DNA from: DHVE2 group archaeon
GTDB taxonomy: Archaea > Thermoplasmatota > Thermoplasmata > Thermoplasmatales > Aciduliprofundaceae
Length of the DNA: 64,000 bases
Direction of reading: 5' to 3'
Assembly (NCBI GenBank): GCA_027023265.1
Contig: JALVVV010000025.1
Coordinates: 1-64,000 of the forward strand
The notes below the pieces were generated by a model, which saw nothing but the letters and a program-made list of their open reading frames with translations, made no database searches and was not told the origin of the DNA. This document shows positions 1 to 64,000 of the stretch, piece after piece; the first letter of the stretch is position 1, and every line of letters starts with the position of its first letter. The position numbers and the translations under genes were made by a program.

Positions 1-163
1 CTTCTTCCATGCTTTGAAAATAACCTATGCTAACTGCTGGTGGATTCCAACCGTAAACCCTGAGCGTTGGACCAATCTCGCTAAGATGCACCAGAAGGGA
101 CTCGTCAAATCCCATATTCCAGTAGGCTCGGTGCCTGTCATCGTATATAACCCTCAATTCCAT
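1..163 (-). CDS. lplA: Lipoate-protein ligase A family, N-terminal fragment
   Basis: The minus-strand frame starting with ATG at 163 runs off the left edge and gives 54 residues. It contains a segment reading like WNMGFDESLL followed by PTLRVYGWNPPAVSIGYFQ, which is the conserved N-terminal signature of the LplA/LipB ligase fold (start of the lipoyl-AMP pocket). These enzymes attach lipoate to the lipoyl domains of 2-oxoacid dehydrogenases or the glycine-cleavage H protein. The aminomethyltransferase and lipoamide-dehydrogenase-like genes elsewhere in the window fit that use. The rest of the gene, including the catalytic lysine, is outside the window. The family assignment is firm. Whether this is the ligase or an octanoyltransferase cannot be told from the fragment. 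Confidence 0.85.
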   Translation of the reverse strand, partial: MELRVIYDDRHRAYWNMGFDESLLVHLSEIGPTLRVYGWNPPAVSIGYFQSMEE

Positions 164-346
164 ATATGCCTTTATTTTTTTAAGTTATTTTAATGTTTCC
201 TTACCAATAGGAAAATTGCACAAAAAACACGCTGGTACCACATACTATACAGTAAATAATCATACTCTACAGCAGATAGGGTACATCTTCCTCCCATATA
301 AATAGAAATCAGGGTCAGGAGGCTCATATGGGCCTATATCTACTCT
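164..346. other. Intergenic, no gene seen
   Basis: AT-rich stretch upstream of the lipoate ligase. I see no convincing ORF or RNA gene. The ligase promoter should lie at its left end. Confidence 0.5.
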
Positions 347-720
347 TTATTTTCTCAGTTTTTCCAGATCAAACGTCACCTCGTAAAATAGTTCATCTTC
401 ACTCGGCCTCCATACATCTCCATCTACATCCTCGTTTATCTCCCTGTGCATCTCCTTCCTCTTATCATCCCAGAAATTATAAATACGACCTAACGGGAAT
501 AAACCATTTTCTATCTCTTCTTTTATATCTTTGTTCCATGGGTCAATATGTCTTTTTGCCCATACCTTCCTACTACTCACACGAATGTATTTCTCCGTCT
601 CTCCGTAAACCTCGAAAAACGCCCCGTTGTACCGCACCAGTAATACATCCCCGGGTAGTTCTTCGGCAGCTCAGGGTTCTCCTGCCCTTCTATAGGCAAT
701 AGCAGATAACACTCGATCAT
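347..720 (-). pseudogene. Small protein gene broken by one frameshift
   Basis: Two minus-strand frames join into one sensible protein of about 124 residues. The N-terminal part starts with ATG at 720 and reads MIECYLLLPIEGQENPELPK. The C-terminal part runs from about 655 to 347 in another frame, reading ELPGDVLLVRYNGAFFEVYG onward and ending FDLEKLRK. The switch falls in the C4G3 run at 649-655, where one base appears to be missing. The C-terminal frame has no good start codon of its own apart from an internal GTG at 637. I do not recognise the family. It is either a decayed gene or a sequencing error in the homopolymer. Confidence 0.45.
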
Positions 721-881
721 CAGATTGCCCTCTGGGCCCTTCTCAGATTTCCTCTCACTGCACTTAAATTTCTTCTTTTTCAGGCGATCTACCCTTTCGT
801 AAAGCGGCTATTAACCCATATCCTTTATTCCCCCACATATCCATACAGATACTCCCCACGCCCCTTTAAGATTGCCATAAG

Positions 882-1802
882 TCACCATCCCAAGAAACCT
901 ATGACTTTTTCTGCAAAAATCACGCCCTTTCCAGAGGGAAGCACGGCCCCCATAACCTCTTTTTTTCCACCACCCAGATAACCTTCTCTTTTTGCCATAT
1001 CAATAATTGGCTGGGCGTCAAAATCGATATCATGGGAACGAATGTAAAACTCATCCCTGTCCTCTTTCTCGTTCACCACTATTGCAGACTTTCCAAGTTC
1101 CCATGCAAGTCTTCGGGTTACCCCAGAAATAATATGATTTTCGCTCCGCATCTTTAAGAAGTAGTAATTTCCACGGTCCTCTGCAAGACCCACCCAGTAT
1201 TCAATTTCCTTCTCAATGGCATCTAAATTTGATAGTAATTGCGAAGAATTCAACACATCATCTATTCCCTGAAGAACAAGGTAAACGTTATCCATCACTT
1301 CCTTTCTTCTATTAAGGCGATAGCTGGAATCAAGGAGAGATGTGGCAAGTTGCATATCGTCAAAAGATATACTATGTTTAATTATAGCTCTTTTTATTAT
1401 GTTCCATTCGTCAAGCTCCTTGGCTTTCGGGCCAGTATCGCCCACGATACCAAGTGCAACTAAATAATCAGGGGAATAAGAAAATCGCCTGAGTAGAACA
1501 ACAGTACAAGAAGGGAAACGCACACCCCACAGGAAGGGATTATAATGCTCCTCAGCACAGGTAACTTCATTAGCCCTGTGATGGTCATAAATTCTCAATT
1601 TCACGCGGGAACATAGCCGAGGGGCTTCAGGTATATTCATATCAAGTATAACAACCGATTCGGATTTACTAACCTGCTCAAAATCCTCACCATCTAAGTA
1701 ATAATTACCAATTTTTGGCGTGAAAAGCACATCATCACCTTTCAGCCTGAGGTAAATTGCTGCGGAAGTTATACCGTCCGTGTCCCAGTGGTGCAGTATC
1801 AT
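882..1802 (-). CDS. DHH-family phosphoesterase (RecJ/NrnA-like)
   Basis: The protein opens with MILHHWDTDGITSAA, the DHH-family motif I with its metal-binding aspartates. It then has VVILDMNIP and the DHH signature YDHHRA near residue 70, followed by a conserved ALGIVGDTG segment. The C-terminal half ends in a glycine-rich GGGKKEVMGA stretch typical of the DHHA1 substrate-binding domain. Such enzymes are Mn-dependent exonucleases or phosphodiesterases acting on single-stranded nucleic acid or small oligonucleotides. I start it at 1802 because the conserved core begins there. ATG codons at 1814 and 1865 are in frame. The gene is divergent from the large peptidase. The precise substrate is not inferable. 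Confidence 0.85.
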   Translation of the reverse strand: MILHHWDTDGITSAAIYLRLKGDDVLFTPKIGNYYLDGEDFEQVSKSESVVILDMNIPEAPRLCSRVKLRIYDHHRANEVTCAEEHYNPFLWGVRFPSCTVVLLRRFSYSPDYLVALGIVGDTGPKAKELDEWNIIKRAIIKHSISFDDMQLATSLLDSSYRLNRRKEVMDNVYLVLQGIDDVLNSSQLLSNLDAIEKEIEYWVGLAEDRGNYYFLKMRSENHIISGVTRRLAWELGKSAIVVNEKEDRDEFYIRSHDIDFDAQPIIDMAKREGYLGGGKKEVMGAVLPSGKGVIFAEKVIGFLGW

Positions 1803-1882
1803 ACGTGAAAACATGCAAATCAAAACAAATAAGTTGCGATGATAGTTGAAAAATGAGTGAAACACTATGAAGTCTTGGGAAA

Positions 1883-1892
1883 CATATATATA
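1883..1892 (+). promoter_or_regulatory. TATA box of the C25 peptidase gene
   Basis: The run CATATATATAG is a strong archaeal TATA element. Transcription about 25 nt downstream would leave a leader of about 30 nt. That leader carries the Shine-Dalgarno GGGAGGG at 1926-1932, seven bases before the ATG at 1940, and this decides the start codon. Confidence 0.6.
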
Positions 1893-1939
1893 GTTGTTTT
1901 TTCATGGACAGAACACCCTATATATGGGAGGGAAATATT

Positions 1940-4900
1940 ATGAAAGGAGAAAGGAAAATGAGAAAATATGCGGCTTTGATTATTGCCGTGCTCACAGTGA
2001 TTACTGTGTTTTCAGCGATGAACTTGGCTTCCGCCCAGCAACCCGAAATTAAGGAAAAGGGCGTGTACACCGTTACAAAGACCATCACCGTGCCCCTCAG
2101 TGACATAAAGAAGGTGTCTGGACCTTCTGGGAGTTATGTAATAGCGAAAGGATTGAGGCTTACCGGAATCCCGGGTGCTCCGGCCATCCCTGTGAAAAAT
2201 ATAAAGATAACTTTGCCAAAAGATGCAAAAGTTATAAGCGTGCAGGTAAGCAAGGGAAATGCCGTTAGCTACGGTTACGCCAAGATAACCCCTGCAAGGG
2301 CGCCCGTGCTCAAAGATGGATATAAGATTCCACAGAAGTTCAGCCCACCAGCAACCAGCAAGATATACAGCATGGATAAATTCTATCCTCAGAAAGATAT
2401 GAGATACAACGTGGGCAGGGCTTTTGATGCAACCAATGTATATGTGCACCTGTTTCCGATTAAGTACAATCCTGTCACGGGGAAGGTCATAGTTAACCCC
2501 ACGATGAAGGTTACTGTTACATACACAATTAACAACGTGCGTGCTGGAAGTGCCCCTATTGACGTGCCGAATATAATAATAACCGCCCCGGAGCTGAAAG
2601 CGCAGGCGCAGAGGCTGGCTGATTTCCACAATTCCACAGGCATGACCTCGTGGGTAGTTACAACAACATGGATTGCCTCGCATTTCCAGCCAGCTGGAAA
2701 TCCCCCAATCAATGGATACGGCAATGCCACCACAGACCCGTATGGAATACTTGGTGGATACTCGCTACCATTAAATAAAAATATGATTATAGGATACAAC
2801 TACACACTTGCAAGAAAGATTGTGGCATTTCTGCAGAATGAATCAAAGGGAAACAACGTGTTCTACGTGACCATATTCGGTAATGCAAGAATGGTACCTC
2901 CAAGTTATTATTATGTGGACCAGCAGTTCTACATATTTGCTTATTATGGACTCGGAGATTATTATGATGCATGGATACCCACCGATGCAATGTACGCATC
3001 ACCGAACTACAACAAGACGCACTTTGATTACACACCAACATTCGCCGTCGGAAGATTGCCCGTAAACAACATGACCGCAAAGAACGTTGTAGATAACATA
3101 ATACATTACGCAAACACCAAGAAGAAGGGAATACAGAATGTTACTCTATCAGGAGGACAGGTATTTGAAACGCCTTACTTCCTGGGAGAGACCGGAGTTC
3201 TGGAGCCAATAAACTATGGGTGGATGGATGGTACAAACATAACGGAGTATTTCCACACCCTGAGAAATTACACGTATAACAATTTCATAAAAATGATGTA
3301 TAACAGCGATTTGATTCTGGAGATTACCCACGGCTCAGGATTCTCGTTCTGGCACCACAACGACGAGGTAAGTGCCTGGGATTTCCCGATGAATGGTAGC
3401 TATGGTTCCCAGCCAATATACATATCCGGCTCCTGCCTTAACGGAGCGTGGGACGAAGAAATGTTTCCCGCATATTCTATGTCTGCAGGAATAAATGGTG
3501 GAACATCAATAGCGGAAAAGATGCTGTTCTCTCCAAGAGGTATAATAGCGTACTTCGGTGCAGACCGCGAGGCTCTCGGCAGCACCTACGCGTACTACGA
3601 CAATGGCACGCTGGTTGCTCCAAACGATTTTAGCGACCTGATGACCGAAGACGGAACCATTGCTGGATACTACATCGGCACCCATTATTATGGGTACGCA
3701 ACTCTTGGACTGATGGAGTATTATGCCCATGTAATGTATAATCAGTGGGTTCCGTATTTACCCATGAAGGACCCCATGGAGGACGGCTTGAATGACAACC
3801 CATGGGCAAGGTCTTACTTCGAGTACACTTTGCTTGGCGACCCCGCGTTACAGGTGGCCGGCAGCGGACCAAATAATCCATCATACTCACAACCAAAAGT
3901 AACCATACCCAATGCAGTTTACGACAGCGGTGATATGCCCGTGATAACGTCAGGAATGCCAGTAAGTGTAAAAATCAGCACCACCTCCCCTAAAGTAAAA
4001 GCAGAGCTTTTGTATCTCGAGATGGATTATGGAAAGGGATATGGTGGAGCAACATACCCAACGTATTATGACTTTGTATTGGGCTCCACAGAACTCTCCC
4101 CTGTGTCATCTAATAATGGGGTGAACAATTTCACATACACCTTCACGCCCAAAGAAACTGGCATATACATACTCAGCGTGTACGGAGAAGATGGAAAGAA
4201 CACGAGATTTTACATGGATTGCGGTATTCCCACACCACCGGCAATACACCTGCAATTGAAAGAAAAGAAATTCATGCATATGAATTATGACAAATTAAGC
4301 TCACAGACAAAGGCCTCGGCGCCCGATGTACAGGTCATCACACTGCTGGATTACGGGAATCTTGAATATGGTAAAAACACAAACGTTACTGCAGTGGTGT
4401 ACAACGCAGGTACTGCAACGGCAACAAACGTGAAGGTACAGTTCTATTTAGAGAATTACACACTTGTGTTCCAGAGCGGAAATCTCAGCCATCCGCTGGT
4501 ATGGTTGGGAAATGCAACAGTTAACACCATTGCACCCGGACAGACTGTTTATGTAACCATACCCTGGAAGAGTGTGAATCTGTGGGCTATAAACCATTCC
4601 TGGGACCCGTACAATTCCTCTGCGAGATGGCAGTACATAGTAGCAAACGCGCAGGTTTCTGGAGATTCTAACCCAGCAAACAACGCAAACTGGGCATTGC
4701 TTCACGTGAACCTGAAGTTAGATGTCTGGGCCCAAAAAGTATTCGTGGAGAAGGACCCGGTGTTAAATCAACCCAACAACATAACGTTCGAAGTCACCAA
4801 TGTAGGAACCACATACACAAGCAATTCTACGATATATGTCTTAGATATGGATGACTACTCCATTATTGCGGCATTAAACAATGTAAAGATTTTGCCTGGA

Positions 4901-6715
4901 CAAACCGAGTTCTTCACAGTACCATGGACACCACAAAATCCAGGTGATGATTCTGTAGCTGTTTACATAGTGACTCCAGGAGATAACAACACGCGCAACG
5001 ATGTGGGCTTTTACTACACGAATGGATATGACAGCGTAACAAACTTTGTAGTTAGAACCTACGATGTTGGAATAGTGTCCGCCTCTGCAAAATCAACAAA
5101 TAATGGTAGCAAAGTAGGTGTTGAAATATACAACTATGGCCCATTAACGTCAAACAACGTGATAATATATGCATATGCATATAGCGACGTTAAAACTATA
5201 GATGTAGAATCTCCGCATCCTTATCCCAACAACTTCAACGAAACATGGGTAATAAATACACCAGCAGGTGCAGGTGGAATAGCTTTGCACTTTGGATATT
5301 TAAAAGTCGAACCAGGGTACGATTATGTGTACATTTACAACGAAACGCACAAATTGGTCGCTCAATACACGGGATTCCACTACAATATGTGGACAAACTA
5401 CATACCTGGCTCAAAAGTATACGTACAATTAGTGTCTGACGAATACGTGCACTATGCGGGATTCCAGATTGACGCCCTTGCCACGCAGTATACATACTTG
5501 GGAAATGTGAGCTTTAATCCAGTAAACGCATACAAATTCGCTGAGAAAACATTCAACACATCTATAAATGTAAGCAATACCGCAGCAATACGCTTCATAG
5601 CAGCAACACCTGGGGAAGAGGCAACACTCAGCACAGGTGGCTCTGCTAACAATCAATATTACCTAATAACACAAAAAGTGGAAATTCAGGCGGTAAGTCC
5701 AGTAAATATAACAAACAACAGACAGCCAACAATAACTTTAAAGTATGCATTACCCAGTGGGATAAATTATAATTACACCAAAGTGTACATAGATGGAATA
5801 AAGGTCCCTGCTTACAGAACGGAAATAACCGGCTCAAATTATGGATACATAAAAGCAGATGTGCCATTTATGTTGGCAGATGGTACCCATGAGGCAAAAG
5901 TATACACAGTAGCTCAAAATTCTACGGGGTATTATACAAACTGGACATTCACCGTGGATGCAATTGCACCACAGCTAACAATAACCTCACCAAGCAATGG
6001 CAACAAAGCAATAACATACGAGAGCACGTTGTGGATTAACGGAACCACAGACCCAGGTGCAAGCGTGACTGTAAATGGTGTTGCGGTAACAGTAGATGAA
6101 AACGGCAACTTCGCGTACAAAGCAACTCTTGTAGAAGGCCTCAACGTGTTCACAGTAGAAGCAAAAGATTCTGCCGGAAACGTGGCTACCGAAAAGGTAA
6201 CTGCCCTTTACCTGCCAGACTTGCCACAGCTCTGGAGCAAAATAAACGATATGTACGCGGAGATAAACAACATGTCCTCCGAGATAAAAACACTGCAATC
6301 GCAGGTAAGCACCATGCAGGGACAGATAGCTCAGCTAAGCACCCAGCTACAGGAACTAAAGAAGGCATTAGATGAAAACGTTACCGCGCTTAACAAGGCA
6401 ATTGCAGAGATGAACAACAAGACAATAAAGATGATTCAGGACAACATCACTGCAATCAACGAAAAACTTAAAACCACAAACAATGAGATAAGCAGCGTAA
6501 AATCAAAGAACAAAGCACAGGACGGCGCAATTGGTACATCTAGCATGATGGGAATAGTTGGTATAATCCTGGCATTGATAGCAATGATAATGGCAGCAAT
6601 AGCAATGATGAAGAAAGGAAACGGCAAGTCAGGATCGGCAACAAAGACAGAGAGCTTTGAAGAAAGTGAAGAGCCTGAAGAGGAGGAAGAAGAGGAAGGT
6701 CTTGAAGAGATCTAA
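1940..6715 (+). CDS. Gingipain-like C25 peptidase, secreted and membrane-anchored
   Basis: A 1,591-residue protein. Order of parts: signal peptide (about residues 7-33, ending in SAQQ); N-terminal propeptide-like region; a C25 caspase-fold catalytic domain (about 210-640) with the likely dyad His464 in ITHGSG and Cys499 in SGSCLNGAWDE; then tandem CARDB/immunoglobulin-like beta domains. One of these near residue 1340 (ITSPSNG...LVEGLNVFTVEAKD) is of the bacterial Ig / glucodextranase-B type. The C-terminal section is a coiled coil of about 100 residues, one transmembrane helix rich in Ile, Met and Ala, and an acidic tail. It is probably displayed outside the cell, standing on the coiled coil, and degrades proteins or processes surface proteins. 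Catalytic residues are assigned by motif. Substrate specificity is unknown. Confidence 0.85.
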   Translation: MKGERKMRKYAALIIAVLTVITVFSAMNLASAQQPEIKEKGVYTVTKTITVPLSDIKKVSGPSGSYVIAKGLRLTGIPGAPAIPVKNIKITLPKDAKVISVQVSKGNAVSYGYAKITPARAPVLKDGYKIPQKFSPPATSKIYSMDKFYPQKDMRYNVGRAFDATNVYVHLFPIKYNPVTGKVIVNPTMKVTVTYTINNVRAGSAPIDVPNIIITAPELKAQAQRLADFHNSTGMTSWVVTTTWIASHFQPAGNPPINGYGNATTDPYGILGGYSLPLNKNMIIGYNYTLARKIVAFLQNESKGNNVFYVTIFGNARMVPPSYYYVDQQFYIFAYYGLGDYYDAWIPTDAMYASPNYNKTHFDYTPTFAVGRLPVNNMTAKNVVDNIIHYANTKKKGIQNVTLSGGQVFETPYFLGETGVLEPINYGWMDGTNITEYFHTLRNYTYNNFIKMMYNSDLILEITHGSGFSFWHHNDEVSAWDFPMNGSYGSQPIYISGSCLNGAWDEEMFPAYSMSAGINGGTSIAEKMLFSPRGIIAYFGADREALGSTYAYYDNGTLVAPNDFSDLMTEDGTIAGYYIGTHYYGYATLGLMEYYAHVMYNQWVPYLPMKDPMEDGLNDNPWARSYFEYTLLGDPALQVAGSGPNNPSYSQPKVTIPNAVYDSGDMPVITSGMPVSVKISTTSPKVKAELLYLEMDYGKGYGGATYPTYYDFVLGSTELSPVSSNNGVNNFTYTFTPKETGIYILSVYGEDGKNTRFYMDCGIPTPPAIHLQLKEKKFMHMNYDKLSSQTKASAPDVQVITLLDYGNLEYGKNTNVTAVVYNAGTATATNVKVQFYLENYTLVFQSGNLSHPLVWLGNATVNTIAPGQTVYVTIPWKSVNLWAINHSWDPYNSSARWQYIVANAQVSGDSNPANNANWALLHVNLKLDVWAQKVFVEKDPVLNQPNNITFEVTNVGTTYTSNSTIYVLDMDDYSIIAALNNVKILPGQTEFFTVPWTPQNPGDDSVAVYIVTPGDNNTRNDVGFYYTNGYDSVTNFVVRTYDVGIVSASAKSTNNGSKVGVEIYNYGPLTSNNVIIYAYAYSDVKTIDVESPHPYPNNFNETWVINTPAGAGGIALHFGYLKVEPGYDYVYIYNETHKLVAQYTGFHYNMWTNYIPGSKVYVQLVSDEYVHYAGFQIDALATQYTYLGNVSFNPVNAYKFAEKTFNTSINVSNTAAIRFIAATPGEEATLSTGGSANNQYYLITQKVEIQAVSPVNITNNRQPTITLKYALPSGINYNYTKVYIDGIKVPAYRTEITGSNYGYIKADVPFMLADGTHEAKVYTVAQNSTGYYTNWTFTVDAIAPQLTITSPSNGNKAITYESTLWINGTTDPGASVTVNGVAVTVDENGNFAYKATLVEGLNVFTVEAKDSAGNVATEKVTALYLPDLPQLWSKINDMYAEINNMSSEIKTLQSQVSTMQGQIAQLSTQLQELKKALDENVTALNKAIAEMNNKTIKMIQDNITAINEKLKTTNNEISSVKSKNKAQDGAIGTSSMMGIVGIILALIAMIMAAIAMMKKGNGKSGSATKTESFEESEEPEEEEEEEGLEEI

Positions 6716-6729
6716 TCTTTTTTCCTCAT
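6716..6729 (+). terminator. T-rich terminator after the C25 gene
   Basis: A run of six T follows the stop codon directly. A short oligo-T is the usual archaeal transcription stop. No hairpin is needed or seen. Confidence 0.45.
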
Positions 6730-6769
6730 TTCTCTAAATTTTCTTATATTTTTGAGCCATTCTCGTATT

Positions 6770-7492
6770 ATGAAAAATGTTGTTGTCACAGGAGCAGCCA
6801 GAGGAATAGGCAGGGCAATAGCAACGAGGCTTGCAAAAGACGGGTTTAGGGTTCTTGTAAACTACAACAGGTCAATAGATGCAGCTCAAAAAACCGTTGA
6901 AGGAATCAGGAAAAAAGGGGGTGTTGCGGAGTCATACAGAGCCAACGTGGCCATATACCCTGAAGTTGAAAAAATGATTGATTATTTTTGCGGAAAATAC
7001 GGAGAAATAAATGGATTGGTGCTTAATGCAGGAATATACATAAGAAAAAATATAAAAGAGATGTCTCTTGAAGACTGGAAAAATACCATTGATGTGAATT
7101 TAAACGGTGCAATGTATCCAGTAAAAGCAGCTCTGAACTGCATGAAAAAAGGTTCTATTGTATTCATCTCATCTCAACTGGCATTTAAAGGCTCCAAGAG
7201 CAGCGCAGCTTACAGTGCTTCAAAAGCGGGAGTTCTTGGATTGATGCGAGCACTATCACTACAGCTTGCTCCGGAAATAAGGGTTAACGCCGTGGCACCC
7301 GGAACCATTGACACAGATATAATAGCAAATTACACACCTGAAATGAGAAGGGAAAGAGAAAGGCAAATTCCTCTTGGGAGAATAGGTAAGCCAGAAGATA
7401 TTGCAGATGTAGTGTCTTTCTTGCTTTCCGAAGATTCCAGATACATAACAGGGGCAACAATAGACGTGAACGGAGGACTGTACATTCATTAG
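6770..7492 (+). CDS. Short-chain dehydrogenase/reductase (FabG-like)
   Basis: A classical SDR of about 240 residues. It has the NAD(P)-binding motif TGAARGIG at residues 6-13, NAG (LVLNAGIYI) near 86, the catalytic serine in VFISSQ, and YSASK near 150 with Tyr and Lys of the catalytic triad. The end, DVNGG, is typical. It oxidises or reduces a hydroxyl/keto group. FabG-type 3-oxoacyl or glucose-dehydrogenase-like substrates are common in this family, but the substrate is not visible in sequence. I chose ATG at 6770 because the Rossmann strand starts there. The upstream in-frame ATG at 6752 adds six unrelated residues. Confidence 0.88.
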   Translation: MKNVVVTGAARGIGRAIATRLAKDGFRVLVNYNRSIDAAQKTVEGIRKKGGVAESYRANVAIYPEVEKMIDYFCGKYGEINGLVLNAGIYIRKNIKEMSLEDWKNTIDVNLNGAMYPVKAALNCMKKGSIVFISSQLAFKGSKSSAAYSASKAGVLGLMRALSLQLAPEIRVNAVAPGTIDTDIIANYTPEMRRERERQIPLGRIGKPEDIADVVSFLLSEDSRYITGATIDVNGGLYIH

Positions 7493-7526
7493 AAAAAAAT
7501 ATATCTCCATTTCCAATGCCCGAACC

Positions 7527-8153
7527 ATGCTGTTAATATTTGACCTTGACGGTACCATCATGGATACCTGGAACGAAATAAAATTAGCTTTCGAAACTAT
7601 ATTTTCAAAAAGAGGTATCGATTTAGATGAGAAAGAGCTCAGGATGGCAGTGGGATTTCCTCTGGAGGAGGTTATTAAATTTCTGACGGGAACTTACAAC
7701 GAGGATTTGGTTAAAGAAGTTAGAAATGCATTTTTATCCATAGAGCCAAGGAAAATAAAAATGTTTGAAGGAATCAAAAAAGTTATTGACCTGCCTGTTA
7801 AAAAGGCGGTGCTCACATCAAAAGGTAATTTGGGAACATTCAGGGACTTGAAGTATCTTGGTATAGAAGATAAATTTCAATATATTGTAACTGCAGACAT
7901 GGTTAAAAACAAAAAGCCAGACCCGGAGGGAATACTGAAAATACTTGAAAACCTGAAAGAAAAGCCAGAAGATACCTTTATGATAGGAGATACTGAAATG
8001 GATATTCTTGCGGCTAAAAACGCAGGCACAAAAAGCGTGGCTGTAACATGGGGGAACCGCACAGAAGAATTTCTCAGAAAATACAACCCGGATTTCATAG
8101 TTAAAAATCCTGAAGAGCTTGTAACTCTTGTGAAGAATCACGCCCACCTGTGA
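7527..8153 (+). CDS. HAD-superfamily phosphatase (phosphoglycolate phosphatase-like)
   Basis: A 208-residue HAD hydrolase with motif I FDLDGTIMD (nucleophile Asp7 and acid Asp9), motif II in VLTSKGN, motif III lysine in KKPDPEG, and motif IV MIGDTEMD. A helical cap lies between motifs I and II (subfamily IA), as in phosphoglycolate phosphatase. It probably dephosphorylates a small metabolite. It lies 34 bp after the SDR gene on the same strand, so the two may share a transcript. Its last 16 bases overlap the 3' end of the convergent pcm gene. Confidence 0.85.
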   Translation: MLLIFDLDGTIMDTWNEIKLAFETIFSKRGIDLDEKELRMAVGFPLEEVIKFLTGTYNEDLVKEVRNAFLSIEPRKIKMFEGIKKVIDLPVKKAVLTSKGNLGTFRDLKYLGIEDKFQYIVTADMVKNKKPDPEGILKILENLKEKPEDTFMIGDTEMDILAAKNAGTKSVAVTWGNRTEEFLRKYNPDFIVKNPEELVTLVKNHAHL

Positions 8154-8776
8154 CCGTGCTTTCCAATCATAGGAACAAAAGCAACATCGCCCCAGATTTT
8201 TCTGTAAACTCCATCTTCTCTCTTCTCGACAACATACAGTTCCTGGAAAAATGTCCCCCCTACTGGTATTATCATTCTACCTCCGGGGGAAAGCTGCTCC
8301 ACCAGTGGTTTTGGAATTTCAGGTGCACCGCAGGTTACCATTATTTTATCAAATGGAGCCTCTACATCATATCCAACAGAGCCATCACCTAAAATCAGTA
8401 TGATTTTATCATGAAACCTGCAATTTTCCATGTTTTTTCTGGCAAAATCTCTAAGCTGGGGAACTCGCTCTACAGTATAAACCACTCTACCCATGGCTGC
8501 AAGCAAACACGCATTGTATCCCGAGCCTGTACCAACCTCCAAAACCTTGTCTCCTTCAGTAACATTCAGAAGCTCAAGCATTGTGGCAACAATGCTCGGA
8601 GAGCTTATAGTTTGATTATATCCAATTGGCAGGGGATCATCATAATAAGCCCTTGATTTAACATCTTTTGGCACGAAAAACTTGCGATCCACGCTTAAAA
8701 AAGCTTGCTTAACCCGCTCTGAAGTTATGTACTTCTGGCGAACTAACTCCTCCACCAAGTCCTCATTTTTCACCAA
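8138..8776 (-). CDS. pcm: Protein-L-isoaspartate O-methyltransferase
   Basis: A 212-residue protein with the PCMT hallmarks: DRKFFVP near residue 30, the substrate loop YDDPLPIGYNQTISSP near 45-60, SAM motif I VLEVGTGSGYNACLL near 80, and VTCGAPEIP followed by PGGRMIIPVG. The enzyme methylates isoaspartyl residues in aged proteins using SAM, starting their repair, a useful function for a heat-grown organism. Length and motif order match the family fully. It is convergent with the HAD phosphatase. Confidence 0.93.
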   Translation of the reverse strand: MVKNEDLVEELVRQKYITSERVKQAFLSVDRKFFVPKDVKSRAYYDDPLPIGYNQTISSPSIVATMLELLNVTEGDKVLEVGTGSGYNACLLAAMGRVVYTVERVPQLRDFARKNMENCRFHDKIILILGDGSVGYDVEAPFDKIMVTCGAPEIPKPLVEQLSPGGRMIIPVGGTFFQELYVVEKREDGVYRKIWGDVAFVPMIGKHGHRWA

Positions 8777-8845
8777 ATAGAGAATGAACTCTCTGTTATA
8801 TTAAGTTTTTCGGATTTTGATTAAATTGAGATGGATTAAGACATT

Positions 8846-9565
8846 TCACTTACCAATTTCACCGCGCTTTTTTAGGTACTCCCTGTAGAAATCTGGATAG
8901 TATTCATACTCAATAGGGTCAACGTACCCAGCTTCCATAAATCCTTTCAACCTAAGCAAGCAGGAATCGCATCTACCGCAGGCTTTCTCACCTCCCCGAT
9001 AACACGACCATGTAAGCTCGTAGGGTACCCCAAGCTCCATACCCTTTTTAATTATCTCTGCCTTTGTCATGTGAATAATTGGAGCAATAATTTTTATCTT
9101 CTTACCTTCCACGCCCCTCTTGGTCCCCAGATTTGCCATTTTTTCAAAAGCTTCCACGTATTCCGGTCGGCAATCCGGGTATCCTGAATAATCTATGGCA
9201 TTTGCACCGTAAAACACAGCATCGGCATCAATCACTTCTGCGTAAGCAAGGGCATAAGACAGTAAAATAGTATTGCGAGCAGGCACGTAAGTGATTGGAA
9301 TTTCATCGCCAATATGTTCCACATCTCTTTCAGGCACATCAATATTATCAGTCAACGCGCTGCCCCCAATTTGCCTGAGATCAATTTTGAGGATTTTATG
9401 GGGTACATTGTAATAAGAGGCAACTTTCCTCGCACTTTCCAGTTCCCTGCTATGCCTCTGCCCGTAATCAAAAGATAGTGCGTGGACCTTGTAACCCATA
9501 TCAATTGCCATGGCAAGAACCGTTGTTGAGTCAAGACCCCCTGATAAAAGCACTACAGCTTTCAT
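8846..9565 (-). CDS. queC: 7-cyano-7-deazaguanine synthase
   Basis: A 239-residue protein with the PP-loop motif [11 protein letters not shown] at residues 5-15, and a C-terminal zinc site with cysteines in SCYRGG, CGRCDSC. QueC converts 7-carboxy-7-deazaguanine to preQ0 with ATP and ammonia. In archaea preQ0 feeds archaeosine in tRNA position 15. It overlaps queD by four bases (ATGA), so the two are translationally coupled. Confidence 0.95.
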
Positions 9566-10044
9566 TGTATCTCCTCCATGTTAATGTACTCGCAAGCACC
9601 CTGGCCAGGTCCCTCGTCCACGCAAACCTCCACTCCCTTTACATTACCGGGGAAATGGAGCGATTCCACCAACCTTCTTCCTATGTATTGTGCAAGAAGC
9701 TCTGCACTTGGCACCAATATATCCACGAAAACCACATCCCCTCTTGGAAAAGAGTAATTCTTAGACCCAAATGATACATACACCATATCTTCTCTCTCAT
9801 TCACAAGCACATCTTTATTGGCTGTTGGAACAAGAACGTGATGGTCCAGCTCATCGCATATCTCTCTAACTTTCCTCTTCAAATCGATAAAATCGTAAAG
9901 AATTCCACCTTCTTCCTCTCCGTATATTCTCAACCTCACTCCGTAATCGTGACCGTGAATTCGGGAACATTTGCCGTGCTCCGGAATGAAATGCGCTGCC
10001 GAAAATTTCATTCCCACTTTCCAACCATCTATCTCAAGCATCAT
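9562..10044 (-). CDS. queD: 6-carboxy-tetrahydropterin synthase (QueD/PTPS family)
   Basis: About 160 residues of the 6-pyruvoyl-tetrahydropterin synthase fold. It has the zinc-binding set FSAAHFIP...[10 protein letters not shown] near residues 13-34, with the catalytic cysteine inside CSRIHGH, then LDHHVL and the substrate-anchoring glutamate in VCVDEGPG. It makes the 6-carboxy-tetrahydropterin precursor of 7-deazaguanine, one step before QueE and QueC. The cluster queD-queC is direct context support. ATG at 10044 (or 10041) fits the GGGTG ribosome site near 10060 better than the GTG at 10062. Confidence 0.9.
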
Positions 10045-10066
10045 AAGCAGAGATATGCTCACCCAT

Positions 10067-10636
10067 TTAAATCCTTTTCTTCAACTGGTAAATATTTCTC
10101 CTACCTGCATCAGTGAGAGATAAGTTCTCATATATAAGTCCGTTCAACTTCAAATCTTTTATAAGAGCATCATATTTTTCAGAAGTTAGATTCAAAATAT
10201 ACCTTATCATTACAATATCTCTTATACCCATTGACAAGAGAAGCAAAAGCTTTAGGTGTTCCTCTCCTATTTTTCTCTCCTCCTGCAAAGCAAACCTTCC
10301 GATTATTGCCTTCAGCTTGGTTATGACGTCAAAATCTGCAGAAATTATGGAAATTAGCACATGTCTTTTTGAACTGTCATCAAAATGCTGCAACTCCAGT
10401 ATGCTACCTCTAGACCATCCCATAGGTGGAGATATGTGGGGATACTTATCTCGCTCATTCATCTCAATTATATCTGAATAAAATATTGTGGAATACCTAT
10501 CAAGAAACTTGAAAACCACACGTTTTTCAGTTAAATACGCGGTGCCAAGGGTCCATTTCTTATCCGTGAACATGGTGCTATCCCGGCCGTATGATATAAT
10601 GTAATACACCCGCGCCTTGGCCACCAGCTTCTCCAT
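10067..10636 (-). CDS. CheF-like protein (DUF439), tentative
   Basis: A 189-residue protein. The N-terminal two thirds are beta-rich with WTLGTAYLTEKRVVFK, resembling the PH-like sheet of CheF/DUF439 and GRAM-type domains. The last 65 residues look like a winged helix (HLKLLLLLSMGIRDIVMIRY, then LTSEKYDALIKDLKLNGLI and LTDAGRR). In CheF this layout links archaeal chemotaxis proteins to the archaellum. No taxis or archaellum gene lies nearby, so this may be an orphan regulator using the same fold. The assignment rests on pattern resemblance only. Confidence 0.4.
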   Translation of the reverse strand: MEKLVAKARVYYIISYGRDSTMFTDKKWTLGTAYLTEKRVVFKFLDRYSTIFYSDIIEMNERDKYPHISPPMGWSRGSILELQHFDDSSKRHVLISIISADFDVITKLKAIIGRFALQEERKIGEEHLKLLLLLSMGIRDIVMIRYILNLTSEKYDALIKDLKLNGLIYENLSLTDAGRRNIYQLKKRI

Positions 10637-10665
10637 AATTCATAATCTCAAACATATTATTTAAA

Positions 10666-11271
10666 TTATCCCCGAGATTCTACGCGCAGGAAAATAAATT
10701 CTCTGCTCACCTTCTCCCTTCTGTGAAAATGAAATATTTTCGGTATTGTAAATTCAAAAAAGGCACGGTGAGTTATCACACCACCTAACTCCATATACTT
10801 ATCGATAACATAATCTGCGGTAACGGAATTGTGGAGCGCATAAACAACGGAGCCCGATTCCATGGCTTTTTTAATAAAAATCCTATCCGCGTGTTTGGTT
10901 TGCGAACCGAAAGGCACATTCTGAAAAACAGTGTCCACGCGCGTGGAAAAATTTTCTACATTTGTATTTATAACCTCAACGCTGCTGCATTTCCACCTGC
11001 TAACATTATCTTTCAAAACATCCACTGCATCGGGGTCCACTTCCACCGCGTAAACCCGCAATGCATTCAAAATACAAGAGCCGACTGTGAATATACCAAA
11101 TCCTGCTCCAAAGTCCGCAACCTGCTTGTTATGCAAATCTCCCAGCATATATGCAAGGTTAAGTATATCCGCCGCCACATCCGCCGGCGTTGCGTACTGC
11201 TCAAGGTGTGCCTTTGGATTCCTGAAAGGGGACAACGACTGCAACTTAATTTCAAGCTCTTTCTTTTTCAT
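10666..11271 (-). CDS. METTL5-like RNA N6-adenine methyltransferase
   Basis: A 201-residue class I SAM methyltransferase. It starts with a basic helix, LEQYATPADVAADIL, SAM motif I VADFGAGFGIF, acidic VEVDPDA, and the catalytic motif IV in the variant form NVPFGSQ (the family usually has N/D-PPFGT). The LEQY-TP opening and -PFG-Q combination are the pattern of the METTL5/archaeal homologue group that methylates adenine in small-subunit rRNA. A second substrate is possible. It overlaps the next gene upstream by four bases. Confidence 0.75.
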   Translation of the reverse strand: MKKKELEIKLQSLSPFRNPKAHLEQYATPADVAADILNLAYMLGDLHNKQVADFGAGFGIFTVGSCILNALRVYAVEVDPDAVDVLKDNVSRWKCSSVEVINTNVENFSTRVDTVFQNVPFGSQTKHADRIFIKKAMESGSVVYALHNSVTADYVIDKYMELGGVITHRAFFEFTIPKIFHFHRREKVSREFIFLRVESRG

Positions 11272-11570
11272 TCCAACGCCAAATCCACCAAATGTCTGGC
11301 AAAATTCATGGCATAATCCCTGCTCAAACCCTTGCTAACAAGTATCTCCTCTATTTTTGATATTGCCTTTTTCCATTTCCAAGTGCTCTCCTCATATTTT
11401 GTCTGCAAAATAACGCGGGCCACCTCCCTGTCCACGTCTATACCGTATCTCTCCCTGAACTCTATCTGCCACAGTGAAACAGCAAATTCAGGCACGTAAA
11501 CTCCACTTCTACCAATTGGCGTCCCGTAATGCCTGGAGCCATCACACATTAACAAATCTACCGGAATCAT
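11268..11570 (-). CDS. Conserved-looking hypothetical, coupled to METTL5-like gene
   Basis: A 100-residue soluble protein with no motif I recognise. It begins MIPVDLLMCDGSRHYGTPIG and has a helical C-terminal half. The stop overlaps the start of the METTL5-like methyltransferase (ATGA), so the two are co-translated and this protein may assist it. In eukaryotes METTL5 needs the small partner TRMT112, but I see no TRMT112-like zinc motif here, so that comparison is only a thought. Confidence 0.6.
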   Translation of the reverse strand: MIPVDLLMCDGSRHYGTPIGRSGVYVPEFAVSLWQIEFRERYGIDVDREVARVILQTKYEESTWKWKKAISKIEEILVSKGLSRDYAMNFARHLVDLALE

Positions 11571-11737
11571 ATTACATATATCTTTTGGTTAAAATTACCA
11601 GATTGAGTGATAAGTATGTAAAAAACCGCAAGAAATAAGGTGTAATTTCAGAGGGGGCTTATTTTATAATTGCTTGAAATTAAATTTTTCCACAGAGAGA
11701 TAATTATAAATACCGCCATGAAATTCAATAGAATATA

Positions 11738-11902
11738 ATGGAAGATAAAGTTGTTCACCTGAGGCTAAGCGAGCATCCAGAAATAACAATAGGAGAAGTA
11801 GTGGAGATAATGCAAGAGCTCGCTAAGAAGTTCCCCGACCGAGAGATATTTTTAGATGGGGACGAGAATGCAATATGCTCACGTCCAAAAAAGCCAGAAT
11901 GA
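11738..11902 (+). CDS. 54-residue small protein
   Basis: A short ORF with ATG at 11738 and stop at 11902. The protein is mixed-charge with a predicted helix (EVVEIMQELAKKFPDREI) and ends DGDENAICSRPKKPE. A TATA-like TTATAAATA lies at about 11704-11712, roughly 25 bp before the ATG, so the message may have almost no leader. Codon use looks like that of real genes. Function unknown. It is convergent with the tiny membrane protein at 11912. Confidence 0.5.
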   Translation: MEDKVVHLRLSEHPEITIGEVVEIMQELAKKFPDREIFLDGDENAICSRPKKPE

Positions 11903-11911
11903 AATATATTT

Positions 11912-12070
11912 TTAAGGAATGTACTGACTGAAAAACGTGCCAAGCAAAACCAAGCCCCCCAGCAAAATTATGGCAACGATTATCCACAGCACGAGCTTCA
12001 GAAAGAATTTTAATATGCCAATGAGAGCTAAAACGATTATTATCAGGGACAGGCAGCAAAGCATATGCAT
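11912..12070 (-). CDS. 52-residue membrane peptide
   Basis: The minus-strand ORF from ATG 12070 (alternative ATG 12064) to TAA at 11912 is almost wholly hydrophobic. It has two predicted membrane segments, LIIIVLALIGILKFF and VLWIIVAIILLGGLVLLG, split by a lysine, and ends SQYIP. A TATA-like TTATATAAAC lies about 25 bp upstream (around 12092-12101 on the plus strand). Small two-helix proteins of this kind are common in archaea. I do not recognise a family. Confidence 0.5.
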   Translation of the reverse strand: MHMLCCLSLIIIVLALIGILKFFLKLVLWIIVAIILLGGLVLLGTFFSQYIP

Positions 12071-12200
12071 GTGTTAAAGAGATGTTCAATGTTTATATAA
12101 TTGTTTTGGAGATTTTCACGGTAAATTTGTGTATGCTTCGAAAAAAGACATCGCAAAATTCAAATATAAAATAGATTTACACAACACAGCCCAGAAACAT

Positions 12201-12641
12201 ATGGAGGTGAAAAAAGTATGGAAGGTGATGAAGATGGCTGTCGGGCTCCACATCATAGCGGACTTGTACGGTGTGGATCCGGGAACGTTGGCTAGGGTTG
12301 AAAAGATGAAAGAAGTTTTTGAAGGTGCTGTTAAATTTGCAAAATTGAGCAAGATTTCTTCTGATTATTATCAGTTTCGTCCGGAAGGTGCAAGTGGTGT
12401 GATTTTGATAGCAGAATCCCATTTGAGTTTTCACACGTGGCCGGAACACGGACTTGCAACGCTGGACATATATACCTGTGGAAACCCGGAGCAGGCGGAA
12501 AAGGCATACAGGTACATCGTGGAAATGCTCAAACCGGAGAGAGTTGATGTTGTAAAAATGGATAGAGGTGTTGCCATTGAGGACGAAGAATCAAATATTG
12601 AGGTATCTGCTAAAGGAGAAAAGTCCGTGGAAGCTGATTGA
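12201..12641 (+). CDS. speD: S-adenosylmethionine decarboxylase proenzyme (class I, prokaryotic)
   Basis: The core reads VGLHIIADLYG, then GASGVILIAESHLSFHTWPE, which holds the self-cleavage site: the serine in AESH becomes the pyruvoyl cofactor. ATLDIYTCGNPEQA follows, with the catalytic Cys. The product decarboxylates SAM to supply aminopropyl groups for polyamines. It starts a compact operon with bpsA and pdaD. The start is uncertain: ATG 12201, 12228 and 12234 are all in frame, and the conserved part begins only at about 12237. The C-terminal tail (about 25 residues) is coded in DNA shared with the start of bpsA. Confidence 0.93.
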   Translation: MEVKKVWKVMKMAVGLHIIADLYGVDPGTLARVEKMKEVFEGAVKFAKLSKISSDYYQFRPEGASGVILIAESHLSFHTWPEHGLATLDIYTCGNPEQAEKAYRYIVEMLKPERVDVVKMDRGVAIEDEESNIEVSAKGEKSVEAD

Positions 12642-13611
12642 AAAGGTTGACGCAAATCCCAAGATAGTGACCGGCGAGTTAGAAAAAATGAAAGAAGAAG
12701 GGTTAGTGGAGTTCTTAAACGGAGAGATTTACCTCACCAATAAAGGAAAAGATGAAATAAAAAGACGGAAAATCTCTTACTTTGATGTTAGGTGCCCAGA
12801 GTGCAACGGAAGGGGATTCAAAACAGACCCTTTTGGAATACTAAACAGATTCAAAGAGATAGTTAAAAACAGACCGAGACCCACGGCAGACTATGACCAG
12901 GGGTACATACGGGAAGAAGATCTAATGCAGAGAATTGCTTTCATATACGAAAGGGGGGACGTGGAAGGGGCAAACATAATGGTAATCGGCGATGACGACC
13001 TGATAAGCATAGCCCTTGGCCTCACAGGAATGCCAGAGAAAATTACTGTGCTGGAAATAGACGATCGCTTGATTGATTTTATAAACGACGTTGCAAAAGA
13101 TATTAATTTAAACGTATCTGCTCAAAAATTTGATGTTCGCCACGACGTGCCCGAACAGTTTTTGGGAAAATACGACATCTTCATCACCGACCCCGTGGAG
13201 ACCATCCCGGGGATAACTCTGTTCCTTTCAAGAGCCGCCTCTACCCTTAAAGACAACGGAGCAGGGTATTTCGGGCTCACCCACATAGAAGCATCCCTTA
13301 GAAAATGGCAGGAAATAGAAAAAATACTCCTGGATATGAATTTTGTAATCACAGACATAATAAGAGATTTTAACGTGTATCCCATGAACAACAACCTGGA
13401 GATTTCTCAAAATGATTATATAGTTTACGAAATGGTAAAAGAGCTCACGGGTAAGAAAGAAATAGATGCAGATTTCTACCGATCTTCCCTAATCCGCATC
13501 GAAGCGGTTGGAAAACCACTGCCCAAAGTGCAGGGAGACTACGAGTTAAAGCACGAAGTTTACGTGGATGATGAGTCAATAGTAACGGCAATGGCAAAGA
13601 GGGTGGAATAA
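12568..13611 (+). CDS. bpsA: Branched-chain polyamine synthase (N4-bis(aminopropyl)spermidine synthase)
   Basis: A 347-residue protein of the BpsA/DUF43 family. Parts: an N-terminal winged helix (to about 70), a zinc-ribbon-like CPECNGRG near 77, then a Rossmann methyltransferase-like domain with the signature IGDDDLISIALGLTG and VLEIDDRL, and the catalytic-loop region FITDPVETIPG. BpsA adds aminopropyl groups from decarboxylated SAM to the N4 of spermidine, giving quaternary branched polyamines used by thermophiles. The ATG at 12568 overlaps speD by 74 bp. A TTG at 12598 is another in-frame option. The order with speD and pdaD supports the role. Confidence 0.92.
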   Translation: MLPLRTKNQILRYLLKEKSPWKLIEKVDANPKIVTGELEKMKEEGLVEFLNGEIYLTNKGKDEIKRRKISYFDVRCPECNGRGFKTDPFGILNRFKEIVKNRPRPTADYDQGYIREEDLMQRIAFIYERGDVEGANIMVIGDDDLISIALGLTGMPEKITVLEIDDRLIDFINDVAKDINLNVSAQKFDVRHDVPEQFLGKYDIFITDPVETIPGITLFLSRAASTLKDNGAGYFGLTHIEASLRKWQEIEKILLDMNFVITDIIRDFNVYPMNNNLEISQNDYIVYEMVKELTGKKEIDADFYRSSLIRIEAVGKPLPKVQGDYELKHEVYVDDESIVTAMAKRVE

Positions 13612-14157
13612 ATGCTAAATTTAATTCCAAGCAAAGTATTTTTCACAAAGGGAGTGGGCAGACATAAGAGCAAGCTGGGCTCTTTTGAACGCGCACTTAG
13701 GGATGCAGGAATAGCTCATTTTAACCTTGTAGAGGTCAGTTCAATATTCCCCCCCAACGCGGAAATAATTGAAAAGAGAGAAGGATTGAATCTCTTAAAA
13801 CCCGGGCAAATAGTGTTCGTGGTAATGGCAAGAAATTCCTCCGACGAGCTTAACCGGATGCTCTCCGCTTCAGTTGGACTTGCCATTCCAAAAGATAGAA
13901 GTCGTTACGGATATCTAAGCGAGCACCACAGCTTTGGAGAAACATCGCAAACAGCTGGAGATTACGCGGAAGACCTTGCGGCAGAGATGCTCGCCTCAAC
14001 GCTCGGATTGCAGAGCCATTTGGTGTGGGACGAAGAGCACGATGTCTGGAGGCTCAACGATAAGATTCTAAAAACTTCCAACATCACTTCAACTGCCGTG
14101 GTTGAAAAAGCCGGAGAATGGACAACGGTTGTGGCCGCCGCTGTGCTGGTGCCGTAG
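13612..14157 (+). CDS. pdaD: Pyruvoyl-dependent arginine decarboxylase
   Basis: A 181-residue PvlArgDC. The self-processing site is VSSIFPP near residue 42-48, where the second serine becomes the pyruvoyl group. Other family marks are [14 protein letters not shown] and the late [23 protein letters not shown]. It converts arginine to agmatine, the entry to archaeal spermidine synthesis. The ATG follows the bpsA stop TAA with no spacer (stop TAA, then ATG), so speD, bpsA and pdaD form one transcript covering precursor, aminopropyl donor and branching enzyme. Confidence 0.95.
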
Positions 14158-14230
14158 AGCCACAATATTACTCATTTTTCCGTCAAATGATGGAAATTTT
14201 TAAGTATGCAAATCCATATATATCTAAGGT

Positions 14231-16003
14231 ATGAAGAAGGTTGGATGTGTTGTGGCGTTTATAATCTTCATGATCCTAATCACTTCCTCTGTTTCCATTC
14301 AAAATTCGAAAATTTTCTCTCAGGACGATTCTTTAACAAAGGGGAATGAATACACGGGGCATGTGCGCATTAAGATAGATGGTAACGGGGATTTTGATTT
14401 TGCTCACGGAGTCGTTGGTGGTAGCGGGACATACACAGATCCCTACATAATTAAAGGATGGAAAATAAATGCAAATCGGACTGAGTACGGAATACTCATC
14501 GAGAATACCTCCGCGTACGTGGTAATCGAGGATTGCTATATTTACAACACCTCCCACCGTACGGGAAATAGTGCAGGTTCAGGATTCTGGGATTTCTACG
14601 ACGACGGTGGCATCAAGTTAATAAGGGCTTCAAACATCTTAATCAAAAACGTGGTTTTGAAAGATGGAGATTCGGGGATATTTATCGAGGGTGGGGAGAA
14701 TATATGGGTCGAAAAATTGCGTTTCGATAATTATCTTTTATGGGCGAGCATATATGTTAACTCGTCCAGGAGGGTCACCGTTGAAGATAATACTTTTAAT
14801 CTACATTTCGGGGAGATAATTATTAGGAATTCTCAGTATCTGACCGTTGAGAAAAATGTATTTAATATGGACGGTGATAATGACATAAGCGTGAAAAATG
14901 TACGATATTTAAGAGTGTCAAATAACCAAATACACGGGGAGAAAAAGGGATCCTTTACGGGGATCGATGTGGCCTCATCCCAAGATGTTGTTCTGGAGAA
15001 TAACACCATCGTGGATATGGGAACGGCTATAAGGGTGGCATCCTCTGCCAATTCCAAAATTGTTAACAACACGATGGTGAATTGCAGTATTGTTGTGGGA
15101 GGAAACATATCTGATATTTCCACGTATAATCTCCACGGCAATACAGTCAACGGAAGGGATGTGGTGTTCATAAAAAATCAAAGCAACTTCACATTCTCTG
15201 GAGAGACCGGAGAGATCATACTTGCTAATGTTTCAAACTTCAAAATCACCCATGCGAGCGTATCCCGGGCGTCTTGGGCAATTGAGATTGTGCACGGGAA
15301 TAATGGTACCGTGGAGTACAGTGAACTGCGGCATAACCTAAATCCAATTTTGATCACTTCCTCGGAAAACATAACTGTTGAGGGCGACACTCTGGAGTAC
15401 GGTGCACAGGGAATCACTGTATCATCCTCTAAATTCATCTTCGTGGAGGGGATTTTTATCAGGCATTTCGAATCTGCGGGGTTGTCCATAGGCACTTCTA
15501 CTTTTGTCTGGGTGCAGAATAACAAAATATATGATTCAGGGTACGCTATCTCTATCGGCGGCACCGGCAGATTTCTCAATAAGAATATATATGTTTTAAA
15601 CAACACCTGCTATGCGAATTACTACGGGCTGTACCTCTCTGACTCATCCACGGTTGTTGTGATGCGCAATAACTTTAACAAAAACAGCGAATCTGGAATT
15701 TCAATTGATGGCATCTTGATATCAAACTCAAAGATATCCGAAAACACCTGCAACGATAACGGGCTATATGGTATAGATGTCTCCGGCTGGCTCGTAGATT
15801 CAGAGATTACGAATAACACTCTGATTGGAAACGCTGAGGGATTGCACATCCCCGACTGGGCCACACCGGAGAACTGTACGATATCAGGTAACAGGATCGT
15901 GAACAGGATGCCTTCCATGTATTACTATGTGTTAATGGTTATCGGCGTGGCCGCTACATTAGTAGTGCTGTTCTTTGTTCGTCATCATCGCAGAAAATCA
16001 TGA
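14231..16003 (+). CDS. NosD-like right-handed beta-helix surface protein
   Basis: A 590-residue protein with an N-terminal signal segment (VGCVVAFIIFMILITSSV), a GSGTYTDPYIIKGW motif typical of the entry to NosD/PbH1 domains, about twenty parallel beta-helix coils with recurring N-N-T patterns (VEDNTF, VENNTI, ISENTC, ITNNTL), and a C-terminal transmembrane helix YYYVLMVIGVAATLVVLFFV followed by basic HHRRKS. The protein would be anchored with the beta-helix outside. Many such archaeal proteins bind or process carbohydrates, but no catalytic residues can be named. A TATA element (CATATATATC) lies just before the ATG. Its 3' end overlaps the FAH pseudogene convergently. Confidence 0.85.
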   Translation: MKKVGCVVAFIIFMILITSSVSIQNSKIFSQDDSLTKGNEYTGHVRIKIDGNGDFDFAHGVVGGSGTYTDPYIIKGWKINANRTEYGILIENTSAYVVIEDCYIYNTSHRTGNSAGSGFWDFYDDGGIKLIRASNILIKNVVLKDGDSGIFIEGGENIWVEKLRFDNYLLWASIYVNSSRRVTVEDNTFNLHFGEIIIRNSQYLTVEKNVFNMDGDNDISVKNVRYLRVSNNQIHGEKKGSFTGIDVASSQDVVLENNTIVDMGTAIRVASSANSKIVNNTMVNCSIVVGGNISDISTYNLHGNTVNGRDVVFIKNQSNFTFSGETGEIILANVSNFKITHASVSRASWAIEIVHGNNGTVEYSELRHNLNPILITSSENITVEGDTLEYGAQGITVSSSKFIFVEGIFIRHFESAGLSIGTSTFVWVQNNKIYDSGYAISIGGTGRFLNKNIYVLNNTCYANYYGLYLSDSSTVVVMRNNFNKNSESGISIDGILISNSKISENTCNDNGLYGIDVSGWLVDSEITNNTLIGNAEGLHIPDWATPENCTISGNRIVNRMPSMYYYVLMVIGVAATLVVLFFVRHHRRKS

Positions 16004-16657
16004 GGATTTTTCACCTTTTCTCTAAAAATTCCTATTCCCTCCACGTTCACCTCCACCACGTCCCCGTAATCTATCTGGCCAACCCAACGCTGCGTACCCA
16101 TCGCAATGATACCCCCGGGGCCCAAGTCATAATTCGGGAGATGTAAGCGATCAAGTAGGAGATTTTGAATATCATATCGCGGGTATTTCCCTTCTGCCTC
16201 CAATCCTCGTTTACCTTTAGATAGATGTCCAGATTCTCTGGATCCTATTCATCCGAAAGGGCGATTATTAAACCAATGGGTGCAAAGGTGTCGAAGCCCT
16301 TACTTACAATCCACGGCAGCCCTTTTTCTTTGCCCATTTTGAAGATCACGAGAGTTTATATCGAGAAAAATGGTGTATCCGTATATGTGCTCCTTTGCAT
16401 CCTCCATCGAGACATTTTTCGCCCTTTTACCGATTATCACTCTCAACCCCCACCGATTGCTCGTCTTAGGAATAATTATCTGCGAGTTCAGGCCGATTAT
16501 CGCAGATGGGAGTTTTAAGAAAATAACAGGTTCTTTAGGAATTTAGCTTTTCATCTCATTGGCGTGTGACGTGTAGTTTCTTCCAACGCATACTATTTTC
16601 GTTGGCCTTATTTCCGCTACTCCGTTCCCAACGGGCAGAGCGACCAATGCTCGTACA
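15985..16657 (-). pseudogene. Decayed fumarylacetoacetate-hydrolase family gene
   Basis: Minus-strand frames give consecutive pieces of one FAH-family protein. First comes VALPVGNGVAEIRPTKIVC then VGRNYTSHANEM (to about 16552, stop). Next is IPKEPVIFLKLPSAIIGLNS with RAKNVSMEDAKEHIYGYTIF, then a piece reading GLPWIVSKGFDTFAPIGLII. Last is the 72-residue tail at 15985-16203 with GPGGIIAMGT and GDVVEVNVEGIGIFREKV. The breaks are at least two frameshifts, an in-frame stop and a probable deletion of about 25 residues around the metal-binding EGEL region. Intact relatives hydrolyse or isomerise acylpyruvates. This copy cannot make a working enzyme. It fills the otherwise gene-free stretch between the NosD-like and IMPACT genes. 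Confidence 0.85.
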
Positions 16658-16671
16658 TGAAAAGAGGAACA

Positions 16672-17025
16672 TTATTCTTTTCCCTGCTTCGCCACTTCCT
16701 CCGCCGCTTCCCTAAAAGCCCTTGAAACACCTCCAATGCCGAGCTTTATTCCACCAAATATTCTTGAAACTACAATTGCCCTATTCCTCATGTTGTGTTT
16801 TTTCAATACCTCCAGAATAACGCGCCCCGGATGGCCTACCTCTCCATCATCATGAAATTTCTCCACATCGGCTATTGCAGCCCAACAGTGGTGCACTGCT
16901 TTTTTATACATTCTTCGATGCTCTTTAATGATTTCGTTCATCTCATCTATCGAGTTGATTTCGTAGAGATGTGCGTAGAACTTTGAATTTTTCACTTTCA
17001 GCATTCCCGCCGCCAGTTCTCTCAT
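16672..17025 (-). CDS. IMPACT/YigZ family protein (UPF0029)
   Basis: A 117-residue protein with the UPF0029 N-terminal core: KVNSKFYAHL-like strand, HHCWAAI, DDGEVGHPGRVILEVL and the signature VVSRIFGGIKLGIGG. The usual C-terminal ferredoxin-like domain is absent, so this is the short form. Yeast and mammalian relatives (Yih1/IMPACT) regulate the Gcn2 kinase. The prokaryotic role is unclear, with RNA or ribosome binding suspected. It overlaps the AGT-EndoV gene by four bases (ATGA). Confidence 0.85.
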   Translation of the reverse strand: MRELAAGMLKVKNSKFYAHLYEINSIDEMNEIIKEHRRMYKKAVHHCWAAIADVEKFHDDGEVGHPGRVILEVLKKHNMRNRAIVVSRIFGGIKLGIGGVSRAFREAAEEVAKQGKE

Positions 17026-17933
17026 ATCTCTCCCCTCCTGAATTTATTTGCGTATATGTGCGCGAGCCTCAGTGGCTCCGGATTTTTATATCTGGTGAAT
17101 TTTTTCACTATTTTCAACGAGCTCTCCATCGAAACTCTATGCCCGGGGGATATGTAAATGCCCCTGCTTCTCCCGCTTTTGAGGAACAAGCCCACCTGTT
17201 TTCCTTTAAATATTACCTTTTCTCCCCGTACTTCACCCAAAAGGAGGCTCTTTGCCACACCCACCGTTGGCAAATTGTATTCGACGCCCACATGACTCGC
17301 GAGTCCGAAAAATCTGGGATGCAGAATCCCGTTGCCGTCCACCAAAAGAATGATATCCTCGCTCAATTCTTTTATCAATTCACCAATAAGCGGTGCTTCC
17401 CTAAACGCCAGATACGTTGGAATGTACGGAAAATCAACGCGCATCTTTTTCGTTATTATTTCTTTTTTCTCTCCCTTCACCACGACGAGCGCACCGTAAG
17501 CGTTGCGGCCTTCGTAAGAGATGTCCACGCCCCCCACAATCTCGGTGGAGAAATTATCCTCTAAAAGCACTCTTTCTCTCATTTTTTCCTGCTCTTCTCT
17601 CAGGGCTTTGAGGGGATATTCTGTCCTGAAATCGTCAAAGAAAACACGGGAGAAATTAACGATTTTTCCGTTTTTCACCTCTACTCCTTCTTTTTTTAGG
17701 AGCTCTATTTTCCTCTTCACACCTTCTGGATGGGTAAATCCTCCAAGAGAGCCATCTGCCATGACAACACGATGACAGGGTATCCGTGGCGGATCTGGAT
17801 TCTGAGATAACATCACGCCGCATGCCCTCGCCGCTCTTATGTCCCCTAATGCTTTAGCCAACGCGCCGTAGGTGCTCACCCTACCGCTGGGGATTTGCAT
17901 CACGAGCCTGTAGAAATAGGAGTAAAGGTTCAC
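17022..17933 (-). CDS. Fused O6-alkylguanine alkyltransferase and endonuclease V
   Basis: A 303-residue two-domain repair protein. Residues 1-95 are the DNA-binding half of an alkyltransferase with GRVSTYGALAKALG (helix-turn-helix) and the acceptor motif IPCHRVVMADGSLGGF. Residues 105-303 are endonuclease V with the metal-site strand GGVDISYEG, YIPTYLAFREAP, LVDGNGILHPRFFGLASHVG and a lysine in VGVAKSLL. The first domain removes alkyl groups from guanine directly. The second nicks DNA next to deaminated adenine (inosine). The same fusion is known from Ferroplasma and has both activities there. All key residues are present. Confidence 0.93.
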   Translation of the reverse strand: MNLYSYFYRLVMQIPSGRVSTYGALAKALGDIRAARACGVMLSQNPDPPRIPCHRVVMADGSLGGFTHPEGVKRKIELLKKEGVEVKNGKIVNFSRVFFDDFRTEYPLKALREEQEKMRERVLLEDNFSTEIVGGVDISYEGRNAYGALVVVKGEKKEIITKKMRVDFPYIPTYLAFREAPLIGELIKELSEDIILLVDGNGILHPRFFGLASHVGVEYNLPTVGVAKSLLLGEVRGEKVIFKGKQVGLFLKSGRSRGIYISPGHRVSMESSLKIVKKFTRYKNPEPLRLAHIYANKFRRGEI

Positions 17934-17963
17934 GGAGGGTTATGTGAGGGAGGATTTAAGGTT

Positions 17964-19064
17964 TTATTCCCTCCTCCTCAAAATAGCCGCGTAAATCACA
18001 TCACCTGAAGTTATAAAAAACCCGCGTCTCTCCCTGACAATAAAATCCACATCGCCTAACTCTATCTCCTCGAACTCTGAATTCTCATCTAAAAATTTCT
18101 CCACCAACAAATAAGTTTCATCGGGGTTGAACGTGCACACAGAGTACACGAGGAACCCGGAGGGCTTCACATATTTTTTCGCTTCGTTCAGAATTTCCAT
18201 CTGCATTTTCGGGTATTTCTGGAGATTCTCCTGATACTTCGCCTCGGGATTGCGAGCCGCCGAGCCCAGACCACTGCAAGGCGCGTCCACAAGAACAACA
18301 TCAAACTCTCCAGAGAATTCAAATTTTTCTATCTCAAGCCCTAATTTTTCGGCGCGGTTGAACAGAGATTGCAATTTCTTTTCGTTTGCATCATGCACTT
18401 TCACCTTGGCCGCAGGGTTGAAAAATTTAACGGTGAAACTCTTTCCGCCACTTCCAGCACAGAAATCTAAAATCTCGGAGCCCAAAGAGGAAACTAACTT
18501 TGAAAGGTGCTGGCTTGATGAATCCTGAACTATTCCAAGCCCGTTTTTTATGATTGACGAATATTTTGCAGAAGAGTTTGCGGATATGCAGGTCTCTGGA
18601 TTGCAGTAGTTTGCTTTGAAACCCTCCTTCTTGAGTATTTCCACTGCATCATCTCTCTTGATTTTTCGTATGTTCAAGGCAATATGCGTGCTCTTTTCTC
18701 TGTTAATGTTCTCGGTAAATTTAGGATAGAGCTGGAGCACCCTCGCCACTTCTTTGGAAGCTGAGAAATAGACATCAGTCATGTTATTTTTCACGGCGAT
18801 TTTACGGTACTTGTTAAGGATATCATCATGGAAGAACAACCACACATAATTTTTTGGATTTCTCTCCATTTTTTCAGAGTCAAGGGCGAAATCATAAAGC
18901 TTCTTGAACCTGACCACGTGATGCACAATTGCCACTACATTCTCGCGCTCATCGTCCTTTAATCCGGAGGTGGGTAGGATATCCCTCATAGCACGCGCCA
19001 TGTTTCCCTTTTTCAGCCATTTTGATATGACCTTCGAGGCCACTGATTTGACCTTGCTGCTCAC
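17964..19064 (-). CDS. RNA 5-methylcytosine methyltransferase (NSUN/RsmB family)
   Basis: The core holds the two family cysteines: VDAPCSGLGSAARNPE (motif IV) and YSVCTFNPDET (motif VI), plus a SAM loop ILDFCAGSGGKSF. The N-terminal 100 residues look like a NusB-like helical domain. It methylates C5 of cytosine in rRNA or tRNA; the target base cannot be told. The longest ORF starts at 19190 but would overlap the divergent egsA start. I prefer the GTG at 19064 (VSSKVKSVASKV), which has a TATA-like TTATACTA about 25 bp upstream. Confidence 0.87.
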   Translation of the reverse strand: MSSKVKSVASKVISKWLKKGNMARAMRDILPTSGLKDDERENVVAIVHHVVRFKKLYDFALDSEKMERNPKNYVWLFFHDDILNKYRKIAVKNNMTDVYFSASKEVARVLQLYPKFTENINREKSTHIALNIRKIKRDDAVEILKKEGFKANYCNPETCISANSSAKYSSIIKNGLGIVQDSSSQHLSKLVSSLGSEILDFCAGSGGKSFTVKFFNPAAKVKVHDANEKKLQSLFNRAEKLGLEIEKFEFSGEFDVVLVDAPCSGLGSAARNPEAKYQENLQKYPKMQMEILNEAKKYVKPSGFLVYSVCTFNPDETYLLVEKFLDENSEFEEIELGDVDFIVRERRGFFITSGDVIYAAILRRRE

Positions 19065-19171
19065 ATTAAGGGATAGCGCACATAGTATAATATCTTTAAA
19101 CACTCCTGCGAAAATTTTAAACGGGGACTTGAGGGAAATTTTAATATGTGGTTTTTGTTTAGGTTGCGCAA

Positions 19172-20227
19172 ATGGAGTTTGAGAAGGCAAAATGGATGCA
19201 AATGCCCCGGGAGATATACGCGGGGCACGATGTTATAGGTAAAATAGGCGAAATGTGTGAGAGATTCGGGTTAAGTGGTAAAGCACTTATTGTTACAGGA
19301 GAAAGAACCTACCAGATAGCAGGGGAGGTTGTTATAAAGGTACTCAAAAAGAGCAAGTACGATATTGATGTTATCAAGACTGGTGCAGCTACCAAAAAAA
19401 ATTTGAGTGAAATTAAAAAAGTAGGTAAAAAGTACAGGTTTATGATTGGAGTCGGTGGGGGAAGCAAAATAGATCTCGCGAAGAAAGCTTCTTATGATTT
19501 GGGAATTCCATTCATAAGCGTACCAACCACGGCGAGCCATGATGGAATTGCAAGTCCAAGGGCATCAATTAGAAGCAATGGGGCTGCAATGTCCATGGAT
19601 GCTCACGAGCCCCTTGGTATAGTCGCGGATACAGGCATTATAATGAGCTCACCGTACAGATACCTGGCCGCCGGGGCAGCCGATGTTATAGGAAACGTCA
19701 CGGCAATTAGAGATTGGGAGCTGGCACACAAGCTAAAAAATGAGGAATTTAGCTCAACGGCATACGGGCTATCCAAATACGCTGCTCAGGAGCTGATAGA
19801 AAAGGCAGATTCCATAAAGCCCAACCTGGAGGAAAGCGCCTGGATTATTGTAAAGTCAGTAATTGTGTCTGGGATGGCCATGAGCATTGCCAATTCCTCT
19901 CGTCCTGCAAGTGGCTCGGAACACCTGTTCGCACATGCCCTTGAAAAAAGGGCTCCCGGAAAGGCTCTTCACGGGGAGATGGTGGGTGTGGGAACGATCA
20001 TGATGCTGTACCTTCACGGGGGAGAGTGGAAATACATAAGGGATATTTTGAGAAAGATAGGCGCGCCCACAACTGCCAAGGAACTGGGTGTGGAAGACGA
20101 GGATATAATATGGGCACTAACACACGCTCATAAGATGAGAAACAGGTACACGATTTTGGGGGACAGGGGGCTTAGCAAGGATGCCGCCGAGAACTTGGCG
20201 AAAATTACCGGAATAATTGGGAGGTGA
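19172..20227 (+). CDS. egsA: sn-Glycerol-1-phosphate dehydrogenase
   Basis: A 351-residue protein of the iron-alcohol-dehydrogenase fold. Motifs: GVGGGSKIDLAK (NAD binding, near 91-102), PFISVPTTASHDGIASP (substrate loop), the zinc ligands Asp in AAGAADVIGN and the two histidines in GSEHLFAHAL and ALHGEMVGVGT. The enzyme reduces dihydroxyacetone phosphate to sn-glycerol-1-phosphate, the backbone of archaeal ether lipids, which is strong evidence for an archaeal host. It starts a run continuing with UPF0179 and ychF. Confidence 0.96.
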   Translation: MEFEKAKWMQMPREIYAGHDVIGKIGEMCERFGLSGKALIVTGERTYQIAGEVVIKVLKKSKYDIDVIKTGAATKKNLSEIKKVGKKYRFMIGVGGGSKIDLAKKASYDLGIPFISVPTTASHDGIASPRASIRSNGAAMSMDAHEPLGIVADTGIIMSSPYRYLAAGAADVIGNVTAIRDWELAHKLKNEEFSSTAYGLSKYAAQELIEKADSIKPNLEESAWIIVKSVIVSGMAMSIANSSRPASGSEHLFAHALEKRAPGKALHGEMVGVGTIMMLYLHGGEWKYIRDILRKIGAPTTAKELGVEDEDIIWALTHAHKMRNRYTILGDRGLSKDAAENLAKITGIIGR

Positions 20228-20231
20228 TAAA

Positions 20232-20660
20232 ATGACAATAATAACACTTGTTGGAAAAGAGCTTGCAAAAGAAGGCACTGAGTTTCAGTATTTTGGCTCC
20301 CTGTTAGAATGCAGGGGATGCAAACTTAGAAACGTGTGCTTCAATCTTGAAGAGGGAAAATGGTACCGAATAGTTAAAGTCAGGGACAAGGAACACGATT
20401 GCAAGATTCATGACGGCGGGAAAGTCGTCACCGTGGAGGTTGAAGAGATACCCGTACCAATGCTGATAGACCACAGGACAGTCGTGGAAGGAGAAACTAT
20501 GGAGTTCAGGCACATGAACTGCAGGGACGTGGAGTGCGACGAGCAGGAGCTCTGCAATCCTCACGGGCTTAGAGATGGTACAAAAATAAAGGTCATAAAG
20601 GTCTTGGGCACGGTAAAGTGCGGAGATAAAGAATTCAAAAAAGTCCTGGTGACCTGGTAA
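20232..20660 (+). CDS. UPF0179 family protein
   Basis: About 142 residues with eight cysteines arranged as in archaeal UPF0179: ECRGCKLRNVCFNL near residues 25-40, and HMNCRDVECDEQELCNPHGL near 95-115, suggesting a metal or Fe-S site. Function is unknown. The ATG at 20232 has a GGAGGTGA Shine-Dalgarno at 20219-20226 that lies in the end of egsA, so the two genes are coupled. One base separates its stop from ychF. Confidence 0.88.
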   Translation: MTIITLVGKELAKEGTEFQYFGSLLECRGCKLRNVCFNLEEGKWYRIVKVRDKEHDCKIHDGGKVVTVEVEEIPVPMLIDHRTVVEGETMEFRHMNCRDVECDEQELCNPHGLRDGTKIKVIKVLGTVKCGDKEFKKVLVTW

Positions 20661-20661
20661 C

Positions 20662-21864
20662 ATGGTGGAAATAGGACTCGTAGGCAAGCCCAACGTGGGC
20701 AAGTCCACTTTTTTTTCTGCGGCGACTTTGCAGGACGCGGCAATTGGAAACTATCCGTTCACCACTGTTGATGCAAACAAGGCAGTGTGCTACGTGCGAA
20801 AAAAATGTCCCCACGAAGAAATAGGGAGACCCTGCAATCCCAAAAAATCAATTTGCATAGGAGATACGAGATTCATCCCTGTAGAAATGATAGATGTGGC
20901 GGGTTTGGTTCCGGGTGCCCATGAAGGACGCGGGCTGGGCAACAAATTTCTTGATGATTTAAGGCACGCTGATGCACTTATTCACATAATTGACGTGTCC
21001 GGAAGCACAGACGCCGAGGGAAACCCCGTAGGTGCAGGACAGTACGACCCCATGCAAGATATCAAGTTCTTGGATGAAGAAATATCGTACTGGATTGCTG
21101 GAATAATTCAAAACGGATGGGTGCGCCTTGCGAGGAAGGTTGAGGGAGAAAAGAGGAAAATTTCAGAAGTTCTGGCAGAGCGCCTCTCCGGGCTAAATAT
21201 AAAAGAAGGGGAAATTAAAGAATCCATACGAGCTCTGGGACTGCCCCCCAAACCGACGAAGTGGAGCGAGGAGGACATACATAACTTATCCTTTGAAATA
21301 AGAAAAAGAGCAAAGCCAATGTTGATAGCAGCAAACAAAGCGGATATGGTACCTTACGAGCAGGTAATGAAGTTTGTGAACGAGGCAAAAAATGAAGGGT
21401 ACGTGGTAATACCCACTTCCGCAGACTACGAGCTGGCCCTCAGAAAAGCCGCAAAGGCGGGTCTCGTGAAATACATTCCCGGGGAGAAAACATTTGAAAT
21501 AAACAATGAAAACAAGTTAAATGCAGCCCAAAAAAAGGCCCTGGAGAAAATAAGGGTGTTCATGGAAAAGTTCGGAGGCACGGGGGTGCAGGAGGCAATC
21601 GAGCACGCCGTGTTCAACATGCTTGGAATGATAGCGGTGTACCCTGTGGAAGACGAAAACAAGTGGACTGACAAAAACGGAAACGTGCTTCCCGATGTTT
21701 TTCTATTGCCCGATGGCTCCACCGCACTTGACCTGGCATATAAAGTGCATAGTGACCTCGGGGACAATTTTATTCGGGCTATTGATGGAAGGAGCAAGAG
21801 AATTTTGGGGCACGACTACAAGCTCAAGGACGGTGATGTCATTAAAATCATAGCCAGGGTGTAG
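20662..21864 (+). CDS. YchF/OBG-family translation-associated GTPase/ATPase
   Basis: A 400-residue P-loop protein: G1 GLVGKPNVGKSTFFSAAT at residues 5-22, G3 DVAGLVPGAHEGRGLGNKFL, NKADM (G4-like), and a C-terminal TGS domain (from about 325, DVFLLPDGSTALDLAYKVH). This is the archaeal/eukaryotic OBG subgroup, with a cysteine-rich insert KKCPHEEIGRPCNPKKSIC in the switch region. Such proteins bind ribosomes or tRNA and often prefer ATP. Only one base follows the upstream stop, so it is in the egsA operon. Confidence 0.92.
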   Translation: MVEIGLVGKPNVGKSTFFSAATLQDAAIGNYPFTTVDANKAVCYVRKKCPHEEIGRPCNPKKSICIGDTRFIPVEMIDVAGLVPGAHEGRGLGNKFLDDLRHADALIHIIDVSGSTDAEGNPVGAGQYDPMQDIKFLDEEISYWIAGIIQNGWVRLARKVEGEKRKISEVLAERLSGLNIKEGEIKESIRALGLPPKPTKWSEEDIHNLSFEIRKRAKPMLIAANKADMVPYEQVMKFVNEAKNEGYVVIPTSADYELALRKAAKAGLVKYIPGEKTFEINNENKLNAAQKKALEKIRVFMEKFGGTGVQEAIEHAVFNMLGMIAVYPVEDENKWTDKNGNVLPDVFLLPDGSTALDLAYKVHSDLGDNFIRAIDGRSKRILGHDYKLKDGDVIKIIARV

Positions 21865-21907
21865 TTAAAGGTTAGTGACTTTAAAATAAAGAAAAATTAA
21901 AAGCCAA

Positions 21908-24613
21908 ATGGGAAAATTTAATACTCACGCCGCAATTACACAATCAATGCTCGAAAAGGAACTCAGTTTGGATTATTTCCGCAGGGAAGGATTCAAAAGG
22001 TATAAATGCAAAAAATGCGGCGCTTATTTCTGGAGCACAGTCCCTCGGGACAACTGCACCGAGGCTCCGTGCGGGGAGTACAAATTTCTGAGAGAAAAGA
22101 TGTTTGACAGGGAGTTTGAAGTGGAGGACATGCGCCGCTACTTCATAGATTTTTTCAAAAATCGGGGGCATACACCGGTGAAGAGGTACCCCGTGGTTGC
22201 AAGGTGGCGAGATGATGTTTTCCTGGTAAACGCTTCCATATACGATTTTCAACCCCACGTTACCTCCGGTTTAGTTCCGCCACCCGCAAATCCACTCGTG
22301 ATTTCACAGCCATGCATAAGGATGGTGGACGTGGATTCTGTGGGGAAAACAGGAAGACACCTAACCGGATTTGAGATGATGGCTCACCATGCTTTCAATT
22401 ACCCCGAAAATCAGGTTTACTGGAAGGAGGAGACAGTTGCCTATGCCATAGAGCTCTTGGAGAGCCTGGGAATCAAGAGAGAAGACATAGTTTTGAAAGA
22501 GCACCCATGGTTTGGCGGCGGCAATGCGGGAGCAAGCTTCGAAGTTATTGTTGGAGGTCTAGAACTGGCCACATTGGTATTTATGAATCTCAAAGAATCC
22601 GAGAATGGCCCCATAGAAATAGACGGCGTGAAGTATGAAGAAATGCCGATAAAAATAGTAGATACGGGCTACGGCCTGGAACGCTTTGTATGGATGTCAA
22701 AATCAACACCTACAATTTACGAGGCCATATATCCAGAAATGCTTGAAAAGCTAATGGAACTCACAGGAGTTGAAAAGGACAGGAAGGAAGACGAAGTATT
22801 GCAGCTTTTAGCATACCACTCTCCAAAGATAGAAGAACTTGGAGAAAGGGGATTCATAGAGTACTTCATAAAGGAAGCGGGAATCACCAGCTCTTACTAT
22901 CTTGAAAAAATAGTGCCCATCCAGAAGATTTACGCTCTTGCCGATTTCACGAGGAGCCTGAGCTTCATGCTAACCGATGGGATAATACCCTCCAATATAC
23001 AGGCCGGATACCTCGCCAGACTTTTGATTCGCCGCTCACTCAACATACTCAAAGAATTTGGAGAGCCCATATCAATTTACGAGCTAATAGAGATGCACGT
23101 AAATCGGTTCAGAGATATTATGGACGTCACCATGCTACCCATAATCAAAGAGGAGATTGAGTTAGAAGAGGAAAGATACGATAAAACCCTTGGCAAGGGT
23201 GCGGAAATAGTAAAGCGCCTGATAAAGAAAAAGAAGAAGATAGATGTTGATGACCTCATACTTCTCTACGACTCCCACGGGCTTCTACCGGACATAGTGC
23301 AAAGAATTGCTGAGAAAAGCGGGGTGAAGGTTGAGATTCCAGAGAACTTTCATTCTTTGGTGGCGAAAAGGCACGAGAAAAGCGAGAAGAAAGGTAAAAA
23401 GGAGAAGAGAACTTATAAGCTGCCATCTACCAGAGCACTTTACTACGAAAATCCATACATGAGGGATTTTGAAGCAAAGGTAATTAGAGTGAATGGTAAC
23501 GAGTTGATTTTGGATTCAACTGCATTCTATCCTGAGGGTGGTGGCCAGCCATGCGATACTGGATTTATTGAAGCGAACGGTGAGAAATACATGGTTAAAG
23601 ACGTACAGAAATACGGGGGTGTGATTGTTCACTACCTGGACAAAATACCAAATCTTAGAGAGGGGGAGGTTGTCAGGGGGCAGATAGACTGGGAACGCCG
23701 CGAAAGATTGATGCGTATGCACACAGCCGAACACGTTCTCCTTGCAGCTTGCAGGCGCGTTTTGGGAAAGCACGTTTGGCAACACGGCACGCAGAAGGAC
23801 GTGTACGAGTCCCGCTTTGACATAGCCCACTTCAAGCCTATAACTAGAGATGAAATAAAGAAAATAGAAAAAGAAGCGCTTAAAATAATAACTTCCTGCG
23901 TGGAGGTTAAAGCTCAATTCATGAGCAGGAGGGAAGCAGAGGACAAATACGGATTTGTGCTGTACGAGGGAGGAATACCCCCTGGTAAAGAAATAAGGGT
24001 CGTGAAAATTGGGGATTTTGACGTGGAGGCCTGTGGAGGTACCCATGTGAGAAACACAGGTGAAATAGGTTTCCTGAAAATAATAAAGACGGAGAGAATT
24101 CAGGATGGGGTTAGCAGGATAACATACACCTCCGGGATGAGCGCTCTTGAGCACGTTCAGGGAGAGGAGGACACGCTTATTGACGCAGCCAGAAAGATTA
24201 ACGCGCCTTTAGATAAACTTGTCAACAAAATAGAGTCTCTTGTGGAGGAGCGCAAAGAACTGGTGAAATCACTTGAGAAAGAGAGAGAAAAGAATCTAAC
24301 CGTGATCATACAAGAACTGCAGCATTCTTCAGAAAACGGTTCGGTGATATCATTACTTGACCTGGATACAAAAAGCATGCAGAAAGTAATGCGCATCCTG
24401 AGTGAGAAATTGGATAGGGTGATACTCATAAGCAGAGAAGGACACATAATGGTCTGGGACAGGGGGGGTAATGCGAGGGATTTTGCTGCTAAAATTGCCT
24501 CTGCAATGAATGGAAAGGCAGGAGGCAGAAAAGATTTTGCTCAGGGTAAAGGGGACCCTAAATTAATTGAAGATGGCCTAACGGCGGCCCGCAAATGTGT
24601 GGGATCGAAATGA
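21908..24613 (+). CDS. alaS: Alanyl-tRNA synthetase, archaeal type
   Basis: A 901-residue synthetase. It has the archaeal N-terminal zinc-ribbon-like extension (CKKCGAYFW...CTEAPCG), class II motif 1 in RRYFIDFFKNRGHT, motif 2 with ARWRDDVFLVNAS, motif 3 with GYGLERFVWM, an editing domain with the zinc motif HTAEHVLLAA and CGGTHVRNTGEIG, and the C-Ala region (GKAGGRKDFAQG). It charges tRNA-Ala and edits mischarged serine or glycine. The end overlaps the M50 protease start (ATGA). Confidence 0.96.
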   Translation: MGKFNTHAAITQSMLEKELSLDYFRREGFKRYKCKKCGAYFWSTVPRDNCTEAPCGEYKFLREKMFDREFEVEDMRRYFIDFFKNRGHTPVKRYPVVARWRDDVFLVNASIYDFQPHVTSGLVPPPANPLVISQPCIRMVDVDSVGKTGRHLTGFEMMAHHAFNYPENQVYWKEETVAYAIELLESLGIKREDIVLKEHPWFGGGNAGASFEVIVGGLELATLVFMNLKESENGPIEIDGVKYEEMPIKIVDTGYGLERFVWMSKSTPTIYEAIYPEMLEKLMELTGVEKDRKEDEVLQLLAYHSPKIEELGERGFIEYFIKEAGITSSYYLEKIVPIQKIYALADFTRSLSFMLTDGIIPSNIQAGYLARLLIRRSLNILKEFGEPISIYELIEMHVNRFRDIMDVTMLPIIKEEIELEEERYDKTLGKGAEIVKRLIKKKKKIDVDDLILLYDSHGLLPDIVQRIAEKSGVKVEIPENFHSLVAKRHEKSEKKGKKEKRTYKLPSTRALYYENPYMRDFEAKVIRVNGNELILDSTAFYPEGGGQPCDTGFIEANGEKYMVKDVQKYGGVIVHYLDKIPNLREGEVVRGQIDWERRERLMRMHTAEHVLLAACRRVLGKHVWQHGTQKDVYESRFDIAHFKPITRDEIKKIEKEALKIITSCVEVKAQFMSRREAEDKYGFVLYEGGIPPGKEIRVVKIGDFDVEACGGTHVRNTGEIGFLKIIKTERIQDGVSRITYTSGMSALEHVQGEEDTLIDAARKINAPLDKLVNKIESLVEERKELVKSLEKEREKNLTVIIQELQHSSENGSVISLLDLDTKSMQKVMRILSEKLDRVILISREGHIMVWDRGGNARDFAAKIASAMNGKAGGRKDFAQGKGDPKLIEDGLTAARKCVGSK

Positions 24614-26262
24614 TATCCGGGGAGATCGAGGAAATCAATCGCTTGGTTAGAAAATACATAGACGTGTACGAGTTTAGAATATCTCCAGACCATCTGGAAT
24701 TTGCGTTCGTGGTTGGAGATAATAAGCGCTTTGAGGACAACTTTGAAAAATTGAGAATTGAGCTTAAAAAGAGAGGTTTAGTGCCCGTTATTAGAAAAAA
24801 CGGTGGAGAATACGTGCTGTTGATTGCAAGAATGCAGCACAGGCACTTTTTTGGAATCTGGGTTAATGTTATAATGCTGATATTAACCGTGCTATCTACC
24901 ATCTGGGTTGGCATGGGCTATTACGTGGCATATTACGGCTCATCGGGGTTGTGGGGAGATATATTAGGCGGTTTTCTCTACTTTTCACTTCCACTACTAA
25001 CGATACTGGGCTGTCACGAAATGGGGCACTACTTTGCGGCCAAAAAGCACAACATAGCCGCTTCACTTCCATTCTTCATTCCCGCGCCAACCATGCTCGG
25101 AACACTCGGAGCGTTTATATCTATCAGGGAGCCCATCCCCGATAAAAAAGCGCTCATAGACGTGGGCCTGTCTGGACCCATCGTGGGATTCTTAGTGGCC
25201 ATACCCGTAACGATAATAGGATTGATACTTGGAAGCACAACTCCGCCCCACGTGGACATGGAATCTATGAACACTTACATGGTTTTCAATGTCCCGCTAA
25301 TTTACCAGTTTTTAGAATACCTGTTTCCATCTTCATCATTTGTCAATCCAGTGGCCATGGCGGGATGGGTTGGTTTCGTTGTGACTGCAATAAATCTATT
25401 TCCCGTGGGCCAGCTGGACGGGGGACACGCTGCCAGGGCGGTATTAGGGGACAAAGTAAAGTACGTAAGCTACGGATTTGCGGGACTTCTAATTCTCCTT
25501 GGCCTTATTTATCCCGGATGGTTGATTTTCGGTATTCTGGTGTTCTTCCTCGGGCTAAACCACCCTCCCCCTCTTAACGACCTCACAAAGCTGGACAAGA
25601 AAAGGTACGCTATTGCCCTCGCGGGGCTCATAATTTTCGCCGTAACATTCGTTCCGGTTCCCGTGGAGATGCACCACGTCCACGAAAGTATAACCATGGA
25701 AGTTGATTACGGCTCCGGGATACTTATTTCCAATACCAGTGCAAGCACCACATGGGTTTCACTTAACATAACAAACAAGGGCGAAATGAGGGAAAATATA
25801 ACGGTGCTAACCTCTGGAAATTTCAAAATTAAAGGAGCGTTAAATCACACACTCACATTCTCACTTGACCGGGAGCACTGGAGAGTATTCGCGGTAAATA
25901 TCACTCCGAATAGTGTGGGAAACAATACCCTGTCATTTAACCTGCGCACCAAAACAGGAATTTCCTTGTGGAAGAACGTAACGTTTACCTGCCTCAAAAC
26001 AACCGGTACACTATACTTCAAGCCAAACCACGTGCACGGAAGTGATTTTAATGTGACAATTTACAACAACGGGCCAAACAGGACACTCCATTTCATATCC
26101 ATAGGAAACGTGCTATTCAACGTGACAAACATAAACGGCACCACTCTGAAGATGAATGCTAACTCCAGCGAAATGCTGCACATTCTCGTATTAGGGAATA
26201 CAGAAATACTCGCTATAGACTACAGAACTTACGAAGTAGCCATCCTGCGGGTAAACATCTGA
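24610..26262 (+). CDS. Site-2-protease-type membrane metalloprotease (M50) with beta-rich tail
   Basis: About 550 residues. A short soluble N-terminal domain is followed by transmembrane helices carrying HEMGH at about residues 136-140 (zinc histidines and catalytic Glu) and the second zinc motif LFPVGQLDGGH near 265. After the last helix (about 335) comes a 200-residue domain rich in N-x-T/S sequons and beta strands that should lie outside. Intramembrane proteases of this type clip membrane-bound regulators or remnant signal peptides. ATG 24610 overlaps the alaS stop (ATGA). Confidence 0.88.
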   Translation: MISGEIEEINRLVRKYIDVYEFRISPDHLEFAFVVGDNKRFEDNFEKLRIELKKRGLVPVIRKNGGEYVLLIARMQHRHFFGIWVNVIMLILTVLSTIWVGMGYYVAYYGSSGLWGDILGGFLYFSLPLLTILGCHEMGHYFAAKKHNIAASLPFFIPAPTMLGTLGAFISIREPIPDKKALIDVGLSGPIVGFLVAIPVTIIGLILGSTTPPHVDMESMNTYMVFNVPLIYQFLEYLFPSSSFVNPVAMAGWVGFVVTAINLFPVGQLDGGHAARAVLGDKVKYVSYGFAGLLILLGLIYPGWLIFGILVFFLGLNHPPPLNDLTKLDKKRYAIALAGLIIFAVTFVPVPVEMHHVHESITMEVDYGSGILISNTSASTTWVSLNITNKGEMRENITVLTSGNFKIKGALNHTLTFSLDREHWRVFAVNITPNSVGNNTLSFNLRTKTGISLWKNVTFTCLKTTGTLYFKPNHVHGSDFNVTIYNNGPNRTLHFISIGNVLFNVTNINGTTLKMNANSSEMLHILVLGNTEILAIDYRTYEVAILRVNI

Positions 26263-26321
26263 TATCATCTTTATTTAGGTTTTTAGGAAAGCATATATAC
26301 GGTTACGCGTTTATAAAGGGT

Positions 26322-28430
26322 ATGGAAGGCACCACGATGAACGGAGACAAGCATGACGATAAAAGTACGGTTCCGAAACTCTATCTCGTAAGCGAGGGGG
26401 ATGAGAGTTTACCCGTTATAACCATGCTGCCACACTCTTTCATGGAGTTTATCATTGACAACAACCCGGAATTTCTCCTTGGATGGGGAGAGGGCTGCTT
26501 TGGAGTCATCTACAAAAACGTGCTTTACCGTTCTTGTTTCCATGGCCTGCCGCTGGATTCTCGTATCCTGTTTGATTTTTACAAAATTGCAGGAATTCAC
26601 GTGGACGAAATTCCCGGCTTGAACTTCAGGTCAGTAATGCGTATCTTGAAAGCTCTAAATCTGAGTACTGTTGAAGAGCTCATGTCAAAAAAAGAGATCA
26701 TAGAGTTTGGTTTGAAAACAGGAGTGCTCAGAATCAGCGTTAATGACTCTGAAGTGGAAGACTTCACAGAACTGGAAGAGTTTATGTTTGAGAGGGAGAT
26801 GGAAGAGGCAGTCGTGGATGCAAAACTGTCCATCGAGCAGATGGAAAAATGTCTCTCAGAAAAAGTGCAAACTTACGATGAATGTATTTTGAGGCATGGG
26901 TACGGGCTTAAATTAGAGGATTATTCCATACTCTCAAAAGTGGATGAACTATTCAGCGATTTTGACGGGGTGGAAATATATCAAGAGCCAAGAATAGAAG
27001 ATAACAGAGTGATAATAGGGGAGCGAGGGTACCGGGAGCCTGTATATCTTTCAGAGCTGTTTTCTAAACTGGAAAAGCACCCACGCATAAAGGAATTCGT
27101 AGCAAGTTACAAATCTGGAAACGTAAAGACCTACGATGAATTTCTTCTGAACGTTGAGAAAGGATACGATTTGAAAGCGTTGAGCGATTTAATATCTCAG
27201 GGACTCGTGTACGTGAAACTGGATTCGCGGGAAGATAAAATCAAGAGCTACTCAAAGGAGGAAAATCGTATAGTACTCATAGGAGAGAGCGGAAGCAGGT
27301 ACTCTTTACGTGACACCATTAGGAGAAAAAGCTTGAAACTACCCCTTTCTGTGAGTTATAAAAAATACCTTTCAAGGCACAATAACTACAACTACTATGT
27401 GGAATGGAAGATGCTGGATAACGTAAAATACTCCACCAACAAGGCTCCCGAAAATCTCCAGGAATTGATCAGATTCGTCAAGAGTGGTATAGTTAAAGCA
27501 GATGGAAAAGAAGTTAAAGAGGTGAAAATAGAAGGAAATGAGGTGTTCTTCATATTTGAAAACGGGGATAAGAAAGAAATGTACCATTACGTCGCACCCC
27601 AAAACAGATTCACCATCTACGGAACAATAAACAATAACCTTGACTGGGTAAGAAGATTCATAGCAGAAGGGTACAAGGATAAAAACGCACTGAAACTCGC
27701 TCTACTACTAAAACGATACGAGATGGGTAAAAAAGTCAAAAAGCTATCCATCAGGGACATTTCACGGGAAACTGGTATATCAGAGGAACAGCTTGAAATT
27801 TACTTGAGGAGCGACCTGTTTAAAAGGTTTGGGGAATTGAGGAATGGCTTTTTTTACATACATCCAGACATAAGCGAGTTTAAGAAAAAAGTTCAAGTTA
27901 ATCGCGATGGAAATTACAATGTAATCGTTGTAGATGGAAGAAACGTCATGCGCGGGGGCGAGGACAAAGACAACAAAATAGGAAAGGTTGAGAGGATTCA
28001 AACGGTCATAGATTATCTCCAAAAGCAGGGAGTGCCCAAGGATAAAATTGTGATTATAGTGAAGAGCTCCGATTTTAACCCCCACAGGGTTGATGACGTA
28101 GAAAAACTCAGAGAACTTGAAAGGGAAGAGTGGATTAAACCCGTGAGCAACGACTACGATGATAAGGTTATACTGAGAATAGCTTTAGAAGAGCAAAACG
28201 GGTTAATAATAACAAATGATAATTATGGAGAATTTGTGGGGGACAACATAAAGAAAGAGGACATAGATGACAGGCTATTAAAATTCAATTTCAGAGGTAA
28301 GAAGTTCAACATAAAAAGAGAAGATAAGCCCAAATTTGACCACTTTTTAAAAATGATGAAAGAGAAAGCAGATATGGAAAATAAAGATTCTGAAAAGAAA
28401 GTAGAGAAAAACGAAGAAGAACACGAATGA
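26322..28430 (+). CDS. Large protein with C-terminal Zc3h12a/NYN-like RNase domain
   Basis: A 702-residue soluble protein. Residues 1-520 are mostly alpha/beta without recognised motifs, apart from a helix-turn-helix-like stretch near 470-500 (LSIRDISRETGISEEQLEIY). Residues about 530-680 fit a PIN-like Zc3h12a/NYN nuclease: VIVVDGRNVMRGG supplies the first metal aspartate, DKIVIIVKSSDF a following strand, DYDDKVILRIALEE further acids and GLIITNDNYGEF the last catalytic aspartate. Regnase-type enzymes cut structured mRNA. The tail is highly charged. A TATA-like CATATATAC precedes the start; an ATG at 26337 is an alternative. RNase function is inferred from the acidic motif set. Confidence 0.7.
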   Translation: MEGTTMNGDKHDDKSTVPKLYLVSEGDESLPVITMLPHSFMEFIIDNNPEFLLGWGEGCFGVIYKNVLYRSCFHGLPLDSRILFDFYKIAGIHVDEIPGLNFRSVMRILKALNLSTVEELMSKKEIIEFGLKTGVLRISVNDSEVEDFTELEEFMFEREMEEAVVDAKLSIEQMEKCLSEKVQTYDECILRHGYGLKLEDYSILSKVDELFSDFDGVEIYQEPRIEDNRVIIGERGYREPVYLSELFSKLEKHPRIKEFVASYKSGNVKTYDEFLLNVEKGYDLKALSDLISQGLVYVKLDSREDKIKSYSKEENRIVLIGESGSRYSLRDTIRRKSLKLPLSVSYKKYLSRHNNYNYYVEWKMLDNVKYSTNKAPENLQELIRFVKSGIVKADGKEVKEVKIEGNEVFFIFENGDKKEMYHYVAPQNRFTIYGTINNNLDWVRRFIAEGYKDKNALKLALLLKRYEMGKKVKKLSIRDISRETGISEEQLEIYLRSDLFKRFGELRNGFFYIHPDISEFKKKVQVNRDGNYNVIVVDGRNVMRGGEDKDNKIGKVERIQTVIDYLQKQGVPKDKIVIIVKSSDFNPHRVDDVEKLRELEREEWIKPVSNDYDDKVILRIALEEQNGLIITNDNYGEFVGDNIKKEDIDDRLLKFNFRGKKFNIKREDKPKFDHFLKMMKEKADMENKDSEKKVEKNEEEHE

Positions 28431-28432
28431 AA

Positions 28433-28507
28433 TGGGGCCGCCCGGATTTGAACCGGGGTTTCCGGCTCCCAAAGCCGGAAGGATGGACCAAGCTACCCCA
28501 CGGCCCC
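28433..28507 (-). tRNA. tRNA-Pro (UGG)
   Basis: A 75-nt cloverleaf on the minus strand: acceptor arms GGGGCCG / CGGCCCC with discriminator A, anticodon stem CCGGC/GCCGG enclosing loop UUUGGGA (anticodon UGG), and T arm CCCGG-TTCAAAT-CCGGG. CCA is not encoded and no intron is present. It starts right after the RNase-like gene, and the IS element inserted about 45 bp from its 5' end. Confidence 0.95.
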
Positions 28508-28552
28508 CTGCTGGGTAAAACAAAATGGAGTAAATAAATGTTTTCTTCTACC

Positions 28553-29487
28553 GGGTAAGTTGAATTCCTTGGAAAACATGGAAAAGGAGAGATAAAAAAG
28601 AGGGGCGATTAAATATAAAGATCATACGCTAAGACTTTAAAGAGCAGGAGTTTAGAAGAAATATAAAAAGAATGGGCGAAGATGTAATCGCCAACTTCTC
28701 TTTTGAATGAGTGGAAAATTGATTCAATTACATTCCTATGCGAGTATTTATTTTTCCACTCCGGCGATTTGGTCTTTTTCAGGAGCATTCTACGCAATCC
28801 CCTATGAGCATTCTTACGGATTGCGATGTATGGCTCACCACCTCTTTCCAATACAAATCGTATGTTATGCAGAGAATCATAGCCTTTATCTGCATAGACT
28901 TCTTTTATTTTCTCATCTTTCAAAAGAGGGATGAGATACAGAGAATCATTAGTATGCCATTTTGTAACTATTGCATTGGTAATGAGTTTGGAATCAATAT
29001 CAACAGCAGCGTGCAATTTCAATCCTTCTCTTATTTTTCCGAGTTCTCCGATTCGCTGTGTGTAGTAATACGAACGATAATAAATTTGAATACCTGTGGA
29101 ATCTATGGCAAATTTATTGGGTATTCCTACTATCTTTACTACTTCCCTTAGCACAACGCGGAGCCAGCGTTCCGGTATTCTTTTACCCGTTTTAATTTGT
29201 GCTTTTATGTGGAATTTTCTTCAACTTCATTACCCTCTGTACTTTATCCATGTATTCCATAATCTGGAGCATGTTTTCTATGTTCCCAAGATACTGCGCC
29301 AGCACAATGAGCATAATGTGCTGGTGTATCGTGTAATCCTTCCGAGAATACTTGCTCCAGTAAAGTGGAATTTTAGCTCTCTTTATTGCTTTTAATCCTA
29401 TCTTTACGATCTTTATCAAATCAAATTTCTTGCTCATCGCGCATTAATCTTTTCTATTTTATTTTTATGTAGGGTTGCAACTTACCC
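28553..29487 (-). mobile_element. IS element with IS4/IS5-type DDE transposase
   Basis: About 935 bp. Terminal inverted repeats share GGGTAAGTTG: at 28553-28562 as read, and at 29478-29487 as the complement. Between them lies one frameshifted transposase gene on the minus strand. No clear target duplication can be called. A second, badly decayed copy of the same element lies at about 57363-57950, and the left ends of the two copies align over more than 100 bp. Confidence 0.8.
28609..29437 (-). pseudogene. DDE transposase split by one frameshift
   Basis: The N-terminal piece (29437 to about 29192) starts MSKKFDLIKIVKIGLKAIKR. The C-terminal piece (from about 29210 to 28609) carries the DDE core: FAIDSTGIQIYY with the first Asp, VYADKGYDSL with the second and NVIESIFHSFKREV with the Glu. 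Upstream of the nominal GTG at 29154 the C-terminal frame stays open (AQIKTGKRIPERWLRVVL), so the two frames overlap. The switch lies at AAGAAAATTCC near 29210 and needs a +1 shift, as an extra A would cause. A programmed shift is possible but less likely. Confidence 0.8.
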
Positions 29488-29518
29488 CTTTTTTCTTTCA
29501 CTATTACGCAAAAATAAA

Positions 29519-30103
29519 TTACCACTTGACTTCCCATTTTTCTCTATTGCTTCCTCTAAATGTACACTCTGTATGTGTAATGTTCACCTTAGAATTTACT
29601 ATGTGCTCAATTAATCCTTCAAAGTAATAGGTTAGAAATTCACAGAATATAGGATCATCAGATATGTCATATCCCAAAATCTCTCCATCTCTTTTGTCAA
29701 TTAATTTTGCTTCTAATCTTCCAAAATCATAAAATAAATGCCATAATTTATCTGCGTAGCTAAACAAAGCATCAGGATTATCTGGCCATTTTACAAAATG
29801 TTTTATAAAGCCTTCATTTTCAAAGGGTACATTTTTTGACATGCGTATGAATGCCTTTTCTCCATATAACTTCTTAAATATCTTAAGTCCTGCTATGTTG
29901 TATTCATTTGGGTACCACTCTGCGAGCTTTATTTTGTTTAGATTCCATTTAGATGGATCTTTTTTTGAAAGATCCGGTACTTTATATCCCATCTTAATAA
30001 GCTCTTTATGGATCTTTATCCCACTTTCTAATCCATATTTTTCTTTTATAAACGCCACTCTCGTTATAAGTATTCCACCTCTAAAATGTCTGCCTGATTT
30101 CAT
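29519..30103 (-). CDS. DUF2378/TIGR02265-like protein, paralogue 1
   Basis: A 194-residue protein. It opens HFRGGILITRVAFIKEKYG, has a conserved middle EWYPNEYN and FIRMSKNVPFENEGFIKHF, and ends with HTECTFRGSNREKWEVKW. The final T-H-x-x-C-x-x-x-G pattern plus the preceding helix-rich body recalls the DUF2378/TIGR02265 family and more distantly V4R/HNOB sensor domains. Its close relative is at 32731-33288 on the same strand. Compared with that copy it has about 11 extra residues before EWYP. Ligand and partner are unknown. Confidence 0.55.
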   Translation of the reverse strand: MKSGRHFRGGILITRVAFIKEKYGLESGIKIHKELIKMGYKVPDLSKKDPSKWNLNKIKLAEWYPNEYNIAGLKIFKKLYGEKAFIRMSKNVPFENEGFIKHFVKWPDNPDALFSYADKLWHLFYDFGRLEAKLIDKRDGEILGYDISDDPIFCEFLTYYFEGLIEHIVNSKVNITHTECTFRGSNREKWEVKW

Positions 30104-30162
30104 ATAACATCTCTCTATGGGTTAATGAGTTTAAATTTTTTGTTAAATTGCTTATTACTGAT

Positions 30163-30450
30163 CTATCCATATAAGACCTCTTTTGGGGGGTCCAGTGTGA
30201 TTTCTTTTCCTTCCAGTTCCACGTTTCCTGTACCTGCAATTATCACCGTGCCTCTGCTTGCGAGTTTTTCCAGTACCCTGGGGTCGTAAATTTTTGACTT
30301 TACTATTACTCCTTTGTATTCCTCAATTTCTCTATCCATTTCATCTACTATGAGAATATCACAGTTTCCATGTGTGCAGACTTTTCCGGATTTTTTGTAT
30401 TTTCCATATCCTTTTCCCCTGGCAAGCAACTCAACCCTTCTACCTTCCAC
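30163..30450 (-). CDS. Small protein resembling a PEP-utilising mobile (swivel) domain
   Basis: A 95-residue protein. ARGKGYGKYKKSGKV near the start, a strand GVIVKSKIYDPRVLEKL in the middle and GNVELEGKEITLDPPKEVLY at the end follow the strand order of the mobile phosphohistidine domain of PEP synthase/PPDK (which ends ...LKDGxxVTVDG...GxVYxG). The phosphorylated histidine segment (TSHAAI) is not present, so if related it is not a phospho-carrier. Confidence in the resemblance is low. The ORF itself looks real. It lies divergent from the HMG-CoA reductase gene. Confidence 0.5.
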   Translation of the reverse strand: MEGRRVELLARGKGYGKYKKSGKVCTHGNCDILIVDEMDREIEEYKGVIVKSKIYDPRVLEKLASRGTVIIAGTGNVELEGKEITLDPPKEVLYG

Positions 30451-30566
30451 ACTGGTTGTTTCTAAATGTTTAAATATAGAGCATTCCTGTTATGTTCATA
30501 TATAAAGTCAACTCTAAAACCATAGATTCTAAGAAAAAATTTAATATATCTCCTCAATAACCAAGT

Positions 30567-31832
30567 ATGAAAACATCAAAGATTTCCGGATTTTACAATC
30601 TCCCGGCTGAAGAAAGGATAAGAATAGTGAAAGAGTTTGCTGGATTGAGCGATGAGGAGGCTAATTTTATTTTTAATGGACATCTGGACATAGAGCTTGC
30701 GGACAGAATGATAGAAAACGTCATTGGAATGACAGAACTACCCTTGGGAATCGCTACGAATTTTCTGATTAATGGAAAAGATTACCTCATTCCTATGGCC
30801 ATTGAAGAGCCAAGTGTGGTCGCAGCCGCAAGCCATGCGGCTAAACTCGCCCGCGAAGGTGGTGGATTCTACACCTCTTCCACCGAACCCATAATGATAT
30901 CGCAGATTCAGGTAGTGGGTTTAAAGAATCCGAATTTTGCGAAGATGCAGGTTCTTGAGCACAAGGAAGAGTTGATAAAGATTGCAAACGAGCAAGATCC
31001 TGTGCTGGTGAAAGTAGGCGGCGGATGCCGGGACATAACGGCGAGGGTCTTAGATTCGAAAATGGGCCCGATGCTCATAATCCACTTACATGTGGACGTC
31101 CGCGATGCAATGGGGGCGAATGCAGTGAACACAATGGCGGAAGCCTTGGCGCCCTACGTTGAGGACATAACCGGCGGGAAGGTTTATCTCCGCATACTCA
31201 GCAACCTCGCAATATACCGCCTCGCAAGAGCGCGGGCGATATGGAAAAAAGATGTGATAGGCGAAGAAACCGTTGAGGGAATACTCTACGCATACGAGTT
31301 TGCCCGCGTTGATCCTTTCAGGGCGGCGACGCATAACAAAGGAATAATGAATGGAATAGACGCAGTTCTAATCGCCACGAGCAACGACTGGCGCGCGGTG
31401 GAAGCAGGTGCGCATGCGTACGCCGCTATTAATGGCCAGTATACATCAATGAGCCATTACGAGAAAAACTCTGAGGGAAATTTAGTGGGAAGCATAGAAA
31501 TTCCAATCGCCGTCGGCGTTATAGGTGGGGCGACCAGCACGCACCCCAAGGCGAAGATCGCGAGGAAAATATTGGGAGTGCAGAATGCGCGGGAGTTCTC
31601 AGAAATTCTGGCAGCGGTGGGCTTGGCGCAGAACTTTGCCGCAATTCGTGCACTTGCTACCGAGGGAATACAGAGGGGGCACATGAGCCTGCACGCCAGG
31701 AACATCGCGGTGATGGCCGGAGCGAAAGGCGATGAAATCGACATCGTGGCTGAGAAGTTGGTGGAAGAGAGAAAAGTGAGGGTGGACAGGGCGCGGGAGA
31801 TTTTAGAGGAGATAAGGAGGAACTCGAAATGA
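30567..31832 (+). CDS. HMG-CoA reductase, class II
   Basis: A 421-residue enzyme of the mevalonate pathway for isoprenoid lipids. Throughout it matches the class II (Pseudomonas mevalonii-like) pattern: MIENVIGMTELPLGIATNF, EEPSVVAAASHAAKLAREGG with the catalytic Glu, DVRDAMGANAVNTMAEA, HNKGIMNGIDAVLIAT with the catalytic Lys, NDWRAVEAGAHAY with the Asp, and LHARNIAVMAGA with the His-bearing tail. Most archaea use class I; class II in Thermoplasmata and Archaeoglobus is thought to come from bacteria. It overlaps pdxT by four bases. Confidence 0.95.
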   Translation: MKTSKISGFYNLPAEERIRIVKEFAGLSDEEANFIFNGHLDIELADRMIENVIGMTELPLGIATNFLINGKDYLIPMAIEEPSVVAAASHAAKLAREGGGFYTSSTEPIMISQIQVVGLKNPNFAKMQVLEHKEELIKIANEQDPVLVKVGGGCRDITARVLDSKMGPMLIIHLHVDVRDAMGANAVNTMAEALAPYVEDITGGKVYLRILSNLAIYRLARARAIWKKDVIGEETVEGILYAYEFARVDPFRAATHNKGIMNGIDAVLIATSNDWRAVEAGAHAYAAINGQYTSMSHYEKNSEGNLVGSIEIPIAVGVIGGATSTHPKAKIARKILGVQNAREFSEILAAVGLAQNFAAIRALATEGIQRGHMSLHARNIAVMAGAKGDEIDIVAEKLVEERKVRVDRAREILEEIRRNSK

Positions 31833-32404
31833 TCGGTGTTCTCGCAATCCAAGGAGATGTGAGCGAGCATTACGAAGCGGCGGAGAAAGCATCGAAGGAG
31901 TACGGAATAAACGAGGAAGTGAGGCTCGTTAGAAAGCCCAAAGATATGGAAGGAATAACACGATTGATAATCCCCGGAGGAGAAAGCACCACCATCTCTC
32001 GAATCATGGTGAAAAACGGCCTTTACGATTTAATCGTGGATAAGGCTTCGAAGAATGAATTAGCGATTATGGGCACATGCGCCGGCTCAATTCTCATGGC
32101 GAAGAATATCATTGATGATAATCGCGTGAAAAGCTTGGGATTGATTGACATGGAAATTCGCCGCAACGCCTTCGGAAGGCAAAAAGACAGCTTTGAGGCG
32201 GATGTGGAAATCGAGGGAATTGGCAGATACCACGCCGTATTCATTCGAGCTCCTCTCATCGAAAGATGCCATGGAGATTGCAGGGTTCTGGGAAAAATAG
32301 AAGACAGGATAATCATGGTGCGCCAGGGTCGCTTCATGGCGCTGGTGTTCCACCCGGAGCTCACGGAAGATCTGAGAATTTACAGGGAGTTTTTCAATCT
32401 GTGA
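31829..32404 (+). CDS. pdxT: Pyridoxal 5'-phosphate synthase glutaminase subunit
   Basis: A 191-residue class I glutamine amidotransferase: IGVLAIQGDVSEH at the start, LIIPGGESTTI, the nucleophile in MGTCAGSILMAK (Cys near 79) and the His-Glu pair in VFHPELTEDLRIY. It supplies ammonia to PdxS, which makes PLP. pdxS is not in this window. The ATGA overlap with HMG-CoA reductase implies co-translation, although the pathways are not obviously linked. Confidence 0.95.
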   Translation: MIGVLAIQGDVSEHYEAAEKASKEYGINEEVRLVRKPKDMEGITRLIIPGGESTTISRIMVKNGLYDLIVDKASKNELAIMGTCAGSILMAKNIIDDNRVKSLGLIDMEIRRNAFGRQKDSFEADVEIEGIGRYHAVFIRAPLIERCHGDCRVLGKIEDRIIMVRQGRFMALVFHPELTEDLRIYREFFNL

Positions 32405-32417
32405 TTTTTTATTTTTA
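32404..32417 (+). terminator. T-rich terminator after pdxT
   Basis: GATTTTTTATTTTTAC follows the pdxT stop codon. Two oligo-T tracts of this kind act as archaeal terminators. Confidence 0.4.
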
Positions 32418-32423
32418 CAGCAA

Positions 32424-32661
32424 TTACTTATAGCCAAGCCTGTGCATCTCCTCGTTGGCAAATGCCACCGCGTCCCCCCAAATCGTCTGAGGAATATAAT
32501 ACCTCTTCTTTCCTCAGGCGGAACCAATACACATATACCTCGTATTTCCCGTTCCTTTTGCGGAGTGAGAGCCTCCCGTGGATGTATTTCCTCGTGGCCG
32601 TGTGGTAGTGCGAAGTGAAATCCATCTCCCGCCCACGGTTAATCTCATCAAAGGAGAGCAT
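32424..32661 (-). pseudogene. Small gene of unknown family, frameshifted
   Basis: The N-terminal frame starts with ATG at 32661 (MLSFDEINRG) and reads GRLSLRKRNGKYEVYVYWF then RLRKEE. After that a second frame continues RYYIPQTIWGDAVAFANEEM and ends HRLGYK at 32424, a much more protein-like ending than the first frame's Gly-rich tail. The shift lies near 32495-32505. The joined product would be about 78 residues. I do not recognise the family. It is convergent with pdxT. Confidence 0.5.
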
Positions 32662-32730
32662 ACTTTATAATATGATAGGCATATCATATATATCTTTCCA
32701 CGAAATATTTCACCCTTTTGTTTTATACAA

Positions 32731-33288
32731 CTACCACCCGAACTCCCACTTTTCCCTGTTATTTCCAGAGAATACGCACTCCGTATGCCTGGCATTAACC
32801 TTACTCTTTATAACGTGCTCAAGCAGGCTTTCAAAATAGTATGTCAGATACTCGCAAAACACGGGGTCATCGGAGATTTCATATCCGTATAGTACCCCCT
32901 CTCTTTCACCTGTAATCTCTCCCTCCAATCTTCCGAAGCTATAGAACAGTGACCAAAGCTTATTTGCGTTGGAAAACAGTTCTTCAGCGGTATCCGGCCA
33001 TTTAACAAAATGTTTTACAAAACCCTCCGTTTCAAAAGGCACATCTTTGGATAGTCGTATAAAAGCACTTTCTCCATACAAATCCTTAAAAATCCTAAGA
33101 AACTCTATGTTATACTCGTTGGGATACCAGTCTGCTATCCTTATTTTATTGTAGTCCAGCACCTTGTATCCCTTTTTAACAATCTCCGAGCGTATGCTTC
33201 TGATACCATCAATACCGTATTTCTTTCTAACAAAAGCCGTTCTTGTTAAGAGAATTCCACCTCTAAAAAGCTTATTGGTGCTTACCAT
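32731..33288 (-). CDS. DUF2378/TIGR02265-like protein, paralogue 2
   Basis: A 185-residue paralogue of the protein at 29519-30103. It shares FRGGILLTRTAFVRKKYGI, DWYPNEYNIEFLRIFKDLYG, VPFETEGFVKHFVKWPD, GYEISDDPVFCEYLTYYFES and the final HTECVFSGNNREKWEFGW. The pair brackets hmgA-pdxT, with 2.6 kb between them, on the same strand. The shared C-terminal His/Cys pattern suggests a ligand- or metal-sensing fold, but this is inference. Confidence 0.55.
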   Translation of the reverse strand: MVSTNKLFRGGILLTRTAFVRKKYGIDGIRSIRSEIVKKGYKVLDYNKIRIADWYPNEYNIEFLRIFKDLYGESAFIRLSKDVPFETEGFVKHFVKWPDTAEELFSNANKLWSLFYSFGRLEGEITGEREGVLYGYEISDDPVFCEYLTYYFESLLEHVIKSKVNARHTECVFSGNNREKWEFGW

Positions 33289-33357
33289 ATAGACAGATAT
33301 CTACATTCTGCTTAAAAATTTATTGGTTATCATATTTGATTCTCGAAAGGATACGGG

Positions 33358-33374
33358 GAGACCCCTCTATTTCC
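33358..33374 (+). repeat. 17-bp inverted repeat, left copy
   Basis: GAGACCCCTCTATTTCC here is the exact inverse complement of 34574-34590. The two copies bracket gcvT. Each continues into a short local hairpin (TTTCCACTGGAAA here). Confidence 0.6.
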
Positions 33375-33401
33375 ACTGGAAAGGGTAAGGAAAAAAGAAA
33401 A

Positions 33402-34520
33402 TTATACGAGGCGTGGTTTACGGACCTCGGCCTTTATTCTCTTACCTCTAACCTCAACCTCAACCTCGGTCCCGACTTTGATATACGGACGCTTCACATA
33501 TCCCAGCCCGATTCCAACATTTAGAACTGGGGACAGAGTACCGCTTGTGAGGTAGCCCACCTGCTCATCCCCCACGTATATCTTATCTCCGTGCCTTGGT
33601 ATTCCACGTCCTTTCAGAATTATTCCCCTGAAAAGCTCATATTTTTTCTCCTTCTTAATTTTCTCCAGTACTTCCCTTCCTATAAATTCATGCTCCCAGT
33701 TTATGACCCAAGATATTCCAGTCTCCACAGGTGTGCGAGGCTCGTGATGCGGGTCAAAATCTTGTCCGCTTAGCAGAAGTCCCTTTTCCAAGCGAAGTGA
33801 ATCTCTTGATGCAAGTCCACATGGCTTCAGTCCGTAATCTTTGCCATCTTCTAGAAGCTTATTCCATATATCTACTGCATTTGAATTAGGGAATATTAAT
33901 TCGAATCCATCTTCACCAGTATATCCCGTACGCGAGATATACAGCAAATCCCCGGATAATTCGTTGTGTTCTATTTTTATACCTTCCATGTTTCCCATGG
34001 TCACATGGAAGAAAGGTACTTTATCCTTGGAGATGTCAGCATCAACCATGCTCTGGAGCAATTCCTCAGCTTTTGGTCCCTGCACAGCAATGCTTGAGAA
34101 CTTCGAGCTGACATTCTTCACTTCCACGTTGTAGCCAGCGGATAGGGAGTAAAGCCAGTGGTAGATTATATCGGCTGTTGCTGCGTTGGGTACAACTAAA
34201 TACCTATTCTCTTCAAGTCTGGTTACTATTGTATCATCAATCATTACACCTCTGTGATTTATGAATGTTGTATAAGATGCCTGCATTATTTTCTTTTTTG
34301 ATACGTCCGTTGGAAGTGCAAAGCTCAGGAACTCAGTAGCATCTGGACCCTCGATTATTAAATCACCCATGTGGGAAACGTCGAATATTCCAACAGCCTG
34401 GCGAACCGCCATGTGCTCCTCTCTAATTTTGGTGTACCAGAGTGGCATGTGGTATCCTGCAAATTCAGTCATTTTGGCACCCATCTTCTCGTGAACATCA
34501 TGTAAAGCTGTGTACTTCAT
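33402..34520 (-). CDS. gcvT: Aminomethyltransferase (glycine cleavage T protein)
   Basis: A 372-residue folate-binding protein: YTALHDVHEKMGAKMTEFAG at the start, GIFDVSHMGDL, RTGYTGEDGFEL near 200 and the C-terminal barrel with GIGLGYVKRPY. It transfers the aminomethyl group from the H protein's lipoyl arm to tetrahydrofolate or an archaeal pterin. A good GGTGATAG ribosome site decides ATG 34520; the open frame reaches 34592 but the extra residues look unlike the family. The leader carries one copy of a 17-bp repeat whose inverse lies just past the gene's end. Confidence 0.93.
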   Translation of the reverse strand: MKYTALHDVHEKMGAKMTEFAGYHMPLWYTKIREEHMAVRQAVGIFDVSHMGDLIIEGPDATEFLSFALPTDVSKKKIMQASYTTFINHRGVMIDDTIVTRLEENRYLVVPNAATADIIYHWLYSLSAGYNVEVKNVSSKFSSIAVQGPKAEELLQSMVDADISKDKVPFFHVTMGNMEGIKIEHNELSGDLLYISRTGYTGEDGFELIFPNSNAVDIWNKLLEDGKDYGLKPCGLASRDSLRLEKGLLLSGQDFDPHHEPRTPVETGISWVINWEHEFIGREVLEKIKKEKKYELFRGIILKGRGIPRHGDKIYVGDEQVGYLTSGTLSPVLNVGIGLGYVKRPYIKVGTEVEVEVRGKRIKAEVRKPRLV

Positions 34521-34573
34521 ACTATCACCTGAGATGTGTAATGTGGTCACAGGCATAAACTTTCCGCTCCACC

Positions 34574-34590
34574 GGAAATAGAGGGGTCTC
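34574..34590 (-). repeat. 17-bp inverted repeat, right copy in the gcvT leader
   Basis: GGAAATAGAGGGGTCTC, the inverse complement of 33358-33374. On the gcvT strand it is followed by TTTCCGGTGGAGCGGAAA, able to fold as a small hairpin upstream of the gcvT start. Confidence 0.6.
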
Positions 34591-34596
34591 ACACAA

Positions 34597-35184
34597 TTAT
34601 ATGTAAAAAAGTGCGATTCCTGTTATACTGCCAACCATGAGCAGGATGTATACTTTTATGTTCCATGGAATTATCTTGGTACCGTCCATTGGAGGTATGG
34701 GCAAGAGATTAAAGAAAGCGAGGAAGAAATTAAAGTACGCCACGTACCATAGAGCGAATGAGAATTGCGGGAATAGGTATCCGGTTGCTAATAGAGAGAA
34801 TCCCAGAATTAGGTTCATTGAGGGTCCCGCTGCCGATATAATACCATTTTCTCTTTTTGACGGATACCCGTATACCATCACAGCTCCCGGTGCAGCAAAT
34901 AAAAATCCCGCGAAAGAGCTAAACAGTGCTATGCCCAATCCAATGTACCATGCCTGAAAAGCTGCAGGAAATCCATAGCGAAACGCCATGTACTTGTGAG
35001 ACATCTCATGCAGAAAAAAACCGGTTATGACGGCAAGTGAGGATACAATCAAGTATCTTGTGAAGTGCTCTATGCCACCACCCATTATTACGGACAGGGA
35101 AAATATAAGCACGGCTAAAGCTGCTATAATATCAACGACCTCTCTAGGATAGAACCTAAATCTTGCTCTGTAATAGTATCTCAT
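34597..35184 (-). CDS. M50-family membrane metalloprotease (short form)
   Basis: A 195-residue multi-spanning membrane protein with HEMSH (FFLHEMSHKYMAFRYG near residue 60) and the second site FNLLPIPPMDGTKI near 160, giving a compact site-2-protease core with about five helices. Related short forms in archaea are of unknown substrate. Its ATG overlaps the stop of the giant TPR gene (ATGA), so both are made from one message and may work at the membrane together. Confidence 0.85.
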   Translation of the reverse strand: MRYYYRARFRFYPREVVDIIAALAVLIFSLSVIMGGGIEHFTRYLIVSSLAVITGFFLHEMSHKYMAFRYGFPAAFQAWYIGLGIALFSSFAGFLFAAPGAVMVYGYPSKRENGIISAAGPSMNLILGFSLLATGYLFPQFSFALWYVAYFNFFLAFFNLLPIPPMDGTKIIPWNIKVYILLMVGSITGIALFYI

Positions 35185-38100
35185 AGGTACAGCCCATCAT
35201 CTTTCTCTCTTATTTGTTCATCATCACTTTCCTCTTGCTCACTTTCCACATCGTTCTTCTCATCATTGTTATTTTCTATATTCTTGATAGTTTCCTTCTT
35301 ACCTTCCTCCACTGGAAATTCTGGGGTCTCCCTCACCGCCCCGGTATCCCTTTCTGAATTCGCATCAACATCATCATCTAAGAACTCTCTCATGATTTTT
35401 TGAATCTTTTTAGCTTTGCATATGCCCACTTCCAAGTTTAGCATGATATTCAACGCGGATAGATTTTTCAAATCAAGGTCGAGGGCCTTCCTGACCAGTC
35501 TCTCATCTTCAGGAGTAACCTCGTCGTCAGGTGCTACTGAAAGGCAGTATTCTATGTATTTTAAAAGCCTCTTTGCTCCGTTCACGCTTATCTTTGTGTT
35601 TGCGACTATTTCGTGGAGCTTGATGTTCTCTATCTTGTTCAGTTTTTTCGCTATAACGAGCGTGGCTTTGTCATACTTCAGTTTCTCCTCGGGCTCGAGG
35701 TCTTCCACGCTCATGGGGACTTCTTCCTCTATGTACTTAAACACCCTGGGAATAATTGCAAGAGGTATGTTGAGTTTTTTGAAAGCCACCTTTTTAGTAA
35801 CCCTGTTCCCGGTCCTGTTTTCCTCCTCCAACACGCTTCTCGCGTAGTTTTCAATTTCCCTTTCCTCAATCTTTCTCTCAACATCTTTGAGTCCTTCTAC
35901 CGCAGGTCTAAAATCAGGATCAATGGAAATTGCCTTTTGATAAGCTCTTTTAGCCTCCTCGTATTTCTCCATATTGAGCAAAATCCTTCCCTTCGTGGTC
36001 CACAGGTGCTTGTTTTCCGGTTCAATTTCAATTCCAAAGTCCAGGTACTTCAGAGCATCTTTCTCGTTTCCAATTTTTTCATAAATGAACGCGAGGCTCT
36101 GGCATACATTTACATCGTTAGGATTCAATTTGTAAGCCTTTTCATAGGCATCCCTTGCCTCTTCGTATCTATTCAGAGCGGTGTATATTCTTCCCATGCC
36201 TATGTATGCATCAACACAATCCTCTTTCTTTTCAATGATTTTCTTGTATATTTCGATGGCCTCTTCATTTCTTCCCTCCCTCTCAAGAGCAGTTGCAAGG
36301 AGCTTCAACGCCTCCACATCTCCCTCTTTTGCTGGGGGCTTAAGTATGTTAACAACTTCCACGTTCTCTCCTGCATCTAACAGTATTTTTCCTAAGAATA
36401 TCCTTATTTCTCTGTTATCCTCCAAGTTCAGGGCCTCTTTTGCGAATTTAATGGCGTTTGCACTGTCACCAATTTCCTGATATAGCTTCGCTCCGAGGAG
36501 GTAGTATTTGACATTCTTATCCTGTCTCAATGCGTTTCTTACGGCGCTTAGAGCGAGGTCATATTCCCCGAGCTTGTACTGGGCCTTTGCAATCTTGTAG
36601 TATATTTCCGGGTCCTCTGCAATATTGATGGATTTGGAGAAGTTGTTTATTGCTTCATGGTAGTCATTTTTATTCATATAGAGCTCTCCCATAAGGTCGT
36701 AAGCTTCCTTCGTTTTCTTGATGTTCATTGCTCTGGTTAGGTAATTCTCAGCTTCCTCGTATTTTTCTAGGTTCATGTAAGCTTCGCCCATGTCCAGCAG
36801 CGTGGAGAAGTCATCTGGGTTTATGGCAAGAATGCTCTTCCCGATTTCAATAAGGTCTGCATAGCGCTTTTCTCTCCTGTATATATCTTTTAGCTCGTAA
36901 AGGAAAGTCTCGTTATCGGGATAAACTTGAAGGGCCCTCTTGTATGTGGCTATTGCGCTATCTATCTTTCCCTCTTCCATATATGCCTGCGCAAGGTCCC
37001 TGTACGTGCTCATGTTCCTTCCGTTTATGTCCAGAATCTCTCTGGACACGTTTATTATGCAATCGCTATCACTAACTTTCTTGCAGCACTCCTTTTTTAG
37101 CTCCAGGTACTTTTCTTCCTTTCTGTATTTCAAAGCTTCCTCTATATCCTTCTGGCATGCTTCCACGTTCCCTTTTTCAAATTCTATGTACGCCTTCTTG
37201 TAAAGTGCCAGGTGATTATTCGGTTCTATCTTTATGATTTTGTTGAAAACATCTAACGCTGAATCCAAATGCCCAAGTTCTATGAGCGCACTTCCCTTCT
37301 CCACGAGAGCTTTCAGGAAATCTGGGTTTATCTTAAGAGCCTCATCAAAACATTTCAGTGCAGCTTCCCAGTCTCCTAACTTCTCGAGGCACAGTCCCTT
37401 TTCGTACCATATCCTCATATCTTTCGGGTCAATTTCTATTGCCCTCTCAAAGCACGATATGGCTTCCTGGTACTTTTCAAGCTTCTCCAAAATCCATCCC
37501 AAATTGCTCCAGTACTTCTTCACTCCGGGCTCAAGCTCGGTGGCCCTCTGAAAAGCGTTTTTTGCTTTTTCAAAATCGCCTAACTTGTAGTTAATCATCC
37601 CGGTTAAGTTCCAGGCGTCTGCGCTCTCTTTAAGCCTCAGCGCCTTCTCCATTGCACTTTTAGCCTCCCCGTATCTCCCCATTGTGTAGTATGCCCTCGC
37701 AAGGTCTATGTATGATTCAAAATCATCAACAATTGAAGTTATGCTCATACAGGCGGTTATTATCTCCGTGGGCTTGTTTACTCTCTTTGCCAGGTCCCTC
37801 TGCATCTTTAAAAGCTCCACGTTTTTACTGTCTATTTCGGTAGCTCTCTTTATTGCATGGAGAGCGCTCTCGTATTTTCCGAGTTTTTCGTAGCATTTTG
37901 ATATGTCCACCATGGAGTCCGTGTTCTTCGGGTCTATGTCCACTACTTTCTCGGCAGTTTCTATGGCTTTCTCGCATTTATCCATGGCTATGAACACGTT
38001 TTTCTTTAAAATTAGCGTTGGTAAATGATGAGGGGTGGTGGATAGCACAGTTTCTATCACTTCCAGGGCCTTTTCGTAATCTTTCATGTTGAAGTATGCC

Positions 38101-39170
38101 TCCGCAAGGTCGTAGTATACATCCACATCCCTTTTTCCGAGCTCAATAAGCTTGTAGCAAGTATCAGCCATTTTTTCAGCAGAGTAATTTTTCTTGAGAA
38201 TGTCTCTGAGGAGCAGGAGCGCGCTCACGCTCTTTTTATCCAGAGAGGAGGATTGCTCAGCGCTTGAAAGGGCCTCTTCGTAATTTCCCATGTAATACTC
38301 TATCTCTCCCTTTAGCTGCCATATCTTCGGGTCGTTAGGGTCTATTTTCACACCTTCCTTCACGGCCTTCAACGCATCCTCGTACTCTCCTCTTCTCTTG
38401 TAAATCACGGCCAGGTTAATCCACCCGTGCTTGTCATTGGGGTCTATTTCTATTGCTTTCTTGAATGATTTAATTGCGTCTTCGTATTTCTCAAGCTTTT
38501 CGTAAGCTGCACCCAGGTAGAGATAAGCTTCCTTGTTGTGAGGGGATAGATTCACGACGGTCTCCATTGTCTTGGCTGCACCTGCAAAATCCTTGGTGTT
38601 GTAAAGAAGAATCCCCTTTTTAACTAAAACCTTCTCGTCGTTGGGCTTGTGCTTGAGGTAACTTTCGTAGTACTTTATATCATCTGGATAGAGGTTTATG
38701 AGATTAAGGTATATTTTGAGAGCTTCGTCTATGTCCCCCATGCTCTCGTATATCTGCGCTTTCGTTTCCCACGCTTCTTTGCTCCTTCTGTTGATGTTTA
38801 TTGCCTTGTCTATGACGCTTTGAGCCAAATCGTAATTCTTTCTTTTGTTGAGGGTATTTGCATAGTAAATATACGCCTTCACGTTACCGGAATCGTACTC
38901 TATTGCTTTTTTAAGGGCCAAATCCCCGTTTTTGTAGTCATCTAACTGGCTCAGCAGATAACCGATTTCTGCAAGAACGGCTGAAAAATCGGATTTTTTA
39001 TCCTTAATCATATTTTTGTTTTCTTCAACCATGTTAAGTGCTTCGAGTAGAATCTCGTGAGCCTGTTTTGAGTCGCTGCTAATTAAATCATTCCCCTTAG
39101 AATGCAGCTTTTCAACCTTTTTCAGCAAACGGACTTCCTTGTTGAACAGAGAATCAAGGACCATAAACAC
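35181..39170 (-). CDS. Giant tetratricopeptide-repeat protein
   Basis: A 1,329-residue soluble protein built almost wholly of TPR units (about 30) with the usual W/Y-LG-Y/A-P pattern, for example AYLYLGAAYEKLEKYEDAIK, then SFKKAIEIDPND. After the repeats (about residue 1100) comes a helical region with two related segments, and the last 60 residues are Glu/Asp-rich. No catalytic domain is visible. TPR superhelices bind protein partners, so this is a scaffold. No signal peptide or membrane helix is seen. It is coupled to the small M50 protease downstream. Confidence 0.9.
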   Translation of the reverse strand: MFMVLDSLFNKEVRLLKKVEKLHSKGNDLISSDSKQAHEILLEALNMVEENKNMIKDKKSDFSAVLAEIGYLLSQLDDYKNGDLALKKAIEYDSGNVKAYIYYANTLNKRKNYDLAQSVIDKAININRRSKEAWETKAQIYESMGDIDEALKIYLNLINLYPDDIKYYESYLKHKPNDEKVLVKKGILLYNTKDFAGAAKTMETVVNLSPHNKEAYLYLGAAYEKLEKYEDAIKSFKKAIEIDPNDKHGWINLAVIYKRRGEYEDALKAVKEGVKIDPNDPKIWQLKGEIEYYMGNYEEALSSAEQSSSLDKKSVSALLLLRDILKKNYSAEKMADTCYKLIELGKRDVDVYYDLAEAYFNMKDYEKALEVIETVLSTTPHHLPTLILKKNVFIAMDKCEKAIETAEKVVDIDPKNTDSMVDISKCYEKLGKYESALHAIKRATEIDSKNVELLKMQRDLAKRVNKPTEIITACMSITSIVDDFESYIDLARAYYTMGRYGEAKSAMEKALRLKESADAWNLTGMINYKLGDFEKAKNAFQRATELEPGVKKYWSNLGWILEKLEKYQEAISCFERAIEIDPKDMRIWYEKGLCLEKLGDWEAALKCFDEALKINPDFLKALVEKGSALIELGHLDSALDVFNKIIKIEPNNHLALYKKAYIEFEKGNVEACQKDIEEALKYRKEEKYLELKKECCKKVSDSDCIINVSREILDINGRNMSTYRDLAQAYMEEGKIDSAIATYKRALQVYPDNETFLYELKDIYRREKRYADLIEIGKSILAINPDDFSTLLDMGEAYMNLEKYEEAENYLTRAMNIKKTKEAYDLMGELYMNKNDYHEAINNFSKSINIAEDPEIYYKIAKAQYKLGEYDLALSAVRNALRQDKNVKYYLLGAKLYQEIGDSANAIKFAKEALNLEDNREIRIFLGKILLDAGENVEVVNILKPPAKEGDVEALKLLATALEREGRNEEAIEIYKKIIEKKEDCVDAYIGMGRIYTALNRYEEARDAYEKAYKLNPNDVNVCQSLAFIYEKIGNEKDALKYLDFGIEIEPENKHLWTTKGRILLNMEKYEEAKRAYQKAISIDPDFRPAVEGLKDVERKIEEREIENYARSVLEEENRTGNRVTKKVAFKKLNIPLAIIPRVFKYIEEEVPMSVEDLEPEEKLKYDKATLVIAKKLNKIENIKLHEIVANTKISVNGAKRLLKYIEYCLSVAPDDEVTPEDERLVRKALDLDLKNLSALNIMLNLEVGICKAKKIQKIMREFLDDDVDANSERDTGAVRETPEFPVEEGKKETIKNIENNNDEKNDVESEQEESDDEQIREKDDGLYL

Positions 39171-39435
39171 TCACCCGAGCAGTATTTGAATCCAATAATT
39201 AAATCTTTTCCCCTCACATTTTGATACTCTTGCAAACTCCTGAATTTCTAAATAACTCAAATCAATTTGATTTGTCAAAATCTTTGTAAAACATATAAGG
39301 CATTTTCCGGAAATTTGGAAATCTACAGGGATTATCAATTGCGTGAAAATCCCTGGGTTGAATGTCGAAGTCACAGCCGAAAAATTCTTATGTATTTCGC
39401 AAAGTTTAAATATAATGTAAACATTGATTCAATAG

Positions 39436-39684
39436 ATGGAAGAAGTGGCTATTGTTTGTATTAGGGATGATTACGTGGTGGGGCGTGTTAGCAAGGCAAG
39501 GGTTAATCAGGCCATATTAGACGACAAAAACAGGATTGTTGGTCGTGTATCCTCGGTTTTTGGCCCGGTTGAAAGGCCATACATCAAGATACGCATACAG
39601 CGGAAATGGGGGAGGAGACTGTATCTGGGAGGTGAGAAAAGATGGGAGAAGAAGAAAAAAAGAAGGAAAAGAAGAAGTGGATAG
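39436..39684 (+). CDS. gar1: H/ACA ribonucleoprotein subunit Gar1
   Basis: An 82-residue protein with the Gar1 barrel signature: [20 protein letters not shown] near residues 32-51, followed by a basic [15 protein letters not shown] tail. Gar1 joins Cbf5, Nop10 and L7Ae in the guide-RNA pseudouridylation complex. gar1 immediately before tfb is a conserved archaeal gene pair. Its last 43 bases overlap the tfb start in another frame. A TATA-like TTTAAATATAA lies about 25 bp upstream. Confidence 0.9.
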
Positions 39685-40592
39685 ACGAAATAACGAGATG
39701 TCCAGAGTGTGGCTCCACTCATTTGGTGCGTGATTACGAGAGGGGGGAGCTGGTATGCATGGATTGCGGGCTCGTGATAGATGAGGCTTACATTGATCAG
39801 GGGCCGGAGTGGCGCGCTTTTGACTCTGAGCAGAGAGATTCCCGCTCAAGAACAGGCGCTCCGATGACATACACAATTCATGACAAGGGACTTAGCACAG
39901 AAATATCCTGGAAGAACAAGGATTCTTACGGAAAGAATATACCAACTCGTAGCAGGGCGCAATTATATCGCCTGCGCAAGTGGCAGAAGAGAATAAAGGT
40001 GAGCAATGCCGCTGAGAGAAATCTGACACAGGCTCTTCAGGAGTTGGAAAGAATATCTTCTAATTTAGGATTGCCGCAGGACGTTCGCGAGACCGCCGCT
40101 CTAATTTACCGGAAGGCTGTCAAGGAGAACATGATACGGGGAAGGAGCATAGAGGGTGTGGTTGCCGCGAGCATATACGCTGCCTGCAGGATGCTTGATA
40201 TTCCCAGAACCCTTGACGAGATTGCAGCCGTGACGCGTGTTAAGAAGAGGGAAATTGGAAGGGTTTACAGGATAATGGCAAGAACTCTCAAGCTCAATAT
40301 TCTTCCCAGCAAGCCGGAGGATTACATAGATAGATTCTGCGCCAGGCTAAAGCTGAGCGGGGAGGTTAAGAAGAAAGCGTATGAAATCATAAAAGAGGCG
40401 GAAAGGAAGCATATACTCTCCGGCAGGGGTCCAACTGGAGTGGCAGCTGCTGCTATATACATAGCTTCCATACTTGCTGACGAGCGTAGAACACAGAGAG
40501 AAGTAGCGGAAGTTGCTGGAGTAACGGAAGTTACCATAAGAAACCGGTACAAGGAACTGGTAGATAAGCTGAACCTGTCAGTGGATGTCTGA
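39642..40592 (+). CDS. tfb: Transcription initiation factor B
   Basis: A 316-residue TFB. Zinc ribbon [20 protein letters not shown] followed by MDCG (residues 20-40), B-finger/linker region with [19 protein letters not shown], then two cyclin-like repeats (about 110-205 and 210-300), each with the family pattern ([33 protein letters not shown]). It recruits RNA polymerase to TBP-bound promoters and reads the BRE. The lysine-rich start is encoded over the end of gar1. Confidence 0.97.
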
Positions 40593-40684
40593 ATTCGTGA
40601 CTAAATATCTCTTGTTTTTTATGTTTTCTTATAGAATCCCATGCTAACCAAAAAATTTATATAGAAGAAGTAAAAGATAAAATT

Positions 40685-41541
40685 ATGAATCCCCGAGAGT
40701 ATGTGTACGAACTTGGCGAGCTTAAGGGCTTTGCGCCTGGTCTATTTGGCGTTCCCACGGGCCAAAATTAGACGAGATGTTCTACACGGTAGAGTACGAT
40801 GAAAAGAAGGACAAATTCGTGAAGAAACCCCTTGGGGGCATCCCTCACCTTGCCGTGATAAATGTCACTGGTGTGCCGGACACCGGAAAATCCCTGTTAG
40901 CAGAGCAGTTTGCGGTGTATCAAGCTTCGAGGGATTACCCGGTGCTGTTCGTGACCGTGGAATCCCCGGCTAATTTCCTATATGCAGCGTTGAAGCAGAG
41001 GGCACAGGTTCTTGGTTTGGATTTTGGAAAAGTTGAAGAGAATGTAATAGTGGTGGACGCATCCCAGGACGCGGAGCTCAGGGAGAACATGAGCTCGCTC
41101 CTCGACACGATAGCATACGCTATAAGGAAGAAGAACACGAAGAATGTTGTAATAGATTCAGTCACAGGCCTGTACGAGCACCGCGAGGTTCTGGCGAGGC
41201 AGATTGTGAGACAGCTTTTCAACTTCCTGAAGAAATGGAAACAGACAGCAATTTTAGTTTCTCAGAAGAGATCTTCCCAGAGCAGCGAAACAGCGGAGGC
41301 AGCAGGTGGTCTTGCGGTGGCTCACATAGTGGACGGCACTATAGTCATGGACAAGGAAGTAATTGCGAGCAAATGGATGGCAAATCTATACGGGAAGAAG
41401 ATAGGTGAGGTAATCCGAACTATTCGCATAGATGGCTGCCGACTTGCACCGCACGATACCCGTACTTATGTTTTCGATATAAAGGACACGGGATTGATTG
41501 AGATAAAGGGGCCTCTTAGCGAGATGGCGGGAGGTGATTGA
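40685..41541 (+). CDS. KaiC/RadA-like RecA-superfamily ATPase, frameshifted near its start
   Basis: The main frame (from 40777) has Walker A NVTGVPDTGKSLLAEQF, Walker B KNVVIDSVTG and a loop ILVSQKRSSQSSE. Its nominal ATG 40777 has no ribosome site and cuts into the fold. A frame starting at ATG 40685, with a TATA-like TTTATATAG about 27 bp upstream, reads MNPREYVYELGELKGFAPGL and GVPTG, the usual KaiC entry (x-x-G-VPTG-x-x-LDEM). It meets stop TAG at 40769, while the other frame reads KLDEMFY at the same spot. One base is missing in CCAAAATTA (about 40762-40770). The whole product would be about 285 residues. It is coupled to the HTH gene downstream. Target unknown. Confidence 0.8.
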
Positions 41542-41542
41542 G

Positions 41543-42148
41543 ATGGAGGTTATAAACAAAGCAATTCACGGGAATAATGTGGACCGGCTTGCCGAGAGAA
41601 TATTTCAAGAAAGCATACGCATCGCCGGAGGTCTCAGGGGATTGGTGGAGTACCGCAATCTAACGTGGCTACCGAGTTTGGCCGAAGCGGCGTATATCAT
41701 AGCGCTGAAAAACGAGACAGTAAAAACGAATAGGGAGATTGCGGAGTACCTGGGGATTAGTGAGCAAACAGTTAAGAATGTGCTGGGTGCAGACGAACAC
41801 GTAGTCGAAAAGTACCTCCGTGGTGAGAGGGAGAAGGCGGGGGAGCACATCGCCGGCGGGCTTGCAAAGCTTGCTTACAGGCGCATAAAGGAGAACAGGG
41901 ATAACATTGACGAGAGGCTCGAAATCATGGAGGAAAGTGCTCGCTCCCTCGGGGTGGATTGGGCGGTGCATGTTCTTTCCAGCATTCGCGGCCTGGATTT
42001 CCCCGCTGGCATGGAGGAGCTATTGGAGAGGTTGCGCGGATACGCCATAATGGGGAAAACCATCGAGGAGATACTGGATGGCATTGAATACCCCGTGAAG
42101 AGCCCGGCTGAGCTGCTGCACGAGATACGCCGGAGGTTGAAGCCTTAG
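41543..42148 (+). CDS. Helix-turn-helix protein paired with the KaiC-like ATPase
   Basis: About 201 mostly helical residues. Residues near 60-85 form a helix-turn-helix (KTNREIAEYLGISEQTVKNV), followed by a long helical body. GGAGGTGA at 41530-41537 selects ATG 41543 over the GTG at 41534. The stop of the ATPase gene is one base upstream. The tight pairing suggests the ATPase signals to or moves this DNA-binding protein, which is inference from context. I do not recognise a named family. Confidence 0.7.
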   Translation: MEVINKAIHGNNVDRLAERIFQESIRIAGGLRGLVEYRNLTWLPSLAEAAYIIALKNETVKTNREIAEYLGISEQTVKNVLGADEHVVEKYLRGEREKAGEHIAGGLAKLAYRRIKENRDNIDERLEIMEESARSLGVDWAVHVLSSIRGLDFPAGMEELLERLRGYAIMGKTIEEILDGIEYPVKSPAELLHEIRRRLKP

Positions 42149-42172
42149 CTTTTCTGTGATGTTTCAATTTTT

Positions 42173-42251
42173 GCCTAACGGATTGCGGGTATGCGAAGCC
42201 CGTAAGGGTTTTTGGGTGAGCGGAGCGAAGCCAGATACTCGTTTGTTAGGC
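42173..42251 (-). repeat. attC-like recombination site of the mcrBC cassette
   Basis: A 79-nt imperfect palindrome. Outer arms are perfect: GCCTAAC and GTTAGGC (matching the attC cores RYYYAAC and GTTRRRY). An inner stem pairs 42185-42192 (GCGGGTAT) with 42235-42241 (ATACTCG, one mismatch), and extra bases between the stems are unpaired on one side, as in attC. The centre (CTCACCCAAA...TACG) is shared with the site at 45187. The mcrC stop codon TAA is the TAA of the left core. Minus-strand orientation follows the cassette. Confidence 0.75.
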
Positions 42252-42260
42252 GAAAGATGC
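42245..42260 (+). repeat. Cassette 2 terminal inverted repeat, 3' end
   Basis: GTTAGGCGAAAGATGC is the exact inverse complement of 45178-45193 at the other end of the mcrBC cassette (16 of 16). This is the complement between cassette start and left attC arm known from integron cassettes, extended well beyond the 7-base core. The partner copy covers 45178-45193. Confidence 0.85.
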
Positions 42261-43631
42261 ATATTTTTCACTCCATAAGTTTTCTATAGTAGTCATAAGG
42301 TCTTCTGGCTGAAATGTTACACTACATAGTACAATATCTACATTTACTCTAACATTAGTATAGTTTATCAAGGTAGCATATTGGTTGATTGTATCTTTGT
42401 TTATTTTAGGATATACCAAACATCCTATTCTCTTTTCTTTCGTTGAGCTGCTCATGTAAGATAAAACCTGATGAATGTCATGTCGGTGTTCTTCTAGGAT
42501 TTCTTCAGGATATTTCCCATATTGAAGATACAAAAGATGTTTTTTATATTTTACCTCTAGAATCAGTGTTTTTGAGTCTTTTTCAATTATTATGTCTGGC
42601 TTTAAGTGTTTTAAACTATTCCAATCTCCAAGATTATAAAATCTTATTTTTGAATTTTTTCTTATATCTGAATAGAAACGGGCTCCTATTCTCTTGGAGA
42701 AAATGTATGCCCAATGCTCTACCCAATATTCAAATAATCTATCCATTTCCAATGACCAAGGTAAACCGTAAAAATTACCAGCTTCTATTGAAAACCTACT
42801 TTGGTGAAGATATTCTATGCAAGCCCTGATTGCTTTTTCATATTCAGTACGATAGAAATTTGGGATACTTATTTTCTTCAATATTTCAATATCAGGATTT
42901 ACAGGTTTCACATCATCAAGTTTATTCTCTATACTAGATATCAATCGTTTAGCTCTATTTTTTATTTTAACAGGAACTTTTGGATCTGAAATATCATCAT
43001 TTATCATTTTAATGATTCCTTTAAATTGGCGGTGAACTTCTAGATCGGTGGAATAATCAGTAATTTTACTAATAAATTGGTCATATCTTCCATATGGAAC
43101 GCTTTTAGTAGAGTATGAGTTCCAATCAATGGTGCCAATAGGAACCTTTGAAATTATTTTTTTATCATCCATTCCATTCATAAAAAGATTAAGCGCTCGG
43201 GAGATGGCTTCTAATGTATTAATTGCTTTAAACCATCTTGGTAAAACACCATCGCTAACGATAGGTTCTTCATCTTTTAAGAAATTAGGCTGATATCTCC
43301 ACCCTATAAGCTCTAAAATTTCATATATCTTAACCCAGCCCAGCCTGGGTTTTACAACTATGCTTCCATAAACTTCGCCCCCATATGGATTTCTTAAAGG
43401 TGCAAGTCCAATTCTATTACCTGGTATAAGTATAAAACTTTTCTTTTCGTCATCCCATCTGTAAGACACCCCTAGAAATTCAAGGTACTTAGTATTTATA
43501 CGAATCCATTTCTTTAAATAATTCAGAGGATATCTTTTGTCAAACTTACTTGAGGGAAACCAACTTTTCAGATGTTCTAAAGGAAATATCTTTTCGTCTC
43601 CAAATTCCATCAACGATATTTTTATCTTCAA
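42246..43631 (-). CDS. mcrC: McrC-type nuclease subunit of a type IV restriction system
   Basis: A 461-residue protein. The C-terminal third carries a PD-(D/E)xK nuclease core: LKPDIIIEKD, then LILEVKYKKHL. Upstream are DUF2357-like segments (IRACIEYLHQ; GLPWSLEMDRLFEYWVEHW). McrC associates with the McrB hexamer and cuts modified foreign DNA. It starts at TTG 43631, three bases past the mcrB stop, with GGTGAG as ribosome site. Its stop codon falls inside the attC-like site, as is common for integron cassettes. Base composition is more AT-rich than nearby housekeeping genes. Confidence 0.88.
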   Translation of the reverse strand: MKIKISLMEFGDEKIFPLEHLKSWFPSSKFDKRYPLNYLKKWIRINTKYLEFLGVSYRWDDEKKSFILIPGNRIGLAPLRNPYGGEVYGSIVVKPRLGWVKIYEILELIGWRYQPNFLKDEEPIVSDGVLPRWFKAINTLEAISRALNLFMNGMDDKKIISKVPIGTIDWNSYSTKSVPYGRYDQFISKITDYSTDLEVHRQFKGIIKMINDDISDPKVPVKIKNRAKRLISSIENKLDDVKPVNPDIEILKKISIPNFYRTEYEKAIRACIEYLHQSRFSIEAGNFYGLPWSLEMDRLFEYWVEHWAYIFSKRIGARFYSDIRKNSKIRFYNLGDWNSLKHLKPDIIIEKDSKTLILEVKYKKHLLYLQYGKYPEEILEEHRHDIHQVLSYMSSSTKEKRIGCLVYPKINKDTINQYATLINYTNVRVNVDIVLCSVTFQPEDLMTTIENLWSEKYASFA

Positions 43632-43634
43632 TTT

Positions 43635-45158
43635 TTACTCACCTTGTACACCATCTATAAACGCAAGAATTTCATTTTTTGCAAGAGATAATCTGCCTTC
43701 ATTTATGTATTCACGAAGCAGTGGAACGATTTCGTATTTTAGTTTATTTTTAAACTCTTCTTCCGACTCAGCAATAAAATAGGTATGTCCTGGTTGCAAG
43801 TGCAATTCTTCGTCAGATGCAAACCTGAAAAATAAATTTTGGATAATGTTATAATACCTTAAAATTAAGCTTTTAGTATTCTCATCCACCTGCTTCTTAT
43901 CTAAAATTTCTTTCAATTTTTTCTCCGATGGCCAAACATCAATAAATGCAAATCTTCTGCGAATAGCAAAATCTAAAATTGCAATTGTTCTATCCGCGGT
44001 ATTCATTGTTCCAATTATGTAAAGGTTTCTAGGCATCATTATTTCTTTCCCTGATCTTAATCTTATTTTCCTTTCTTCATTAGGTTCAAAAAGAAATATA
44101 GCTTCTCCAAGAATTTTTGCTAAATCGCCCCTATTTATCTCATCAATTATGAGCACATATCCTTTATTTTCCTTCGCAGCTTTGATAGCTTCGTTTATGC
44201 TCTCTAATAGCGGTCCCTTATATTCATTAAAAATCAACTGATTTGAATTTACATCTGGTTTTATCCCTTCTATAAAGTCTTCGTATGATACTGATGCATG
44301 GAATTGAATAATTTTATAATCTGTTATTTTAGAGGCGGCTTTAAGAGATTTAGCGATTTCTTCAGCCAAGTATGTTTTCCCAGTTCCCGGTGGCCCTCGC
44401 AATATCAGATATTTCCTTTGAAGCAAATAATTTGACAATACCTCAGAGGAGGGATAAGATCTCCATAACTCGATCAAGTTGGGTAATAATTTGTCTTCTA
44501 ATATATTCTGAAAATCTTTTCTAAAAGGCCAATTTCTAAATTTTGCATATAAAATTAAGTGAGAAAGGAAAGCTTTTGCTCCTTTGTCATCTGGAGTTAT
44601 AACACAAACAGAAGGTAAATATTTGCCGTATTTTCTCCATAGCTCTGTATAATCAGAGAAATTTCCTAGATTATTCTTTATAGTATCAGGAATTTCTGAA
44701 TATTCATCGGTAATATCATCTTTAACGAATATATCCGTATTTTCCACATTCCAACCTTCATTATGGATAAATCTTAAAAGAAGTTTTATGCTTCTTCTAA
44801 CCCAAGGAATCCCCAGCCACTCCGCATCATCAGTTATTCCACCGGTACCTATTCCATAACATAAGAGCAATTGTTTAGAATTCTCTTCGTTGTCAGGAAA
44901 TACAACAAGTGAAAAATTTTCGTAAACACCACTTTGTGGAGCATTCTCATATAGTACACCCCAATACTGTATATTTTCCTCTGGGCCGTTCAATGAATTA
45001 TACCTTAATATACCATTTTTATCTATCTCTTCAGCAAAGCGCTTACCAAAAATATCCTCAAAAAGTTGTTTTGCATTTTCTAGACTTTGTTCGGAACTTT
45101 TATTTTTGATAGACTCTAAAAGTTTTTTTGCAGACTCTATATGTTTTTGCTTAAACAT
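43635..45158 (-). CDS. mcrB: McrB-type AAA+ GTPase of a type IV restriction system
   Basis: A 507-residue protein. An N-terminal specificity domain (about 1-240, with WLGIPWVRRSI) is followed by the AAA+ motor: Walker A LRGPPGTGKTYLAEEIAKSL near 253, Walker B VLIIDEINRGDLAKILGEA, and the McrB signature MNTADRTIAILDFAIRRRF. McrB binds modified DNA, hydrolyses GTP and drives cleavage by McrC. A strong GGAGGTT site precedes ATG 45158. The gene begins about 30 bp after the cassette boundary. The N-terminal domain determines which DNA modification is seen, and I cannot assign it. Confidence 0.92.
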   Translation of the reverse strand: MFKQKHIESAKKLLESIKNKSSEQSLENAKQLFEDIFGKRFAEEIDKNGILRYNSLNGPEENIQYWGVLYENAPQSGVYENFSLVVFPDNEENSKQLLLCYGIGTGGITDDAEWLGIPWVRRSIKLLLRFIHNEGWNVENTDIFVKDDITDEYSEIPDTIKNNLGNFSDYTELWRKYGKYLPSVCVITPDDKGAKAFLSHLILYAKFRNWPFRKDFQNILEDKLLPNLIELWRSYPSSEVLSNYLLQRKYLILRGPPGTGKTYLAEEIAKSLKAASKITDYKIIQFHASVSYEDFIEGIKPDVNSNQLIFNEYKGPLLESINEAIKAAKENKGYVLIIDEINRGDLAKILGEAIFLFEPNEERKIRLRSGKEIMMPRNLYIIGTMNTADRTIAILDFAIRRRFAFIDVWPSEKKLKEILDKKQVDENTKSLILRYYNIIQNLFFRFASDEELHLQPGHTYFIAESEEEFKNKLKYEIVPLLREYINEGRLSLAKNEILAFIDGVQGE

Positions 45159-45186
45159 TTCCGTTCAACCTCCTAAAGCATCTTTC

Positions 45187-45271
45187 GCCTAACGTTCGGC
45201 GGGTATCTGAAATCCTCGTAGAGGATTTGGGTGAGGGCTGAAAGCCCGAACCAGATACCCGCATGTTAGCA
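45187..45271 (-). repeat. attC-like recombination site of the TIR-STAND cassette
   Basis: An 85-nt palindrome with cores GTTAGGC (45187-45193, minus reading) and TGCTAAC (45265-45271, minus reading). A perfect 11-bp stem GCGGGTATCTG (45199-45209) / CAGATACCCGC (45252-45262) lies inside, with unequal spacers leaving extrahelical bases. Two smaller hairpins occupy the centre (AAATCC...GGATTT and GGGCT...AGCCC). It resembles the other site in order and in shared words (GTATCTGG, CTCACCCAAA). Confidence 0.75.
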
Positions 45272-45307
45272 GACCCGAAGGGCGAGCCTGCAATAGCAGG
45301 CAAAGAG

Positions 45308-45325
45308 TTCCGCACGCCGCCGAAC
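45308..45325 (-). repeat. Outer inverted-repeat arm next to the TIR-STAND stop
   Basis: TTCCGCACGCCGCC at 45308-45321 is the inverse complement of 47907-47920 at the other end of the cassette. The overlapping CCGCCGAAC at 45317-45325 is the inverse complement of 45194-45202. So a larger nested palindrome (about 45187-45328) surrounds the attC-like site. Between the arms lie two perfect hairpins, GCCTGC/GCAGGC and GACCCGAAGGGC-like. Confidence 0.6.
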
Positions 45326-45331
45326 ATCCTA

Positions 45332-47878
45332 TCACCCTCTTTTACTTGGTAAGTGTCGTGGAATCCTGTTAGGAGGTATTTTTAGTTGTTGTACTATCTG
45401 CTGTCTCTCTCTATAGTTAATCGGATGCAAGTATGCATATTCTATTACCATAAACTTAATAACTTTTTTAGATAGATCAGAAAAATCTGCTCGTTTAATT
45501 TCCTTCGAGATCGTTTTTAAATCTAGATGTTTTAGATACCACATATAAATACCATGTTTAATCAAAAAATAAGAAGGAGTATCGATTCTTTTGCTGGCAA
45601 GTTCTATTATTTCTATTAACTTATCGGACCCCAAAGAATATATCGTTTTCTTAATCAAACCAAAAACCACTATAAAGTTCAAATTCCAAAATATAGTTTC
45701 AGCAAGCTGTCTCATTTCTTCTCGTGACATTTCTTCATTCTTTTTTATGATTTCATTTAACTTCTTAGAAATTAAGTTTATAATATAATTTTTAGTTTCT
45801 TCATGGTTTACCATATCTAAGTAAAATGATAGGATTCTCAAATGAATATTTATACCAGAAATCATTAATTCTACCAACTCTTTCTTTTCTAAAGATCCTA
45901 CTCTACTTTTCAAAATACAACCAATAACTTCTCCTGTTTTTATTGCACGTCTAAGATCGGCGTCTAAAATAACATCCATATTACCATATTTTTCTTCTAT
46001 TTCATCTTTCCTTTTCAATAATCTCTTCCTTTCTTTCTCTGGTGTGGTATTTGCTGGAGGTAATGAAGCCTCAATTATCTCATCAATGTGCTCATCAAAA
46101 AACCTTGTCTCTTTTTTTGTTAATGAGGCTGGTTCATATCTCTCAAATAGTTTAGATGCCATTAATCTTATTATGGTTAAAATCTTTTCATCCTTAGTAT
46201 GATGGACTAAAAAAACAGTTATATATGCATTCTCCTCAACATGTATATTATTTACTATGTGTTTTATTTTTTCCCAAACCTCTTCTTTTCCAATATTCTC
46301 TGCAAGATATTTTGCTACAAAAAAGTAATAAAGATAAGGATACGTGAATGAGTAGTTGTTAAAATTGTTAGAAGAAAATATATAATCTATTTTTCTTAAT
46401 ATTTTATCCACTTCTATAGGAAGTGTAAATTTATTTTTATAATACTTAATGAATTCATTCATTTCTATAACACTTAGTTCCGATTTTTTCCTACTAAATA
46501 AATAGTAGGCTAATTCCGTTAGAAAATTCACATAAATATCTACCTCATCATTTTTAACCCCCCGTTTTCTCAGATATAAATAAATAAAAGCTTGATAAAA
46601 ATAGCCTTGCGATGTTATCTCTTGAGATATAGGCATAGCTAACGTCTCGTAAGTTACTATGGCAGAAAGTATATAAAAGGGATATGGTGGCATAATACCC
46701 CTTCCAAATGTTTTACCCAAGGTGCTTTCTATTTGCTCTACTTTTTTATCTATGTTTTTATATAAGTATATATCTTTTGTGGTCTCATCAGATTTTAAAT
46801 AAACCCATTTTTTGACTAATTCATATCTTTTGGAAGGTTTAAATTCATTAATGTGGAAATATTTAAATTCTGATAATAGGTTACTATCTATTATATTTAA
46901 TGAAAAAATATCATCAACGACCAAAATGACATGATCATATTTCTTTAGTATCTGTGATATTACTTTATCTTTATTTTTTGCTAGATGAAAATCATCAATA
47001 ATTGGGATTATATACGCACTCTCAACCTTCTTAATATCTCCATTATATTGCTGGTTAAAAAATCTAGAAATTATATTTTCCAATTTTCCTCTAAGTCTGT
47101 TCTGATCTCTAATATATACCGGAACTAAACCCATATCTCTCAATTTTTTAAAAATTATCTTACAAATAGTAGTTTTTCCTGACAATGTTTCTCCAGAGAT
47201 CACAATTTTTGAATAATCTAAAATATTTTTCATAAAATCATTAAAATCTATTTTCTTATCATACTCTCTGGATTCATCAAATACGGTAAATTCTGGTGGA
47301 ACAAATATATCTTCTAAATATACGTTTTCTTTTTGAGGATGTGCCTTCATTAGCAAGTCGGCATTCTGAAGGAATCGCATAAAATCCTCCTTTAAAGTCA
47401 GGTTTCTTGAATATGTCAAATCTTCTATAACTTTCTTTAATCCCTCATATACATTCAACCAAGCAGTATCTCTATTGGAAAAAGTTGATATTGGTTTTCC
47501 GTCTGTTGGAAGAGCTAGTGATTTGGTAAGCATGTCATCATCTTTCCACCCGCAAGGTGACAGAATTATGGGAACCACAGCAATATTTTTTCTTTTCTTT
47601 AAATTATAGGCGTCTTCTTTTTCTTTTTGACAATATTCTGATGCCAAGAAATTTGGAGATATAAAAAGACAAACGATGTCAGCATCTGATAAATTATTTT
47701 CAATTTCTTTTTCCCAATTTTTTCCCGGAACTATCTTTCTGTCGTACCATTCTTCAATTACCCCATTTCGTTTTAAGAGAGCAAGCCATTTTCTGAATTC
47801 TTCAACATATTTTTCATCCTTATGTGAGTAGGATATAAACAATTTTAATTTTGAATTTTTTTGTTCATTTATTTCCAT
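45332..47878 (-). CDS. TIR-STAND NTPase, probable abortive-infection defence protein
   Basis: An 848-residue protein. Residues 10-150 are a TIR domain: KLFISYSHKDEKYVEEFRKW, then EKEIENNLSDADIVCLFISP and NFLASEYCQKE. The glutamate in that last part is the usual NADase position. IFVPPEF introduces a STAND NTPase with Walker A ISGETLSGKTTICKI near 238 and Walker B AYIIPIIDDFH near 290. The remaining 450 residues are helical with no TPR or WD repeats recognised; they should sense the trigger. Relatives in bacteria deplete NAD on phage detection. It is the sole gene of cassette 1, with a GGAGG site nine bases before ATG 47878. Codon use is strongly AT-rich compared with the flanks. Confidence 0.85.
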   Translation of the reverse strand: MEINEQKNSKLKLFISYSHKDEKYVEEFRKWLALLKRNGVIEEWYDRKIVPGKNWEKEIENNLSDADIVCLFISPNFLASEYCQKEKEDAYNLKKRKNIAVVPIILSPCGWKDDDMLTKSLALPTDGKPISTFSNRDTAWLNVYEGLKKVIEDLTYSRNLTLKEDFMRFLQNADLLMKAHPQKENVYLEDIFVPPEFTVFDESREYDKKIDFNDFMKNILDYSKIVISGETLSGKTTICKIIFKKLRDMGLVPVYIRDQNRLRGKLENIISRFFNQQYNGDIKKVESAYIIPIIDDFHLAKNKDKVISQILKKYDHVILVVDDIFSLNIIDSNLLSEFKYFHINEFKPSKRYELVKKWVYLKSDETTKDIYLYKNIDKKVEQIESTLGKTFGRGIMPPYPFYILSAIVTYETLAMPISQEITSQGYFYQAFIYLYLRKRGVKNDEVDIYVNFLTELAYYLFSRKKSELSVIEMNEFIKYYKNKFTLPIEVDKILRKIDYIFSSNNFNNYSFTYPYLYYFFVAKYLAENIGKEEVWEKIKHIVNNIHVEENAYITVFLVHHTKDEKILTIIRLMASKLFERYEPASLTKKETRFFDEHIDEIIEASLPPANTTPEKERKRLLKRKDEIEEKYGNMDVILDADLRRAIKTGEVIGCILKSRVGSLEKKELVELMISGINIHLRILSFYLDMVNHEETKNYIINLISKKLNEIIKKNEEMSREEMRQLAETIFWNLNFIVVFGLIKKTIYSLGSDKLIEIIELASKRIDTPSYFLIKHGIYMWYLKHLDLKTISKEIKRADFSDLSKKVIKFMVIEYAYLHPINYRERQQIVQQLKIPPNRIPRHLPSKRG

Positions 47879-47906
47879 TTTTCACATCCTCCATTTTGCT
47901 TTTACA

Positions 47907-47931
47907 GGCGGCGTGCGGAATTTCTGCTAAC
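47907..47931 (+). repeat. Start of the TIR-STAND cassette (inverse-core end)
   Basis: Read on the minus strand this begins GTTAGCAG, then TTCCGCACGCCGCC. Both parts recur inverted at the far end of the cassette (45265-45272 and 45308-45321), where an extra 35 bp separates them. The predicted crossover is between 47931 and 47930. Confidence 0.7.
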
Positions 47932-47958
47932 TTTAGATTATGCGTAATTCGCATAATC
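47932..47958. promoter_or_regulatory. Palindrome beside the recombinase: attI/dif-like candidate or operator
   Basis: GATTATGCG (47936-47944) and CGCATAATC (47950-47958) form a perfect 9-bp inverted repeat with a 5-bp centre TAATT. It lies five bases from the first cassette boundary and 58 bp before the recombinase ATG. Two recombinase-binding arms around a short centre are what an attI or Xer dif site looks like. It could also be an operator controlling the two divergent genes. Confidence 0.5.
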
Positions 47959-48015
47959 CATCTGTTCTGCGAGTTATTCGGAAATTTTATTACCCCATAA
48001 CTCATTGAGGTGAGT

Positions 48016-48828
48016 ATGCAATTTGAGAATAAAAACCTTACCCCGAAAGAGCGGTACGAGTTGATAGGGAGGTTAATAGAGGAGCTGAAACTTCGCAAAT
48101 ACTCATATCGGACGGGGAAAGCATACGTTTACATAGTCAAAAATTTTCTCCGCTCCGGGCTCACGCCGCGGGAATTTCTTCTGAAGTACTATTCGGATAA
48201 GAGCAAATCCACAATCCGCCAAGCATATTTCGCATTGAAATTCTTCTACCGCAACGTTCTCCACGAGAGATTCGACGAAGAGATACCCCTCGCCAAGAAA
48301 AAGGAGAAATTACCCGTGGTACTGTCCCGGGACGAAGTAAAGAGAATGCTCTATGGCACGCAGAACCTCAAGCACCGCCTCGTGCTAATGTTTCTCTATT
48401 ACGCTGGTATGAGATTGAACGAAGTTCGCAACATCCGCTGGGAAGATGTGGACTTTGAGAGGGAAATAATCCACATAAAAGTTGCAAAGGGGGATAAAGA
48501 GAGGGTGGTTTTCCTGCATCCGAATCTAAAGAACACTCTGGAAGTCTATGGAAGGGGGCAGAAGGGGTACATCTTTATATCACAGAGAGGGAGTAAATAT
48601 TCCCCGAAGAGCATTCAGTTGATCGTGAAAAATGCTGCAAAAAGAGCGAGAATAAACAAAAATGTGACTCCACACACCCTGCGGCACTCCTTCGCCACAC
48701 ATCTTTTAGAAGGAGGCGCGGATATACGGTACATCCAGCAGTTGCTTGGACACAAAAATCTCAAAACCACGCAAATTTACACGCACGTGGCAAATAAGGA
48801 TATCAAAAATCTGGCCTCGCTCCTGTGA
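48016..48828 (+). CDS. xerA: Tyrosine recombinase, XerA/integron-integrase-like
   Basis: A 270-residue recombinase with a SAM-like N-terminal domain (YSYRTGKAYVYIVKNFL; STIRQAYFALKFFYRNVL) and a full catalytic set: Arg in GMRLNEVR, Lys in VAKGDKERV, HxxR in TPHTLRHSF, His in LLGHKN and the Tyr nucleophile in TTQIYTHV. The N-terminal words recall integron integrases as much as XerC/D, but the region before TPHTLRH lacks the roughly 35-residue insertion of IntI. It is either the host XerA (chromosome-dimer resolution) or the integrase of the adjacent cassettes. GAGG sits before ATG 48016; GTG 48010 is in frame. It is divergent from the cassette genes. Confidence 0.88.
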   Translation: MQFENKNLTPKERYELIGRLIEELKLRKYSYRTGKAYVYIVKNFLRSGLTPREFLLKYYSDKSKSTIRQAYFALKFFYRNVLHERFDEEIPLAKKKEKLPVVLSRDEVKRMLYGTQNLKHRLVLMFLYYAGMRLNEVRNIRWEDVDFEREIIHIKVAKGDKERVVFLHPNLKNTLEVYGRGQKGYIFISQRGSKYSPKSIQLIVKNAAKRARINKNVTPHTLRHSFATHLLEGGADIRYIQQLLGHKNLKTTQIYTHVANKDIKNLASLL

Positions 48829-48886
48829 CCATTTTTGTCCAAAAAGAAATAAATATAACCAAGCGTATGCGAGCGAGGTGACGGGC

Positions 48887-50257
48887 ATGAAAGAGTACGA
48901 TTTGATTGCGTTCGGTACGGGCAGTGCGATGAACATCGTCGCCCCCTTAATTGAGAGAAATCCCCGAATGAAAGTTGCGGTGATTGAGAACGAGAAGGCG
49001 GGGGGGATTTGCTTAACCCGTGGCTGCATTCCGAGCAAGATGCTTGCTTATCCCGCGGAATTGGTGCACGATATTCGCAGGGCTAAGGAATTTTACATTG
49101 ATGCAAAAATAAAGAGCGTGGATGGCGATGCGCTTCTCAGAAGGGTGCAGGAGGATGTGGACAAGGAGAGCAAGATGATTGAACACAGTTTGAGAAATCA
49201 TCCCAGCGTGGATTATTACGATAAAACCGCAAGCTTTGTTTCAGACTACACAATCGACGTCGGGGGCAAAGAAATATACGGGGAGAAAATTCTACTATGC
49301 ACGGGCTCAAAGCCTCTCGTACCACCGATTCCCGGATTGAAAGAGGCGGGGTTCATTACTAATAGGGAATTCTTCTACTCACTTAAAAAATTGCCAAAGA
49401 GCATAGCCATAATCGGCGGGGGATTTGTGGCTCTTGAGTTAGGACATTTCATGGCCATGTTCGGCACCGAGGTTCATGTTATAGAGATGCACCCAGATAT
49501 AATTATGGCGGAAGAGCCCGAGGCCAGAGCGCTCGTGCGCAGGGAATTATCCTCCGTGATGCATTTCCATCTTGGTTATAAAGCTAAGGAAGTTAGAAAA
49601 GCCATGGGCAAGAAGGTAGTGGTTGCGGAGAATAGAGAAGGCGAGACAATAGAGATAAAGGCAGACGAGATAATGGTCGCCACCGGCCGCGCGCCGTGGA
49701 AGGAGACGAATGTGGAGAAGACGGGCGTGAAAACAGATGAAAGGGGATGGATAATAACCGACGAATTCTTGCGAACGACCAAGGAAGGAATATGGGCATG
49801 TGGCGATGCAAACGGCAAATATCTTTTCAAGCACGTGGCAAACTACGAGAGCGAAATCGTTTATTACAATGCTTTCCGCAACGCCAACGCGAAGGTGGAT
49901 TATCATGCAATTCCGCATGCAATTTTCACAACTCCGCAAGTTGCTGGCGTGGGTATGAAGGAAGAAGAAGCGAAGAAGAAACACGAAATTTTAGTGGGGG
50001 AATATAAATACGAGAACACCGCCATGGGCGAGGCGATGCGCCTAAAGGACTATTTCGTGAAGGTAATCGTGGATAAGGACACTTACAATATTTTAGGTGC
50101 GACAATCGTCGGCCCTCAAGCATCTGTGCTCATTCAGGAAATAATCAATCTAATGTACACTAGAGAGCAGGCGAGCGCAATGTATAGAGCGATTCATATT
50201 CATCCGGCAATGAACGAAGTCGTGCAGAGGGCATTCTACAATCTTAGAGAGGTGTGA
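48887..50257 (+). CDS. Pyridine nucleotide-disulfide oxidoreductase (lipoamide dehydrogenase-like)
   Basis: A 456-residue flavoprotein. It has an FAD loop DLIAFGTGSAMNIV near residue 5, the redox disulfide GGICLTRGCIPSKML near 40-54 (C-x4-C, as in lipoamide dehydrogenase and mercuric reductase), NAD loop IAIIGGGFVALELG near 178, and the second FAD motif GIWACGDANG. The C-terminal dimer domain ends with HIHPAMNEVVQRAF, carrying the His-Glu pair that activates the disulfide. The FAD loop has AFGTGS rather than GxGxxG, slightly off pattern. ATG 48887 has a GAGGTG site. Lipoamide is the likely substrate given gcvT and lplA in the window, but other disulfides are possible. Confidence 0.88.
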   Translation: MKEYDLIAFGTGSAMNIVAPLIERNPRMKVAVIENEKAGGICLTRGCIPSKMLAYPAELVHDIRRAKEFYIDAKIKSVDGDALLRRVQEDVDKESKMIEHSLRNHPSVDYYDKTASFVSDYTIDVGGKEIYGEKILLCTGSKPLVPPIPGLKEAGFITNREFFYSLKKLPKSIAIIGGGFVALELGHFMAMFGTEVHVIEMHPDIIMAEEPEARALVRRELSSVMHFHLGYKAKEVRKAMGKKVVVAENREGETIEIKADEIMVATGRAPWKETNVEKTGVKTDERGWIITDEFLRTTKEGIWACGDANGKYLFKHVANYESEIVYYNAFRNANAKVDYHAIPHAIFTTPQVAGVGMKEEEAKKKHEILVGEYKYENTAMGEAMRLKDYFVKVIVDKDTYNILGATIVGPQASVLIQEIINLMYTREQASAMYRAIHIHPAMNEVVQRAFYNLREV

Positions 50258-50258
50258 T

Positions 50259-50759
50259 ATGGGCTTTGCACCGAAATTTGCTTTCTGGCTCATATGGTGG
50301 CTCGTCATAGCCTTGGTGGGTGTTTACGCACCTAATCCTCTCCCTTCGTGGTTTGGGATTATTTCAATTCCTGTCGGTACTTTCTTTTTGTTTTACGGGC
50401 TAACTCTCAACGCCATTGCAGGCAGAACCCTGAAGAAATACGGGCACTTCGAAATCACGAAAGGGATAAAAAAGCCAGAGAAATTGGTTACCGTGGGCAT
50501 ATACTCGTGCATGCGCCACCCTGCTCAGTTCGGCTCAATATTTTTCGGTATCGGAATCTCGTTGCTCACTGTGAACATTTATGCCATGCTCCTCGCTGGC
50601 TGGTACGCTTTTTCAGCAATTTATTTCATTTTGCGCATTGAAGAGAGGGAGACTTTGGAACAGTTTCCCGAATACTGTGAGCTTCTCCTTTCAAGAAAGC
50701 CTTTTAACTCGTCACTGTCCTGCTTGAAGAAGGGGATAAGGGCACTTAAAGAGAAATAA
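50259..50759 (+). CDS. ICMT/phospholipid-methyltransferase-like membrane protein
   Basis: A 166-residue protein with four or five membrane helices and the isoprenylcysteine-carboxyl-methyltransferase signature: TVGIYSCMRHPAQFGSIFF near 86 and RIEERETLEQFPEYCELL near 128-145, which together bind SAM. It methylates a lipid or a prenylated or membrane-bound acceptor. Its ATG follows the flavoprotein stop by one base, so both are on one transcript. Confidence 0.8.
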   Translation: MGFAPKFAFWLIWWLVIALVGVYAPNPLPSWFGIISIPVGTFFLFYGLTLNAIAGRTLKKYGHFEITKGIKKPEKLVTVGIYSCMRHPAQFGSIFFGIGISLLTVNIYAMLLAGWYAFSAIYFILRIEERETLEQFPEYCELLLSRKPFNSSLSCLKKGIRALKEK

Positions 50760-50811
50760 ATACCCATTTTTGTGGAGCAACACTTAAAAATGATTAATCA
50801 ATCCTTGCCCT

Positions 50812-51564
50812 ATGAATCAATTACTCAGGCTTGAGAATTTGAAGGTATACGTGGAAAACAGGGAAATTCTTGGCGGGGTAAACCTGGAAGTTAATTCTGG
50901 GGAGTTTCACGTGCTCATGGGGCAAAACGGCTCAGGAAAGAGCACCCTTGCGCTCACGATAATGGGGCATCCGAGATACAGGGCAGATGGTGTGATGGAA
51001 TACAAAGGCGAGGACCTGAAATCACTATCCGTGGATGAACGAGCTCGCCGGGGCATATTTCTTGCGTTTCAGCACCCGGCAGAAATTGAAGGTGTGAGAA
51101 TAATTGACTACGCGCGACTCGTTTTAGAAAAGGTCAGGGCGGTTCCCAGGGAGAAATCTTACGATATGGTTGTGGAAAAAGGCATGGAGGTAAATCTCGG
51201 TGAGGAAGAGTTAAAGAGGTACATCAACGTGGGATTTTCAGGGGGCGAGAGAAAAAGGATAGAACTTCTACTCGCGCTCCTGTTAGAGCCAGACCTGGTA
51301 ATTTTAGACGAGCCGGACAGCGGTGTTGATGTTGATTCATTATCTCTGATTTCAAAAAAGCTTCACGAGATGCAGAAATCCGGAAAGTCCGTGCTGCTCA
51401 TAACCCATTATGGAAGGATTCTCCAGCACGTTGAGTCATCGGAGGTGAAGGTTCACGTTATGAGAAAGGGGAAGATTGTGCTATCTGGGCACAGAGATTT
51501 GGTAAGGAAGATTGAAGAGCAGGGCTTTGACTCTCTTTTCAAGGAGTGTGGTTGCAATGAGTGA
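50812..51564 (+). CDS. sufC: Fe-S cluster assembly ATPase SufC
   Basis: A 250-residue ABC ATPase: Walker A MGQNGSGKSTLAL at about 36-48, Q-loop LAFQHPAEIEGV, signature FSGGERKRIEL, Walker B LVILDEPDSGVDVDS, all with the SufC-specific wording. It powers the SufBC(D) scaffold that builds Fe-S clusters. The stop overlaps the sufB start by eight bases. Confidence 0.95.
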   Translation: MNQLLRLENLKVYVENREILGGVNLEVNSGEFHVLMGQNGSGKSTLALTIMGHPRYRADGVMEYKGEDLKSLSVDERARRGIFLAFQHPAEIEGVRIIDYARLVLEKVRAVPREKSYDMVVEKGMEVNLGEEELKRYINVGFSGGERKRIELLLALLLEPDLVILDEPDSGVDVDSLSLISKKLHEMQKSGKSVLLITHYGRILQHVESSEVKVHVMRKGKIVLSGHRDLVRKIEEQGFDSLFKECGCNE

Positions 51565-52873
51565 GCTCACTATGCAGGATGCAAAGTCAATAATTGAAGA
51601 CCAGATTGAGACGCTGAAGAAGAGAAATAAAGAGCCCGAATGGGTTACAGAGTTGAGATACAAAGGACTAAAGGCGTTTATGGAGGCGCCCCACAGCGAC
51701 CCCGTTCTAAATGACCCGCTGGATTTCATAGTTCAGGATGAGCAGATTCCGGAGATACACGACCTTGACGAGCTACCAGAGGACATGAAAAAGCTTCTTG
51801 ATTCTCTGGGAATTGCAGAGGTGGAGAAAAAATACGTTGCAGGCATTGCAGTTCAGAGCGACACAAGTATGGTGCTAAACGATTTCATGAAGGCGTGGAG
51901 AGAAAAAGGTTTGATAATGATTTCAATGGAAGAGGCCGTGCGTGAATTTCCCGCAGTGAAAGAAAAATTCATGAAGATGTTCAATCCGTACGAGAGCAAG
52001 TTGGCAGCGTATCACACCGCTGTATGGAACGGAGGCGTTTTCCTTCATGTCAAGTCAGGATTGAAGGTACCGGTGCCCATGCATTTATTTTTCATCATTC
52101 AGAACAGTGCGATGGCTCAGGCACCTCACATAATCATAGATGCCGAGCCGGGAAGTTACATTCATCTCATAGAGGGATGCACCTCTCCCGTGCTGGTGCG
52201 CCATTCTCTTCACTTGGACATGACGGAAGCGTACATTGGTGACGGTGCAAAGGTAATGCTCAGCGTGCTTCAGAACTGGCCGGAGTACGTGCACACGAGG
52301 CCCATGACAAGAGCAATCGTGGGAAAGAACGCGGAATTCATAAACACCACGGTGGGCCTGGGAACCGGGCGCAGCAACATCGCAAATCCCCGGTATTTTG
52401 TTGATTCAAATGGCTATGCGGAGATGAACGGCATCCTGCTTGGTAAGAAGGATTTTTACGTGGATATTGGTGGAGAGATTGAGCTTGTGGGCGAAGGTGC
52501 AAGGGGAATAAACACCAGTAAAAGTGTGCTCATGGACGAGAGCAAGGTCATAACCCGGGGGCTCATAAGGGCGAAGGCTCCGAAGACAAAGGGACACATA
52601 AGCTGCGATGCCCTTATTCTAAATCCAAAGGCAAAAATGGAGACATATCCAGGGTTGATTTCGGAGGTGGATGATGCCGAGCTAAGCCACGAGGCGGCCA
52701 TCGGAAAAATACGCGAGGAAGAGCTGTTCTACCTTATGTCTCGGGGATTGAAAGAGGAAGAAGCAACGCAATTGATAGTAAAGGGCTTCGTTGACCCGCT
52801 TCTAAAAGACATACCTGCGGAATTTGTGATAGAGATAAGAAAAATAATTGAGATGTCTCTTGGAGGTATGTAA
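51557..52873 (+). CDS. sufB: Fe-S cluster assembly scaffold SufB/SufD
   Basis: A 438-residue beta-helix scaffold protein. The C-terminal core reads HISCDALILNPKAKMETYPG and LSHEAAIGKIREEELFYLMS, the SufB/SufD family signature. In archaea a SufB-SufC pair forms the minimal assembly complex. ATG 51557 lies inside the end of sufC; the open frame goes up to 51512 but those residues shadow sufC. Its stop abuts the end of the convergent radA gene. Confidence 0.93.
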   Translation: MSELTMQDAKSIIEDQIETLKKRNKEPEWVTELRYKGLKAFMEAPHSDPVLNDPLDFIVQDEQIPEIHDLDELPEDMKKLLDSLGIAEVEKKYVAGIAVQSDTSMVLNDFMKAWREKGLIMISMEEAVREFPAVKEKFMKMFNPYESKLAAYHTAVWNGGVFLHVKSGLKVPVPMHLFFIIQNSAMAQAPHIIIDAEPGSYIHLIEGCTSPVLVRHSLHLDMTEAYIGDGAKVMLSVLQNWPEYVHTRPMTRAIVGKNAEFINTTVGLGTGRSNIANPRYFVDSNGYAEMNGILLGKKDFYVDIGGEIELVGEGARGINTSKSVLMDESKVITRGLIRAKAPKTKGHISCDALILNPKAKMETYPGLISEVDDAELSHEAAIGKIREEELFYLMSRGLKEEEATQLIVKGFVDPLLKDIPAEFVIEIRKIIEMSLGGM

Positions 52874-53848
52874 TCACGGGTCCCTGATTCCTTCTGTGGT
52901 TATTGCAATAACGACTTCGCCATCCGGTAGAGCGGGTGAATCAATGAGCCTTGCTATTCTCTTATTTCCTCTGCTTTTTCTTATGTAAAGACGATATGTT
53001 GCATTGTGCGCCACAATGTGTCCGCCTATTGGCGAGGTCGGGTCTCCGTAAAACATGTCCGGCTTGGCGGATACTTGATTTGTGACCGCCACAATTGCAT
53101 TGTTTATGTCCGCAAATTTTAGAAGGTCGTGCATGTGCCTGTTAAGAAGCTGCTGTCTCTCCGCCAGAGAGCTGCGTCCAACGTACTCTGCGCGAAAATG
53201 CGCGGTTAGAGAATCAACAATCAGTAGTTTCACCGGATATTTTTTTGCAAGCTCCATGGCCTTGTCCACTAAGAGCATCTGGTGGTGCGAGTTGAACGCG
53301 CGAGCCACGTGGATATTTTTCAGCACTTCCTGTGGATTCATCTCCAGGGCCTCGGCCATCTGCACTATGCGCTCCGGTCTGAACGTGTTTTCGGTGTCTA
53401 TGAATATTGCGTGACCTTCCAGACCCCCCTTCTCCTTTGGCAATTGCACATTAACCGCTAACTGGTGAACAATCTGCGTCTTTCCTGAGCCAAACTCACC
53501 AAAGAACTCTGTTATTGCCTGACTTTCCAATCCTCCACCCAGAAGGGTATCAAATTCCTTTGACCCTGTGGTAAGTTTTGTGAGCTGGCTCCGGCGCTCC
53601 AGGATAACATCTCCTGTCTCAAAATCTCCAACGTTAGCATATTTTCTCGCAGCAGCTATAATTTTCTGAGCGGTACCTTCGCCCACTCCTGCTAAATCTG
53701 CAAGGTCTTTTGGGGAGACCACGGCAAGCTCAATGAGGTCTGTATATCCTGCCTCCCTCAGCTTCTCGGCAGTGGCGGGTCCCACACCGGGGAGATCTTC
53801 TATAGTGTATTCCTTATTTTCATCTTTTTTCTTGGCCAAATCAATCAC
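52874..53848 (-). CDS. radA: DNA repair and recombination protein RadA
   Basis: A 324-residue archaeal recombinase. The N-terminal helix-hairpin-helix domain has [18 protein letters not shown] and [12 protein letters not shown]. The core has Walker [17 protein letters not shown], Walker [16 protein letters not shown] and the DNA-binding loop region [20 protein letters not shown]. It forms filaments on single-stranded DNA and catalyses strand exchange. It starts at GTG 53848 by length comparison (a TTG at residue 4 is possible). It is adjacent to bacterial-type GAPDH on the same strand. Confidence 0.96.
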
Positions 53849-53891
53849 CTGGGTGGCTTTATGCCTTATGCATATTAACTTTTTCTCCGAA

Positions 53892-54962
<1,071 letters not shown>

Positions 54963-54983
54963 TTAGATGTGTGCTAATTAAGT

Positions 54984-55139
54984 TTGATACACGCAACAGG
55001 GGAGCTTATAATACGTGTGGAAATCGGAGGCGTATGGGTGCGCAAAACAAAACCTGAGAAGATACTGCCCTCAGATGAAATTTTTAGATATAAACTAAAA
55101 AATCGGTGCAGTGGGAACCCTTTTATACTCTCCCAGTGA
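54984..55139 (+). CDS. Possible 51-residue small protein before apgM
   Basis: An ORF with TTG start at 54984 and stop TGA at 55139. It reads HATGELIIRVEIGGVWVRKT then KPEKILPSDEIFRYKLKNRC and ends PFILSQ, which is a plausible globular composition. A TATA-like TATTTTTATTTTA about 30 bp upstream would make it leaderless. The apgM TATA box (CTTTTATACT) falls inside its end. No family recognised. It may be spurious because the start is TTG without a ribosome site. Confidence 0.35.
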   Translation: MIHATGELIIRVEIGGVWVRKTKPEKILPSDEIFRYKLKNRCSGNPFILSQ

Positions 55140-55148
55140 TATCCTGCC

Positions 55149-56372
55149 ATGGAGAAGAGAAAAGCGGTTCTTATAATACTGGATGGTGTGGGAGACAGAG
55201 CAAATCCTCAGCTGGATTACAAAACTCCTTTACAGTATGCAAGTACTCCAAATCTTGATAACATGGCCAGAAAGAGCGTTGTTGGTTTGATGGACTCAAT
55301 AGCTCCCGGAATAAGGGCAGGAAGCGATACTTCCCATCTGAACATTTTGGGCTATGACCCGTACAGGGTTTACACCGGCCGCGGACCATTCGAAGCGGCA
55401 GGACTCGATATGGATTTAGAACCCGGGGACATAGCATTTCGTTGCAATTTTGCCACTGTTGATGATGACATGGTTGTTATTGACAGAAGAGCTGGTAGGA
55501 TAAAGGAGGGTACGGATGAGTTGCTCAAGGATATTGATGGAATGGTAATTGAAGATGTTAAGATTTTTGTAAAGCCGGGTGTGGAGCATCGAGCCGCACT
55601 CGTTCTTCGAGGTCCTGGATTGAGCCCGAATGTTAGCGATGTTGACCCTCACGACACGGGAATAAAGGTTCGTGAAGCAAAACCACTATCAAACGACGCC
55701 GAGAAAACTGCCAGGATTCTCAATGAATTCGTTAAAAAAGCTCATGAAATCTTAAAAGAGCATCCTGTGAACAGGGATCGGGTGAAAAAAGGCAAAAAGC
55801 CAGCGAATATTATTCTACCACGGGGTGCTGGCATGGTGCCCCATCTGGAGAGCTTCACGGAGAAAAATGGATTGAAAGCTGCCTGCGTGGTTGGGACACC
55901 TTTAATACGGGGAATATGCAAGCTTGCAGGAATCACACCTATTGAAGTTCCCGGAGCCACAGGGGGCTACGACACGGACATGGTTGCGAAGATGGATGCT
56001 GTGTTGGAAAATCTTAGAGATTACGATTTCATCCTTGTTAATATTAAAGCTACAGACATTGCAGGTCACGATATGCAGCCACTCAAAAAGGTTGAGGTAA
56101 TTGAAAGAATAGACGAGGCAATAGGTCATTTGTACGAGAATCTACCGGATAACGTTGTTTTAATAGTAACGGCGGACCACAGCACCCCTTGCACCGTTGG
56201 AGATCACAGCGGAGACCCGGTACCTATATTGATTTACGCCCCGGATTCCAGGAGAGAGGGAGAGGAGTTCAACGAGATTTCAGTCCTTCGTGGCTCATTG
56301 CGCATACGTGCTTCTGACCTGATGGATATTGTGAAAAACCACACAAATCGTGCCGAGAAGTTCGGTGCTTGA
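55149..56372 (+). CDS. apgM: 2,3-Bisphosphoglycerate-independent phosphoglycerate mutase, archaeal
   Basis: A 407-residue alkaline-phosphatase-superfamily enzyme: VLIILDGVGDRANPQLDYKT at the start with the metal aspartate, the nucleophile region AGSDTSHLNILGYDP (Ser near 60), YTGRGPFEAAG, and the metal ligands in ATDIAGHD and TADHSTPCTVGDHSGDPVP. It interconverts 3- and 2-phosphoglycerate in glycolysis and gluconeogenesis. The TATA box lies at about 55120-55130. Confidence 0.96.
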   Translation: MEKRKAVLIILDGVGDRANPQLDYKTPLQYASTPNLDNMARKSVVGLMDSIAPGIRAGSDTSHLNILGYDPYRVYTGRGPFEAAGLDMDLEPGDIAFRCNFATVDDDMVVIDRRAGRIKEGTDELLKDIDGMVIEDVKIFVKPGVEHRAALVLRGPGLSPNVSDVDPHDTGIKVREAKPLSNDAEKTARILNEFVKKAHEILKEHPVNRDRVKKGKKPANIILPRGAGMVPHLESFTEKNGLKAACVVGTPLIRGICKLAGITPIEVPGATGGYDTDMVAKMDAVLENLRDYDFILVNIKATDIAGHDMQPLKKVEVIERIDEAIGHLYENLPDNVVLIVTADHSTPCTVGDHSGDPVPILIYAPDSRREGEEFNEISVLRGSLRIRASDLMDIVKNHTNRAEKFGA

Positions 56373-56394
56373 GTTTTTATTTTTTTAATTTTTA
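56372..56394 (+). terminator. T-rich terminator after apgM
   Basis: The stop codon is followed by three T tracts (five, seven and five T) broken by single A pairs, a typical archaeal terminator. Confidence 0.5.
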
Positions 56395-56495
56395 GCTTTT
56401 AGCTGGGGAAATATCATCATTTTTAAGGATAAAATCTCTTTTAGGATTGTATTTCTCCACAAACTTTTATATATCTTTTTGGAGATTACCTTGGG

Positions 56496-56933
56496 ATGGA
56501 AGGAAAGGATGATTTGACTACTTCATTGAGACCATCTCCTGTGTCGCCTCCACCAGTTTTTAAGAAGAGAACAGGTGTGTTTAGGTGGGCGGTTGTGATT
56601 TTGATAGGTTTGCTGATATTGTTTGCAGGCTCGGTATGGGTAATTTTTGCCACATGGAACCCCCCTCCAAGTGCATCTGATTATTCCAGTTACTCCGAGT
56701 ATCAAAAAGCTCTGCACGGGTGGAAGAACGCATCCATGGAGGGTAATTTTTACGGCCGTTTGGTAATGGATATTGGAGCGTTTTTCATGATTATTGCAGG
56801 AATTCTTGGGTACGTGGACCCGTCAGTGGATATTGACGAAAGAAGATTTTTGGTGGCAATGGCAATTGTAGGCGTTTTTGTATTTCTGGTTGTCAGCGTT
56901 GGTTTCTTCCAGAACTCCCCATATACTTCGTAA
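56496..56933 (+). CDS. Three-helix membrane protein, unknown
   Basis: A 145-residue protein. A proline-rich cytoplasmic N-terminus (SPVSPPPVF) precedes TM1 AVVILIGLLILFAGSVWVIF, a polar loop with NPPPSASDYSSYSEYQKALH, TM2 DIGAFFMIIAGILGYV and TM3 VAMAIVGVFVFLVVSVGFF. A TATA-like TTTATATATC lies about 25 bp upstream. No family recognised. It is convergent with another small membrane protein; the two stops are a few bases apart. Confidence 0.65.
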   Translation: MEGKDDLTTSLRPSPVSPPPVFKKRTGVFRWAVVILIGLLILFAGSVWVIFATWNPPPSASDYSSYSEYQKALHGWKNASMEGNFYGRLVMDIGAFFMIIAGILGYVDPSVDIDERRFLVAMAIVGVFVFLVVSVGFFQNSPYTS

Positions 56934-56940
56934 TTTCTCG

Positions 56941-57324
56941 CTACTTTTTATTTCTCGGAAATTGAGGCGGTGCATAGATTTCCTTGTTATAATTGCTTTT
57001 TATAAGGTACTTTCTTTCTACAATGTTATCAAGGGTGCGATATACTTTATACCCGTATATTCCCGGTATTATAAGAGCAAATAAAAATCCGAAGACCGTG
57101 GCGACTTTCATCTTGCTTCTTGCTTTTTCGTAATTTCTACCCTGATAATGGTCGTGGGCGGATTTCACTATGAAAAAAGTAACTATGTTTATTGCAGCGA
57201 AAATGAAACCTATTATGCCCCATGGATACAGAAACATTCCCCATATTATGTTCGCACCAGCCATCACCAGTGTTAGGTATGATACGAACATTATTGAATC
57301 TTCAATTTCCTCTGTGGTCATCAA
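56941..57324 (-). CDS. Three-helix membrane protein, unknown
   Basis: A 127-residue protein with helices LTLVMAGANIIWGMFLYPWG, IIGFIFAAINIVTFFIV and VATVFGFLFALIIPGIYGY, separated by a charged loop (HDHYQGRNYEKARSKMK), and a basic tail. The topology resembles small DUF4870/TM2-like proteins but I do not recognise a signature. The decayed IS copy begins about 40 bp from its start. Confidence 0.65.
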   Translation of the reverse strand: MMTTEEIEDSIMFVSYLTLVMAGANIIWGMFLYPWGIIGFIFAAINIVTFFIVKSAHDHYQGRNYEKARSKMKVATVFGFLFALIIPGIYGYKVYRTLDNIVERKYLIKSNYNKEIYAPPQFPRNKK

Positions 57325-57362
57325 ATCATTATAAAATAGTGGGTATTAAAGATTTCTCTTTA

Positions 57363-57950
57363 AGGGATGAGTTGAAATCCTCGAAAAACATGGAATAATG
57401 GAGATAAAAATAGAGAGGCAATTAAATATAAAGGACATAAGCGAGGACTTTAAACATTAGTGGTTTAGAAGCGGAAAGAAAAGAATGGGAGAATACGTAA
57501 TCTCCGACATTTCCATGATAGTATTTTTTTCCACTCTGCTGCTCTGCTCTTTTTCAGGAGCATTCTAAGCAATCCTATATGCGCATTCTCATGGATTGCG
57601 ATGTATGGTTCACCATCTCTTTCCAATACAGAGCGTATGTTGCGTAGTGAATCATAGCCTTTATCCACATACACTTTTACAATTTTTTCTCATTTTCCAA
57701 AAAGGAAACGTTCTCTGGTAATTACTATCGTGCCACATAAAACATTCATTGGTAAAAAAGGATAATAAATTTGTATTCCGAGAGACTTCACGGTAAATGC
57801 ACTATTTCTCAGAACTCCACGAAGATAGAGCGTTCTATCATTCTTTTATGCCCTCTTAAATTGCACTTTGATTTATGTTTTTGCCTTTTTATTACCTTCA
57901 ATCTTCTCCTTACGTCCTTTATCAAATCCAACTTCTATATTTTTTAATTC
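57363..57950 (-). mobile_element. Decayed remnant of the same IS as at 28553
   Basis: The left end (GGGATGAGTTGAAATCCTCG) and the next 100 bp follow the left end of the element at 28553 with scattered changes. A minus-strand fragment at about 57465-57674 reads DKGYDSLRNIRSVLERDGEP and HIGLLRMLLKKS, matching the transposase centre. The rest is full of stops and deletions, about 590 bp remaining of 935. This accounts for the otherwise gene-free stretch 57325-58010. Confidence 0.8.
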
Positions 57951-58024
57951 TTTTTAATAATTTGGTATATACTCATCCAAATATTACATAGGAAAAGTTT
58001 TTTTTATAAATGCCATGTAGTTGC

Positions 58025-58735
58025 ATGCGTAAAAGAAGAGATTATGATGAGCTCAGAACAGTAAAAATCACACCGAATTTTCAGAAAAAGGCATATGGCT
58101 CAGTTCTATATCAGCAGGGTGATACTGTTGTTCTTTGCTCTGCACAGGTAATTGAAAACGTGCCAGAATGGTTAAAAAACGAGAATCGTGGTTGGTTAAC
58201 AGCGGAGTACTCAATGCTTCCCGGCTCTACCGAAACAAGAATTTTCAGAGACAGGGGTCACGTTAACGGTCGCAGCAAGGAGATTGAGAGAATTATTGGA
58301 AGGGCATTGAGGGCTGCCGTTGATCTGAGTAAGATAGGACCCAGAACAATATGGGTTGACTGCGATGTTGTTCAGGCAGATGGGGGTACCAGGACCGCAA
58401 GTATAACAGGTGGATTTTTGGCGTTATACCTTGCTATTCAAAGGCTACTAAAAGAAGGTAAAATTTCGGAAAATCCTATAAGGTATCAAGTTGCAGCTGT
58501 TAGCGTTGGTATTGTAAAAGGTATTCCTATGCTCGATTTGGCATACGAGGAAGATTCACAGGCGGATGTTGATCTCAATGTGGCTATGACCTCTGATATG
58601 AGATACGTGGAAATACAGGGCACTTCGGAGAACGAGCCTATGAGCGAGGAGCAACTAAGCGAGCTTTTAAGTTTGGCAAAGAAAGGAATTGAGGAATTGT
58701 TAAAGATACAGAGGGAAGTGATGGAAAATGTGTAG
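58025..58735 (+). CDS. rph: RNase PH, bacterial type
   Basis: A 236-residue phosphorolytic 3' exoribonuclease. It has [12 protein letters not shown] at the start, the bacterial-style active-site words [57 protein letters not shown] and [19 protein letters not shown] followed by [11 protein letters not shown]. These fit bacterial Rph (tRNA 3' trimming), not archaeal exosome Rrp41, which has different spacing. TATA at about 57999-58007 (TTTATAAAT) suggests a leaderless start at ATG 58025. It overlaps the amidotransferase gene by eight bases. Confidence 0.9.
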
Positions 58736-59378
58736 ATTTGTGGCTGTTGTTTCAAAAGATTACTTTGACCCGGGAAAATATGTGGATTACCTGGAAAACA
58801 TGGCTAAAAAAGGGAAGAGAGCAGAGCATGGAGACGGATGGGGAATATGGATTAAGAGCGGGAGTGACGAGTTTCTCCATAAAGAGACTGTACCCGTATG
58901 GGAGAGAAAAATCAAAAATTTTCCCCGAGGAAATGTTGCGTTCATTCATGCAAGAAAGCGCGGCGAAAACGGTGCAAAAATAGCAATAGAGAATACGCAT
59001 CCTTTCACGAGTCATGGTTCTGTTTTTATGCACAATGGATTCATAAATATTACTCATGAGGAGAGCTGCGGGGACACGGATTCAGAGAGTCTGTTTATGA
59101 ATATAATTCATAGAGGGCTCTGGAACGTTCTCTGCGAGATTGAAAAATATGATTTTTCTTCTATAAATTCCGTGCTTTATACGGATGGTAAAATTTATGT
59201 AATTCGCTATGCTAAAAAGTTGGAGGATTATTACTCCATATTCATTGATAGAACTGACGACAGAATTGTGATTTCTACGGAAGGTGATGGTGTACCCGTT
59301 AATAACAAGAGCGTGGTTGTGATAGACGATGACCTTAATATTGAAGAGCTTCCATTTTGCCCAGATATGTTCCATTAA
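58728..59378 (+). CDS. Class II glutamine amidotransferase (YafJ-like)
   Basis: A 216-residue Ntn hydrolase. The nucleophile is Cys2 after Met removal (MCRFVAVVS). Then HGDGWGIWI near 37, [29 protein letters not shown] with the oxyanion Asn/Gly and [10 protein letters not shown]. It is a single-domain glutaminase-type protein of the YafJ/GAT-II group. The ammonia acceptor is unknown. It overlaps the end of the RNase PH gene and, at its 3' end, the convergent phosphoesterase by 44 bp. Confidence 0.85.
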
Positions 59379-60015
59379 TCAGATACACCTCAAAATCCCC
59401 AATTATTTTATTTTTAAAAAGAGGGCCTATGGGATTTGCCAGATTCGAACCTGCCAGGGGATTGAATGCGCTAACCACGAATATCCTTGGGTTTCCCTTG
59501 TATTTTTTTCTTCCTGATTTCGTGAGATGGCCAACAAGATGGCATGGATATCTGTGTGCTTTGCCTATAGAATCTCTTAACTCTATTTCGGGATGGACAT
59601 GACCCATGAACACGTACTTTGCCATCATAACCTCATTGCTCGGCCATGAATGGCCATGTACAAAACCAAAATCACCTATTCTGAAACCATCAGTGCCAGA
59701 TATTTTCGCATCGAGTGCGTTCTCTAAATTACCATCGTGATTGCCCTTTGCCACATAAATGTCCACGTCTAAATCCTGGAGTTTTTTTACACCCACAAAT
59801 TCACCAATGCTGTGTTTCACATCCCCTAAAATTATGAGTTTGTCTGCATTTTTTTCATTTAATATGGATTCTATTTCTTCATATATGTTTATTTTCGGAA
59901 TTTTTATCCCTTCTTTTCGCAGCACTTCTTCATATCCCATGTGTAAATCAGCAATAACAACCGCGTTTATATCATCTATGTACAGTGCCCTCCTATCTGG
60001 AATTATCTCTATCAT
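59335..60015 (-). CDS. Calcineurin-like metallophosphoesterase (archaeal SbcD-like)
   Basis: A 226-residue protein with the phosphoesterase metal set VIADLHMGYEE (D-x-H), LIILGDVKHSIGE (GD), AKGNHDGNLENAL (GNHD), FVHGHSWPS and FMGHVHPEIEL (GHxH). It matches the archaeal TIGR00024 group, of undefined substrate. Its start overlaps the riboflavin-pathway gene stop (ATGA), giving the order hypothetical - reductase - phosphoesterase on the minus strand. Confidence 0.9.
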   Translation of the reverse strand: MIEIIPDRRALYIDDINAVVIADLHMGYEEVLRKEGIKIPKINIYEEIESILNEKNADKLIILGDVKHSIGEFVGVKKLQDLDVDIYVAKGNHDGNLENALDAKISGTDGFRIGDFGFVHGHSWPSNEVMMAKYVFMGHVHPEIELRDSIGKAHRYPCHLVGHLTKSGRKKYKGNPRIFVVSAFNPLAGSNLANPIGPLFKNKIIGDFEVYLINGTYLGKMEALQY

Positions 60016-60650
60016 TTTTTTACCTCGTATTGAATTAAGATGCCATATCCAAGTCTCTCACATGAGAGGACATTCATTCTCAGAACATCTTTTTCTTCCC
60101 TTGCCCCGTTACCGCCTACCAAACTTGGTGCAGTGCCACCGATTATTACCGGGCCAATGAACACATATAATTCGTCCACCAATCTTTCCCTTAAAAATGA
60201 AGATATAACAGTGCTGCCCCCCTCCACCATTAAGCTTCTTATTCCTCTTTTAAATAGCTCCTCCATAAGACATTTTAAATCAACCCTTTTTTCTCCGCAT
60301 CTTATTATTTCTGCGTTTAGTTCTCTATGCCCTGCTGTTTTCGTGGTAGCAATTATTGTCTTTGCAGCATTGTTTAGTATCCTTACATTTTCAGGAATTC
60401 TTAGCTTAGAGTCCAATACAATTCTCACGGGATTTTTCGCATTCGGCACGTACTTTTCTTTAACCGTTAATTTTGGATTGTCATTAATCACTGTGTTTAT
60501 CCCTACCAGAATTGCATCTACTCTTGCCCTAAGCTCGTGAACTCTTTTGAAATCCATCTCATCGCTTATTTTTATCCTCTTTCCACCTACCAGAGCAATT
60601 TTACCGTCCACGCTCATTGCCGCGTTTATGATTATTTTAGGTCTATTCAT
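60012..60650 (-). CDS. arfC: 2,5-diamino-6-ribosylamino-pyrimidinone 5'-phosphate reductase
   Basis: A 212-residue RibD C-terminal-domain reductase: PKIIINAAMSVDGKIAL at the start, VHELRARVDAILVGINTVIN, DNPKLTV and VRIVLDSKLRIPEN, then SLMVEGGSTVISSFL and GGTAPSLVGG. In archaea the reduction precedes deamination in riboflavin and F420 synthesis. GGTGATG upstream favours ATG 60650 (the longest frame starts at 60662). Confidence 0.9.
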   Translation of the reverse strand: MNRPKIIINAAMSVDGKIALVGGKRIKISDEMDFKRVHELRARVDAILVGINTVINDNPKLTVKEKYVPNAKNPVRIVLDSKLRIPENVRILNNAAKTIIATTKTAGHRELNAEIIRCGEKRVDLKCLMEELFKRGIRSLMVEGGSTVISSFLRERLVDELYVFIGPVIIGGTAPSLVGGNGAREEKDVLRMNVLSCERLGYGILIQYEVKK

Positions 60651-60873
60651 AAACATCATCACCCATTATTTTCATATATCCATTTTTCGAAATGTATGCG
60701 GAAAGTCTCTTTTTTGCCAAAATTTCGAAGAACTCGTCCCACGATATTTTTTCAAATTTCTTATCCTCTTTTTTAATTAACTGCACTACATCTTTGCCAC
60801 GAATTTTAGCGGGAACTAACCCGTATTTCCTGGCATAGGTTATGGTTTCATCCTTGCTTAACTTTCTCATCAT
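60643..60873 (-). CDS. Small hypothetical, first gene of the arfC operon
   Basis: A 76-residue basic protein (MMRKLSKDETITYARKYGLV, then WDEFFEILAKKRLSAYISKN). It overlaps the start of arfC by a few bases, so it is co-translated. The N-terminal part could be a small winged or SAP-like DNA/RNA-binding unit, but I see no defining motif. Confidence 0.6.
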   Translation of the reverse strand: MMRKLSKDETITYARKYGLVPAKIRGKDVVQLIKKEDKKFEKISWDEFFEILAKKRLSAYISKNGYMKIMGDDVYE

Positions 60874-60949
60874 AACAATACAAAATATGCATTAAGATTA
60901 AAACTGTTTCTCTATATACGTTTGTGTACTTATGAAAAATAATAAAGAA

Positions 60950-62974
60950 TTAGTGGCGTCTTATTACAAAGAACACCACCATTGGCACAAATACAAGCAG
61001 AACAATTGAACTCAACTCCGGAATTGTCTGGGTTACTGAATAAATCTGTACACTGTGTGCAGTGGTAATTAAAATCTCATTTGAAATTCCATCATGGTTG
61101 TAATCAAACTGGTTCCAGGAACTTACTTCCTTTACTGTTACAAATGCTGATATGTCTGTATCTTTTGAGTCTCCTGTGACCTCTCCAGACCACAGTAATG
61201 AGCCATCCTTTCCAGAAAGTATTTTTATGTACGTGTCCTCTGAACCTGTTACATTGTGGTAGTGTAGCTTAATTATGGCATCTCCGTACCCGTCTTTGTT
61301 TATGTCCCCGACAATCCACGAGCTCGTGCTCCAATTCTTGAAGTCACTGCTGTTAACTCCAACTGGCACATTAGTTTTCCAGAGCGTGTTTCCATTTCCA
61401 GATATTGCTGATACGTTAATGAACAAGGATGAGCCATTGTTGTAGTACTTGTATGCCACCAGCGAATCCTGTAAACCGTCATCGTTCATATCAGATATGT
61501 CATTAATGACCGAGTTACCCACAAATCCTGAGATTGCATGGATGTAATATTTGCTCCAGAGTACCTTACCGGTAACGGGATTTATTGCGGAGAGATTCAC
61601 ATTCTTTGTTTTTACCCCATCTACGTACGTTGTGTTCATCCCAACTAAATATATGTCCCAGATTTCGTCCCCATTTAAATCATTGGTAGAGAGTGTCACC
61701 ATGTAATTATAGCTTTGATTTATCAAATTCAATTTCCAAACAGATACATTCTGTTCCACATTCCAGCACACCAAGTTGGTGTTGTTGTCCACGAAGAAAA
61801 CTTCTCCATTGCCATCGTTGGTTACATCTAAACTATTGATAAGCTTATGAAAACTGCCAGTTTTCAAGTCAGTGTGAAGTGCCATAACACTTATGTTCTG
61901 AGAATCCCGGGTGTAATATCCCAAAACCAGCCCAGATGAGTCTAAAAAGTTTAAATAAGATTTGTCTGAGTAATATGTGCCTATCATTATATCCATTTTA
62001 TTATCTCCGTTGAAATCAAATGTTAATGAGTTTATTCCCTGCATTACAGAGAAAAAAGATATTGGATTTAAAATTGACATTATTCCTGTTATATTTGTTT
62101 CCCAAAGCATGTTTCCGTTTGTGGTGTTGTATGCGACTAATGTTGTGCTTCCTGAATTAGATGTTAGGTTTGCAAATATTACAGTTGGTGGTCCTCCTGT
62201 AACCCCTAAACCGTTGAAATCAATCAAATCAATCCCGGTCAAGTATCTTATTCCAAAGTCATGATGCCCCTCTTTTTCTGTCCTCTCCCATACTGTATTC
62301 AAGTTTTTATCAAGTACGATAACCTGTATCTCGTTGTAATCCACCTGCCATCCATTGTCATCTTTAACCCCAGAGTATACTCCGAAATACACGAGATAAG
62401 GTTCCCCATCTATGCTAATTGCATGGAAAATCCAGTTATAATCATACACGTCAATGGTCTCTCCATCCACGGTAATTGTGGCAGGGATTTTTATGGCCAA
62501 ATAAGAAATGTTTTCTAAAGAAGGGTAATCCACAGAGTACACTGAGACAATGCTATTGTTGCTGTGATTCCCGAAAACCATAAAATAATGCTCCATTTTT
62601 GGATTGCCATTATTATCAAGCACGGTAACTCCATATATTGTACCATCTTCCCCCACTTTATCTCCTGTTTCATCATATCCTACATCTGTGAAATATGTTT
62701 TGTTGAGTGTAGAGCCATCTGCACCGTTGAGCAGACACAGTGAGTAGGTATTTGCAGTGTAATTTTTAGCACTTACCATAATTTCTGCAAGACCATCCCC
62801 GTTGGAGTCCATGCTCTCTGTCGCGTTTATAGTACCAATGGAATCGTTCATGTACGTTGTCCATACCTCCGTGGGAGACAAACTCACATGCGCCATAGAT
62901 GTGTTCGCCTCTGCAATCACTCCAAGTGTCGATACCATCAATATTATTACAACCCCTAAAACCCACATTTTCAT
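60950..62974 (-). CDS. Secreted FG-GAP/VCBS-like beta-propeller protein with C-terminal anchor
   Basis: A 674-residue protein. A signal peptide (MWVLGVVIILMVSTLGVIAE) is followed by about eight repeats of the type D-x-N-x-D/G-x-D-x-x-D (SMDSNGDGLAEIMV, TNDGNGEVFFVDN, NDLNGDEIWDIYL, SDMNDDGLQDSLV, GDINKDGYGDAIIK), which bind calcium in FG-GAP propellers. The last 25 residues, IPELSSIVLLVFVPMVVFF then VIRRH, are a PE(L)-type motif, a hydrophobic helix and basic residues, the tripartite pattern of archaeosortase (PEF-CTERM-like) substrates. GGTGA lies just before the ATG. It is probably a cell-surface protein. Confidence 0.82.
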   Translation of the reverse strand: MKMWVLGVVIILMVSTLGVIAEANTSMAHVSLSPTEVWTTYMNDSIGTINATESMDSNGDGLAEIMVSAKNYTANTYSLCLLNGADGSTLNKTYFTDVGYDETGDKVGEDGTIYGVTVLDNNGNPKMEHYFMVFGNHSNNSIVSVYSVDYPSLENISYLAIKIPATITVDGETIDVYDYNWIFHAISIDGEPYLVYFGVYSGVKDDNGWQVDYNEIQVIVLDKNLNTVWERTEKEGHHDFGIRYLTGIDLIDFNGLGVTGGPPTVIFANLTSNSGSTTLVAYNTTNGNMLWETNITGIMSILNPISFFSVMQGINSLTFDFNGDNKMDIMIGTYYSDKSYLNFLDSSGLVLGYYTRDSQNISVMALHTDLKTGSFHKLINSLDVTNDGNGEVFFVDNNTNLVCWNVEQNVSVWKLNLINQSYNYMVTLSTNDLNGDEIWDIYLVGMNTTYVDGVKTKNVNLSAINPVTGKVLWSKYYIHAISGFVGNSVINDISDMNDDGLQDSLVAYKYYNNGSSLFINVSAISGNGNTLWKTNVPVGVNSSDFKNWSTSSWIVGDINKDGYGDAIIKLHYHNVTGSEDTYIKILSGKDGSLLWSGEVTGDSKDTDISAFVTVKEVSSWNQFDYNHDGISNEILITTAHSVQIYSVTQTIPELSSIVLLVFVPMVVFFVIRRH

Positions 62975-63142
62975 CCAAAGTCACCATTATAGATATCATG
63001 TTGACACATAAAAAATTTTTTTATAAGTGTCGGACTAAAACAATAGCACATAATACAATAAAGATAAGATAAAGAGTTATAATAAATCCAGAGAAACTCT
63101 AACAATTCCTCACTCATAAAGTAGTTTTATCCCAAGTAAAAG
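62975..63142. other. Intergenic, no gene seen
   Basis: AT-rich. It holds the promoter of the FG-GAP protein and the 3' flank of tRNA-Glu. No ORF of interest. Confidence 0.5.
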
Positions 63143-63217
63143 TGCTCCGGCCGGGATTTGAACCCGGGTCGTCGGCTCGAAAGGCCGATATCCTTGGCCG
63201 GACTAGACTACCGGAGC
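63143..63217 (-). tRNA. tRNA-Glu (UUC)
   Basis: A 75-nt cloverleaf: acceptor GCTCCGG / CCGGAGC with discriminator A, anticodon stem TCGGC/GCCGA around loop CTTTCGA (anticodon UUC), and T arm CCGGG-TTCAAAT-CCCGG. CCA is not encoded and there is no intron. Confidence 0.95.
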
Positions 63218-63273
63218 AGCAGTGCAAGGCAGTGTAAAAAATCTTTAGATATAAAACTTTCCACTGTTTTCTA

Positions 63274-63951
63274 TTATTTAATAGTATTTTTTGACATGTT
63301 GCAGAGTTTGGCGGCATTGCCACAGATATTTGTTCTTCTATCAAACTCTGAAATTCGATGTATATCACTACCGCAAACGAATTTCACGTTATACTTGCAT
63401 GCTATGGCAATCCACTGTTTGAATGGCAAGTTGTACTTTCCGTTTATTTCCAGGAGAATATCATTTTCTTTAAGCAGGCGAATGATTTTTTCAACGGGTA
63501 TTGAATATGGATCAAAATTGTGTTTTATTAAAAACACACCAGGATGGGCCCATGTATGTGCTTTTCCACCATTAATAACAGCATGGAGTGCATCAACATA
63601 TGTGGCTAAATCGTCAGGAAAAGAATGAAACGCAAACACGGGGTAATCTACCTCTCGAATAATATCCTCTGAAACGTCCAGAGAGCCGTCTGGAAGCACC
63701 TTTGCCTCTACACCGCTCAGAATTACAAGCGAGGGATGCTCCTCTTTAGCACGCTCAATATCGTAAAGAAGGTCCTCAAAACTGTAATTCAATTTTCGGC
63801 GCACATGCTCGGTAAACGCAATTAAGGGTATCCCACGACGCTCCGCTTCCTCGCAAAGTTCTTCCACGGTGTTGTGTCCGTCCGTGTACGCGGTGTGCAC
63901 ATGCCACTCTCCACTGATCAGGAAATTCTCGTATTTTTTCCAAGTTTTCAT
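63274..63951 (-). CDS. PHP-domain phosphoesterase
   Basis: A 225-residue PHP protein. It has the metal motifs GEWHVHTAYTDGHNTVEELC near residue 14 (H-x-H and D), IAFTEHVRR (E-H), LSGVEAKVLPDG (E), VFAFHSF (H), AHPGVF (H) and FVCGSDIHR (D-x-H). Such proteins are phosphatases or nuclease-related (histidinol-phosphatase, DNA polymerase X tail). The substrate is open. ATG 63951 overlaps the stop of an upstream gene (ATGA). Confidence 0.88.
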   Translation of the reverse strand: MKTWKKYENFLISGEWHVHTAYTDGHNTVEELCEEAERRGIPLIAFTEHVRRKLNYSFEDLLYDIERAKEEHPSLVILSGVEAKVLPDGSLDVSEDIIREVDYPVFAFHSFPDDLATYVDALHAVINGGKAHTWAHPGVFLIKHNFDPYSIPVEKIIRLLKENDILLEINGKYNLPFKQWIAIACKYNVKFVCGSDIHRISEFDRRTNICGNAAKLCNMSKNTIK

Positions 63952-64000
63952 ACAATGCACACCTCGTCACCTGCAATGCCCACTGCACCCCAGTACCTTA
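63948..64000 (-). CDS. C-terminal end of a gene leaving the window
   Basis: The minus-strand frame ends RYWGAVGIAGDEVCIV with TGA at 63950-63948, overlapping the PHP gene's ATG. The ATGA overlap and the protein-like sequence suggest a real co-transcribed gene. Only 16 residues are visible, so no function can be given. Confidence 0.5.
   Translation of the reverse strand, partial: RYWGAVGIAGDEVCIV

Follow-up and report, generated by a model that had tools for sequence, protein, structure and literature searches.

A putative integron-type platform with a compact XerA-like recombinase and an McrBC cassette in a DHVE2 group archaeon

Integrons are defined by IntI. Integron function has been said to depend on the insertion characteristic of IntI (PMC8138268, PMC9668308), and a survey of tyrosine recombinases calls it essential even though it is not fully conserved in an integron-like subgroup (PMC8138268). 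Only six IntIs have been reported from archaea, where the additional domain is present (Ghaly et al., 2022; PMC9668308). Within the open-access literature, archaeal integrons were found described only in Ghaly et al. (2022), subscription papers and preprints lying mostly outside that search. The DNA considered here, referred to as the window, is a 64,000-nt stretch of contig JALVVV010000025.1 from a draft genome of 1.64 Mb assigned to a DHVE2 group archaeon (Aciduliprofundaceae; GCA_027023265.1), and its archaeal character is seen in the TFIIB and KaiC genes next to the array. Read along the minus strand, a divergent recombinase gene is followed by an attI-like palindrome, a TIR-STAND gene and an attC, and then by mcrB, mcrC, a second attC and a host HTH/KaiC pair (Table 1). 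Every cassette ORF and attC within the window points away from the recombinase, and this order of genes and sites reads as that of an integron; Rfam returned no match within 39000-50000. With integrons, including archaeal ones (PMC9668308), the locus shares the divergent recombinase gene, the adjoining attI, the G/TT crossover, the R''-L''-L'-R' attC at the 3' end of the cassette and the complementary ends of each cassette. It differs in that the recombinase lacks the IntI-specific insertion and falls outside the IntI clade sampled, in that the paired arm extends over 9-10 nt in the window family as opposed to a 7-nt core, in that the attC is forked, with two hairpins and CCCAAAT and CTTC motifs, and in that the cassettes span several kb and hold whole defence operons.

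Table 1. Coordinates of the recombinase gene, recombination sites and cassettes, in positions of the window.
Feature	Position	Strand	Basis
Compact XerA-like tyrosine recombinase of 272 aa, oriented divergently to the cassettes	48010-48828	+	PF00589, E 1.5e-43
attI-like site	47931-48006	-	Conserved 5' of the recombinase in ~40 loci; sequence diverges abruptly past G/TT
Cassette 1, 2,738 bp	45193-47930	-	9-nt complementary ends
Gene for an 848-aa TIR-STAND ATPase, a DS8-like anti-phage protein	45332-47878	-	TIR_2, 8.8e-20
attC of cassette 1	45185-45273	-	Covariance model (built from 28 sequences, this site included), 65.9 bits, E 3.6e-11
Cassette 2 (McrBC), 3,014 bp	42179-45192	-	16-nt complementary ends; homologous cassette beside a different neighbour in G005
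mcrB-like AAA NTPase gene, 507 aa	43635-45158	-	AAA_5, 1.1e-17; NF008457 McrB, 1.3e-35, below cut-off
mcrC-like gene, 461 aa	42246-43631	-	PF10117 McrBC, 1.6e-14, above cut-off
attC of cassette 2, partly degenerate	42171-42253	-	Covariance model (this site outside the 28 sequences it was built from), 28.7 bits, E 0.0064
16-nt arm on the R'' side, McrBC cassette 3' end	42245-42260		Direct reading
16-nt arm on the R' side, McrBC cassette 5' end	45178-45193		Direct reading

The recombinase retains the full catalytic set (R, K, HxxR, H and Y), and by its sequence it is not an IntI. In its family the IntI insertion is missing, with 33+11 alignment columns (~44 residues) that are filled in IntI standing empty, and an N-terminal stretch of ~11 residues is also lacking; the IntI with an additional domain around patch III, a feature of classical integrons, is not found at this locus. 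Against TIGR02249 the protein scores 200 bits, below the cut-off of 265, and against NF040815 it scores 220.3 bits, barely reaching the cut-off of 220. In a tree built by a quick method, with long branches flagged and archaeal IntIs left out, the family forms one clade (SH-aLRT 99) beside XerA and outside the IntI clade sampled, such that the window family, XerA and IntI make up three supported groups (99, 100 and 100). The neighbours of its fold among solved structures are XerA first and IntI next, the XerA structures 5hxy and 4a8e being closest (~30% identity, similar length); the AlphaFold model (pTM 0.59) is too loose for domain details and served for the fold family only. The enzyme is thus like archaeal XerA in its structural neighbours, its length and its NF040815 score, but it belongs to a separate clade linked to cassette arrays. 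The window genome holds its own XerA (G000:C18) in addition to this second, distinct enzyme, whose family is patchy within the order, unlike a housekeeping, generally single-copy XerA/dif system. Close relatives of the recombinase (~60-95% identity over most of the length) are found in DHVE2/Aciduliprofundaceae, Aenigmatarchaeota, Pacearchaeota, Woesearchaeota, Diapherotrites, Micrarchaeota and others, the nearest named ones being from DHVE2 group archaea. Tyrosine recombinases adjacent to IS91 on Bradyrhizobium plasmids are of similar length and ~40% identical to it; they differ in forming a long, unstable branch in the tree and, in the one locus inspected (L130 3010-3870), in adjoining an IS91 transposase.

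The attI of the window is an imperfect palindrome, GGATTATGCG-n-CGCATAATC; next come TAAA and the crossover G/TT, whose G is position 47931. The same arrangement recurs beside relatives of the recombinase in Aciduliprofundaceae and many DPANN archaea, comprising a common attI, locus-specific cassettes, complementary ends of ~9 nt and forked attCs that point away from the recombinase. In these relatives the attI is ~60-75 bp long and terminates at G/TT, and the loci differ immediately beyond it, the only similarity past attI being the cassette-start consensus GTTANNNNNAAT; an insertion point of the kind seen in integrons, adjoining the recombinase gene, conserved, and with divergence directly past G/TT, is found here. 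By our own count, ~34 of ~46 contigs break off less than 3.6 kb into the array side and ~4 on the opposite side, a pattern expected of arrays that are repeated or variable.

An earlier note on this DNA had drawn attention to perfect 16-bp inverse ends of the McrBC cassette, and the match is exact: GTTAGGCGAAAGATGC (42245-42260, + strand) is the inverse complement of GCATCTTTCGCCTAAC (45178-45193). The mcrC stop codon, which had been placed inside the site, does lie there, with TAA at 42248-42246 (minus strand) being the TAA of GCCTAAC and falling in the R'' box of the attC, and the proposed crossovers at 42179 and 45192 are right because GCCTAAC is present at 42173-42179 and at 45187-45193. 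The 16-nt pair coincides exactly with the cassette borders, and by a simple calculation a stretch of 3 kb should contain ~0.001 such perfect inverted pairs by chance. Nine of the 16 bp follow the family rule, as other cassettes mostly pair 9 or 10 end bases wherever both true ends can be seen, and it is unusual for 7 more to pair (4^-7, ~6e-5 per single cassette); these are the longest complementary ends among the cassettes compared. The additional pairs consist in part of mcrC coding sequence. As a feature of the site the long match is real but an outlier from the family norm of 9-10 nt, and the accompanying claim that the genes cannot explain it was too strong, exact as the match is, given that the right arm consists of the last mcrC codons (YASFA-stop). 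In the homologous McrBC cassette of a sister species (G005), the 16 nt at the start are identical and the end shows three differences, two of them at positions that remain G-T pairs. All three are synonymous in mcrC, again ending in YASFA-stop, and coding sequence therefore constrains the right arm; with the start identical and the end differences synonymous, this cassette may long have possessed the extended pairing, which, as read from these two copies, is tied to the mcrC coding sequence. The junction of a circular form, joining 42179 and 45192, had been predicted to fold into a single hairpin, and it does so with a continuous 16-bp outer stem at -19.5 kcal/mol, as opposed to -8.6 kcal/mol for the integrated attC site (both with DNA parameters). 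The ends of the TIR cassette, GTTAGCAGA (47931-47923) and TCTGCTAAC (45273-45265), are complementary over 9 nt, and its circular junction has a 9-bp arm and a value of -30.5 versus -24.8 when integrated.

Where both ends are seen, the first 9-10 nt of a cassette are often the exact complement of the last 9-10 nt before its attC, a length of 9 paired nt that ~2.6% of all start-end combinations attain, and the R'' and R' arms of a single integrated attC usually pair over 3-5 nt only. Eleven arms scored at 3 nt in one end comparison; for those cassettes also included in a separate measurement, the low value mostly arose by taking the first GTT of GTTGTT, and that measurement gives 9 nt. In some arrays adjacent cassette ends fail to pair, perhaps marking attC sites that were missed or have decayed. 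In an alignment of 28 attCs, AAC, CAAA, TTC and GTT are invariant, and the 12-bp L stem has double changes at 9 pairs; ACTTC, present in nearly all, is ATTTC in the window. The stability of the inner hairpins is above the shuffled mean in 44/57 sites for one and 54/57 for the other. The R and L boxes pair in an imperfect hairpin as in integron attCs, and that of cassette 1 runs R''-L''-two hairpins-L'-R' with CCCAAAT and TTTCAG motifs and a fold z of about -4.6 to -5.2, while the last attC of the window is degenerate. BLAST with one attC across the genome of the window gave nothing else convincing because the family is conserved in structure, not in letters, and first palindrome scans did no better than on shuffled sequences because integrated arms pair over only 3-5 nt; CAAA/CTTC anchors combined with the L stem did better, and a covariance model then replaced them. 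With this model attCs were detected in 9 of 101 relatives, all within the recombinase-bearing family of the window, and in 25 of 35 genomes with recombinase loci (0 to 19 per genome), where same-strand series of 5-8 sites occur in genomes reached via recombinase loci, among them G103, G128 and G118. Matches 5' of the recombinase all lie on one strand, save for one palindromic match (L067). Three draft genomes (G012, G015 and G016) have attC matches, and a close relative of the enzyme was not detected in them. A single weaker match (E 2.9e-5) lies elsewhere in the genome of the window (G000:C14:9530-9626, L214), and an Argoarchaeum genome (G131) contains an IntI above the TIGR02249 cut-off (C41:3521-4306) alongside 19 attC matches of the new family.

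The McrBC unit has the marks of an integron-type cassette, as had been proposed: attI, attC and G/TT borders are present, its start and end pair with each other, and in a sister species the same cassette lies beside another neighbour. There, in G005, the McrBC cassette (93% nucleotide identity to that of the window) sits directly on an attI with no TIR cassette in between. It had been argued that a recombinase-less mcrBC locus keeping the same flanks would assign the repeat to the restriction operon; the G005 copy begins at the same G/TT on attI and differs outside, so that this argument does not overturn the cassette reading. The attI-like sequence carrying this copy (G005:C55; L205 7608-7734) is an orphan without a recombinase gene, and it is possible that it represents a fossil or a second platform. 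At the place in G005 syntenic with the window, different cassette ends are found: GTTGTGCGAA follows attI where contig C5 ends, and contig C44 has TTCGCACAAC-attC plus HTH and KaiC genes, from which we infer one cassette across an assembly gap. In the closed genome G011, recombinase and attI are present, the attI continues into other sequence, the covariance model has no match in the whole genome, and the attI appears empty; of the two closed genomes of the family of the window that bear the recombinase, one thus has cassettes and one is apparently empty. The contigs of G004 and G003 break at the locus where an empty site was sought. L055 and L071 share identical first-cassette ends and attC. 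Cassettes with identical GTTGTCCGA ends and similar attCs are also seen in a Thermoplasmatales MAG (L048) and an Aenigmatarchaeota MAG (L102), a likeness that suggests transfer of cassettes between phyla.

Taken as a whole, the locus is very probably a chromosomal integron-type platform run by the neighbouring recombinase, with McrBC as one of its cassettes. The layout, the conserved attI, the attC family, the cassette-end rule and the occurrence of one cassette in two contexts are legible in the sequence itself, and the link between enzyme and attC is one of genetic association; catalysis by the window recombinase, single-strand folding of attC and a circular intermediate would complete the model. 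It proposes that the recombinase (48010) would bind two sites, the palindromic attI beside the start of its gene and the attC of circular cassettes in folded form, and would exchange strands at G/TT, such that cassettes would enter at attI and stack outward, and McrBC, lying beyond the TIR-STAND cassette, was presumably inserted first. Each cassette would bring its own attC at its 3' end, and the R' half of an integrated attC would be supplied by the next cassette, so that both halves would form a single hairpin in the circular form only. Very unlikely is a classical archaeal integron in which an IntI, elsewhere or formerly present, moves the cassettes and the adjacent enzyme is a bystander. 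The attC does resemble that of integrons in its R/L boxes and GTT core, and archaeal attC clusters without IntI are already known (PMC9668308), but no IntI above the TIGR02249 cut-off is present in 40 of the 41 genomes checked, the attI is conserved beside the window-type enzyme in loci with enough sequence, and the attC covariance model gave 0 matches in 20 bacterial genomes with IntI. A very improbable scenario has the host XerA (G000:C18) acting on dif-like sites, the elements being mobile elements that exploit Xer; the attI palindrome GATTATGCG..CGCATAATC is dif-like by eye and the window recombinase XerA-like, but relatives of XerA occur in most of the 101 relatives searched, attCs are confined to the family that has the second enzyme, the two recombinases form separate clades, and a dif site is no hairpin array with locus-specific arms. 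It is scarcely credible that the 16-bp repeat serves as terminal inverted repeat to an mcrBC transposon or is part of the mcrBC operon, for all its transposon-like look and the G005 copy with no adjoining recombinase gene, as the ends of the unrelated TIR cassette next door pair likewise but in a different sequence, attC structures enclose the repeat, and the sister locus differs outside the cassette. Only mcrB and mcrC lie between the arms, with no transposase, and the inverted-repeat transposon reading was rejected.

On the integron-type platform favoured here, the cargo comprises recognisable members or relatives of McrBC type IV restriction, TIR-STAND (DS8-like) and DSR1 defence genes, in this case as integron cassettes in an archaeon. 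The TIR-STAND protein scores 449.7 bits against NF053861 DS8_antiphage, below the cut-off of 790, and 226 bits against PDC-S60. In the small sample of cassettes compared, those of vent archaea often bear defence systems (in Thermoplasmatota McrBC, TIR-STAND, a DSR1 match of 1806 bits in L048, a GajB-like helicase in L047 and HerA/NurA/AAA genes in G013), and DPANN cassettes carry transporter, isochorismatase-like, S66 peptidase, Nmad3 and unknown genes. In L054, L055 and L059 a TATA-like box (TTTTATAA) is visible by eye just 5' of the ATG at the cassette start, and DPANN cassettes seem to have their own TATA-like box, unlike the mostly promoterless bacterial cassettes. The platform and its relatives probably represent an additional integron type that is widespread among archaea, in which a compact XerA-like enzyme with no IntI-specific domain would recombine folded attCs that are forked into two hairpins and have 9-nt arms, and some "integrase-less" archaeal attC clusters may be complete platforms of this kind. 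If this is true, a clade of smaller enzymes placed at attI and next to arrays of attCs across several archaeal phyla would mean either that the extra domain of IntI is dispensable or that attC recombination arose more than once. As the cassettes of vent archaea often carry defence systems, the platform may be a route of exchange by which archaea trade immunity genes.
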